The position numbers and the translations under genes are program-made. A stretch of 41,035 nucleotides of DNA, taken from the NCBI GenBank assembly GCA_947626285.1, contig CANQRR010000029.1:1-41035 (forward strand), given 5' to 3'. Each line of letters starts with the position of its first letter. Position 1 is the stretch's first letter. Source of the stretch: an uncultured Lachnospiraceae bacterium (lineage in GTDB: Bacteria > Bacillota > Clostridia > Lachnospirales > Lachnospiraceae). The notes under the pieces are model-generated. The model was given only the letters and a program-made list of their open reading frames with translations, was not told where the DNA came from and searched no databases. Positions 1-41,035 of this stretch are shown in pieces.

Positions 1-7
1 TCTCCAT
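1..7 (-). CDS. Putative 5' end of a gene leaving the window on the left
   Basis: Only the first two codons would be inside the window (ATG at 7-5, then GAG). The call rests on signals: an AGAGG ribosome site at 21-17 lies nine bases ahead, and a promoter at 60-88 points this way. An in-frame ATG at 16-14 also exists but abuts the ribosome site, so it is a poor start. The product is unknown. Operator copies around the promoter suggest a regulated, perhaps self-regulated, gene. Confidence 0.3.
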
Positions 8-33
8 TGTCGGCATCCTCTACGAAGGATTTT

Positions 34-130
34 TGCAACTTGTTGCATTTTTCCTTTCTATTATACCCGGACTGCATGAAAAAATCAACATGTCGCCTCA
101 TTTTAGAAAATATTTTTGCAACATGTTACA
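34..130. promoter_or_regulatory. Three-copy palindromic operator around the leftward promoter
   Basis: TGCAACTTGTTGCA lies at 34-47 and TGCAACATGTTACA at 117-130. A degenerate copy sharing the CAACATGT core lies at 84-97. One copy is downstream of the -10, one overlaps the -35 region and one is upstream, the usual layout for a repressor with several sites. The family of the regulator is not identifiable from the sites; a small dimeric repressor such as MarR or TetR type is a guess. Confidence 0.55.
60..88 (-). promoter_or_regulatory. Leftward sigma-A-type promoter
   Basis: On the minus strand TTGATT (88-83) is followed by a 17-bp spacer and a perfect TATAAT (65-60). It would start a transcript near position 53, consistent with the ribosome site at 21-17. 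One of the three palindromic operator copies overlaps its -35 side. Confidence 0.6.
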
Positions 131-171
131 CTTTCCCTTTTCCTGATTTTCGATTTTGTATAGAAAGGCTG

Positions 172-1077
172 TCAAACATCCGCTAATACACTCCCAATAT
201 CTCCATCAATGCAAATCGATCGTTTCTCAATCTCCTTCGGGCAGACAGCTTCGCCGTAATTAATACAGGCATAAAGCGCCGCCTTGTTCTGCGCAGTCAT
301 ACGCCAGAACGGATATTTGATAATACCCGGCGTGTTGTAGCCGACGCCCAGCTCCAAGAACAGAATCCTTTGCTGTCCCCATGTCCGCAGAAAATCCTCG
401 TAACGCTCTGCCGCCCGGTGCCAGCCCTCATCTTCCACAAAACGATCGTCGGCGCGCAGATTCATCGTCATCGGCCTGCCGCAATGCGGACAATGAGGAA
501 TAAGTGCAGACGGGACAGACAGCTTAGGCACTGTATGCCCGGAAAGACACAGTTTACCATCATCCCCCTGAATATAGCCCTGCGCTTCTGTCATCTGCCG
601 GATCATGCTCTCATTATCAAAGGTTTCCTGGCAGCACGGCTCGGAGCATTGGAGCAGGCCGTAGTCCCCCTGCGTGTAGAAAAGCCGGTTTTTCTCAAAT
701 CCTGCCTTTTGAAAACAGTGATCCACATTTGTTGTGATCACAAAATAATCTTTATCCTTTACCAGAGCCAACAGATTATCGTAGACCGGCTTCGGCGCGT
801 CCATATAGCGGTTGATAAAAATATACCGGCTCCAATAAGCCCAAAATTCCTCCGGCTCAGGAAACGGATAAAAGCCGCCGGAATACATATCTTGAAAGCC
901 GTACTTGTCCGCAAAGTCGGAAAAGTACCGCTCAAATCTCTCCCCAGTGTAGGTAAATCCCGCCGATGTGGACAAGCCTGCTCCCGACCCAACCACAACG
1001 GCATCCGCAGCGTTCAGCGCCTCCCGAAGCCGCCGGATATGATCCGAGTAATTCCCGGCAGGTTTTGTCATCAGCAT
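172..1077 (-). CDS. Class M (SirTM-like) sirtuin, probable protein ADP-ribosyltransferase
   Basis: This 301-residue protein has a Sir2 Rossmann core with the NAD-binding GAGLSTSAG at residues 32-40. The TTNVD motif places N117 and D119, and Q136 (in YTQGDYG) sits where classical sirtuins have the catalytic histidine. This N-x-D...Q pattern with the same spacing is the signature I associate with class M sirtuins, which ADP-ribosylate proteins rather than deacetylate them. Four cysteines (C144, C148 or C149, C196, C199) would form the zinc ribbon. Known relatives in staphylococci and streptococci sit with a macrodomain hydrolase, a GcvH-like protein and a lipoate ligase; none of these is in this window. 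The gene ends a TetR-controlled redox cluster. Start ATG 1077 follows AAGGAGG. A weak TACAAT at 1106-1101 may add a local promoter. Confidence 0.85.
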   Translation of the reverse strand: MLMTKPAGNYSDHIRRLREALNAADAVVVGSGAGLSTSAGFTYTGERFERYFSDFADKYGFQDMYSGGFYPFPEPEEFWAYWSRYIFINRYMDAPKPVYDNLLALVKDKDYFVITTNVDHCFQKAGFEKNRLFYTQGDYGLLQCSEPCCQETFDNESMIRQMTEAQGYIQGDDGKLCLSGHTVPKLSVPSALIPHCPHCGRPMTMNLRADDRFVEDEGWHRAAERYEDFLRTWGQQRILFLELGVGYNTPGIIKYPFWRMTAQNKAALYACINYGEAVCPKEIEKRSICIDGDIGSVLADV

Positions 1078-1134
1078 CCACCATATCCTCCTTTTTTATC
1101 ATTGTACGATGTTTGATTATGTGAACACTGTCCT

Positions 1135-1373
1135 TTACCGATCCTGTTTGCTAAATGCGAACGTGGGATTCTGTTCTGTCTCCACGTGCCCTCTGTGCCC
1201 GTAGACGGTACATGCATTCAACACGGATTCCAATACAGAAAATTCTTCTCCTGTCAGAGAAACTTCACTGGCTTTCAGATTTTCCAAAATCCGCTCCCGG
1301 TTTTTGGAACCGGGAATGGGTACTACATTTGGATATTTATGAAGCATCCACGCCAGGGCAATCTGTGCATTTC
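1135..1373 (-). pseudogene. C-terminal fragment of an aldo/keto reductase
   Basis: After an in-frame TGA, the frame reads AQIALAWMLHKYPNVVPIPG and continues with SKNRERILENL. This is the typical C-terminal helix and NADP phosphate-binding strand (VPIPGSKN) of aldo/keto reductases. About 79 residues remain; the barrel and catalytic residues are missing. It lies directly downstream of the remnant of a different, Fe-S-type aldo/keto reductase, so the two appear to be decayed neighbours or a deletion fusion. No function is expected. Confidence 0.8.
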
Positions 1374-1387
1374 ATCGATTAGAGTAT

Positions 1388-1916
1388 TTATACGCGGTCA
1401 AACTGTGTCGCACAGTCTTTCAACCTTGTGATCACATCGATCTGCTGGGGACAGGCCCGTTCGCACTGACCAGAGGCTTGAAATCTTTCATGTAGGAGAG
1501 ATTGTCCCTCATTTGGTCTATGTTGCTCATGCCGGACAGCACCGTAATGATCCCGTCCAGAGAAGCGGCGTAACGGATCGCCCAGGAAGCAAAGGAAGCG
1601 TCCGGATCAGCCCTTTTTCTTTCTGTTCCTTTACAAAATCCCAGATGTGGTATTTGTCATAGGTTTTGTAGTTCCCCGCCTGCAAGGCATGGAGCAAATA
1701 ATAGTCGAAATAGCCTGCGCCGGTTCGCTCCAGACTGGTATAAAACTGCTGCTTGGCGGTCTGCTCATTGTGAGCGTCCATCCATGCGCACAGCTTGGTT
1801 GCCAATGTAAAACTCTCGCGGGGATAGCGGTCTACCAGAGCCGCTTTCGCCTGGTTTCCAGTGCGGCAATCTGCCAGAACTAAAGCAGGAAGTATTTTTT
1901 CGCTCCTTTTGAAAAG
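1388..1916 (-). pseudogene. Decayed Fe-S-type aldo/keto reductase
   Basis: Pieces of one protein can be read in different frames. The first is LVLADCRTGNQAKAALVDRY, continuing with PRESFTLATKL and YFDYYLLHALQ up to KEKGLI (about 1890-1615). After a frame change comes DASFASWAIRYAASLDG, then TVLSGMSNIDQMRDNLSY (about 1610-1490). A further frame change gives QCERACPQQIDVITRLKD and a stop at 1388. Intact members have about 375 residues and a C-terminal cysteine cluster. Here roughly 100 residues between the middle barrel and the ASWAIRYA segment are deleted, and frames are broken at least twice. No proper start codon is evident; an AAAGGAG ribosome site survives near 1905. Confidence 0.85.
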
Positions 1917-2456
1917 TCAGGCTCTTAACCTTTTCCCCAGTTCATAGGCCTGCTGCGGGAAACCGGAGTGCCGCGTCATGGACGGCGTACCGCATCCCTT
2001 CCCCAGCACCATGCCCTGATCCTCCAGGTTCAGATACCGCACAAGCGTATGGTAATGCGCTTCCAGAGCCTCGAACGTCCATGTGTCAGCATTCCACGCC
2101 ACAGCCAGAAGCGCCGACTTCATATGCTTTCTCTGGATGCTGCTGTTAAACGCGCAGAAACGGTCGATCAGTGTCTTGAGCTGGGCGCTCATGCCGTAAT
2201 AGTAAAGCGGCGTCACAAACACCATCATGTCCGCATCCAGTATCATCTGCCGGATCCCGCTCACATCATCTTTTTGCACGCAAGGTCCTTCGTATCCGCA
2301 GTGGATACAGCCGGTACACGGGTGAATGTCTGCATGGGCGGCATCGATCACCTGTACGCTGTGACCCACTTCCGTCGCTCCCTGAACGAACTGCTCCGCA
2401 AGCAGATTGGAGGATCCTTTTTTGTTCGGACTTCCCTCTAACACGACAATCTTCAT
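1917..2456 (-). CDS. NAD(P)H-dependent FMN reductase / iron-sulfur flavoprotein-like protein
   Basis: This 179-residue flavodoxin-fold protein begins MKIVVLEGSPNKKGSS, the FMN phosphate loop, and has PLYYYGMSAQLKTLIDR, the usual FMN-side helix of the NADPH-dependent FMN reductase family. Four cysteines, C47, C50, C53 and C59, form CX2CX2CX5C, the compact motif that binds a 4Fe-4S cluster in archaeal and clostridial Isf proteins. A redox-sensing or electron-transfer role is inferred; the substrate is unknown. The chosen ATG at 2456 follows GGAG by five bases; an upstream in-frame ATG at 2483 lacks a good site. It follows the aldo/keto reductase by 41 bases and is probably in the same TetR-controlled transcript. 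Confidence 0.8.
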   Translation of the reverse strand: MKIVVLEGSPNKKGSSNLLAEQFVQGATEVGHSVQVIDAAHADIHPCTGCIHCGYEGPCVQKDDVSGIRQMILDADMMVFVTPLYYYGMSAQLKTLIDRFCAFNSSIQRKHMKSALLAVAWNADTWTFEALEAHYHTLVRYLNLEDQGMVLGKGCGTPSMTRHSGFPQQAYELGKRLRA

Positions 2457-2497
2457 AACGTCTCCTTCTCTAATTATTTGCAAAGTTTGCGTTCAGC

Positions 2498-3508
2498 TTA
2501 CACTACATTTCCTGCCTTCTGTTTCCCATTCTGCGCCATGACACCCACCAGTGCATGCGGAACATACAGCTCTTCCAGATAGTCGATCTCCTGCTGCGTC
2601 AGCTCCAGATCAACAGCACTCACTGCGCCCTCCACATGGGAGAACTTCGTCGCCCCGACCACCGGCGCGGTCACCTTCGTGAGAAGCCAAGCCAGGGAGA
2701 TCTCCGTCATGGAGACGCCGCGCCGATCGGCAAGCTCCGCCACACGGGTGATGATCCGGCCGTCCGCCTCCGCCGTAGCGTCGTATTTGAATTTCGCGTA
2801 GGCGTCCTGCTCCAGCCGCTTCGACGTCTCCCCGGGGCGTTTTGAGAGCCGGCCGCCGGCCAGCGCGCTGTACGGCGTCATGGCAATATTCTGGTCGACG
2901 CAGAAGGGTGCCATCTCCCGCTCTTCCTCGCGGGCGATCAGGTTGTAATGTCCCTGGATGGATACGAATTCCGTCAGACCGTTTTCTCTCGCGTAGAAAT
3001 TGGCCTTGGCAAGCTGCCACGCGAAGCAGTTGGAGATACCGATATACCGGACCTTACCCGTCCTGACCGCGCTGTGCAGTCCTTCCATGATCTCCTCCAT
3101 CGGCGTGTGGTAGTCCCACATATGATAGATATAGAGGTCAACATAGTCCATGCCGAGGTTTCTCAGGCTCTGGTCCAGATTAGCCTCGATGTGCTTCTGC
3201 CCGCTCACCCCCGCGTCGATCTCGTCCTGCGTCCGGGGCGTGAACTTGGTGGCGATCACAAAATCGTCCCGCTTCGCGAAATCCCGCAGCGCCCTGCCAA
3301 CATACTGCTCGCTGGTGCCGTTCTGATAGGCAATGGCGGTGTCGTAAAAATTGATGCCGAGGTCAAGTCCGTGCCAGATGATCTCCCTCGTCTGCGCCTC
3401 GTCTACCGTCCAGCTGTGCTGGCCGGAGGCCGCGTTGCCAAAACCCATACACCCCATACAGATACGGGACACCGTCAGGTCTGAGTTTCCGAGTTTCGTG
3501 TACTTCAT
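2498..3508 (-). CDS. Aldo/keto reductase
   Basis: This 336-residue TIM-barrel NADPH-dependent oxidoreductase would reduce a carbonyl. The family catalytic tetrad is complete: D56 and Y61 in YDTAIAY, K88 in IATKFTP, and H129 in YIYHMWD. The C-terminal VVGATKFSHVE is the cofactor phosphate-binding region. The start is ATG 3508, eight bases after AGGAGG; a GTG at 3517 overlaps the ribosome site and is unlikely. The gene lies just after tetR, whose stop is within 20 bases, so it is the likely main target of the repressor. The substrate cannot be told from sequence; detoxification of a reactive carbonyl or quinone is an inference from the TetR/flavoprotein context. Confidence 0.9.
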   Translation of the reverse strand: MKYTKLGNSDLTVSRICMGCMGFGNAASGQHSWTVDEAQTREIIWHGLDLGINFYDTAIAYQNGTSEQYVGRALRDFAKRDDFVIATKFTPRTQDEIDAGVSGQKHIEANLDQSLRNLGMDYVDLYIYHMWDYHTPMEEIMEGLHSAVRTGKVRYIGISNCFAWQLAKANFYARENGLTEFVSIQGHYNLIAREEEREMAPFCVDQNIAMTPYSALAGGRLSKRPGETSKRLEQDAYAKFKYDATAEADGRIITRVAELADRRGVSMTEISLAWLLTKVTAPVVGATKFSHVEGAVSAVDLELTQQEIDYLEELYVPHALVGVMAQNGKQKAGNVV

Positions 3509-3524
3509 TGTCTGCACCTCCTGT

Positions 3525-4145
3525 TTAATCCAATAATCTTTTCACACAGTTGAATGTAATCTCATAGATCGTCATAAACACATAGTTGACATTTGCTTCT
3601 TCCATCGCCGTCCTCTGTTTTTCTGTGACGAACGTGTATGGATAGATGCCGAACATAAACGGGAAAAACGTGTAGATAAAATCCTGTTTCTCAGAAGCGG
3701 ACATGTCCGGGAAATATCTGTCAAGACCGGAGCGCACGGTACGGATCGACTCTCCATATACGAGCTTGAACGCCGCCAGACGCTCCGGGCGACTGCCGGT
3801 TTCCATATCATAGTGGTTCATGGACATGATCTTTAAAAGCTGGGCGCGTTCCTCCAGGGAATGGGCCAGCATATCAGCGAATCCATCCTTTGTCAGGGTC
3901 ACGTCCTGTTCCATCTTCTCCTTCAGTGAGGAGATCCACAATTCATACTCTCGCTGGAGCAGGGCCAGAAAGATCTCCTCCTTTGTCTGAAAGTAGTTAT
4001 AAATGGAAGTGCGTGTGAAACTGGTTACATTCCCGATCTCCTTGATGGTGATCTCTTTAAAACTCATGGTCTGATAGAGCCGTTCGCAGGCGTTGATGAT
4101 TTCCTCTCTGCGCGCCTCCGTCAGCTCCGGCGATCCCTTTGGCAT
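3525..4145 (-). CDS. TetR-family transcriptional repressor
   Basis: This is a 206-residue regulator. Residues 10-60 form the TetR helix-turn-helix (ITIKEIGNVTSFTRTSIYNY, then FQTKEEIF). The remaining helical domain is the ligand-binding and dimerisation part, with no sequence clue to the ligand. It is the first gene of a minus-strand cluster with an aldo/keto reductase and a flavoprotein, and two palindromic operators lie directly upstream, so autoregulation of the whole operon is likely. Confidence 0.9.
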   Translation of the reverse strand: MPKGSPELTEARREEIINACERLYQTMSFKEITIKEIGNVTSFTRTSIYNYFQTKEEIFLALLQREYELWISSLKEKMEQDVTLTKDGFADMLAHSLEERAQLLKIMSMNHYDMETGSRPERLAAFKLVYGESIRTVRSGLDRYFPDMSASEKQDFIYTFFPFMFGIYPYTFVTEKQRTAMEEANVNYVFMTIYEITFNCVKRLLD

Positions 4146-4176
4146 CTTGCGTCCCCCCTGATGAACTGTATTTATT

Positions 4177-4227
4177 CTGACACTATGTCAGCACAAATAC
4201 AGTAGCACTATTCTGACGCAGTGTCAA
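4177..4227. promoter_or_regulatory. Twin TetR operators and tetR promoter
   Basis: CTGACACTATGTCAG (4177-4191) is a perfect inverted repeat around a 3-bp centre. TGACGCAGTGTCA (4214-4226) is a near-identical second copy, 36 bp away centre to centre. A minus-strand TTGACA (4228-4223) overlaps the second operator and pairs, at 17 bp, with a weak TACTGT carrying a TG extension. The first operator lies over the likely start of transcription. This layout fits autorepression. Confidence 0.75.
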
Positions 4228-4269
4228 TACCCTGTTTTAACAAAAAAGACTTTTATATTTTTTGCGCTC

Positions 4270-4298
4270 TTGAAAGCCTATTAAATATATGTTATTAT
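4270..4298 (+). promoter_or_regulatory. Promoter of the Rrf2 regulator gene
   Basis: TTGAAA (4270-4275), a 17-bp spacer and TATTAT (4293-4298) with a TG one base ahead form a good sigma-A promoter. A start of transcription near 4305 leaves a leader of only about 25 bases before the gene, including AGAGGGGG as ribosome site. Confidence 0.65.
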
Positions 4299-4329
4299 TG
4301 GGTTATAAATCACCAGAGGGGGCAAAAAC

Positions 4330-4767
4330 ATGAGGATCTCCACAAAAGGGCGCTATGCGCTGCGTATGCTTCTGGATTTGGCAGAACACCATGGCGAAGG
4401 ATATATCGCCCTAAAGGACATCGCAAAGCGTCAGGACATTTCCAAGAAATATCTGGAGCAGATCATTCCCGTTCTCAATAGAACCGATTTTCTGAAAACC
4501 AATCGCGGATATCAGGGCGGGTATATGCTGGCAAAAGACCCGGCGCAATATACGGTCGGAGACATTCTTCGGCTGACCGAAGGCAGTCTCGCCCCGGTTG
4601 CCTGTGTCGAGCAAAGTCCCATTGACTGCGCCAGAAGCGCCGATTGTCCGACGCTCCCCGTCTGGCAGGGGCTTTACCGGGTCGTCAACGAATATCTTGA
4701 CGGAATCACGCTGCAGGATATTTTGGACAGTTACCTGGAACGAGGCGCAGACAACTATGTGATCTGA
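4330..4767 (+). CDS. Rrf2-family (IscR/CymR-like) transcriptional regulator
   Basis: This 145-residue protein opens with MRISTKGRYALRMLLDLAEH, the hallmark of Rrf2 regulators. The winged helix-turn-helix spans about residues 10-65, with the recognition region ISKKYLEQIIPVLN. Three cysteines C92, C100 and C106 stand where IscR carries its cluster ligands, so Fe-S or redox sensing is likely though the spacing is not identical. The usual partners iscS and iscU do not follow; the gene is monocistronic and ends at a strong terminator. Its targets are unknown. It faces cobI and a hemA remnant convergently. Confidence 0.9.
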   Translation: MRISTKGRYALRMLLDLAEHHGEGYIALKDIAKRQDISKKYLEQIIPVLNRTDFLKTNRGYQGGYMLAKDPAQYTVGDILRLTEGSLAPVACVEQSPIDCARSADCPTLPVWQGLYRVVNEYLDGITLQDILDSYLERGADNYVI

Positions 4768-4778
4768 TGAAACGGGAA

Positions 4779-4828
4779 TGATCCGGCTTATTCTGCTTTT
4801 CGATCAGAACAAGCCGGATCACTCTTTT
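4779..4828 (+). terminator. Rho-independent terminator of the Rrf2 gene
   Basis: TGATCCGGCTT with ATTCTG pairs with CAGAAC and AAGCCGGATCA (4779-4821), followed by CTCTTTT. The stem is about 16 bp with one mismatch. It abuts the broken end of the hemA remnant. Confidence 0.85.
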
Positions 4829-4906
4829 CCAGAAAGTAAAAGTACTGCCAGTACGCACATCGATCTGTGCCGTATTGTGGTCAATTCCCGTCATGTAAAT
4901 ACTCAT
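4829..4906 (-). pseudogene. hemA: hemA (glutamyl-tRNA reductase) 5' stub
   Basis: ATG 4906-4904 overlaps the TGA of cobI as ATGA. The frame reads MSIYMTGIDHNTAQIDVR and then GSTFTF, matching the start of clostridial glutamyl-tRNA reductase (the GIDHxxAxxxIR pattern). Homology ends after about 25 codons, right at the terminator of the Rrf2 gene, where the frame continues into unrelated sequence. The normal protein has about 400 residues. The stub shows that cobI once led a tetrapyrrole operon that was cut off here. Confidence 0.8.
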
Positions 4907-5628
4907 AGCTTCGAGGTCCCTTCGCTGCATTTGTCTTTCACGATCATCAGGGAATAATAGCCCGCATCCTCCGGAATCTCCCGCGCACTGTAAAAGCATC
5001 GTTCGTCCGGCATGCCGCAGTTTTCCACCATGACGGCGTGTTCCCCGGACTGTACGAGCTGCTCCTTCACCGCTTTGATCCTGCTGCCGGCCTTCATCAG
5101 TACTTTCGTTCCCGACAGGCGCAGAGCCTCCTCGATCTGATAGGAAGCCGGTATAATATGCAGCGGTTCATTCCTTTCCACAAGTCCCATATTCAGCCGC
5201 GCGGCGGCAGCGCAGAAGGACGGAACGCCGCTCACGATCTCGGCTTCGCCGCCCTGCGCGATCACCAGCCTGTGCAGGTAAAGGTACGTCGAATACACCG
5301 TCGGGTCGCCCAGCGTGAGAAACGCCACTGTCTGCCCGGCGGCAAGGTATTCCCACACCCTTCCGGCCGCGCGCGCATACCCCTCTTCGAGGACCTTCCT
5401 GTCCTTCGTCATCGGCCATTCGATCTCGAGGCAATCCTTTTGCCTGATCTCCGGAACTGCCTGCACCGCGATCCGATATGCCGTCGTCTCTTCCTTTTTC
5501 CTTCCCGGGACCGCGATCACATCCGCCTCCCGGATCACCCGCGCCGCCTTCATCGTCATGAGCTCCGGATCTCCCGGTCCGACTCCCACACCGTATAATC
5601 TCCCTCTCATGTCTCTTCTTTTCCCCAT
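4903..5628 (-). CDS. cobI: Precorrin-2 / cobalt-factor-2 C20-methyltransferase
   Basis: This 241-residue SAM-dependent methyltransferase of corrin synthesis (CobI/CbiL) adds the C20 methyl group. The tetrapyrrole methylase motifs are clear: LYGVGVGPGDPELMTMKA near the N-terminus, TLGDPTVYSTYLYLH in the middle, and VSGVPSFCAAAARL for SAM binding. ATG 5628 follows TAGGA; ATG 5610 is an alternative. No other cob/cbi gene is in the window, and downstream there is only a hemA stub, so the gene may be a leftover of a larger operon or work with genes elsewhere. Whether the pathway is anaerobic (CbiL) or aerobic (CobI) is not decided by sequence; the host type favours the anaerobic one. Confidence 0.9.
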   Translation of the reverse strand: MGKRRDMRGRLYGVGVGPGDPELMTMKAARVIREADVIAVPGRKKEETTAYRIAVQAVPEIRQKDCLEIEWPMTKDRKVLEEGYARAAGRVWEYLAAGQTVAFLTLGDPTVYSTYLYLHRLVIAQGGEAEIVSGVPSFCAAAARLNMGLVERNEPLHIIPASYQIEEALRLSGTKVLMKAGSRIKAVKEQLVQSGEHAVMVENCGMPDERCFYSAREIPEDAGYYSLMIVKDKCSEGTSKL

Positions 5629-5766
5629 CTGAATCCTATGATAAAATTCCTGTCCTCGGGCCGCCCCGGCCTTTTGGCTTCCTCCTTTGCGATAGCGTTT
5701 TACTTTTGTTTATCCAGTATACTACAATTTCGCGATGAGGAAAACTCTTTTTCGAACCGGGTTAAA
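5629..5766 (-). promoter_or_regulatory. cobI upstream region with a -10-like element
   Basis: A TATACT (5721-5716, minus strand) could be the -10 of a cobI promoter, but no convincing -35 is seen at 16-18 bp. The leader of about 80 bases contains a small GGCC/GGCC hairpin. I looked for a cobalamin riboswitch and saw no B12-box-like segment. Confidence 0.35.
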
Positions 5767-5942
5767 TATCCGTGCCACACGATAAAATTAAAAAGGAAGT
5801 CTGACGCAAATTACATTTGCATCGACTTCCTTTTACATTTACTGTATTTATTCGAAATCCTGCGTTTCCAGCCATGCGACTGTTGCTAAGCTCAAGCCTT
5901 CGGCTGTCGCCTCGCTTTCGCTAAGCAACGCTGCATAGCTTC
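5767..5942. repeat. Copy 1 of a duplicated ~176-bp module
   Basis: It begins with TATCCGTGC and ends with GCTGCATAGCTTC. It is nearly identical to 5999-6175, differing at a few bases, a 1-base indel and a short stretch before the hairpin. It includes a hairpin of AAAAGGAAGTC (5791-5801) and GACTTCCTTTT (5824-5834) around an inner GCAAAT/ATTTGC stem. No coding sequence is seen in it. Confidence 0.85.
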
Positions 5943-5998
5943 GTCCACGTACATCGCACAAGCGCCGCCTACCTCGGTTCCGCTTCGCTGCACCTCGG

Positions 5999-6175
5999 TA
6001 TCCGTGCGTCGCACAATAAATGTAAAAAGGAAGTCTTCTGCAAATTACATTTGCATCGACTTCCTTTTACATTTACTGTATTTATTCGAAATCCTGCGTT
6101 TCCAGCCAAGCGACTGTTGCTAAGCTCAAGCCTCGGCTGTCGCCTCGCTTTCGCTAAGCAACGCTGCATAGCTTC
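5999..6175. repeat. Copy 2 of a duplicated ~176-bp module
   Basis: Second copy of the module, offset by 232-234 bp, closest to the end of tsf. Its hairpin (6025-6068) serves as the probable tsf terminator. The 56 bp between the copies are unique but contain two CACCTCGG or ACCTCGG motifs. Confidence 0.85.
6024..6068 (-). terminator. Terminator of rpsB-tsf (bidirectional hairpin)
   Basis: On the minus strand AAAAGGAAGTC pairs with GACTTCCTTTT, with an inner GCAAAT/ATTTGC stem, followed by T residues. It lies about 145 bases after the tsf stop. The near-identical hairpin at 5791-5834 is a backup or duplicate. Confidence 0.7.
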
Positions 6176-6214
6176 CAACATACGGTTCATCTGCGCCCTA
6201 CGGGCTTGATTCAC

Positions 6215-7156
6215 CTAGTTTCCAGCCATCTGCTTCGCAACCTCGGCCGCGAAATCTTCCTGCTTCTTCTCGATGCCCTCACCGGTCTCCCAGCGGACGA
6301 AGCCCTTGATCGTGATCTTCGCGCCGGTCGCCTTCGCGACGGAGTCCACATACTGCTGCACGGACTGCTTGCCGTCCTCTGCCTTTACGTACACCTGGTC
6401 AAGCAGGCAGATCTCTTTGAGCTCTTTGTTGATGCGGCCGTTGATCATGCCCTCGATCACCTTCTCCGGCTTGGAAGCTTCCTTCGGATCGTTCTTGATC
6501 TGCGCCATAAGGATCTCTTTCTCGTGCGCGATGTAGTCCTCGCTGATCTCGCTGCGGTTCGTGTACTGCGGACGAAGTGCCGCCACCTGCATCGCGACGT
6601 TCTTCGCCATCTCCTTGATGTCGTCGTTTACCACGTCGGTCACGACGTCTACCAGCACGCCGATCTTGCCGCCCATGTGCGTGTAGGAAGCGACGAAGCC
6701 TGCGTCCTCGGTCACCTGGATGAAGCGACGGATGTTCATGTTCTCGCCGATCACCGCGATCTGGCCTGCCAGCGCCTCGTTCACGGTCTTTGTGGTGTCA
6801 AACTTCCACGGCTCCGCAAGGAACGCCTCGATGTCCGCAGCCTTGGTCTCCATCGCCTGCTCCGCGACCTGCGCCACATAGCCCTGGAACTTCTCGTTCT
6901 TCGCGACGAAGTCGGTCTCCGCGTTTACTTCCACAGCGACAGCCTTCTTGCCGTCGTCGGACACGATCACTCTCACAAGACCCTCTGCAGCGATCCTTCC
7001 GGCCTTCTTCTGCGCCGTGGCAAGTCCTTTCTCTCTCAGGAACTCAACCGCCTTGTCCATATCGCCGTTCGTCTCCGTCAGGGCCTTCTTGCAGTCCATC
7101 ATGCCGGCGCCTGTCATCTCTCTCAACTCTTTTACCATTCCTGCTGTAACAGCCAT
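6215..7156 (-). CDS. tsf: Translation elongation factor Ts
   Basis: EF-Ts, 313 residues, is the guanine nucleotide exchange factor for EF-Tu. The N-terminal UBA-like domain begins MAVTAGMVKELREMTGAGMM, followed by DCKKALTETNGDMDKA. The exchange-core sequence EVNAETDFVAKNEKFQ is present. ATG 7156 follows GGAGGAG; the longer frame upstream to 7210 has no ribosome site. It follows rpsB by 96 bases in the usual rpsB-tsf order and ends before a duplicated terminator module. Confidence 0.97.
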   Translation of the reverse strand: MAVTAGMVKELREMTGAGMMDCKKALTETNGDMDKAVEFLREKGLATAQKKAGRIAAEGLVRVIVSDDGKKAVAVEVNAETDFVAKNEKFQGYVAQVAEQAMETKAADIEAFLAEPWKFDTTKTVNEALAGQIAVIGENMNIRRFIQVTEDAGFVASYTHMGGKIGVLVDVVTDVVNDDIKEMAKNVAMQVAALRPQYTNRSEISEDYIAHEKEILMAQIKNDPKEASKPEKVIEGMINGRINKELKEICLLDQVYVKAEDGKQSVQQYVDSVAKATGAKITIKGFVRWETGEGIEKKQEDFAAEVAKQMAGN

Positions 7157-7252
7157 TCTATTCTCCTCCATATACTCACGCGAATGCAACAGGCGATCCG
7201 CCCGCTGCATTCGGTATGTGTTATTTTCTGTTATTATTCTCTGATCTTTCGC

Positions 7253-8020
7253 TTACTCCGCGATCGCGTCTACCGGAGCCTCCTCCGTGTAAACTCCCTC
7301 GTCGTAATATTCGCCCTCGGCCGCCGGAACTTCCTCAGCGCCCTGCTTTGCCTCGATGACAGCGTCCGCCATCTTGGAAACGATGAGCTTGACCGCACGG
7401 ATCGCGTCGTCGTTGCCCGGGATCACATAGTCCAGCTCCTCCGGATCGCAGTTCGTGTCGCAGATGCCGATCAGCGTCACGCCAAGCGCGTGGGCTTCCT
7501 GCACGCAGATGTGCTCTTTCTTCGGGTCTACCACGAAGATCGCGTCCGGAATCCGGCGCATCTCTTTGATACCGCCAAGGTTCTTCTCCAGCTTCTCCTG
7601 CTCCTTGCGCAGCGCGATGACTTCCTTCTTCGGCAGCACGTCAAAGGTGCCGTCCTCCGCCATGCGCTCGATGTCCTTCAGGCGCTTGATCCTGCCCTGG
7701 ATCGTCTTGAAGTTCGTCAGCATACCGCCAAGCCATCTCTCATTTACATAGAACATACCGCAACGCTCCGCCTCGGTCTTGATCGCATCCTGCGCCTGCT
7801 TCTTCGTGCCGACGAAAAGAATGCTGCCGCCGTTCGCCGCGATGTCCGCGACTGCCCTGCAGGCCTCGTCCACCTTGCCTACCGACTTCTGCAGGTCGAT
7901 GATGTAGATGCCGTTGCGCTCCGTGTAGATGTACTCCGCCATCTTCGGGTTCCATCTTCTGGTCTGGTGCCCGAAATGGACGCCCGCCTCAAGTAACTGC
8001 TTCATTGAAATTACGCTCAT
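7253..8020 (-). CDS. rpsB: 30S ribosomal protein S2
   Basis: S2, 255 residues, is a late-assembling small-subunit protein. The start [20 protein letters not shown], then [12 protein letters not shown], is diagnostic. [19 protein letters not shown] and [14 protein letters not shown] are conserved. The last ~35 residues are acidic and variable. A good AAAGGAG ribosome site precedes ATG 8020. It is the first gene of rpsB-tsf, with its own strong promoter and a leader of about 170 bases. Confidence 0.98.
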
Positions 8021-8191
8021 GTCTCTTCTCCTTTTTGGTTAGATTCTTCCGCATGTCTCACACTCGCAGGGAGACCGGCCTGCCGCCGCGCATCTCGAGT
8101 CGTGAATCACAGATTGCAAGTCACGAAGCAAGACTGCGGATCCACATCGCCGACACCGTCCCCGGAGTCCACATGCGTGCTTGATTTGCAG
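8021..8191 (-). promoter_or_regulatory. Structured 5' leader of rpsB
   Basis: About 170 untranslated bases lie between the promoter and rpsB. Two simple hairpins can be drawn on the minus strand: TCGTGA/TCACGA near the middle and GTCTC/GAGAC just before the ribosome site. Ribosomal protein genes often carry autoregulatory leaders; that S2 binds here is only an inference. Confidence 0.4.
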
Positions 8192-8198
8192 CTTTTGT

Positions 8199-8227
8199 AT
8201 TATAGCATAAGGGTATACGCCGTGCAA
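8199..8227 (-). promoter_or_regulatory. rpsB promoter
   Basis: TTGCAC (8227-8222), a 17-bp spacer and a perfect TATAAT (8204-8199) with a TG extension. It begins 18 bases from the end of the permease gene, and I see no clear terminator between them. Confidence 0.85.
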
Positions 8228-8244
8228 GTGGTTTTTTCAGTGTT

Positions 8245-9504
8245 TTACTCTCTTCTCAGCGCCTCAATCGGATCCAGGTTCGCCGCCTTCACGGACGGCA
8301 GCAGTCCGAAGATCAGGCCGATCAGCATGGAGAACACCACCGCGATCACGGACGCCACCACGTCGATGGACACCGCGACGCCTGATATCTTGTTGATCAC
8401 CTGCGCCATGCCGATGCCGCTCGCCACGCCGATGATGCCGCCGATGCTCGTCAGCACGGCCGCCTCGGTCAGAAACTGTCCAAGGATCGACCCCTTCCGC
8501 GCACCAATGGCCTTCTTCAGGCCGATCTCGTTCGTGCGCTCCGTCACCGACACCAGCATGATGTTCATGACGCCGATGCCGCCGACCAGAAGGGAGATAC
8601 TGGCGATCCAGATCAGCTGGTTGTTCGTGGCCGCGCTCATGTCCTGCAGCTTCTGCGCGCGCTGGAGCACGTCGTCCGCCTTGTACTTGAAGTCCGTCTG
8701 TGTGGACGCGACGGTCGCGTTCAGGATATCCTCGGTGTCCTTTCCGGCGTCCTCCATATCGTCTACGCTCACCGCCTTCACGATGACATTCTCCGGCTCG
8801 TCGTAACGGTAGACGATCGGCCAGGAGGCCTTCGGCATAAACAGATAGCCGACCGCGTCGTCGTTCGCGTAAGTATAATAATCCTCAATGGAGTTGATGT
8901 TCGGCGTAAACTTCCGACTCTGCTCTGCCACTCCGATGACCGTAAACGGCGCCTTGTTGATCTCGATCGTCTTCCCGATCGGGTCGTCGTTGCCGAATAC
9001 ATTGTCGGCCGCCGTCCGGTCCATGATCAACACCTTGCGGAAATTCTTGTAGTCACTCTCGATAAAATTCCTGCCCGTGCGGATCATGTAGCCTACGGTA
9101 TCAAAGTAGTTCATGTCGATGCTGCGCACGCTTACGCTCTGCAACGCCTCGCCCTTATAATAAATGCTCTCCGAATACTGGCGTTCGTTATAGCGCGTCA
9201 CGTTCTCCACTGAATCCAGCGCGCGGATCTTCTCGCAGGTCTCGTCCGACACTTCCTGGAACCCGTCGGGCGGACCCTGCCAGGAGTCAATCGTATAGGC
9301 GTAACCCTGGTTGTAGATCATGACCGACAGCGTGTTGTTCCCGGAACCGATCAGATTGTTCTTGATCTCCTCGTTCGTTCCTTTGATCGTAGAGACGATC
9401 GAAATGATGGAGGCGATACCGATGATGATACCCAGCATCGTCAGAAACGAGCGCATCTTATGCGACCAGATTCCCTGGAACGAGAGTCTTATGTTTTCCA
9501 GCAA
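8245..9504 (-). CDS. MacB-type ABC transporter permease
   Basis: This 419-residue FtsX/MacB-family permease has a membrane segment at about residues 18-40 (FLTMLGIIIGIASIISIVST), a ~250-residue extracytoplasmic domain, then three more segments at about 290-315, 345-370 and 380-405. GIGVMNIMLVSVTERTNEIG, then LKKAIGARKGSI, is the conserved MacB signature. The family moves peptides, lipids or drugs by transmitting ATPase motion across the membrane. The TTG start at 9504 follows AGGGGGTG, which overlaps the stop of the preceding adaptor gene, so translation is probably coupled. It is the last gene of the four-gene ABC operon. The substrate is unknown. Confidence 0.9.
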   Translation of the reverse strand: MLENIRLSFQGIWSHKMRSFLTMLGIIIGIASIISIVSTIKGTNEEIKNNLIGSGNNTLSVMIYNQGYAYTIDSWQGPPDGFQEVSDETCEKIRALDSVENVTRYNERQYSESIYYKGEALQSVSVRSIDMNYFDTVGYMIRTGRNFIESDYKNFRKVLIMDRTAADNVFGNDDPIGKTIEINKAPFTVIGVAEQSRKFTPNINSIEDYYTYANDDAVGYLFMPKASWPIVYRYDEPENVIVKAVSVDDMEDAGKDTEDILNATVASTQTDFKYKADDVLQRAQKLQDMSAATNNQLIWIASISLLVGGIGVMNIMLVSVTERTNEIGLKKAIGARKGSILGQFLTEAAVLTSIGGIIGVASGIGMAQVINKISGVAVSIDVVASVIAVVFSMLIGLIFGLLPSVKAANLDPIEALRRE

Positions 9505-9516
9505 ATCTTACACCCC

Positions 9517-12500
9517 CTACATTTCCAGCCGGTCGACGTCTGTCGTCTTCGCGCCTTCCTTGACGTCCTTCCCGTACGGGAACGCGATGCTGTCCGTGGA
9601 TTCCAGACCGTCCTTGATCTCAAGCGCATATCCGTACATGCTCTTGCCTGTCGTGACATACTGTTTCGTCAGAGTGCCGTCCTCGCCTTTTTTGTACACG
9701 TAGGATCTGCCATCCGCCTCGGAGCGGATAAAGTAATTCTCCAGATAAATGCCGTCCATGCTCGGGACCGTAGCGGTAAGATAGATCTCCGCATCTCCTT
9801 CTTCCAAGTCCAGCCCTTCCGTATTCTCGATCAGCGCATAGAACGGGTAATGCGATGCATTGGTATTCCCCTGCCCGTAATAATCCGTATAGTCTTCCGG
9901 ATACTCGGAGATCTCCTTGACCACCGCGGTAAAGTTCGCGCCGGTCATCGACGACATACCGGAAATCGTATCGCCGACATGAATCTTCTCAAGCGACAGC
10001 TCGCTCATCATACCTTTCACATACAGTCCGGTCTCGTTCGAGATCTTCAGGAAATAATCGTCCTCCGTCTCTTCAGTCGATCCGCCCATGCTGACCACCG
10101 TGCCGTCCATCGTGCTCTTGACGACCTTGCCGTCGACGACGCGCTGCTTCTGCTTCAGATCCAACTCGCTCTGGCGAATGTCCAACGCGCACGATTTAAT
10201 CTCGTTCTCCTTGTCGCGGATCATCTCCTTCAACTCTTCCGCCGTATAGATTTCGTCTTCGTCGTAATCATCGTAATCGCCGTAATCGTCTGAGAACTCC
10301 GTCTCCGGCTCCTCGTCCGTCCACAGCCCACTCTGCTTCATCGTGTCGACAAAGAGCGGCGTGGCGGATACCAACGCCTTCTGCGCGTCGTTCAGTTCAA
10401 GATACTTGCCCCAGATCTCCGTGAGCTTAATATATCTGTCCTGCTCCGGCGTCTCCGGCGGCAACGCCAGATAATCCTGGAACATCTGAATCACCGCGTA
10501 GGCTGCCAGCGTCTCCCCGATGCTCAGGAAATCCTTTGGTTTCTTCCGGTTTCCTTTCTTGCTGACCTTCCAAGGAGTTCCCGCCTGCTCGGCAAGCGCC
10601 GCCTGCTCGTCTTCCCAGCGCAGTTCCAACTCATACCGCCAGTTTTCGCCCAACCGATTGTATGCAATCAGCGCCTTTTCCAACAGCGTCTTGTCGAGCG
10701 CCGCCTGGTTGAGCTTTAAAAACATCGTCTTCACATAGAGCATGCAGAGCTCTTTATAATTCTCTGTCAACAGCGCCACACGCTCGCTCTTCCCCTCGTC
10801 CGTCAGATAATTGACCACATTCTCCAGAAGCTGGTACTTCTCCATCTCCGGTCCGGTTGACTGCGCCGCCTCATCCAGAAACTCCTCCGGCACACGGGAA
10901 AGCCACTGCTGATAAAACGTGATAGCCCCCTCGATCTCCGTGACGTAGTCCTTGCCTTCTTCTGTGCAGACCTGCTCTCCATCCGAGGCGAGCAGCTTCT
11001 CCGCATTTCCGAGGAAAGTGTCCGTGTAGCTATTGATCGCATCCGGAGCGTCCTGATATCGCGCAGTCGCGATCACATCATACGCCGGCATAAGAAAGCT
11101 GGCGTATCCCTGGTCAATGTCCTCATCCAGCAGATCGATCTTGCGCTCTGTCTCCTCGGACTCTGTCTCCTCGGACTCTGTCTCCGTCTGCTCCGGCGCC
11201 GCCGCGGCCTGCAGCGTCGTCTGCCCCGACCCGGTCTCGGTCTGCTGACCCGCCGGTTCCGTCCCGGTCTCAGTCTGCTGACTTTCCTGCTCCGATGCAG
11301 TCTCGGTCTGTTGACCCTCCTGCTCCGTCTGCTGGCCTTCCTGCTTTGCAGGCTCGACGCTCCAGCCGATAAACGCGAGCGTGACGTCTTTCAGATCCGC
11401 GTTCAGCGGAACCAGATCTCCCTTTTTGTACTGTTTCGTCTGTCCGCCCGGATTGATCGTCACCGTGTATGTATCTGTCTGAGGAAGCTCTGTCTTTTCC
11501 GGCGTGCCGGTGTTCTGACCTGCCGGCGTTTCAGACTGCGTCTCCGACGTCTCGGACTGTGACTCCGGCGTCTCAGTCTCCGCAGGCGCCGCAAGCTGCG
11601 TCCCCACCGTGACGATCGTGTCGTTCGTCTGAATTCCCTCTATTATATAATCATCCGGTTCCTCGCTCGCCTCATTCTTCCGCGCCGGGATCGAACCATC
11701 CACCAGCACATCGGTGATATTGTATCCATCCTCCAAATCAATGCGGAACACGATCTTTCCGTCCTGTGCCATCGCCATGGAATTCGTCACATCCTGACCA
11801 TCAACGGTCGTCATCGCTCCGTCCGCCACATCGAACACCACGGTATTCAGGCGCACATCCTGACCGTCCTCCCCGCCCTCAGATCCTTCCGGCGTCTGCG
11901 GCGCGTCAGACGTTTCCCCTTCATCAGTTCCTCCCTCCGGGGTGTCGCTCTCCCCGCTTTCAACGGTCTGTGTCTCAAGATCTCCCAAGCCGTCTTCGCC
12001 CGAAGGCTCCTCCTGCGGCTGACCCGGATCCGTCTCTCCCGCGTCAGTCTCATCCTGCGGCGGCAACGTCTCCGCCTTCTCCGCCAACTGCTCCATCAGC
12101 TCTGTATTTTCAACCTCATCCTGCTGCGCGGTGGCAAGCAGGTCATACGCCGCCCGAATCTGCGCGACCGCTCCTGGCAGCGCGGAATCATCCTCAAGAA
12201 CCGACGCTTCATAGATCAGCATCTCTACATATTGTACCTGATATTCATCCAGCTTCGTGCAGAGCTCCTCCAGCTCCTCCAGATTTTGCTGATTTTCCAA
12301 ATCTTCTGAACCTTCCGACGTACTCTCTTCCTGAGCGATTGCCTCTTTCACCGTATCTTTGAGCGTATAGCTGCGGACTTCCCTTGTCGTGCCGTCCGCC
12401 AGCGTCTCCTCACTGACCTGCTCATCCGCCAGATGCTTCCTGTAATAGAGAACTGCCTGCTCGATCGCCTCGCCCACATTTTCCGCACTCAGATCATCCC

Positions 12501-13242
12501 CGCAGGAAAGGAACGTCGTCTCGATTGCCAACACCAGACCCTTAAAGCTGAGCACGCCGTCCGCGAGCGTGGCCGGCTCGTCGTCATCGACAGCGTCCAC
12601 CTCTTCCACGCCTTCAATCGTCACGCCGGAGTCTTCAAACTCATCTGAAAATTCCCCGGAGCCCGCCGGATCTCCGGCGGATGTACCGTCCTCCGATGTC
12701 TCATTTTCTTCCGTCACAAGCTCCTCCGTAACGGGCTCTGTCTCCGTCTCCGCAGTGGTCTCCGGAACCTGCCCTGCGGCGGGCTCCGTCTCGTCCGCAG
12801 ACGCCGTCAATGTGAACCAGTCCCGCTTCAGAGAAGCCGTCGCCGGTGTCTTCTTCAGCTTATCCAGCTCTTTCTCCAGTCTCGTCATTGTCAGCTTGTT
12901 CGTCTGAAGCTCCAGCTGCTGCATCTCGAGCTCCAGCTCCTGCAGCGTCATATCATAGGAGAGCAATGGCGTTCCTTCTTTTACCGTATCTCCCTGCTTG
13001 ACATAGACCTTCTCTACCCCGTAATCGTCATCCAGCCTCACAGTCTGCGCGACCTGAGAAGTGATCGAACCGTAGATCGTCTCCTGCTGATCCATCCCGT
13101 AATATCCCTGCGAAACATTCGCGACAGGCACCACCTCGACCGGCGATTTCTGATTCTGCGTGACATAATATGCGCCGTATCCCGCGCCGCCCACCAAAGC
13201 CGCCGTTACTACTACGCTGATCAAAACCGTTCTCAATTTCAT
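9517..13242 (-). CDS. Giant HlyD/MacA-type membrane fusion adaptor with ~870-residue insert
   Basis: This is a 1241-residue protein; adaptors of this family usually have 350-450. A signal anchor lies at residues 5-27. The lipoyl-like half VEKVYVKQGDTVKEGTPLL (77-95) and first hairpin helix (98-130) are at the front. The returning helix (1001-1036), second lipoyl half (STMDGTVVSMGGS, 1043-1055) and beta-barrel/membrane-proximal parts are at the end. Between residues ~130 and ~1000 lies an insert. It is rich in Glu/Thr/Gln in low-complexity stretches (155-215, 395-460, 550-590, 630-705). It also has helical segments resembling FIVAR-type repeats (240-395, 735-970; for example LNDAQKALV) and beta segments like Listeria-Bacteroides repeats (465-550, 595-730; FIGWSVEP, SFLMPAYDVIATARY). 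Its start overlaps the ATPase stop as ATGA. Confidence 0.85.
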   Translation of the reverse strand: MKLRTVLISVVVTAALVGGAGYGAYYVTQNQKSPVEVVPVANVSQGYYGMDQQETIYGSITSQVAQTVRLDDDYGVEKVYVKQGDTVKEGTPLLSYDMTLQELELEMQQLELQTNKLTMTRLEKELDKLKKTPATASLKRDWFTLTASADETEPAAGQVPETTAETETEPVTEELVTEENETSEDGTSAGDPAGSGEFSDEFEDSGVTIEGVEEVDAVDDDEPATLADGVLSFKGLVLAIETTFLSCGDDLSAENVGEAIEQAVLYYRKHLADEQVSEETLADGTTREVRSYTLKDTVKEAIAQEESTSEGSEDLENQQNLEELEELCTKLDEYQVQYVEMLIYEASVLEDDSALPGAVAQIRAAYDLLATAQQDEVENTELMEQLAEKAETLPPQDETDAGETDPGQPQEEPSGEDGLGDLETQTVESGESDTPEGGTDEGETSDAPQTPEGSEGGEDGQDVRLNTVVFDVADGAMTTVDGQDVTNSMAMAQDGKIVFRIDLEDGYNITDVLVDGSIPARKNEASEEPDDYIIEGIQTNDTIVTVGTQLAAPAETETPESQSETSETQSETPAGQNTGTPEKTELPQTDTYTVTINPGGQTKQYKKGDLVPLNADLKDVTLAFIGWSVEPAKQEGQQTEQEGQQTETASEQESQQTETGTEPAGQQTETGSGQTTLQAAAAPEQTETESEETESEETERKIDLLDEDIDQGYASFLMPAYDVIATARYQDAPDAINSYTDTFLGNAEKLLASDGEQVCTEEGKDYVTEIEGAITFYQQWLSRVPEEFLDEAAQSTGPEMEKYQLLENVVNYLTDEGKSERVALLTENYKELCMLYVKTMFLKLNQAALDKTLLEKALIAYNRLGENWRYELELRWEDEQAALAEQAGTPWKVSKKGNRKKPKDFLSIGETLAAYAVIQMFQDYLALPPETPEQDRYIKLTEIWGKYLELNDAQKALVSATPLFVDTMKQSGLWTDEEPETEFSDDYGDYDDYDEDEIYTAEELKEMIRDKENEIKSCALDIRQSELDLKQKQRVVDGKVVKSTMDGTVVSMGGSTEETEDDYFLKISNETGLYVKGMMSELSLEKIHVGDTISGMSSMTGANFTAVVKEISEYPEDYTDYYGQGNTNASHYPFYALIENTEGLDLEEGDAEIYLTATVPSMDGIYLENYFIRSEADGRSYVYKKGEDGTLTKQYVTTGKSMYGYALEIKDGLESTDSIAFPYGKDVKEGAKTTDVDRLEM
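11147..11340. repeat. Low-complexity repeat coding Glu/Thr/Gln-rich linkers
   Basis: Two and a half tandem copies of a 15-bp unit, TCTGTCTCCTCGGAC, lie at 11147-11185. Degenerate copies of a segment coding QQTET-like peptides follow up to 11340. The region codes residues ~635-700 of the giant adaptor. Such tracts expand and contract easily, so length may vary between strains. Confidence 0.7.
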
Positions 13243-13925
13243 TGGTCGGTCTCTCCTTTCTGTTCTGCAAGCTCGCCGTCAAAGATCGTGACTACACGCT
13301 TTGCGTAACCAGCGATCCCGCTGTCGTGCGTGATCATGATCACGGTCACTCCCTCATCGTTCAACTTCTGGAACAGCTCCATCACCTGCTTGCTCGACTT
13401 GGAGTCCAGTGCGCCCGTCGGCTCATCCGCCAGCAGGATATCCGGCTTGTTCACCATTGCACGCGCGATCGCTACCCTCTGCTTCTGTCCGCCGGAGAGC
13501 TGTGTCGGCTTGAACGTGACACGGTCCTCCAGCCCGACGCGGATCAGCGCCTCTTTGGCCTTCGCGCGGCGCGCGCGCTTGCGGATACCCGCGTAGATCA
13601 ACGGCAGCGCCACATTGTCCAGCGCTGTCATGCGCGGCAGAAGCTGAAAATTCTGAAACACGAAGCCGATGTTGCGCAATCGCACGTCGGCAAGCTGACG
13701 TTCGTTCAGCGACAGGACATTTTTTCCCGTCAGCTCATAGCTGCCTGAGGTCGGGCGATCGAGGCAGCCGATGATATTCATCAGCGTCGACTTCCCGGAA
13801 CCGGATGGTCCCATGATCGCCACGTATTCGCCCTTTTCTACGTGCAGACACACATCTTTCAGAACAGGGACTGTCATTTTACCCTGAATGTAATCCTTAT
13901 ATATATGCTCCAGACTGAGGATCAA
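13239..13925 (-). CDS. MacB/LolD-type ABC transporter ATPase
   Basis: This 228-residue nucleotide-binding subunit has Walker A GPSGSGKST near residue 40, signature LSGGQKQRVAIARAM, Walker B ILLADEPTGALD and the switch histidine in VIMITHD. FVFQNFQLLPRMTALDNV is typical of the LolD/MacB subgroup that works with MacB-type permeases. The TTG start at 13925 follows GGGAGGGG. It lies 18 bases after the first adaptor and overlaps the second by four bases, so all parts of the transporter are in one transcript. It should power the permease at 8245-9504. Confidence 0.95.
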   Translation of the reverse strand: MILSLEHIYKDYIQGKMTVPVLKDVCLHVEKGEYVAIMGPSGSGKSTLMNIIGCLDRPTSGSYELTGKNVLSLNERQLADVRLRNIGFVFQNFQLLPRMTALDNVALPLIYAGIRKRARRAKAKEALIRVGLEDRVTFKPTQLSGGQKQRVAIARAMVNKPDILLADEPTGALDSKSSKQVMELFQKLNDEGVTVIMITHDSGIAGYAKRVVTIFDGELAEQKGETDQ

Positions 13926-13943
13926 AAAAACCCCTCCCTACTC

Positions 13944-15317
13944 CTACTCTTCGTACACCTCTTCATCATCCATATCTATGTCGTCATAGCTCATATCATC
14001 CATGCTCATGTCGTACATGTCCATGTCATCCATACCCATGTCATCCATGCCCATATCGTCCGTGCCCATGCCGTCCGAAAGCGCACCGTCCGCGCCCTCT
14101 ACGCCCGCAGTGAAATCATTGTAGATGACCGGGGCGCCCTCCGTGACCGTATCCATCGGATACGCGATATAATCCTCCGGAGCAAGGCCATCCAGGATCT
14201 CGTACTCCATAAGCTCCTCATCGTACTCCCCGAGCGTGACTGCATGCTTCTCGATCTTATTGGAAGAATTCGCCATCCACACATAACTGCTGCCGTCTTC
14301 CTCCTGCATGATGTAGTACTCCTCAAGCCACATGCCATCTTTCTTTTCCGACTGGCCGTCGTCCGCCTCCATATATACATGCTGCCCGAGTATCAGCCCC
14401 GTCGAATCGTCCAGTTCCACATAAAAAGTATAGTTGGAGGATCCCGATTCATTCCCCATTCCGGAATAATAGTAATTGTTTTCTTCTTCCTCTTCCTTAT
14501 CGTCCGTGTCGATCTCAGACACCGTACCCGTCCAAGTCAGCGTGTCGTCCACCCTGGAGTGCACGATCATGTCCGTCCCCTCCTCAAGGGAATTGAGGTT
14601 CTGCTCGTTGATCGATCCCTTGACCCGGAAATCTCCGATCGCAAGGATCGTTATGTACGCGGCGTCACTGCTGGATGATCCATAATAGTCGCTTGCACTG
14701 TCCTCTTTATCCGAGATCTTCTGAATGATCCCGCCCATCTCCGCGGTGACCGTAGCGTTGTTGATCGTCTCCTTAAGCTGCTCCATCTCAAGCTGCTTGC
14801 TCTTGATGTCATATTCGTACTGCTTGATCTCGTTCTGCGCCGTCATGATGTTCGTCGTGATCATCAGCTGATCGTCCTGATCCGCAGACTGCTTATCCTT
14901 CTCCAGCTGCGCGATGCTCTGTTTCGCGAGCTCAATGTCCGCGTTCGCCTTCTCGATGTCGATCTCCGCCTGCGCAAGCTTATCCTCGTCCTCGCGCGTG
15001 TCGTAAATGAACAGGCGCTCGCCTTCCTTGACCTCATCGCCTTCCTCTACGTAGCACTTCTTGACCGTGCGGTCGTTCTCCAGCTTCACTTCAAGCGTCG
15101 CCTGCGGACAAATCTCGCCGCCGAAACGCTCGATCAGACCGGTACCCGCGCCGTATCCTGTGATCGTGGAGACCAGATCCACATACACCGCATTTTCATC
15201 CGTGGAGGAAACGCGTTCCTGCGATCCCGCCTTATTTTCAAAAAAGTAATGGTAAACTCCATACCCGCCTCCGCCCAGTATCGCGAGGACTAATATGGCT
15301 ATTATGAACTTCTTCAT
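13944..15317 (-). CDS. HlyD/MacA-type membrane fusion adaptor with Met/Asp-rich tail
   Basis: This 457-residue adaptor has an N-terminal signal anchor at 3-21 (FIIAILVLAILGGGGYGVY). The lipoyl-like half is CYVEEGDEVKEGERLFIYD. A coiled-coil hairpin (about 118-195) of normal size, the second lipoyl half (AEMGGIIQKISD) and beta-barrel domains follow. The last 42 residues (416-457) are made of DDM and GM units with 11 methionines and 15 aspartates. Such Met-rich and acidic tails could bind metal ions, but no family assignment supports that. It is first in the operon with the ATPase, the giant adaptor and the permease. Start ATG 15317 has GAAGGG ten bases upstream. The tail is coded by short imperfect DNA repeats at about 13975-14070. 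Confidence 0.9.
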   Translation of the reverse strand: MKKFIIAILVLAILGGGGYGVYHYFFENKAGSQERVSSTDENAVYVDLVSTITGYGAGTGLIERFGGEICPQATLEVKLENDRTVKKCYVEEGDEVKEGERLFIYDTREDEDKLAQAEIDIEKANADIELAKQSIAQLEKDKQSADQDDQLMITTNIMTAQNEIKQYEYDIKSKQLEMEQLKETINNATVTAEMGGIIQKISDKEDSASDYYGSSSSDAAYITILAIGDFRVKGSINEQNLNSLEEGTDMIVHSRVDDTLTWTGTVSEIDTDDKEEEEENNYYYSGMGNESGSSNYTFYVELDDSTGLILGQHVYMEADDGQSEKKDGMWLEEYYIMQEEDGSSYVWMANSSNKIEKHAVTLGEYDEELMEYEILDGLAPEDYIAYPMDTVTEGAPVIYNDFTAGVEGADGALSDGMGTDDMGMDDMGMDDMDMYDMSMDDMSYDDIDMDDEEVYEE

Positions 15318-15354
15318 CCTTATACATCCCTTCAGCTTGATTCTTTCCTATAAC

Positions 15355-15360
15355 ACTATA
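15355..15360 (-). promoter_or_regulatory. -10 element of the ABC operon promoter, with possible upstream operator
   Basis: TATAGT (minus strand) lies 38 bases before the first adaptor gene. The -35 region is poor (TTTATT at 17 bp), which suggests an activator or a weak promoter. An imperfect inverted repeat, ACCACAAATTATGGT at 15441-15455, lies about 85 bp upstream and could be an operator. Confidence 0.45.
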
Positions 15361-15512
15361 CCACAACTCAATCGAAAATAAAGAGATTTTTTCTTAATCC
15401 TTCGCAAAAACACTAAATTTTCACATTTTGGACACATCAAACCACAAATTATGGTAGTGCGCAAGACAATATGACGTTAGCAGATCCTCCCAAATATGGT
15501 CTTTCCTGCCAT

Positions 15513-15548
15513 AAAAATACCTTCGGAAGAATGCTCCTCCGAAGGTAT
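15513..15548 (-). terminator. glyA terminator
   Basis: On the minus strand ATACCTTCGGA pairs with TCCGAAGGTAT around a 10-base loop and is followed by TTTTTAT. It starts just after the glyA stop at 15557. Confidence 0.93.
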
Positions 15549-15556
15549 GAGTTTTG

Positions 15557-16795
15557 TCAGATCAGCGGATACTTTTCCGTCAGACCTTTCACGATCGCCT
15601 TTGCTTTCTGCTCACAGCCATCCTCATTCTTCAGCATGCACGCGATCGCCTCGGCGATCTGATCCATGTCTGCTTCGTTCATGCCGCGTGAAGTGACCGC
15701 CGGCGTCCCAAGCCGAATGCCGCTCGTCACGAATGCGGACTGCGGATCATTCGGGATCGTGTTCTTGTTGCAGGTGATGTTGACGCTGTCGAGCAGATGC
15801 TCGGTCTCCTTGCCGGTACGTCCCACGCTCGTGAGATCCACAAGCATCAGATGGTTGTCTGTGCCGCCGGAGACGATCTTCACGCCGCGGTTCATCAGAC
15901 CCGCGCAGAGCGCCTTCGCGTTCTTCGCAACGTTCTCCTGGTAAGTCTTGAACTCCGGCTGCAGCGCCTCGTGCAGGCAGACGGCCTTGGCCGCGATCAC
16001 ATGCATCAGCGGGCCGCCCTGCGTGCCTGGAAAAATCGCCTTGTTGAAATTCGCTTCTTTCGCAAACTCGGCGCTGGAGAGAATCATCCCTCCGCGCGGT
16101 CCGCGCAGCGTCTTGTGCGTCGTCGTGGTCGTCACATGCGCATAGGGAATCGGACTCGGATGTACGCCTGCCGCTACCAGTCCGGCGATATGCGCGATGT
16201 CCACCATCAGATACGCGCCGACTTCGTCCGCTATCTCGCGAAATTTCTTGAAATCAATAGTGCGCGCGTAAGCGCTCGCACCCGCCACGATCAGCTTCGG
16301 ACGGCACTCCAACGCGATCTGCCGCACATTCTCATAATCGATCACGCCGTCGTCGTTCACGCCGTACGGGACAACGTGGAAATACGCGCCTGAGAAATTC
16401 GCGGGGCTCCCGTGGCTCAAATGACCGCCGTGCGCAAGATTCATGCCCATCACGGTGTCGCCCGGCTTCAGCAGCGCAAAGAACACTGCCATGTTCGCCT
16501 GCGCACCGGAGTGTGGCTGCACATTCGCATACGTGCATCCGAACAACTTCATCGCGCGGTCTCTGGCCAGATCCTCGACCACATCCACACACTCGCAGCC
16601 GCCGTAATAGCGCTTGCCCGGATATCCCTCCGCGTATTTATTCGTCAGCGGGCTTCCCATCGCCGCCATCACAGCCTTTGACACCCAGTTCTCAGATGCG
16701 ATCAGCTCGATATGGCTGTTCTGCCGTTCCTGTTCCGCCACGATCGCGTCCGCCACTTCCGGGTCCACGCGTCTGACTTCCTCAAGTGAATACAT
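15557..16795 (-). CDS. glyA: Serine hydroxymethyltransferase
   Basis: This 412-residue PLP enzyme interconverts serine and glycine while loading tetrahydrofolate with a one-carbon unit. The PLP lysine is K228 in [35 protein letters not shown] (after N-terminal helix) and [17 protein letters not shown] are the family hallmarks. Length and ends are normal. It is monocistronic: a strong promoter with a structured ~150-base leader lies upstream and a strong terminator downstream. Confidence 0.97.
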
Positions 16796-16951
16796 CTCCT
16801 CGTCCTCCTGTCGATATTTTGGTATTCCTGTTCACTCATCTTTTTCATTGCCCTGATTTTCTGCAGGCGCAAAATATGCGTCCCATCCGGCGACGCATTT
16901 TTCGTTTACACGGCGCAGCCCTTTCTGCGCGGTAAACACAATAGTGTTTTC
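16796..16951 (-). promoter_or_regulatory. Structured 5' leader of glyA
   Basis: On the minus strand a two-part hairpin joins GTTTAC/GTAAAC outside to GCGCAG/CTGCGC inside. A second hairpin, ATGCGTC/GACGCAT, is followed by ATTTTG. The second has a short T run and might act as an attenuator. I do not recognise a THF, glycine or SAM riboswitch here. The rest of the leader is unstructured to the eye. Confidence 0.5.
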
Positions 16952-16980
16952 ATCTTACTTTGCTTGCAGGAAGATGTCAA
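16952..16980 (-). promoter_or_regulatory. glyA promoter
   Basis: TTGACA (16980-16975), a 17-bp spacer and TAAGAT (16957-16952). Confidence 0.85.
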
Positions 16981-17102
16981 GAGCTTTCCGAGCCAAATTT
17001 TTTGTCTTTCCCTGTAAAACATTTGTGCACATTTGCCGTACACGCTCAAGCAACGGCTCTGCCTGTAGTCCGGTCGGCTCCCCCCCTGGACACACGCGTG
17101 CG

Positions 17103-17855
17103 CTAAAAAAGTTTCCCTGCCTCCAGATAGAACATCAGCACGGACAGCACCGTCATCCCGGCAGTCTCCGTGCGCAGGATCCTTCGTCCCAGCGTGAGCG
17201 GCTGTATGCCCGCCGCGCGCGCAAGCTCTATCTCCTGCTCATCAAAACCGCCCTCCGGCCCGATGAAGACTGCCACAGACTCGCCCGGTTTGATCGCTCC
17301 GATCAGCGCCCGCGTCCGCTCCATCCCCTCCGCCAGTTCATAAGGAATCAGCTTTTTGTCAAACTGCCCCGCGTACTCCACTGCCTCGGCAAACGTCATG
17401 ACGCGCGTCACCTCGGGCACGATCCCGCGCTTCGACTGCTTGGCCGCGCTCTCGGCGATCGCGTTCCAGCGCTTCCGCTTCGCCTCCTCCTTCTTCGCGT
17501 CCAGGCGGACGACCGCTCGCTTTGTCGCCATCGGAACGATCTCTGCCGCCCCGAGCTCCACCGCCTTCTGGATGATCAGCTCCATCTTGTCGCCCTTCGG
17601 CAGCCCCTGAAACAGACAGATCCTTGAAGGCAGCTCCGCGCCGGACTCCTCCACCCACATGATCTTCGCGGTGACGCAGTCCTCCTCGATCTGCGCGATC
17701 TCGCAGCGATATTCCTTCCCGTCCTCCCCGCCGCTCACTGTGATCTGTTCTCCTGGCTGCATGCGCAGGACGTTCCGGATATGATTCACATCCCCGCCCG
17801 TGATGCGGACGGATTTTTCGCCTATCTGATCAGGTGTTACAAAGAAGTGGTGCAT
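17103..17855 (-). CDS. rsmE: 16S rRNA (uracil1498-N3)-methyltransferase
   Basis: This 250-residue SPOUT-fold methyltransferase acts on U1498 of 16S rRNA. The N-terminal PUA-like domain begins MHHFFVTPDQI. The knot region FIGPEGGFDEQEIELARAAG and LTLGRRILRTETAGMTVLSV are the conserved SAM-binding loops. It starts 16 bases after prmA, the common gene order in Firmicutes downstream of dnaJ. No clear terminator is seen after it. Confidence 0.96.
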   Translation of the reverse strand: MHHFFVTPDQIGEKSVRITGGDVNHIRNVLRMQPGEQITVSGGEDGKEYRCEIAQIEEDCVTAKIMWVEESGAELPSRICLFQGLPKGDKMELIIQKAVELGAAEIVPMATKRAVVRLDAKKEEAKRKRWNAIAESAAKQSKRGIVPEVTRVMTFAEAVEYAGQFDKKLIPYELAEGMERTRALIGAIKPGESVAVFIGPEGGFDEQEIELARAAGIQPLTLGRRILRTETAGMTVLSVLMFYLEAGKLF

Positions 17856-17871
17856 ATCTGTCTCTCCATAT

Positions 17872-18825
17872 TTACAATTTCCTGGCCGTCACGGACACCC
17901 AGTCCTTCTGATGCGTGACCTCGATCACTTCGAGTCCCGCCGCCTTCACAGCTGCGACGACCGTCTCTTCCTTCTCCTCAATGATCCCGGATGTGATGTA
18001 GATCCCGCCCGGCTTCAGCTGGTTCACGATGACCGGCGTGAGCGGCACGAGCACCTCCGCAAGAATATTCGCAACGACGATGTCATATTTTCCGTAGCCG
18101 ACCGCGTCCTGCACCTGTTTGTCGTCGATGATGTTCCCGATCATGACGTCCATCGCGCCCTCCGGGATGCCGTTCGCCTCCAGATTCTCCTTCGTCGCGC
18201 TGATTGCACAGGGATCAAGATCTGTCCCGACCGCATGCTTTGCGCCAAGCTTCAACGCGACGATCGAAAGGATACCGCTGCCCGTCCCCACGTCCAGAAG
18301 CTCCGTCTCCGGCGTCACATATTTCTTCAGCTGACGCATACAAAGCTGCGTGGTCTCGTGCATCCCGGTCCCGAACGCGGTGCCGGGGTCGATGTGGATC
18401 ACCAGCTTGTCCCTGTCTTCCTCCTTCACCTCTTCCCACGAAGGAATGATCAGGATGTCGTCCACATAAAACTGATGGAAATATTCCTTCCAGTTGTTGA
18501 TCCAGTCCTTGTCCTCAGTCTGTCCGCGCGTGATCGTTCCCTCGCCGATGTCCATAAACATCCGCAGCGAATCCAGCTCCTCCTGCACGCGCGCAAGGAT
18601 CGCCTCGCAGTCCGCGTCTTCCTCCAGATAGAAGCTCAAGTACGCGATCCCGTCGTCCTCCGGCCCCTCCGGAAGAATGTCCACAAACATCTGCTTCTTG
18701 TCGGACTCTGAGAGTGGCACCTTGTCCTCGATCTCGACTCCCTCCACCCCGGCGTCCGCCAGCGAGGAGATCACGATGTCCTCAGCCTCGGTCAGTGTTT
18801 TTAAAGTAAACTTGTTCCAGCGCAT
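17872..18825 (-). CDS. prmA: Ribosomal protein L11 methyltransferase
   Basis: This 317-residue SAM-dependent enzyme trimethylates L11. Motifs are IDPGTAFGTGMHETTQLC, the SAM loop LLDVGTGSGILSIVALKLGA and the post-motif NILAEVLVPL. Length is normal. ATG 18825 follows GGGAGG. A terminator lies between dnaJ and this gene, so prmA-rsmE is probably driven in part by its own promoter and in part by readthrough from the heat-shock operon. Confidence 0.96.
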   Translation of the reverse strand: MRWNKFTLKTLTEAEDIVISSLADAGVEGVEIEDKVPLSESDKKQMFVDILPEGPEDDGIAYLSFYLEEDADCEAILARVQEELDSLRMFMDIGEGTITRGQTEDKDWINNWKEYFHQFYVDDILIIPSWEEVKEEDRDKLVIHIDPGTAFGTGMHETTQLCMRQLKKYVTPETELLDVGTGSGILSIVALKLGAKHAVGTDLDPCAISATKENLEANGIPEGAMDVMIGNIIDDKQVQDAVGYGKYDIVVANILAEVLVPLTPVIVNQLKPGGIYITSGIIEEKEETVVAAVKAAGLEVIEVTHQKDWVSVTARKL

Positions 18826-18890
18826 AGATTCCTCCCAGTCTGCTCATTCTGCCAAATCGATCCTTTTACATACGCAGATTCATAATACTC

Positions 18891-18920
18891 TATATATCAC
18901 AAAAAGCCGCGTACAGGCAA
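18891..18920 (-). promoter_or_regulatory. Possible prmA promoter overlapping the dnaJ terminator
   Basis: TTGCCT (18920-18915) and TATATA (18896-18891) with an 18-bp spacer. The -35 lies in the terminator stem. This is a moderate match only; TATTAT slightly downstream is another -10 candidate. Confidence 0.4.
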
Positions 18921-18969
18921 GACCCCTCCGTAAAAACCTGCTTGGAGAATCGTCTGCCTGTCGCGGCTT
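18901..18969 (-). terminator. dnaJ terminator
   Basis: On the minus strand AAGCCGCG plus CAGGCA pairs with TGCCTG plus CGCGGCTT, with a ~35-base loop, followed by TTTTTG. The large loop makes it less compact than most terminators. Confidence 0.7.
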
Positions 18970-18974
18970 CCTCA

Positions 18975-20156
18975 TCAATCCTCAAATGTTTCCTTCAGCT
19001 TATCTACAAAACTCTTCTTCTTTCCCTTTTCGCTCTTCTTCTCCGCAGCCGTCTGGTTCAGGCTGTTGCCCGTCGCCTGATCGAACTCGCGCAGCGCCTG
19101 TTTCGCCGCCTCGTTCAGCTTCGTGGGCACCTGGATCACAAGCGTCACATAGTGGTCGCCGCGCACGTTTTTATTGCGCAGGGACGGAACGCCTTTGCCC
19201 TTGAAGCGCACTTTCGTGTCAGTCTGCGTCCCGGGCTTGATCGTATACATAATATCGCCGTCCACTGTGCTGATGCGGATGTCTCCGCCCAACGCCGCCT
19301 GCGCGTACGTCATCGGTACCGTCGAAAAGATATTCATATCCTGTCGTTCGAAGGTCGCATGTCTGCCGACGACCACCTCGACAAGCAGATCGCCTCTCGG
19401 ACCGCCATTCGTGCCCGGCTCGCCCTTCTCGCGGATGCGAATGCTCTGTCCGTTGTCGATGCCGGCCGGAACCGTTACCTTGATCTTCTTCCGGCTGGAA
19501 GTGTAGCCGGTGCCGGAGCAGTGCGGACATTTCTCCTTGACGATCTTGCCGCTGCCGTGGCAGTCCGGACAAGTCTGCACATTCTGCACCGTACCGAACA
19601 GCGACTGCTGTGTGAACACGACCTGGCCTCTGCCTCCGCACTTCGGACAGGTCTCCGGAGAGGTGCCGGGCTTCGCGCCGGTGCCGTGACAATGCGTGCA
19701 CTCGTCCTTGAGCGTCAGCTCGATCTCCTTCTCACAGCCGAAGACCGCCTCCTCGAAAGTGACGCGCACGCTCGTCCGAAGATTCGCGCCCTGCATCGGC
19801 CCATTGGAGCTGCCGCGCCGCCTCCCTCCTCCAAAGAGATCACCGAAAATATCGCCGAAGATATCTCCCATATCACCGCCGAAATTAAAACCGTCGAAAC
19901 CGCCGAAACCGCCCGGCCCGCCCTGCTCGAACGCCGCGTGACCGAACTGATCATACTGTCTGCGCTTCTCCGGGTCGCTTAAGACCGCGTACGCCTCGGA
20001 CGCTTCCTTAAATTTTTTCTCCGCCTCGGCGTCTCCCGGATTCATGTCCGGATGATATTTCTTTGCCAGAGCACGGTATGCCTTTTTCAGGGCAGCGTCG
20101 TCCGCGTTTTTATCCACGCCGAGGACCTCGTAATAATCGCGTTTGCTCTCCGCCAT
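18975..20156 (-). CDS. dnaJ: Chaperone protein DnaJ (Hsp40)
   Basis: This 393-residue type I Hsp40 is the cochaperone that delivers clients to DnaK. The J domain (1-70) has HPD at 35-37. A Gly/Phe-rich region follows (about 75-115). The zinc domain holds four CxxCxGxG repeats: [24 protein letters not shown] and CPHCSGTG. The C-terminal client-binding domains end in a Lys-rich tail. ATG 20156 follows GGAGG. It is co-transcribed with dnaK. Confidence 0.98.
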
Positions 20157-20182
20157 ACTCTACTAACCTCCACTTTACTCAA

Positions 20183-20217
20183 CGATGCCCCTGAAGCTCC
20201 TCACTCCAGGGGTATCG
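20183..20217 (-). other. Hairpin between dnaK and dnaJ
   Basis: CGAT plus CCCCTG pairs with CAGGGG plus ATCG with one mismatch. There is no T run, so it is more likely an mRNA-stability or processing element than a terminator. Its role is inferred. Confidence 0.4.
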
Positions 20218-20263
20218 CACACCTTTTCTTTTCTCTTTGTCCTGCAGCCTCTGCTGCCGCGTC

Positions 20264-22162
<1,899 letters not shown>

Positions 22163-22262
22163 CTATTTATCTGTAAATCCTTGCTATCTTATACCTTGCT
22201 GCCCTGCGTCAGGCAATCCTCTGACCCTCTTATTATCTGCGCTTTGTTGCCTGAGTTCCCAT

Positions 22263-23060
22263 TCAGTTCGCGACCTTCACCATGCTGTGGCGCACCACGG
22301 AATCATGGTAGAGATAGCCCTTCTGGAACTCCTCGACGACGGTGTTCTCCCCGGCTTCCTCGTCCTCCACATGCATCACCGCGTTGTGGAAGTTCGGATC
22401 AAACGGCTTGCCGACCGCCTCGATCGAGGTGACTCCAATGCCTTCGAGCGTTGTGAGCATCTGCCGATAGACCTTCTCCATGCCCTGCACGAAGGGATCT
22501 TCCTTCTGCTCGTCGGACAGCCCCGCGAACCCGCGCTCGAAATTGTCGATCGTCGGCAGGATCTTCTCGATCACGCTCTTCGCGCCGATCTCGTACATCG
22601 CCGATTTTTCTTTCTCGGAGCGCTTGCGGAAGTTGTCAAACTCAGCCATCTGCCGCTGCACCCGGTCGGTCAGCTCCTCGATCTGCTGGTCTTTCTTGTC
22701 CTTCTTTTTCTTCCCGAACAGACCTCGGCGAACGTTTCCGTCCTGTCCCGGCTCCTCTGTATTCTCATCGTCCGGCGTCTCGCCGTCTTGCCTTTCCCTG
22801 ACTTCCTTGTCCGGCGCATCGTCTTCGCCATTCACGGAATCGGCTTTCTGCCCATCTCCGAATTTATCGTTCTCGTGCTGTCCGCTTCCGTCAGCCTCCG
22901 GCGTTTTTCTCGAAGATTCCTGCGCAGTTTCTTTCGACGCCTCTATATCCGGATCCGCTCCTTCGCTTCCTGCCGAGGCCTCGCCGGCTCCCGCCGGGTC
23001 TTCCCGCATGGTCTCTTCCGAAGTCTCTTCGCGAACCTCTTCGTTTCTGTTCTCTTCCAA
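22263..23060 (-). CDS. grpE: Nucleotide exchange factor GrpE with long acidic N-terminus
   Basis: GrpE exchanges nucleotide on DnaK. At 265 residues it is longer than the usual 170-220 because the first ~115 residues are an acidic, low-complexity tail rich in Glu, Asp, Ser and Pro. The coiled coil (IEELTDRVQRQMAEFDNFRK, then RSEKEK) and the C-terminal beta domain (FDPNFHNAVMHVED, then ENTVVEEFQKGYLY) are normal. The start is TTG 23060, seven bases after AGGTGG; no better ATG exists nearby. It lies between hrcA and dnaK. Confidence 0.95.
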   Translation of the reverse strand: MEENRNEEVREETSEETMREDPAGAGEASAGSEGADPDIEASKETAQESSRKTPEADGSGQHENDKFGDGQKADSVNGEDDAPDKEVRERQDGETPDDENTEEPGQDGNVRRGLFGKKKKDKKDQQIEELTDRVQRQMAEFDNFRKRSEKEKSAMYEIGAKSVIEKILPTIDNFERGFAGLSDEQKEDPFVQGMEKVYRQMLTTLEGIGVTSIEAVGKPFDPNFHNAVMHVEDEEAGENTVVEEFQKGYLYHDSVVRHSMVKVAN

Positions 23061-23075
23061 CGGTCTTCCACCTTT

Positions 23076-24101
23076 CTATTCTTTTTTGAAGATCTGATCG
23101 AGCTGCGCCATCAGCGTCCGCAGCGTGCTGACTACTTTATCATAGTCCATCCGCTTCGGCCCGATCACGCCGATCCTCCCGTACATTCCTTCCCCGAGCT
23201 CGTACGTGGCCGTGACCACGCTGCAGTCCTGCATCGTCGCCAGAGGCGCCTCCTGCCCGATATACACCTGGATCCCGGTCTCATCCGTCTGGCCATCCTG
23301 GCTGATCATCCCGACCAGGTCCTTCTTCTCCTCAAACGCGCTGATCAGCTCACTCGCCTTCTCACTGCTACTCAGCTCCGGATATTTGAAAATGTTGGTC
23401 GCGCCGCTCGTGTAGATCTCTACTTCCTCTTCCTTCTGGATCGACTCCGCGACTGCGTCCAGCACCCGGTTGACGACCTCGCTGTGGATACCCGCCTGCT
23501 CCTTGAGCTTCGCGATCGTGGCAAGATTGATCTCCTCGAGCGTCAGCCCATTCAGCGCGGTGTTGAGCAGGATGTTCAGCTCCAGGATCGTGTTCTGATC
23601 CAATCCGTGCTCAATGTGAAGCATCTTGTTCTTGACGATGTTCCCCTCCGCGACGATCACCGCGAGGATCTGTGTCTCGCTGACGATCGAGAGCTGGATG
23701 AACTTCAGCTTCGTCCGATGATACTGTGGGCCGGAGATCATAGCCGCGTAGTTCGTGTTCGCCGCGAGCAGCTTCGCCATCTGCTTGAGCAGAAGCTCCA
23801 TCTTATCCTGCCGCTGCAACACGAGCTCCTTCATCTCCGTGACCTCGCGATCCTTCTCCTCCAGCATGTAGTCCACATAGAGGCGGTAGCCCGCGTCGGA
23901 GGGAATGCGCCCCGCCGAGGTGTGCGGCTGCAGGATCAGCCCCATCTCCTCAAGATCCGACATCTCGTTTCGTATAGTGGCGGAACTCAGATTCAAATCC
24001 GGGAACTTCGAGATCGTCCGCGATCCGACCGGCTCGCCCGTCTCCAGATAAGTCTTGATGATCGCTTTTAAAATCGTCCATTTTCGATCATCCAACTGCA
24101 T
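23076..24101 (-). CDS. hrcA: Heat-inducible transcription repressor HrcA
   Basis: This 341-residue repressor binds CIRCE and is kept active by GroE. The N-terminal winged helix has the family pattern YLETGEPVGSRTISKF, then LSSATIRNEMSDLEEMGL and QPHTSAGRIPSDAGYR. The central GAF-like domain and inserted helical region follow. ATG 24101 follows AGGAGG; the longer upstream frame lacks a site. A CIRCE element lies in its own leader, so the operon is autoregulated. Confidence 0.98.
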   Translation of the reverse strand: MQLDDRKWTILKAIIKTYLETGEPVGSRTISKFPDLNLSSATIRNEMSDLEEMGLILQPHTSAGRIPSDAGYRLYVDYMLEEKDREVTEMKELVLQRQDKMELLLKQMAKLLAANTNYAAMISGPQYHRTKLKFIQLSIVSETQILAVIVAEGNIVKNKMLHIEHGLDQNTILELNILLNTALNGLTLEEINLATIAKLKEQAGIHSEVVNRVLDAVAESIQKEEEVEIYTSGATNIFKYPELSSSEKASELISAFEEKKDLVGMISQDGQTDETGIQVYIGQEAPLATMQDCSVVTATYELGEGMYGRIGVIGPKRMDYDKVVSTLRTLMAQLDQIFKKE

Positions 24102-24127
24102 CTGAGCTCCTCCTTTCTGTCCTTCTG

Positions 24128-24154
24128 TTAGCACTCTTCTTAATCGAGTGCTAA
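24128..24154. promoter_or_regulatory. CIRCE operator (HrcA binding site)
   Basis: A perfect TTAGCACTC-N9-GAGTGCTAA inverted repeat lies between the hrcA promoter and the hrcA start. Confidence 0.98.
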
Positions 24155-24167
24155 CATCTACGTTGTT

Positions 24168-24196
24168 ACTATAATACCGTGCAATCTATTTGTCAA
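24168..24196 (-). promoter_or_regulatory. hrcA operon promoter
   Basis: TTGACA (24196-24191), a 17-bp spacer and TATAGT (24173-24168). CIRCE begins 14 bp downstream of the -10. Confidence 0.93.
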
Positions 24197-24317
24197 TAGT
24201 TTTTTTCATTTTTTAATCGCAGAAGCGAGCGGCCGTCTTTGCAGACGCATCTATGGCCTGCATGGCCGAACTGTAACTCTCTGGGGTAATCTGTCGAAAC
24301 TGCGCACATGATATTAT

Positions 24318-24345
24318 TTGACATTTTTGATTTGTATGATATAGT
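24318..24345 (+). promoter_or_regulatory. Promoter of the SGNH hydrolase gene
   Basis: TTGACA (24318-24323), a 16-bp spacer and TATAGT (24340-24345). It diverges from the hrcA promoter about 120 bp away. The stretch between them holds only two very small hairpins. Confidence 0.85.
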
Positions 24346-24395
24346 AGATGTCAGTATGAATTCAACTGTTTGACTTTTATGAGAGGACATATTAT

Positions 24396-25199
24396 ATGAA
24401 GAAAGGAACTGTTGCGGGCATTGCCTTTGCCGTCCTGGCGATTCTTGCGCTGTGCGCGTTTGCCGGATATCTGACTTGGCAGTGCCGCGACCAGCTGCTT
24501 CCGACTGCGGGCGAGAACACGGAATCCGAAGCGGATGCCGTCATTCAGGCGCTCCGGGAGACTGCGACGGAAGACGGAACAGAAGAAGAACTGGCAGAGA
24601 TGGCAGAGACTCCGGAAAGCGGGGAACAGGCAGAGCTTGGTATAAAAGCTTCCGCTTCCTTGGGCAAAGCCGAATCCGCTCTCCCAGCCGTGATCTGGGT
24701 CGGCGATTCCCGGACGCTCGGCATGCAAAAAGCCGTCGCCAACAGCGACATGTACATCGGCGCCGCGGGCGAAGGCTACAACTGGTTCATCGAGACCGGG
24801 CTGGACGAGCTGCGCGACGCGCTCAAGGCGCACCCGAAGTCCCTGATCGTATTCAATTTCGGCGTCAACGACTACGACAACATGGACAACTATCTGATGC
24901 TGTACGGCTCGCTGCTCACGGAATATCCGGACAGGCATTTCTATTTCCTGTCGGTCAACCCAATCGACCCCGAGCTCTGCTCAAACATCACGAACGAAGA
25001 GATCGCGGATTTCAACGATCACCTGCGCCTCTTCTCGCCGGATACCTATCTGGACAGCTACACGCAGATCAAGGCGGCGGAGATCCAGACGATCGACGGA
25101 ATCCACTACTCGCAGGACGATTACCGCTTCATCTACGATTATGCGATCAATCAGATTGAAAAGATCGAACAGGCATGGACGTCCGACCCGGAGACATAG
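24396..25199 (+). CDS. Membrane-anchored SGNH/GDSL-type hydrolase
   Basis: This 267-residue protein has an N-terminal membrane anchor (residues 5-27, VAGIAFAVLAILALCAFAGY), then an acidic linker to about residue 95. An SGNH domain follows: block I VIWVGDSRTLGM with the serine nucleophile, block III FGVNDYDN, and block V DGIHYS with the catalytic Asp and His. The active site is therefore outside the cell. The family includes esterases and peptidoglycan or polysaccharide O-acyl esterases; the substrate here is unknown. It is monocistronic and divergent from hrcA. Confidence 0.85.
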   Translation: MKKGTVAGIAFAVLAILALCAFAGYLTWQCRDQLLPTAGENTESEADAVIQALRETATEDGTEEELAEMAETPESGEQAELGIKASASLGKAESALPAVIWVGDSRTLGMQKAVANSDMYIGAAGEGYNWFIETGLDELRDALKAHPKSLIVFNFGVNDYDNMDNYLMLYGSLLTEYPDRHFYFLSVNPIDPELCSNITNEEIADFNDHLRLFSPDTYLDSYTQIKAAEIQTIDGIHYSQDDYRFIYDYAINQIEKIEQAWTSDPET

Positions 25200-25267
25200 C
25201 CGGATCCAGGCGTTTCATTCCGCTCCAAAATGTATGGGATGAACAGCCGCCAAAGAGACAGAAACGC

Positions 25268-26749
25268 TCACTCCGTCTCGACCCGAAATACGACCGGCTT
25301 ATCGCTGCGAAACTCTGTTTCAATCAAAAGCCCTTCTTCCGTCTGGCTCCAGACCGGATCCTTCGCGCATCCAAGCACACGGATGCGCTTTATAATGCCT
25401 TGAAAACTCTTGTTCTCATTGACATCCTTCGCCTTCCCGAGCGAGCGGATACAGTAACGCCCGTCCCCGCTGCACTTCAGCGCGATCGCGTACACATATC
25501 CGCCCGCCGCCGTGAAACGGAAATCATGGCAGGTGTAGCCGGGATCCGCGCCCTCCGAAAATTTCTTATCCGAAACCTTCGCCTCTCCCTCGCCCCAGAC
25601 TCTCCAGGGTTGGGAAGCATAGATCGCTTCTTTATTTATATCCATCCACGCCCCGATCTCCTCGAGGACCTGCCGCTCCTCCTCACAGATCGTCCCATCC
25701 GCCTTCGGTCCTACGTTCAGAAGCAGCCGGCCGTTCTTGCTCACAACGTCCACGAGCACCTGGATGAGCGCCTCCGCCGGGCGGAAATCATTGTTTTCTG
25801 TGTAGCACCAGGAATTCAGGGCGATCGCCGTATCCGACTGCCAGACGAAGGGCTGCGCTTCCGCGAACTGTCCCCGCTCCACATCCGGCACCGCCGTCCC
25901 GAACGGAAACGCGTCATGCTTGTAGTTGATCACGACACCATCCAGCCCCCACTCCCGCGCGCGATCGTAGTAGTAGGCCGCCGCCTTCCGAAGATACGGT
26001 TTGGCCGAGAAATGCTGGATCCACCAGTCAAAATACAGAATGCGCGGACGATAGCAGTCAATGATCTCGCAGGTGCGCACCAGCCAGTCCTGCAGGAACT
26101 CTTCGGTCGGAACCGGCTCGCTGAACAGATCGAAATGATCCGCCTCCGGCATCGACGGCCAGTACAGGTCGCCCCGCTTGAATTCACCGCGGATGTCGCT
26201 GTCAAACTTTCTGCCGTTTCCCAGGAAGAACCAGTGCTCAATCCGGTGGCTCGACGCCCCGGCGACCATGCCGCGCGCACGCGCCGCCGCGAAAAGCTCC
26301 CCGAGCACATCGCGCTTCGGCCCCATGTTGGCCGCGTTCCACTCGGAGATCTCGCTTGCGTACATCTGGAAACCGTCGTGGTGCTCCGCGACCGGGATCA
26401 CATACTGCGCCCCGGCGGCCTTGAAGAGCGAAAGCCAGGCGTCCGGGTCAAATTTCTCCGCCTTGAACATCGGCACGAAGTCCTTGTAGCCGAATTCCTT
26501 CTGCGGCCCGTATGTCTTTCTGTGATGCTCGTACTCCGCGCTCCCTTCGATGTACATTCCTCTGGGATACCATTCGGTGCAGAACGCCGGAACGCTGAAC
26601 ACGCCCCAGTGGATGAAGATCCCGAACTTCAGCTCACGGTACCACTGCGGCACGCGGTAGGCGGCAAGGGAATTCCAGTCGTCGCGAAAAGGGCCGTCCT
26701 GTATGGTCTGCTCAATTCTCTCAAGATATGGGGTCATATCGTACGTCAT
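25268..26749 (-). CDS. GH29 alpha-L-fucosidase, cytoplasmic
   Basis: This 493-residue glycoside hydrolase family 29 enzyme should cleave alpha-L-fucose from oligosaccharides. KFGIFIHWGVFSVPAF near residue 45, VAEHHDGFQMY at 120-130 and the nucleophile strand ILYFDWWI (D241) are the family landmarks; GRLLLNVGPKADG is the conserved end of the barrel. There is no signal peptide, so it acts on imported sugar. A short C-terminal beta domain follows the barrel. ATG 26749 follows AGGAGAGG. It is divergent from the sugar transporter operon with a shared 240-bp control region. Confidence 0.93.
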   Translation of the reverse strand: MTYDMTPYLERIEQTIQDGPFRDDWNSLAAYRVPQWYRELKFGIFIHWGVFSVPAFCTEWYPRGMYIEGSAEYEHHRKTYGPQKEFGYKDFVPMFKAEKFDPDAWLSLFKAAGAQYVIPVAEHHDGFQMYASEISEWNAANMGPKRDVLGELFAAARARGMVAGASSHRIEHWFFLGNGRKFDSDIRGEFKRGDLYWPSMPEADHFDLFSEPVPTEEFLQDWLVRTCEIIDCYRPRILYFDWWIQHFSAKPYLRKAAAYYYDRAREWGLDGVVINYKHDAFPFGTAVPDVERGQFAEAQPFVWQSDTAIALNSWCYTENNDFRPAEALIQVLVDVVSKNGRLLLNVGPKADGTICEEERQVLEEIGAWMDINKEAIYASQPWRVWGEGEAKVSDKKFSEGADPGYTCHDFRFTAAGGYVYAIALKCSGDGRYCIRSLGKAKDVNENKSFQGIIKRIRVLGCAKDPVWSQTEEGLLIETEFRSDKPVVFRVETE

Positions 26750-26837
26750 GATATCGTCCTCTCCTATATTTAATATGTTATCATCGAAAATCCGCTTGGT
26801 ATCTCAAATATCCGATTTCCATAAAGTGATCGTTTTC

Positions 26838-26866
26838 AATATAGCATTCATCGGCAATTTGTGCAA
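26838..26866 (-). promoter_or_regulatory. Fucosidase promoter
   Basis: TTGCAC (26866-26861), a 17-bp spacer and TATATT (26843-26838) with a TG extension. Confidence 0.8.
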
Positions 26867-26889
26867 CAAAATTACCAAAATATTTTATA

Positions 26890-26918
26890 TTAACTCGTTA
26901 ATTTATACAATTGTATAA
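26890..26918. promoter_or_regulatory. Palindromic operators between divergent glycan promoters
   Basis: TTATACAATTGTATAA (26903-26918) is a perfect 16-bp palindrome that overlaps the -35 of the rightward promoter. TTAACTCGTTAA (26890-26901) is a second inverted repeat directly beside it. They are likely sites for a GntR- or LacI-type regulator, which is not encoded in the window. Confidence 0.6.
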
Positions 26919-26939
26919 GAGAGCAAAATCATTTATAAT
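26911..26939 (+). promoter_or_regulatory. Promoter of the sugar transporter operon
   Basis: TTGTAT (26911-26916), a 17-bp spacer and TATAAT (26934-26939). Confidence 0.8.
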
Positions 26940-26989
26940 AACAATATAGCTAAATTCGATTCATATAAATCCCAGGAGGAAAGAGCAAA

Positions 26990-27904
26990 ATGAAAAAAAA
27001 GAAAACGTTCACTCGTCAGGCGCTGTGGCGTCAGCGTTATCTTCTGTTGATGTCGCTGCCTTTTGTCGTGTGGGTCATTATTTTCAAGTACATACCCCTG
27101 TGGGGCTGGACGATGGCGTTCCAGGAAGTCAAGCCGGCGACTTTCTCGCTGCCCATCTGGGAGCGCACCTTTGCCGGGCTGAAGAACTTCACCAAGGCGT
27201 TTCACGACCGTCTCTTCATGCAGGTCATGATCAACACGCTCGGGACAAGCATCCTGGATATCATCGTCGGCACGGTGTCCGCGATCGGTTTCGCGGTCCT
27301 GCTCAATGAGCTGAAGTTCAAGCGCACGAAGAAGCTGTCGCAGACGATCTCCTACCTGCCGCACTTCGTGTCATGGGTCATCATCGCCAGCATCGCAAAG
27401 AACATCTTCAACGACGGCGGCGTGATCGATACCCTCTTCAACACCAGGCTTCATCTGATGAGCACGAACTCCCCGCTGATCTGGGTCGTCATCGTCATCA
27501 TCAACTGCTGGAAAGAGGTCGGATGGAACGCGATCATCTACCTCTCCGCGATGGCCGGGATCGACACGGGGCTCTATGAGGCCGCCGAGATGGACGGGGC
27601 AAGCCGTTTCCAGCGGATCTGGCACATCACGCTCCCCGGCATCCGTCCCACGATCGTCGTCATGACGATCATGAGCATCGGCAGCATCCTCGGTGTAGGC
27701 ATGGAGCGCCAGATGCTTCTGAGCAATCCTCTGGTGCAGGATCACACGATGGTTCTCTCCTGGTTCTCGTATACCCGCGGTATCGGAAGCAGCGACTACG
27801 GTCTGGGTACCGCGATCGGCGTGTTCCAGTCCGTCATCGGCATCACGCTTCTGCTGATCGCCAACAAGATCGCCGGCAAGATCGGCGAAGACAAACTGAT
27901 CTAA
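26990..27904 (+). CDS. LplB-type sugar ABC transporter permease
   Basis: This 304-residue integral membrane subunit has about six membrane segments. The cytoplasmic EAA loop that docks the ATPase is EAAEMDGASRFQRIWHITLP. The short basic N-terminus and WTMAFQEVKP region match the LplB group, which imports oligosaccharides in Firmicutes. AGGAGG lies ten bases before ATG 26990. It is followed 12 bases later by the partner permease. The substrate is not given by sequence; nearby GH29 and GH3 genes suggest a fucosylated or xylose/glucose-containing oligosaccharide. Confidence 0.93.
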   Translation: MKKKKTFTRQALWRQRYLLLMSLPFVVWVIIFKYIPLWGWTMAFQEVKPATFSLPIWERTFAGLKNFTKAFHDRLFMQVMINTLGTSILDIIVGTVSAIGFAVLLNELKFKRTKKLSQTISYLPHFVSWVIIASIAKNIFNDGGVIDTLFNTRLHLMSTNSPLIWVVIVIINCWKEVGWNAIIYLSAMAGIDTGLYEAAEMDGASRFQRIWHITLPGIRPTIVVMTIMSIGSILGVGMERQMLLSNPLVQDHTMVLSWFSYTRGIGSSDYGLGTAIGVFQSVIGITLLLIANKIAGKIGEDKLI

Positions 27905-27916
27905 GGGGGTGCGGAT

Positions 27917-28786
27917 ATGGCAGTCAAAAAGAAAAAAACATGGTTCGACTATTTCCTGCTCGTATTCTTCATCCTTCTGATGGTGATCACGCTCTATCCG
28001 TTCCTGAACGTGCTGGCGATCTCGTTCAACGACGCGACGGATACCGTGCGCAACATCAATTTCGTTATCCCGCGCGTCTTCACGCTGAGCAACTACCGCT
28101 ACGTATTCAAGGAGGGCGGCATCGCGATGCCGTTCGTGATCTCGGTGCTCAAGACGCTCGTCGGCACCCTGCTCGGCGTCATCTGCACGGCGATGCTGGC
28201 GTACACCTTAAGCCGCAAGGATTTCCTTTTCCGTAAGTCGTTCACGCTGCTGTTCGTCGTCACGATGTACGTCAGCGGCGGCCTGATCCCGGAATACCTG
28301 CTGATCATGCGCACGCTGAAGCTGGGCAACAATTTCATGGTCTACATTCTGCCGGGCATGATCTGGGTCTACAACATGATCCTCGTCCGCTCTTACATCG
28401 ACGGCCTGCCCTACGCGCTGCAGGAGGCCGCAGTGCTCGACGGGGCGAACGACTTCCAGGTCTGGTACAAGATCATCATGCCGCTGTGCAAGCCGGTGAT
28501 CGCGACGGTCGCGCTCTTCTACGCGGTCGGTCAGTGGAACTCCTTCATGGACACCTACCTGTACGCGAAGAAGCTCCCGACGCTGCAGTACAAGCTGTAT
28601 GAGATCATGTCGCAGGCGACAGTGCAGATCGACCCGCACAGCGCGTCCAACCGCACGGCTGCAGTCACGCCGATGTCGGTGCGCATGGCGGTCACGATCG
28701 TGGCGACGGTCCCGATCGTCATCGTGTACCCGTTCCTGCAGAAATATTTCATCGGCGGCATGACCGTCGGTTCCGTAAAGGATTGA
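27917..28786 (+). CDS. YtcP/YesQ-type sugar ABC transporter permease
   Basis: This 289-residue second permease has about six membrane segments and the EAA loop QEAAVLDGANDFQVWYKIIM. The pair forms the import channel. The C-terminal PFLQKYFIGGMTVGSVKD is typical of the group. AAGGGGG precedes ATG 27917. The operon lacks an ATP-binding gene, as is usual for these importers, which share an MsmX-like ATPase. Confidence 0.95.
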   Translation: MAVKKKKTWFDYFLLVFFILLMVITLYPFLNVLAISFNDATDTVRNINFVIPRVFTLSNYRYVFKEGGIAMPFVISVLKTLVGTLLGVICTAMLAYTLSRKDFLFRKSFTLLFVVTMYVSGGLIPEYLLIMRTLKLGNNFMVYILPGMIWVYNMILVRSYIDGLPYALQEAAVLDGANDFQVWYKIIMPLCKPVIATVALFYAVGQWNSFMDTYLYAKKLPTLQYKLYEIMSQATVQIDPHSASNRTAAVTPMSVRMAVTIVATVPIVIVYPFLQKYFIGGMTVGSVKD

Positions 28787-28849
28787 TTTTTGTCGATATA
28801 AGTCCCGCATACGGGAATCTTATATAAATAATGAAGGAGGAAGACAAGA

Positions 28850-30496
28850 ATGAAAAAAAGAAAAGCATTGGCACTGTTGCTCACAGCGGCTACGATCACC
28901 GGTTCTCTGGCCGGCTCCGTAGTGGCTGTCCATGCTGACGAAGAGCTCGAGCCGATCACGTTCACGTACTACGACGCAGACGGCACGAACAACGCATGGG
29001 ACAACCCGGTATCTGAGGCGATGACCGCAGCGACCGGCGTAACGCTGGACGTCACCTACCCGGTAGGTACTTCGGACGGCACACAGGCGGAGGACATCGC
29101 CCTGATGATCGCGGAGGACAATTATCCGGATCTAATCTTCGCGAAAGGCTCCGCGACCGACCTGTATGAGGCTGGCGCACTGATCGACATGACCGACCTC
29201 ATCGAAGAGTACGGCCCGAACATCAAGAAGATGTACGGCGATGAGTTTGAGAAGCTGAGATGGAGCGCCGACGACCCGGGCATCTATCAGCTCTCCTACG
29301 CGGACACCCGCGCTACCACGCTGCAGACCGGCGGTACCTGCCAGATTCAGTGGGCGGCGCTCAAAGAGAACAACTACGAATATCCGAAGACCATCGAGGA
29401 GTACGAGGCCCTGATCAAGAAGTACCTCGAGGCTCATCCGCAGACGGACGACGGTCTTGACATGATCGGTATCAGCATCAGCGCATCTGACTGGCACTGG
29501 ATGATCACCCTGGGCAACCCGGCAGGCTTCATCGCGGACGCGAAGCCGGACAACGGCCAGTGGATCTACGACGACGACAACAACTTCTACTACAAGCACG
29601 CGAGCGACGACGAGAAGGAATACTTCCGCTGGCTGTGCAGAATGTACAACGAAGGCATCCTGGATCCGGATTTCGCTACGCAGACGCACGACGACTACAT
29701 CGCGAAGCTGTCCAGCGGCCGCGTGGTTGCGATCACGGACGCAAACTGGGACTATGCAGCTGCTGAGGCCGTGCTGATCAGCGACGGCAAGACGGACAAG
29801 ACCTACGCTCCGCTTCCGGTCACCCTGAACGCGGACGACAAGGCTCCGACCCTTATGTACCAGGGCCTACAGGTAGGCTGGGGCATGGGCATCACGAAGA
29901 GCTGTGAGGATCCGGTCCGCGCGATCAAGTTCCTCGACTACCTCTGCTCCGACGAAGGACAGATCCTGTTCAACTGGGGCGTTGAGGGCGTGAACTATGA
30001 GATCGACGAGAACGGCAACCGCTACCGCACAGAGGAAGAGATCACCGCTTCCCAGACCGATCCGGACTACTCCAAGAAGACCGGTATCCGCAACTTCAAC
30101 GGCTTCCCGAACTACGGCGATGGCGCTGAGGCCGAGGACGGCACTCCGTACACCCCGAACACCCGCGAGACGATCATCGCCGCCTACAACGAAGAGCAGA
30201 AGGCCGCCTGCGAGGCATGGGGCGTCGATATGCTGATCGACATCTTCCCGCAGCCGGATGAGTTCGAGACCCCGGCATTCCCGCCGGTATGGGCTCTGCA
30301 GCCGCCGCAGGAGCTGTCTGACAAGATCTCCATCCTCGACGAGATCGCATGGCCGGGCCTGGTTAAGTGCGTGACCGGCACGACAGATGAGTTCGACGAC
30401 AACTGGGACGCTATGGTAGCTGACCTGACCGCGAACGGCATGGAAGAAGCAAATGCTGAGATGACCGAGTACGTTTCCGGTTTCATCGCAGAGTAA
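28850..30496 (+). CDS. Extracellular sugar-binding protein with non-lipoprotein signal peptide
   Basis: This 548-residue solute-binding protein of the LplA-like group captures the sugar for the two permeases. A basic, hydrophobic signal peptide (1-29) ends in VHA before DEELEP, a signal peptidase I site. There is no lipobox cysteine, although Gram-positive members are normally lipoproteins. The mature part shows the two-lobe pattern, with SGRVVAITDANWDYAAAEAV and the conserved SDEGQILFNWGVEGVNYE near residue 370. Codon use looks highly biased, consistent with strong expression. AAGGAGG precedes ATG 28850. Confidence 0.92.
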   Translation: MKKRKALALLLTAATITGSLAGSVVAVHADEELEPITFTYYDADGTNNAWDNPVSEAMTAATGVTLDVTYPVGTSDGTQAEDIALMIAEDNYPDLIFAKGSATDLYEAGALIDMTDLIEEYGPNIKKMYGDEFEKLRWSADDPGIYQLSYADTRATTLQTGGTCQIQWAALKENNYEYPKTIEEYEALIKKYLEAHPQTDDGLDMIGISISASDWHWMITLGNPAGFIADAKPDNGQWIYDDDNNFYYKHASDDEKEYFRWLCRMYNEGILDPDFATQTHDDYIAKLSSGRVVAITDANWDYAAAEAVLISDGKTDKTYAPLPVTLNADDKAPTLMYQGLQVGWGMGITKSCEDPVRAIKFLDYLCSDEGQILFNWGVEGVNYEIDENGNRYRTEEEITASQTDPDYSKKTGIRNFNGFPNYGDGAEAEDGTPYTPNTRETIIAAYNEEQKAACEAWGVDMLIDIFPQPDEFETPAFPPVWALQPPQELSDKISILDEIAWPGLVKCVTGTTDEFDDNWDAMVADLTANGMEEANAEMTEYVSGFIAE

Positions 30497-30547
30497 CTGA
30501 GAATCGCCTGAAATCTGTCACTTGCTGTGGCAGAAAACGGTAAGGAC

Positions 30548-30584
30548 AAAGGGATTGATATCTGAGGGTGTCAATCCCTTTTTT
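30548..30584 (+). terminator. Intra-operon terminator between the binding protein and GH3
   Basis: AAAGGGATTGA (30548-30558) pairs with TCAATCCCTTT (30571-30581), followed by further T residues, 15 bases before the GH3 start. It should make GH3 expression lower than that of the binding protein. Confidence 0.85.
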
Positions 30585-30598
30585 AAGGAGGCTGACCG

Positions 30599-33514
30599 AT
30601 GAAAAATCCTCTGTCTGATACGACACTATCCGCCGAGGAGCGTCTGGACTGGCTGCTTGACGAGATGACAATGGATGAAAAGCTGCGCTGCTTCGCGACG
30701 ACTGCGCCCGCGATCGAGCGGCTCGGGATTCCCGGCTTCTCTGTGGGCGGCGAAGCGGCCCACGGCGTGGTGAACCGCAACGACCAAAATGACTTCGAGC
30801 CGGACGTGACGACCTCATTCGTACAGTCGATCGGCATGAGCGCCACTTGGGATCCCGAGCTGATCCGCCAGGCGGGCGAGGTGACCGGCACAGAGGCCCG
30901 GGTCGTCTTCCACCGCCATCCGTACGGAGGCTTAAGCCGCTGGGCTCCCACCGTGGATCTGGAGCGGGACCCGCGCTGGGGCCGCACCGAGGAGGGCTAT
31001 GGGGAGGATCCCCTTCTGACCGGCGTCATGGCCTCCGCCTACATTCAGGGCATGCAGGGCGACGATCCGGAGCATCTGCGCATCGCGGCCACCCTGAAGC
31101 ATTTCTACGCGAACAATACGGAGATCGGCCGTGGCCATAAGTCAGCGTCGATCAATCCCCGGAACCGCTACGAGCTGTACCTGGAGCCCTTTCGCAGATG
31201 CATCTGCGACGGTCATGCCGAGGCAGTCATGACCGCCTACAACAAGATCAATGGCATCCCCGGGATGCTGAATCACGAAGTCCGCGCTCTCCTGAAAGAG
31301 CAGTATGGTCTCCGCCACGCGGTCTGCGACGGTGGCGCGATGGACCTCTGCACAAACATGCACCACTATTTCGGCACGAATGCCGAGACTTTGGCGGCCG
31401 CTGTGAAAGCGGGCGTCGACGCCTTTCCGGATAAGGCGGACGCTGTCGAAAAAGCCGCGCGCGAAGCCTATGAACTGGGCCTTATCACTCGTGGAGAGAT
31501 CGACGGCGCCCTGCGCAATGTATTCCGCACGCGGCTCCGCCTCGGCCTCTTTGACGGGGAAAATCCTTACGACAACGTGACGGAAGCGGACATCGACAAC
31601 CCGCGCCACCGCGCGCTCAGCCGCAGGGTCGCGCAGGAGTCCATCGTCCTGTTGAAAAATGAAGGCAACACTCTCCCGCTCCAAAAATCCTCCGTCGGTT
31701 CGATCGCGCTGATCGGGCCGCTTGCCGACGCCTGGGATCCGGACTGGTATGGCGGAATACCGCCCTATCGCACGACGCTTCGGGAAGGGCTGGAGCGTGA
31801 GCTCAGTTCCGATCTCAAGCTGCTGTGCTGTGACGGCTATGACCGTGTGATCTTCCGTCTTTCCGGCGATGACAGCCGGGGTATCACAGTCGCCGAAGAC
31901 GGCTCTCTCCGGCTCAGCGAACATCCCGACGTCTTTGTCCTTCAGGACTGGGGCTGGGGGAATTTTCTGATCCGCTGCGAGCGCACTGGTAAATATCTGA
32001 ACCTTGCCCTCCCTCCGGTCCCGGATGCGCAGGAGCGGAACAGCTTCCCGGTGAAAGCGGACTCCGACAGTCCGTTCGACTGGCTTGTGACGGAACTCAT
32101 GCATCTGCACGAAATCGGGAACGGTCTGGTCACCATAACGACCCGCATGGATACGCCGATCGTCGTGGGTGAAGATGGAGCGCTCGTCTCTCGCCCGGAT
32201 GGAATCGCCACAGAATTTAAAACAGAGACCGTACGATCCGGCGTCGAGCAGGCGCTTTTGCTCGCCGGGAGCTGCGATACCGTCGTGCTTGCGCTCGGCT
32301 GCAACCCGGTCATCAACGCAAAGGAGGAAGTCGACCGCTCCACGATTGCCCTGCCTCCTGCCCAAGAGACGCTGATGCAGCGTGTGTTCGAGGCAAATCC
32401 GAACACAGTCCTGGCGCTGTTTTCCAACTACCCCTACTCCATCTGCTGGGCGCAGGAACACATTCCTGCGATTCTCTGGAGCGCCACCGGCAGTCAGGAT
32501 ATGGGCTCGGCTATGTCCGATGTGCTCTTCGGAAACGCGGCTCCCGCCGGACGGCTGAATATGAGCTGGTACCGATCCGACGATCAGCTTCCTGACATCG
32601 ACGATTATGACATCATCAAGGGCGGTCGCACCTACCGCTATTTCGACGGCGAAGTCCTGTACCCGTTCGGCCACGGCCTTACTTACGCAGACTTCACGTA
32701 TTCGGATCTGCGCGTCGAACTCACGGACACTCCGGCTGACAGCGGCAGCTCTATCCACGTGTCCTTCGACGTGACCAACACCGGCGGCACGGCGAGCGAC
32801 GAGGTGGCGCAGGTATACGGAAGGGCTCCTCTCTCCCGCGCGAAAAAACCGCTCCGCCAGCTGCTCGGCTTTCAGCGCGTAAAAAATGTCCTGCCCGGAG
32901 AGACAAGACACCTGGAGCTTCTGATTTCGGTTCAGGAGTTGCGCTTCTACGACGTCGTCAGCGAGACGCTGATGGTCGAGGAAGGCGAATACCAGATCTT
33001 TGCAGGGCGTTCCAGCCAGGATCTGCCGCTACAGACCGGTCTTTGGGTTCCCGGCGGGCACACCGGACAGCGCATGCTGAACTCAGGCCGCCACAGAGCC
33101 GATCATTACGACGATTACGAGAACATCCTGCTCACGGAGGGACATTTCGGGTATACAGCCGTCTCACCGAAAGATGCCTCTGACGCCGGCACGCTTATCT
33201 ACCGGGACTGTGTGTTCGGATCGGGCTCTCATACGCTCTGGCTGCATCTGAAAAGCCAGCACGGCTGCACTGCAGAGATTCTGATCGACGGCCAGACAAC
33301 CGGAAGCTGGTCGGGCGACACAAGAGCCTACAATGCAAATCCGCGCTTTCCGATCGACGAGCGGTCGCGCCGCGAGGAAGCCGTGATTCAGGCAAATCCA
33401 TATGCCGTCTACACCGATGTCCGCATCAGTCTGGATCCTCCTACAGATGGCCTTTGTACGCTGGAGATCCGGCTGCGCGGCGACGCCCGGCTCTGCTACT
33501 TCCGCGCAGAATAA
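30599..33514 (+). CDS. Multidomain GH3 beta-glycosidase (beta-xylosidase/glucosidase type)
   Basis: This 971-residue cytoplasmic enzyme has no signal peptide. The GH3 N-terminal barrel (1-330) has YGGLSRWAPTVDLERDPRWG, KHF at 167-169 and the nucleophile D244 in VCDGGAM; VxDW is the more usual motif. The C-terminal sandwich (345-690) carries KEEVDR at 575-580, the position of the acid/base Glu, and GRTYRYFDGEVLYPFGHGLT, as in beta-xylosidases. Residues ~415-540 form an insert resembling a fascin or ricin-like beta-trefoil where many GH3 enzymes have PA14. A fibronectin-III-like domain (700-805) and a C-terminal CBM6-like beta domain (about 835-971) follow. AAGGAGG precedes ATG 30599. It probably acts on oligosaccharide brought in by the transporter. 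Confidence 0.9.
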   Translation: MKNPLSDTTLSAEERLDWLLDEMTMDEKLRCFATTAPAIERLGIPGFSVGGEAAHGVVNRNDQNDFEPDVTTSFVQSIGMSATWDPELIRQAGEVTGTEARVVFHRHPYGGLSRWAPTVDLERDPRWGRTEEGYGEDPLLTGVMASAYIQGMQGDDPEHLRIAATLKHFYANNTEIGRGHKSASINPRNRYELYLEPFRRCICDGHAEAVMTAYNKINGIPGMLNHEVRALLKEQYGLRHAVCDGGAMDLCTNMHHYFGTNAETLAAAVKAGVDAFPDKADAVEKAAREAYELGLITRGEIDGALRNVFRTRLRLGLFDGENPYDNVTEADIDNPRHRALSRRVAQESIVLLKNEGNTLPLQKSSVGSIALIGPLADAWDPDWYGGIPPYRTTLREGLERELSSDLKLLCCDGYDRVIFRLSGDDSRGITVAEDGSLRLSEHPDVFVLQDWGWGNFLIRCERTGKYLNLALPPVPDAQERNSFPVKADSDSPFDWLVTELMHLHEIGNGLVTITTRMDTPIVVGEDGALVSRPDGIATEFKTETVRSGVEQALLLAGSCDTVVLALGCNPVINAKEEVDRSTIALPPAQETLMQRVFEANPNTVLALFSNYPYSICWAQEHIPAILWSATGSQDMGSAMSDVLFGNAAPAGRLNMSWYRSDDQLPDIDDYDIIKGGRTYRYFDGEVLYPFGHGLTYADFTYSDLRVELTDTPADSGSSIHVSFDVTNTGGTASDEVAQVYGRAPLSRAKKPLRQLLGFQRVKNVLPGETRHLELLISVQELRFYDVVSETLMVEEGEYQIFAGRSSQDLPLQTGLWVPGGHTGQRMLNSGRHRADHYDDYENILLTEGHFGYTAVSPKDASDAGTLIYRDCVFGSGSHTLWLHLKSQHGCTAEILIDGQTTGSWSGDTRAYNANPRFPIDERSRREEAVIQANPYAVYTDVRISLDPPTDGLCTLEIRLRGDARLCYFRAE

Positions 33515-33549
33515 AAGCAATGGGCCGTTCTTCACGGCTCATCGCTTTT
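33514..33549. terminator. Bidirectional terminator between GH3 and pepD
   Basis: AAAAGCAATGGGCCGT pairs with ACGGCTCATCGCTTTT with one mismatch around a short loop. T runs lie on both sides, so it can end both convergent transcripts. Confidence 0.9.
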
Positions 33550-33567
33550 TTCGTCTAAGGATTTCAT

Positions 33568-35013
33568 TTACTTGTGTGCAAGGATCGCCTTCAGATACTC
33601 CCAGGTCCTGGCCACCGATGAGATCGACATTCGCTCCTGCGGTGTGTGGATATCCAGAAGATCCGGCCCGAGCGAGACGCAGTCCAGACCCGGAATCTTG
33701 TCGGAGAGGATGCCGCACTCCAGACCTGCATGGATCACCATAACTTCCGGCTTCCTGTGGTACTGCTTCTCGAAGATTTCCACGCAGATCTCGCGCAGCT
33801 TCGAATCCTTCGCGTACGGCCACGCCGGATAATCTCCGGAAAACTCCACGCTCCCGCCAAGCCGCCGGATGAACCTTTGCACTTTGCGCGCCATCTGTTC
33901 TTTCGCGGAGGTCACCGAGCTGCGGATCGACTCATCCAGCGTCAGCGCGTCCTCCTTCAGTTCCGCAATTCCCATGTTCATAGAGGTCTCCACAAGGCCC
34001 GGCAGGTCTGCGCTCATGGACTGAACGCCGTTTGGCATCAGATTCAGCGCGTCGAGAACAAAATCAAGCGAATCCGCATCCAGCGCCTGTAGTTCGCACG
34101 CGCCCTGCTCCTCCACGAGGAGACGGATATTCGGATCCGCGGTGCCATATTCCGCTTTCATCTGTCTTTCGAACTCTGCCACGGCCGCCTTCAGCGCCTC
34201 GATCGCCTCCTGCCCGATCACGATCCTCGCATCGGCGCTCTTTGGAATCACGTTATCCTTGACTCCTCCGAAAAACTCCACCAGTCCGTACTCCGCTTTT
34301 TCCCGCAGGAGCGCAAGAAATCTACCCATCGCCACGCACGCGTTCGCGCGCCCTTTGTCGATCTCCGCGCCGGAATGTCCGCCCAGCAGACCCGCCAGCT
34401 TCAGCTGCACAGCGGTTCCCTTTGCGCTCACCCGCTTTAGCGGAATCCTGCAGTGTGCTCTCCGACCCCCGGCACAGCCGGTCGTCAAGACGCCCTCCTC
34501 TTCCGAGTCAAGGTTCAGCAGACGTTTCCCACGGCACATCGACAGATCGATCGCTGTCGCTCCGAGAAGACCGATCTCTTCGCCTACCGTCATCACCGCC
34601 TCGAGACGCGGATGAGGAATGTCCTGCGCGTCCAGAATCGCCAGCGTATACGCGATCGCGATCCCATCGTCGCCGCCCAGCGTCGTGCCCTCCGCGCTGA
34701 TAAGATCCCCGTCTACCCTCAGCCGCAGTCCGTCCTTCTCCAGATCCAGCTCGCATTCCGCCGTCTTGTCTCCCACCATGTCGAGATGCCCCTGTATGAT
34801 CAGAGGCTCCACATCCTCGTAGCCGGGTGTCGCCTCCTTGACGATGATCACGTTTCCCATCTCGTCCTGCATGTGCTCCAGCCCGCGCTCCTTCGCAAAC
34901 GCCGCGCAGAAATCACTCAGCGCCTTCTCGTGGTGTGAAGTGTGCGGAATCGCACAGATCTGTTCAAAAAAGTCAAAAACATTTTGCGGCTCCAGGCCCT
35001 GTAATACTCTCAT
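33568..35013 (-). CDS. pepD: Cytosolic dipeptidase PepD (Xaa-His dipeptidase, M20 family)
   Basis: This 481-residue di-zinc peptidase of family M20C cleaves dipeptides with broad specificity, classically beta-Ala-His. Zinc and catalytic motifs are IIQGHLDMVGDK, LGGDDGIAIAYTLAI and MTVGEEIGLLGATAID. The central lid domain is present, and HAGLECGILSDKIPGLD carries the last zinc ligands. ATG 35013 follows AGGAGG. It is on the same strand as hemW, 265 bases downstream of it, and shares its terminator with the converging GH3 gene. Confidence 0.95.
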   Translation of the reverse strand: MRVLQGLEPQNVFDFFEQICAIPHTSHHEKALSDFCAAFAKERGLEHMQDEMGNVIIVKEATPGYEDVEPLIIQGHLDMVGDKTAECELDLEKDGLRLRVDGDLISAEGTTLGGDDGIAIAYTLAILDAQDIPHPRLEAVMTVGEEIGLLGATAIDLSMCRGKRLLNLDSEEEGVLTTGCAGGRRAHCRIPLKRVSAKGTAVQLKLAGLLGGHSGAEIDKGRANACVAMGRFLALLREKAEYGLVEFFGGVKDNVIPKSADARIVIGQEAIEALKAAVAEFERQMKAEYGTADPNIRLLVEEQGACELQALDADSLDFVLDALNLMPNGVQSMSADLPGLVETSMNMGIAELKEDALTLDESIRSSVTSAKEQMARKVQRFIRRLGGSVEFSGDYPAWPYAKDSKLREICVEIFEKQYHRKPEVMVIHAGLECGILSDKIPGLDCVSLGPDLLDIHTPQERMSISSVARTWEYLKAILAHK

Positions 35014-35278
35014 TTTTCTGCCTCCTGTTTGTTTTGTTGTTTTCTATTGCCTTTCAGTATTTTTAGCTCTTTTATTTTGTTAGCGTTATTTATTGTTGTT
35101 CTCTGCTATCATCCGTTACTTTCTATTTCCATTCTTATCTCTGTTCTTTTCCCCACTGTCTTCTGTTTTTCTTCTGGCTTTCCTTCCTGCTATTCTTAAC
35201 TTCTTTTTTCCAGTTTTGTCCTCTGCTTTCTTCTCTTCTTCAATATCCACAAAATGTATTCCGATCGCCGCCGCTGTC
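35014..35278 (-). other. Purine-rich intergenic stretch between hemW and pepD
   Basis: The minus strand of about 35040-35250 is almost all A and G with no hairpin of note. No clear pepD promoter is visible. A 28-codon basic reading frame starts at the hemW stop as ATGA (see findings) and ends at 35196. Confidence 0.5.
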
Positions 35279-36430
35279 TCATTCCAGCAGAAAATCCGCC
35301 ATCACCACGTTGCTCAGATCCAGACCGCGCGCGGTCAAGGCAATCTGCCCATTCTCCCGCTTCAGCAGACCGTCGGTAATGTGTTTTTGCAGCACCTCTC
35401 CGTATATTTCCTCGGGCGACTTGCCGAAGCGTTTCCGAAATTCCTGCTCTGAGACACCCTGCGTCATGCGCAGCCCCAGAAACATGAATTCCTCCATCCG
35501 GTCCTTTTCGGAGAGCGGCGTGACCTCCCGCCCGGAAAAATCCCCGGCCAGATAAGCCTGCATATTTTCCGGATTCCGATAACGGGTAAACTTTAAAAAC
35601 GACGCCGCCCCGAGACCGAAACCCGCATACTCTGCGCCGATCCAGTAACCGATGTTGTGACGGCACTCGTATCCGGGCCGCGCATAGTTCGAGATCTCAT
35701 ATCGCTTCATCCCAGCCGCAGAAAGCGTCTGCTCCGTGAGCCGGTACATCTCCCGCTCTTCCTCCTCCGAAGGGAGCTCCCGCGGCTGCTCCCCGCGCTC
35801 CCGAAGGACGGCGTCCTCATGGTAGCGTTCATAAAAGGGCGTTCCCTCTTCTATGATCAGACTGTAAGCGGAAATATGCTCCGGCGTAAGCGCGAGCACC
35901 TGCGCGAGCGTCCTCTCCCACGACTGCACCGTCTGCCCCGGCAGCGCTGACATCAGATCGACATTGAGATTCGCAAAGCCTGCCTCCCGCGCCGTCTCAT
36001 ACGTATGCAGAAAATCCGTCCACGTATGGATCCGGCCAAGCAACGCGAGCTCCCGATCATCTGCCGACTGCAGTCCCAGACTGAGGCGATTGATCCCTGC
36101 CTTCCGCCAGGTCCGCAGCTTCCCAGAGTCCGCCGTTCCCGGATTGCATTCGATCGTAATCTCCGCGTCCGACTTGATCCGGAACTCCCGAGACAAAAGC
36201 TCCATCAATTCCGCGATCCACTCTCCCGGCAGGATCGACGGCGTGCCTCCACCGAAAAAGATCGTGCTGACCTGATGCGTTTCCTTATCCGGAAACGCTT
36301 CAACCTCCTTTTTCAGCGCGCGCAGATACGCCTCCTGCCGCTCCCGGCCCGCCGGAGCGGACAGGAAATCACAATACGCGCATTTCCGCACGCAAAACGG
36401 AATATGCAGATACAGTTCCAAATCCCTCAC
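35279..36430 (-). CDS. hemW: HemW (radical SAM heme chaperone; formerly HemN-like)
   Basis: This 383-residue radical SAM protein has LYLHIPFCVRKCAYCDFLSA, with cluster cysteines C13, C17 and C20 spaced CxxxCxxC, and FFGGGTPSILP and LSLGLQSADDREL. A C-terminal HemN-like winged region follows. The length and single-cluster motif match HemW, a heme chaperone, rather than true coproporphyrinogen oxidase, which is longer. The GTG start at 36430 has GGAGG ten bases upstream. It is 61 bases after the Fic gene on the same strand, so the two may share a transcript. Confidence 0.93.
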   Translation of the reverse strand: MRDLELYLHIPFCVRKCAYCDFLSAPAGRERQEAYLRALKKEVEAFPDKETHQVSTIFFGGGTPSILPGEWIAELMELLSREFRIKSDAEITIECNPGTADSGKLRTWRKAGINRLSLGLQSADDRELALLGRIHTWTDFLHTYETAREAGFANLNVDLMSALPGQTVQSWERTLAQVLALTPEHISAYSLIIEEGTPFYERYHEDAVLRERGEQPRELPSEEEEREMYRLTEQTLSAAGMKRYEISNYARPGYECRHNIGYWIGAEYAGFGLGAASFLKFTRYRNPENMQAYLAGDFSGREVTPLSEKDRMEEFMFLGLRMTQGVSEQEFRKRFGKSPEEIYGEVLQKHITDGLLKRENGQIALTARGLDLSNVVMADFLLE

Positions 36431-36491
36431 TTGATCGCAGCCTCCAATAATCTCACGGCATTCCCTTTTCTGTATGCATTAATCGTACTTT

Positions 36492-37496
36492 TCATACAAC
36501 TTCCCAGTATCCGTTTTTGCTCGCCCCATGTCGGACTAATCTTCCCCTTGCTTTCAATTTTGCCAGAATTCTTTCCACCTGTCTATCCGTCACGCCAAGT
36601 GTAGCTGCCAGAGTTTTGGCTGTTAATCTATTATCCTGTCTGAGCAATGCTAATATCTTTTCCTCATTTGTATCAATATTTGTTCCGACATTTACTCCGA
36701 CATTTTCCCTAATCTTTGTCGGTCTATTCTGGCTTTTCAACACAGTTTTTAGAGTATCCCGAATCACTTTTAGCATAAAAGCAACGAAGGCCGTCGACTC
36801 TCCCGCCTTATTAGAAACATTCAACGCCTTGTAATAGCCCTCCTGTTTTTCATAAATCAGGCTTTCAATCGGCATCCATGCAAAGAATTCTTTCCATTTC
36901 TGAAGTATCAGAGATTGCCACAGCCTTCCTGTTCGTCCGTTTCCGTCTGCAAAAGGGTGAATAAATTCAAACTCATAATGAAAAATACAAGACTTCATCA
37001 ATGGATGAAGCTTCGACTTCTTCAGCCAATCGAAAAGCTGTTTCATCAATTTCGGTACATAATTTGCAGGCGATCCGGCATGTATTAATTGTTTTCCCGC
37101 ATATACGCTCACATTGCCGCTCCGGAAGCACCCGGCTTCCTTTACCAATCCGTCCATCAGAATTTTGTGTGCCAACAGCAGATTCTTTATATTATAGGGA
37201 TCAAGAGCTTCTACTCTCTCGTACGCTTCATAAGCATTTCTGACTTCTCTGATTTCCTGCGGCGGTCCAAGCACAGTTTTTCCATTGATCAGATCCGTCA
37301 CCTGTTCCAGAGTCAGTGTATTCTGCTCAATAGCAAGGGATGAATGGATCGACCGAATTCTACTTGCCCGTCGCAGCTTCGGATTGGACTGCAGTGTATC
37401 ATAAGTTGCAACCGCGCCGACCTGCTCCCCAATTTCGATTACCAGATTTGTTATCTCCTCCGTCATCGTAAATGGCGGCGTATAAGAATCGCTCAC
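36492..37496 (-). CDS. Fic-family protein with C-terminal winged helix
   Basis: This is a 334-residue Fic (filamentation induced by cAMP) protein, usually an AMP transferase. The Fic core motif HPFADGNGRTGR is complete (HPFxDGNGR). Near the N-terminus SSLAIEQNTLT resembles the autoinhibitory helix (S/T)xxxE(G/N), with Q in place of G or N. After a flexible linker, NVGVNVGTNIDTNEEK, a winged helix (ILALLRQDNRLTAKTLAATL) ends the protein. GTG 37496 lies eight bases after GGGAGG; a GTG at 37514 is less likely. The DNA is visibly more AT-rich than its neighbours, which suggests acquisition. No partner antitoxin gene is adjacent. Confidence 0.9.
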   Translation of the reverse strand: MSDSYTPPFTMTEEITNLVIEIGEQVGAVATYDTLQSNPKLRRASRIRSIHSSLAIEQNTLTLEQVTDLINGKTVLGPPQEIREVRNAYEAYERVEALDPYNIKNLLLAHKILMDGLVKEAGCFRSGNVSVYAGKQLIHAGSPANYVPKLMKQLFDWLKKSKLHPLMKSCIFHYEFEFIHPFADGNGRTGRLWQSLILQKWKEFFAWMPIESLIYEKQEGYYKALNVSNKAGESTAFVAFMLKVIRDTLKTVLKSQNRPTKIRENVGVNVGTNIDTNEEKILALLRQDNRLTAKTLAATLGVTDRQVERILAKLKARGRLVRHGASKNGYWEVV

Positions 37497-37666
37497 AAAA
37501 AGCACCTCCCTCACAGTTCTGTTTCAGATGTCTCTATTTCATGGCTTCCTAATCATCCAGCATTCAGTTCTGTCAGCTATCCATTGTCCCAGCTGTTTGA
37601 CGCCCGCTTATCAGCCCAATTCAGCCACCAACATTCCGCTTCTCTCCCACATGCATTTTCAATATA

Positions 37667-37694
37667 ATTATATAGTAAAACAGATTCTGTGCAA
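37667..37694 (-). promoter_or_regulatory. Fic gene promoter
   Basis: TTGCAC (37694-37689), a 16-bp spacer and TATAAT (37672-37667). The transcript would have a leader of about 165 bases in which I see no clear structure. Confidence 0.7.
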
Positions 37695-37716
37695 AGATAT
37701 ATTTTACCAAACAATG

Positions 37717-37752
37717 GAAAAACCGGGGAAGAAGTTTTCTTTCTTCCCCGGT
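37717..37752 (-). terminator. Terminator of the MFS transporter gene
   Basis: ACCGGGGAAGAA pairs perfectly with TTCTTCCCCGGT (37722-37752), followed on the minus strand by TTTTTCC. It lies 15 bases after the MFS stop codon. Confidence 0.92.
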
Positions 37753-37766
37753 CAATATTTCATCAA

Positions 37767-39065
37767 CTAAGCTTTCTCTGTCTCCCGCCACTCATGGTTT
37801 CTCAGCTTCGCACTGAAAAACATGCAGATCAGTACCCCGGCGACGCCGATCACGAAGAACAGAAACGCCGCGCCGGAACCCTTGCCCGACCCGAAAAGGA
37901 TCAGCAGATCGCCGTCTGTCTGCGCCGCCATCAGCGGCTCAAAGATTTTGTCAACCAGAAAACCGCCCGCCAGGAAACCTGCCGGTATCGTAAAGAACTG
38001 CAGCGTGTTGCGGCAGGAATAGACGCGCCCCTGCATATCGACCGGTATCGAACTGCGGAAAATCACATCCATGTTCGCGTTCATCAGCGGGATCACGATC
38101 CAGCCAAGCACCGCCCCGATACACCAGACAAGCGGCGTGCGCCCGAACGCAAGCAGGAAATTCTCCGTGCTCATCGACAGGAAGAGCGTGAGGCAGATCA
38201 CCCGCACCCGGTTCTTCGGAGCCGGGAGAAGCGTGACAAGCACGCTGCCCAAGAGCGTCGCGATCCCGACGCAGGTGTTGACAAGCCCCAGTACTGTCTC
38301 CCCGCCGTTTTGTTTCGACAGCAGCATCGCCGGGAGCGCCGCGTCGTACATGGACGCCACCAGGTTGATCGCCGCGAGAAACAGGATCAAATTCGTGATC
38401 AGCGGATTGTGCTTCAGCCACGCGAGTCCCGCCTTTGCGGAATCGAGCAGCTTCTCATCCGCCTGCTTCTGTGTCTTCTCCTCCGGCACCTCAATGAACA
38501 GCAAGAGCGTCAGAAACGCCAGCGTGAATGTGCCCAGATCGACGATGATCACAGCCTCGATTCCGCCGAACGCGAAGAAGGCCGTCGCCAGGATCGGTGT
38601 CAGGATCGATGTCAGCGACTGTGAGAAAGAGCGCAGGCCGCTCGTCTTCTGATAATATTCTTTCGGAACCAGAAGCGTCGCCGCCACCTCGCTCGCCGGC
38701 TGCTGGATCGTGTTCATCAATCCGTTCAGCGCGTTCAAAACATACAGATGCCCAGCAACAAGCAGATCCGTCCGGATCAGCCCGAACACAACGGCCGTGC
38801 TCAGCGCCGCGATCAGATCACAGACCAGCATTGTGCGCTTCTTGTTCCAGCGGTCGCTCAACGCTCCCGCGAAAATACTCATCGCCACATACGGCGCATA
38901 CGAACAGACCGACAAAAGCGCAGTCTTAAGCGCGGAGCCGGTGCGCAGGTACAGCCACAGCACCAGAGCGTAGCTTGTCATCCCGCTGCCAAGTCCTGAG
39001 AGCGACTGTGTGCTCCAGAGCAGCAGATACGGCTTTAGTTTTCCTATATTCTCTTTTTTCATCAT
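37767..39065 (-). CDS. MFS transporter, MefA/DHA3-like drug efflux type
   Basis: This 432-residue protein has about 12 membrane segments. Motif A appears as FAGALSDRWNKKRTMLVCDL after the second segment. Family resemblance is to the DHA3/MefA group of proton-driven exporters (macrolides and other drugs), and NALNGLMNTIQQPASEVAAT is typical of it. The substrate is unknown. ATG 39065 (a tandem ATG ATG) follows AAAGGAG. Monocistronic, with a ~235-base upstream region and a perfect terminator. Confidence 0.88.
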   Translation of the reverse strand: MMKKENIGKLKPYLLLWSTQSLSGLGSGMTSYALVLWLYLRTGSALKTALLSVCSYAPYVAMSIFAGALSDRWNKKRTMLVCDLIAALSTAVVFGLIRTDLLVAGHLYVLNALNGLMNTIQQPASEVAATLLVPKEYYQKTSGLRSFSQSLTSILTPILATAFFAFGGIEAVIIVDLGTFTLAFLTLLLFIEVPEEKTQKQADEKLLDSAKAGLAWLKHNPLITNLILFLAAINLVASMYDAALPAMLLSKQNGGETVLGLVNTCVGIATLLGSVLVTLLPAPKNRVRVICLTLFLSMSTENFLLAFGRTPLVWCIGAVLGWIVIPLMNANMDVIFRSSIPVDMQGRVYSCRNTLQFFTIPAGFLAGGFLVDKIFEPLMAAQTDGDLLILFGSGKGSGAAFLFFVIGVAGVLICMFFSAKLRNHEWRETEKA

Positions 39066-39301
39066 TGACTTTGCTCCTTTGATTTGATATGGTGTTTCCT
39101 TTCAGCTACAAATCAAGATGCAAAGTCTGAGGACTCCTGCGGAACTGTTTCAGGATTTCATCTCCGAGACTTCCGACTTGTCATCCCCCATGCAGTGTCC
39201 TCAAACCTTGCATGGAGTGAAAGCAATGATCAACAGCATTTCTGTAATCCCTTTCCCGGCAGCCAAGCTGTCTTTTTCTCAAACAAATAATAACTATCGT
39301 T
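39066..39301 (-). promoter_or_regulatory. Long upstream region of the MFS gene
   Basis: There is no gene here. I cannot place a convincing promoter; an AT-rich TTATTAT near 39285 is a candidate -10. Complementary segments 39209-39215 with 39188-39194, and 39197-39203 with 39128-39134, could form two mutually exclusive stems. Translated mini-frames of 12 codons or less carry no recognisable leader peptide. Confidence 0.3.
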
Positions 39302-40729
39302 TCATTTTACCATAAATCCGTTTTTGGGGCAAGAGTCAAACGAAAGCCTCATTTCCCTGAAACACACCAACGTCACGTTCCCCATCTCTTTTGCCCTGTC
39401 AGTGCAGCCTTTGGTAAAACCGGACTTGGCAAAGAGAAAGAAGTGTTTCTTCTTATACATAAATAGATCACTGCGTTTTACCAGCGTTTCCAGGACACCG
39501 AGATCAACCTTTTCGTTCGTCCACTTGCACTCACCGAAAAGAGCGGTAGTTTTGTCCTGCTCAGCGAGAATGTCGATCTCCGCCTGACGCTTTTCGTTCG
39601 GATCGTTGCCCCACCAGCGGCCGAGAGAGGAGAATTCAACCGGACATTTCCCGGCAAGCAGCAGCTTCCAAAGATACTGCCTGCAGATCTCCTCAAACAC
39701 ATGACCCATGTAATCGGACAGAAACGGCTCGATGCGCCTATAGGCAAGGTCGGCTGCACCGCGGGCGATGATGGAATTGTTTTCCGGCACAAAGCGATAC
39801 CAAAAACGAAACAGATTATCTTCAATCGCATAGATCGCTTTCCGGGATGCCTTTTCGCCGTAGGGCGTTTCTTTTCGGATGAGGCCGAGGGCAACAAGAT
39901 TTTTTATATAGGCAGAGCACACGTTGGTATCCTCTCCAACTTTACCGGAGATCTCTGACATCCGGCTGGAACCGGTGGCAATCGCTGTAATGATGGCGTT
40001 GTACAACGCAGGCTCCCGCACCTCCTGCTTGAGCAGATTTTCCGGCTCCTCAAAGAGCGAAGAGGTAGGATTCAGAAACGTATTTTTGATATTGTCCTCG
40101 ACGCTTAATTCTTCGTTCATTTGCAGCAGGTACTGCGGCGTTCCTCCGACAATCCCGTAAATCAGCGCTTTGTCTTCATCGGAAAAGTGCCGAAAATACT
40201 GGCATGTCTCCTCAAAATCAAAGGGAACGATCTTCATCTGTGCCGTCCGTCTGCCGTAAAGCGGCGCTTTGTAGGCAAGAACGTGATCTTCCATATAGGA
40301 CATGGACGAACCGCAGAGAATCAGCATCAGCTTCGAGCTGCCCTTGTACTTGTCGATGAGTAACTGAAGCGTGGAAGCAAGGCTTTTGTACGACCGAGCG
40401 ACATAGGGGTACTCATCGATGGCGAGGATGAGACGTTCCTTTTCAGACAGTCTGAACACATATTCCAAAGCCGCCTGAAAGGAGAGGAAAGAGCCCTCCG
40501 TCTCAGTGCCGGTACGGTACTCCAAAATGCTCCTACTGAAATTTTCGAGGTTTTGCTTGGCGTTACTCTCAACACCCATAAAATAGATAGCGTTTTTATC
40601 TTCGATAAACTGATTGATCAGCGCTGTTTTTCCCACACGCCGTCGTCCGTATATGGCAGTAAATTCAAATCTGTTTGAGGAATATAGCTTGTTCAGAGCC
40701 CCAAGTTCCCGCTCTCTGCCGATAAACAT
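39302..40729 (-). CDS. Archaeal-type ATPase with DUF234 nuclease-like domain
   Basis: This is a 475-residue P-loop STAND/AAA-like ATPase. Walker A is GRRRVGKT (28-35) and Walker B is LILAIDEYPYV (D105, E106); the sensor-like LMLILCGSSMSYMED follows. A winged-helix region (about 240-300, SRMSEISGKVGEDTNVCSAY) links to the C-terminal DUF234 part. There EIDILAEQDKTTALFGECKW resembles a PD-(D/E)xK nuclease core. Members are widespread in archaea and anaerobic bacteria, often in mobile or defence-like settings; the function is unproven. GGAGG is seven bases before ATG 40729. Confidence 0.88.
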   Translation of the reverse strand: MFIGRERELGALNKLYSSNRFEFTAIYGRRRVGKTALINQFIEDKNAIYFMGVESNAKQNLENFSRSILEYRTGTETEGSFLSFQAALEYVFRLSEKERLILAIDEYPYVARSYKSLASTLQLLIDKYKGSSKLMLILCGSSMSYMEDHVLAYKAPLYGRRTAQMKIVPFDFEETCQYFRHFSDEDKALIYGIVGGTPQYLLQMNEELSVEDNIKNTFLNPTSSLFEEPENLLKQEVREPALYNAIITAIATGSSRMSEISGKVGEDTNVCSAYIKNLVALGLIRKETPYGEKASRKAIYAIEDNLFRFWYRFVPENNSIIARGAADLAYRRIEPFLSDYMGHVFEEICRQYLWKLLLAGKCPVEFSSLGRWWGNDPNEKRQAEIDILAEQDKTTALFGECKWTNEKVDLGVLETLVKRSDLFMYKKKHFFLFAKSGFTKGCTDRAKEMGNVTLVCFREMRLSFDSCPKNGFMVK

Positions 40730-40757
40730 AGCATTGCCTCCATCTTAGGATAGCTAC

Positions 40758-40786
40758 AGTATAATTCAGAAAAAAAAATTAGTCAA
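40758..40786 (-). promoter_or_regulatory. ATPase promoter nested in the upstream terminator
   Basis: TTGACT (40786-40781), a 17-bp spacer and TATACT (40763-40758). The -35 is inside the stem of the terminator of the next gene upstream. Confidence 0.75.
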
Positions 40787-40814
40787 GTATGATTCGGCAA
40801 ATCATACTTGACTA
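40771..40814 (-). terminator. Terminator of the right-edge gene, overlapping its stop codon
   Basis: TAGTCAAGTATGAT (40780-40793) pairs perfectly with ATCATACTTGACTA (40801-40814) around a 7-base loop. On the minus strand a run of nine T follows within three bases. The TAG stop of the gene is the first three bases of the stem. Confidence 0.93.
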
Positions 40815-41035
40815 CAACCATCCTTCTATGATCTTTATGATCTCCGTCTCATAGTCTCCGATATAGTCTTCCATCTTTCCGACGTTTTTCACATTGCTCT
40901 CCGCGCCGTTCTCCGGAAATTCCCATACATGGTACGTGAGACCCCTATGCTCCCAGTCGATACTCCCGCAGCCATCTTCCTCCACGTAGGAATATTTCCA
41001 GCCTTTCCCCCGCAGATAATCCTGCAATTTTTCCA
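40812..41035 (-). CDS. Hypothetical protein, C-terminal part, cut by the window edge
   Basis: The frame stays open to the right edge (EKLQDYLRGKGWKY onwards), so the start is outside. About 74 residues are visible. They are acidic and aromatic-rich, with GCGSIDWEHRGLTYHVWEF in the middle, and end in EIIKIIEGWL. I do not assign it to a family. Similar short proteins probably occur in other Clostridia, but this is from memory of the pattern and is not verified. Confidence 0.65.
   Translation of the reverse strand, partial: EKLQDYLRGKGWKYSYVEEDGCGSIDWEHRGLTYHVWEFPENGAESNVKNVGKMEDYIGDYETEIIKIIEGWL

Follow-up and report, generated by a model that had tools for sequence, protein, structure and literature searches.

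A predicted MacA-type adaptor family of Lachnospiraceae with a variable head at the hairpin apex

The stretch of DNA analyzed here (the window; 41,035 nucleotides from an uncultured Lachnospiraceae bacterium) contains an operon that is predicted to encode an ABC exporter of MacAB-like type, whose two adaptors, A1 and A2, are paralogues. To judge by its sequence, A2 carries 868 extra residues at the apex of its hairpin, between the two adaptor halves. Such a head appears to be a family-wide trait of one of the two operon adaptors in the Lachnospiraceae, a family of gut bacteria.

The role of adaptors in bacteria without an outer membrane is raised as an open question in passages of reviews (PMC5985334, PMC4446572). 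Domains built onto the would-be TolC contact point, on one adaptor out of two, make that question testable. Within the A1/A2 family hairpin tips form a natural gradation, ranging from no residues to more than 1000, and the A2 members yield two apparently undescribed domain families.

The split adaptor and its operon

The features of the operon, all on the reverse strand, are as follows.

8245..9504 (-): MacB-type permease, 419 aa (PF12704, E 1.2e-33; PF02687, E 1e-19)
9517..13242 (-): A2, adaptor with inserted head, 1241 aa (open reading frame, profile matches and tip lengths)
9520..10242 (-): A2 C half, residues 1001-1241, with return arm, lipoyl half, barrel and membrane-proximal part (profiles)
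10243..10314 (-): acidic stretch, residues 977-1000 (composition)
10315..11046 (-): helical domain H2, residues 733-976 (homologous to H1)
11047..11481 (-): beta module B2, residues 588-732 (in 19/41 genus A2; InlB-repeat type by orthology)
11482..11586 (-): low-complexity linker 3, residues 553-587 (composition)
11587..11859 (-): beta module B1, residues 462-552 (in 8/41 genus A2; in tandem in a giant genus ORF)
11860..12078 (-): low-complexity linker 2, residues 389-461, 89% P/T/E/S/Q/D/G (composition)
12079..12576 (-): helical domain H1, residues 223-388 (41/41 genus A2 match its profile)
12577..12846 (-): linker 1, residues 133-222, starting ATASL...TLTASA and largely conserved in the genus (composition and conservation)
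12847..13242 (-): A2 N half, residues 1-132, with hydrophobic N terminus (from sequence), lipoyl half and hairpin arm 1 (profiles)
13239..13925 (-): ABC ATPase of the MacB/LolD type, 228 aa (PF00005, E 9.4e-36; MacB model, E 4.1e-84)
13944..15317 (-): A1, ordinary adaptor, 457 aa, hairpin tip of about 9 residues (TIGR01730, E 2e-19; PDB 5xu0, E 5.9e-4)

The A2 gene is one uninterrupted frame without a stop. Because model matches place the end of the N half at about residue 132 and the start of the C half at about 1001, 868 residues (133-1000) separate halves of 1-132 and 1001-1241. The original prediction had described a MacA/HlyD-type adaptor with some 870 residues inserted at the hairpin tip between normal halves, and the profile matches to both halves support it on each point. 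In the N half, the best stretch of the RND_mfp model (E 5.6e-8) covers residues 50-130 and that of the type I HlyD model (E 4.2e-5) residues 66-140; in the C half, the best stretch of the EmrA model (E 2.2e-4) covers residues 1010-1112, and the CzcB model matches weakly (E 0.031, residues 1012-1113). A direct search of PDB with the window A2 protein gave no match at E<=1. A profile of 16 short-head A2 proteins matched the S. pneumoniae MacA-like adaptor 5xu0 on both sides of the insert (E 1.3e-25; N part 5-71, C part 112-267). Profiles and the naturally headless A2 of locus L189 agree on an adaptor layout in which a lipoyl half precedes the hairpin, and a return arm, lipoyl half and barrel follow it. 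Over the whole protein A2 scores 32.1 bits and A1 69.8 bits against TIGR01730 (RND_mfp), both below the curated cut-off of 94.9; A2 is classed as a putative MacA-type adaptor by the 5xu0 profile and its operon, not as a TIGR01730 member.

A misassembly or a fusion of two genes, the objection raised along with the original prediction, can be rejected as vanishingly improbable. Nothing was found in its favor, and orthologous loci keep both halves on one open frame in 40/40 fetched loci of the window's genus and in 63/67 from other genera of the family. The four exceptions are two short contig-end pieces without the N half (L109, L118) and two loci in which the C half matched only partially (L159, L174).

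The operon order, A1 - ATPase - A2 - MacB-like permease, was read directly in 17 of 20 neighborhoods. The permease has the features of the MacB type (type VII), namely a MacB_PCD core, an FtsX-like C-terminal domain and an adjoining ATPase gene, and the surmise that A2 belongs to an ABC system is upheld by a MacB-type operon around it. Close to A2, 64 of the 67 family loci have another adaptor ORF (L139, among the 64, is cut by the contig end); the remaining three loci are short pieces, either clipped or at a contig end. At L185 a P-headed A2 (domain P is described below) lies beside a membrane protein that looks ABC-2-like, with no MacB seen in the stretch examined, and in genus loci L070-L073 no ATPase like that of the window was found beside A1 and A2.

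The insert measures 46-1061 residues in 108 A2 proteins (lower quartile 218 aa), and the A1 tip 0-49 residues (median 9; 99 proteins). The median hairpin arms are 32 + 39 residues in A1 and 35 + 44 in A2 (in the window A2 the arms are placed at residues 98-132 and 1003-1041); the A2 hairpin is nearly as long as a plain A1 hairpin, with the head added at its apex. In a tree A2 forms one clade against eight A1 (SH-aLRT 100), within which the H-headed rows also form one clade (SH-aLRT 99). All but one of 109 measured A2 are headed; in L189 the sequence runs straight through the hairpin, from which it follows that the head is not indispensable.

A scan of genome contigs found one relative, L033. 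Among 398 phylum genomes, the one from which the window comes was the sole match of the A2 C-half profile. Among the best-scoring TIGR01730 matches listed for 149 phylum genomes the open frames reach at most 565 aa; since such matches favor intact adaptors, split adaptors may still occur elsewhere.

Couplings in the full A2 set placed antiparallel arm pairing in 18 of the top 30 (0/3000 random as good), compared with 13 of 30 when the H clade was left out (161/2000 random as good). The H clade by itself shows no such signal, and the A1 control did not recover the A1 hairpin. Because this control and both A2 subsets fail to repeat the strength of the full set, the signal is weakened, and the antiparallel pairing of the A2 arms is only suggestive.

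Composition of the head

H1 and H2 represent the same helical domain in duplicate (hhalign 97.1%, E 5.7e-11). H is doubled, as two H stretches, in 40/41 genus A2, and in the window the beta modules lie between the copies. Glu/Thr/Gln linkers had been foreseen, and three stretches of the window head do consist of 86-89% P/T/E/S/Q/D/G; B2 is itself interrupted by a 64-residue QTE-rich stretch (residues 637-700). Between the window and L033, linkers 1-3 diverge fast (41-58% identity), and dN/dS is 0.31 for H1, 0.17 for H2 and 0.16 for B1, as against 0.10 and 0.13 for the N and C halves. The head is under purifying selection between the two at H1, H2 and B1.

B1 (462-552) has no Pfam name; a giant ORF of 5291 residues from another member of the genus shares this module and carries it as repeats. 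The Listeria-Bacteroides-like beta repeats of the original prediction held in part: Pfam gave no Listeria-Bacteroides match in the window protein itself, but B2 (588-732) is InlB-like through its orthology to an L040 block that matches Flg_new_2, a divergent InlB B-repeat (E 9.3e-5; 22.8 bits, just under the curated cut-off of 23.6). Flg_new_2 occurs in 6/40 genus members, and among other heads Big_2 was found in L169 and a Listeria-Bacteroides repeat in L145. The FIVAR identity proposed for the helical blocks had to be discarded, since Pfam matches of the window protein down to E<=1 do not include FIVAR, and neither do the 25 of 44 families listed for 22 H1 copies; no listed family matched more than two of these copies (best listed E 0.003).

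In other genera a domain of about 90 residues, P, is present in 52/63 non-genus A2, almost every one from a genus of its own. Each of these 52 heads has 20 or more linker residues on either side of P, with a median of 62 before it and 43 after. The content of the head thus appears lineage-specific, P or, in the window's clade, H, with Pro/Thr/Glu/Ser-rich linkers; 10 of 108 heads match neither domain. The original prediction had missed both the family-wide presence of a head on one paralogue and its differing content between lineages.

Both domains are almost confined to A2, and P was found in 0/299 phylum genomes outside the family, with a positive control run alongside. Profiles of P, H2 and H1 searched against PDB gave chance-level matches only (best E 0.51, 0.16 and 0.33, respectively). 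NCBIfam searches of 38 P copies returned nine families with one member each (best E 0.0021), which were taken as chance. P and H are apparently undescribed domain families, with no convincing match in Pfam or PDB. For the 1173-aa orthologue L033, AlphaFold2 with an alignment of two sequences reached a pLDDT of 30, too low to inform on the fold, with arms and helical blocks helical at low confidence; for H1 alone (four-sequence alignment) the best model reached 66 and the other four 41-49. A Foldseek search of PDB with the H1 model had no hit at E<=0.001, and in view of this and the low pLDDT no fold is claimed for H1.

Possible roles of the head

The reading that we favor, with about an even chance of being correct, is an exporter tube of A1 and A2 in which the A2 heads lie at the peptidoglycan and dock or extend the exporter. 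The tube would rest on the permease and be assembled from A1 and A2, perhaps in one mixed hexamer. The heads would stand on two-legged tethers at the underside of the peptidoglycan, by analogy with the S. pneumoniae homologue, whose tube ends there, its apex being described as about 154 Å from the membrane, a height similar to that of the inner wall zone (PMC5768738). They would either anchor the exporter on the wall or lead its outlet into the wall, with the tube below them worked by movements of the permease that ATP drives, and lineages may swap the head to suit their own wall or surface. The headless A2 of L189, the ABC-2-like neighbor at L185 and the loci L070-L073, where such an ATPase was not found, speak against this reading.

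A substrate-catching or chaperone arm, binding an exported molecule or toxic peptide outside the membrane and feeding it to or holding it at the tube mouth, would fit the peptides SDP, AS-48 and LL-37 to which known Gram-positive MacB-type pumps are linked in published accounts (PMC5985334, PMC8277102), and head content differs by lineage, as cargo might. No cargo gene, however, recurs beside the operon in the 20 neighborhoods, where neighbors named from sequence include glyA, rpsB and tsf, and the presence of P across so many genera suggests a common ligand; this role is rather unlikely. That the adaptor is a scaffold exposing a head of adhesin type to hosts or to other microbes is distinctly unlikely, even with B1 repeated in the 5291-residue ORF and Big_2, Listeria-Bacteroides and Flg_new_2 repeats in some heads, for the commonest head domain, P, and also H, are nearly exclusive to A2, many heads are short, as the lower quartile indicates, and the gene remains in an exporter operon.

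The location at the apex would also suit heads that sit across the tube's open end and govern when it opens, and a mixed ring would hold a limited number of them because only one of the two paralogues is headed. Such a lid or gate is quite improbable given the long linkers on both sides of P and heads of up to 1061 aa. Very improbable, too, is the neutral growth of a loop whose content is under no constraint. The wide spread of lengths, the fast-diverging linkers, the headless L189 and the ten heads with neither P nor H speak for it; the recurrence of P over many genera, purifying selection on H and B1, and the homologous A1 hairpin, which never carries a long insert, speak against it.

A broader proposal is possible but falls somewhat short of an even chance: a distinct class of Gram-positive exporter, in which two paralogous adaptors would form one tube and a swappable head, built of domains reserved for this site (P and H), would replace TolC, coupling the tube to the peptidoglycan or carrying it through.

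Comparison with known systems

No published system of this shape was found in the open-licence literature, in line with the original prediction that none had been described. Repeats of the InlB type, Big_2 and Listeria-Bacteroides repeats, familiar from surface proteins, are present inside some A2 heads; they are not known as inserts separating the arms of an adaptor hairpin. In the Gram-negative MacAB-TolC the hairpin apex likewise forms the distal end of the tube, and the A2 profile matches MacA entries in PDB. The apex of MacA, in contrast, meets TolC, and to our knowledge MacA has no inserted domain.

Spr0693-0694-0695 of S. pneumoniae (5xu0) shares the MacA-type adaptor, separate ATPase and MacB-type permease, and both A2 halves match its adaptor. 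It differs in having one adaptor, in which the hairpin turn, Pro142-Gly163 (about 22 residues), could not be traced; neither a head nor a second adaptor figures in the published passages on it (PMC5768738). YknWXYZ of Bacillus is also a Gram-positive MacA/MacB-like system, but has a single adaptor and the four-TM protein YknW, with no head in the passages that describe it; YknX, according to a review, binds peptidoglycan (PMC8277102, PMC5985334).

The split adaptor and its operon

The gene of interest, A2, encodes the second of two MacA-type adaptor paralogues; the first, A1, is a plain adaptor of the same operon. The four genes of the operon all lie on the minus strand, in the order A1, ATPase, A2, permease:

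13944-15317 (-), A1
13239-13925 (-), ATPase of the MacB/LolD kind
9517-13242 (-), A2, 1241 residues
8245-9504 (-), permease with MacB core and FtsX domains

The original prediction of an adaptor split by an insert was borne out. Adaptor models match only the two ends of A2: at the N-terminal end RND_mfp (E 5.6e-8; residues 50-130) and type I HlyD (66-140), at the C-terminal end EmrA (E 2.2e-4; 1010-1112) and a weak match to CzcB (1012-1113). The insert, here called the head, spans residues 133-1000. Directly behind the first hairpin arm is the motif ATASL....TLTASA (residues 134-149; window 12796-12843 (-)), which is kept in the genus. The C-terminal tail of A1 (window 13966-14076 (-)) consists of a Met/Asp-rich repeat (DDMGMDDMGMDDMDMYDM...), encoded as a 15-base tandem array.

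Homologues with the same split architecture were found throughout the window's genus, with N and C halves on a single open frame in 40 of 40 loci having an apparently whole gene (contig-end fragments excluded). These proteins range from 710 to 1439 aa. A2 was matched at E<=1e-10 in 46 of 47 genus genomes, the window's own counted, and in 24 of the 25 better ones; G042, rated 98% complete, is the sole genome of the 47 without a match. In the family, Lachnospiraceae, the C-half profile matched 75 of 299 genomes at E<=1e-25, the weakest of which may be A1-type or partial. Both halves were present at 63 of 67 family loci from other genera; the others lie at a contig end and lack the N half (L109, L118) or are partial C-half matches (L159, L174). 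In a phylum-wide sample of 398 genomes searched with this profile at E<=1e-20, only the window's own matched.

Of the 67 family loci, 64 have a second adaptor ORF close to A2 (L139, truncated by the contig end, is counted among these), and the three loci without it are pieces of just 1.7-2.7 kb. The order A1-ATPase-A2-permease was directly readable in 17 of 20 larger neighbourhoods, including L197, which has a small intervening ORF. At L207 and L212 a reverse-strand ORF, taken for an antisense frame, occupies the expected place of the ATPase, and at L213 the ATPase match is located elsewhere. No recurrent cargo gene was seen beside the operon in these 20 neighbourhoods. Clusters named from their sequences as glyA-like and rpsB-like occur in five neighbourhoods each. 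In the window, too, these two genes flank the operon, to judge from the ORFs at 15557-16795 and 7253-8020.

Two other arrangements were observed. At L185 a divergent A1-A2 pair, with a head of the P type described below, adjoins a membrane protein ABC-2-like in appearance, and MacB was not seen within the fetched piece. At four genus loci (L070, L071, L072, L073) A1, a headed A2 and the permease stand together, with no ATPase resembling the window's within the fetched pieces; three of their genomes (G011, G014, G019) additionally have a copy with the ATPase.

The head and the hairpin beneath it

The head is present in 108 of 109 measured A2 proteins. Its length is 46-1061 residues, median 345 (n=108: the window, 40 genus, 63 family and four further A2, L189 excluded), compared with 0-49 residues, median 9, at the equivalent place in A1 (n=99, excluding L052, L139 and L172). 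Since the hairpin arms are nearly equal in length, 32 and 39 residues in A1 and 35 and 44 in A2, the head is an apical addition. The exception, L189, is a natural unsplit form of A2, with zero head and an uninterrupted hairpin, and serves as a natural control. In L188, A2 lies in two frames with the break inside P, either a sequencing error or a broken gene.

A profile built from 16 A2 proteins with short heads matched the pneumococcal MacA-like adaptor 5xu0 to either side of its hairpin (E 1.3e-25), and MacA 4dk0 likewise. Inter-arm couplings in the full A2 set favoured antiparallel pairing, with a register centre at i+j=1137 and 18 of the top 30 pairs (0 of 3000 random as good), which would put hairpin closure at residues 132/1005. 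The couplings are suggestive only, because they fell to 13 of 30 without the H clade (161 of 2000 random as good), gave no signal in the H clade alone, and did not recover the hairpin of A1, which is of the same kind.

Domains and history of the heads

Most family heads contain P, a domain of ~90 residues with the consensus ...PYKGEGTKEDPYRFLC...GSFLNKLAGY...YAVLEVREGDS.... It was found in 1-3 copies in 52 of 63 family A2, the very proteins from which its profile was built, and in 0 of 41 genus A2 and 0 of 102 A1 proteins. Matches of P to NCBIfam and PDB were at chance level, and in a Pfam scan of the 63 family A2 the only families with more than four members matching were adaptor or lipoyl domains. 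A search of 150 family genomes gave 31 matches in 26 genomes. In 24 of these the matches fall inside frames already collected as A2, and the doubtful two, G141 and G053, are also A2; 299 phylum genomes yielded none. All 52 P heads have at least 20 residues on either side of P, in linkers of 11% Pro, 11% Thr, 13% Glu, 9% Ser and 10% Asp.

The window's head is laid out as H1 - linker - B1 - linker - B2 - H2, in which H1 and H2 are two homologous domains (hhalign E 5.7e-11, probability 97.1%). Two separate H stretches are found in 40 of 41 genus A2, a single one in L071, and the nearest rows outside the genus (L108, L113) match the H profile in one stretch. Among the matches listed for H1 in 40 genus genomes, all but one, a 1200-residue frame (G025:C8, E 2e-5), fall in A2 frames or fragments. 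Of the beta modules, B1 occurs in 8 and B2 in 19 of 41 genus A2; B1 copies also stand in tandem in a 5291-residue open frame, L194 (G036 contig 11). The Listeria-Bacteroides-like label originally given to repeats in this head may hold for B2, which appears to be of the InlB-repeat type, as judged from an orthologous block in L040. Elsewhere, single family heads match Big_2 (L169) or the Listeria-Bacteroides repeat (L145), Cna_B occurs in 1 of 63 family A2, and 10 of the 108 heads are without a match to P or H.

In a tree of the halves, made by a quick method and with many deep forks unresolved, all 43 H-headed rows form one clade (SH-aLRT 99) nested among P-headed rows, and A2 is separate from eight A1 rows (SH-aLRT 100). 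Most simply, H would have replaced P once and later been duplicated, and beta modules would have entered between its two copies last; the count does not itself tell gain from loss.

The head evolves faster than the halves, yet under constraint. In one pair, the window and its orthologue L033, with several segments short, dN/dS was 0.10 and 0.13 for the halves, 0.31 for H1, 0.17 for H2, 0.16 for B1, 0.13-0.40 for two parts of B2, 0.27-0.47 for linkers and 0.37 for the acidic stretch. Among genus members, pairs of sequences are on average 59% and 56% identical in the two halves, 32% in H1 and 37% in H2.

Possible roles and comparison with known adaptors

The S. pneumoniae adaptor is described as a hexameric tube with its apex ~154 A over the membrane, a height close to how thick the inner wall zone is, and with a hairpin turn that could not be traced (PMC5768738). 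According to one review, YknX binds peptidoglycan (PMC5985334). The A2 head would sit at this apex. There it could dock the exporter to the wall or lead the outlet into it. The docking or outlet-leading role fits the recurrence of P, the linkers on both sides, the lineage-specific heads and the lack of a cargo gene. The head might instead act as a catching arm, as a scaffold for display, or as a lid.

Reviews tell of adaptor hairpins that gained length through heptads or paired helices, that fold back on themselves or that have disappeared (PMC4446572), and no description of domains inserted at the hairpin tip was found in the adaptor literature covered. Measured against that literature, a MacAB-like exporter with domains at the adaptor hairpin tip is a new form.
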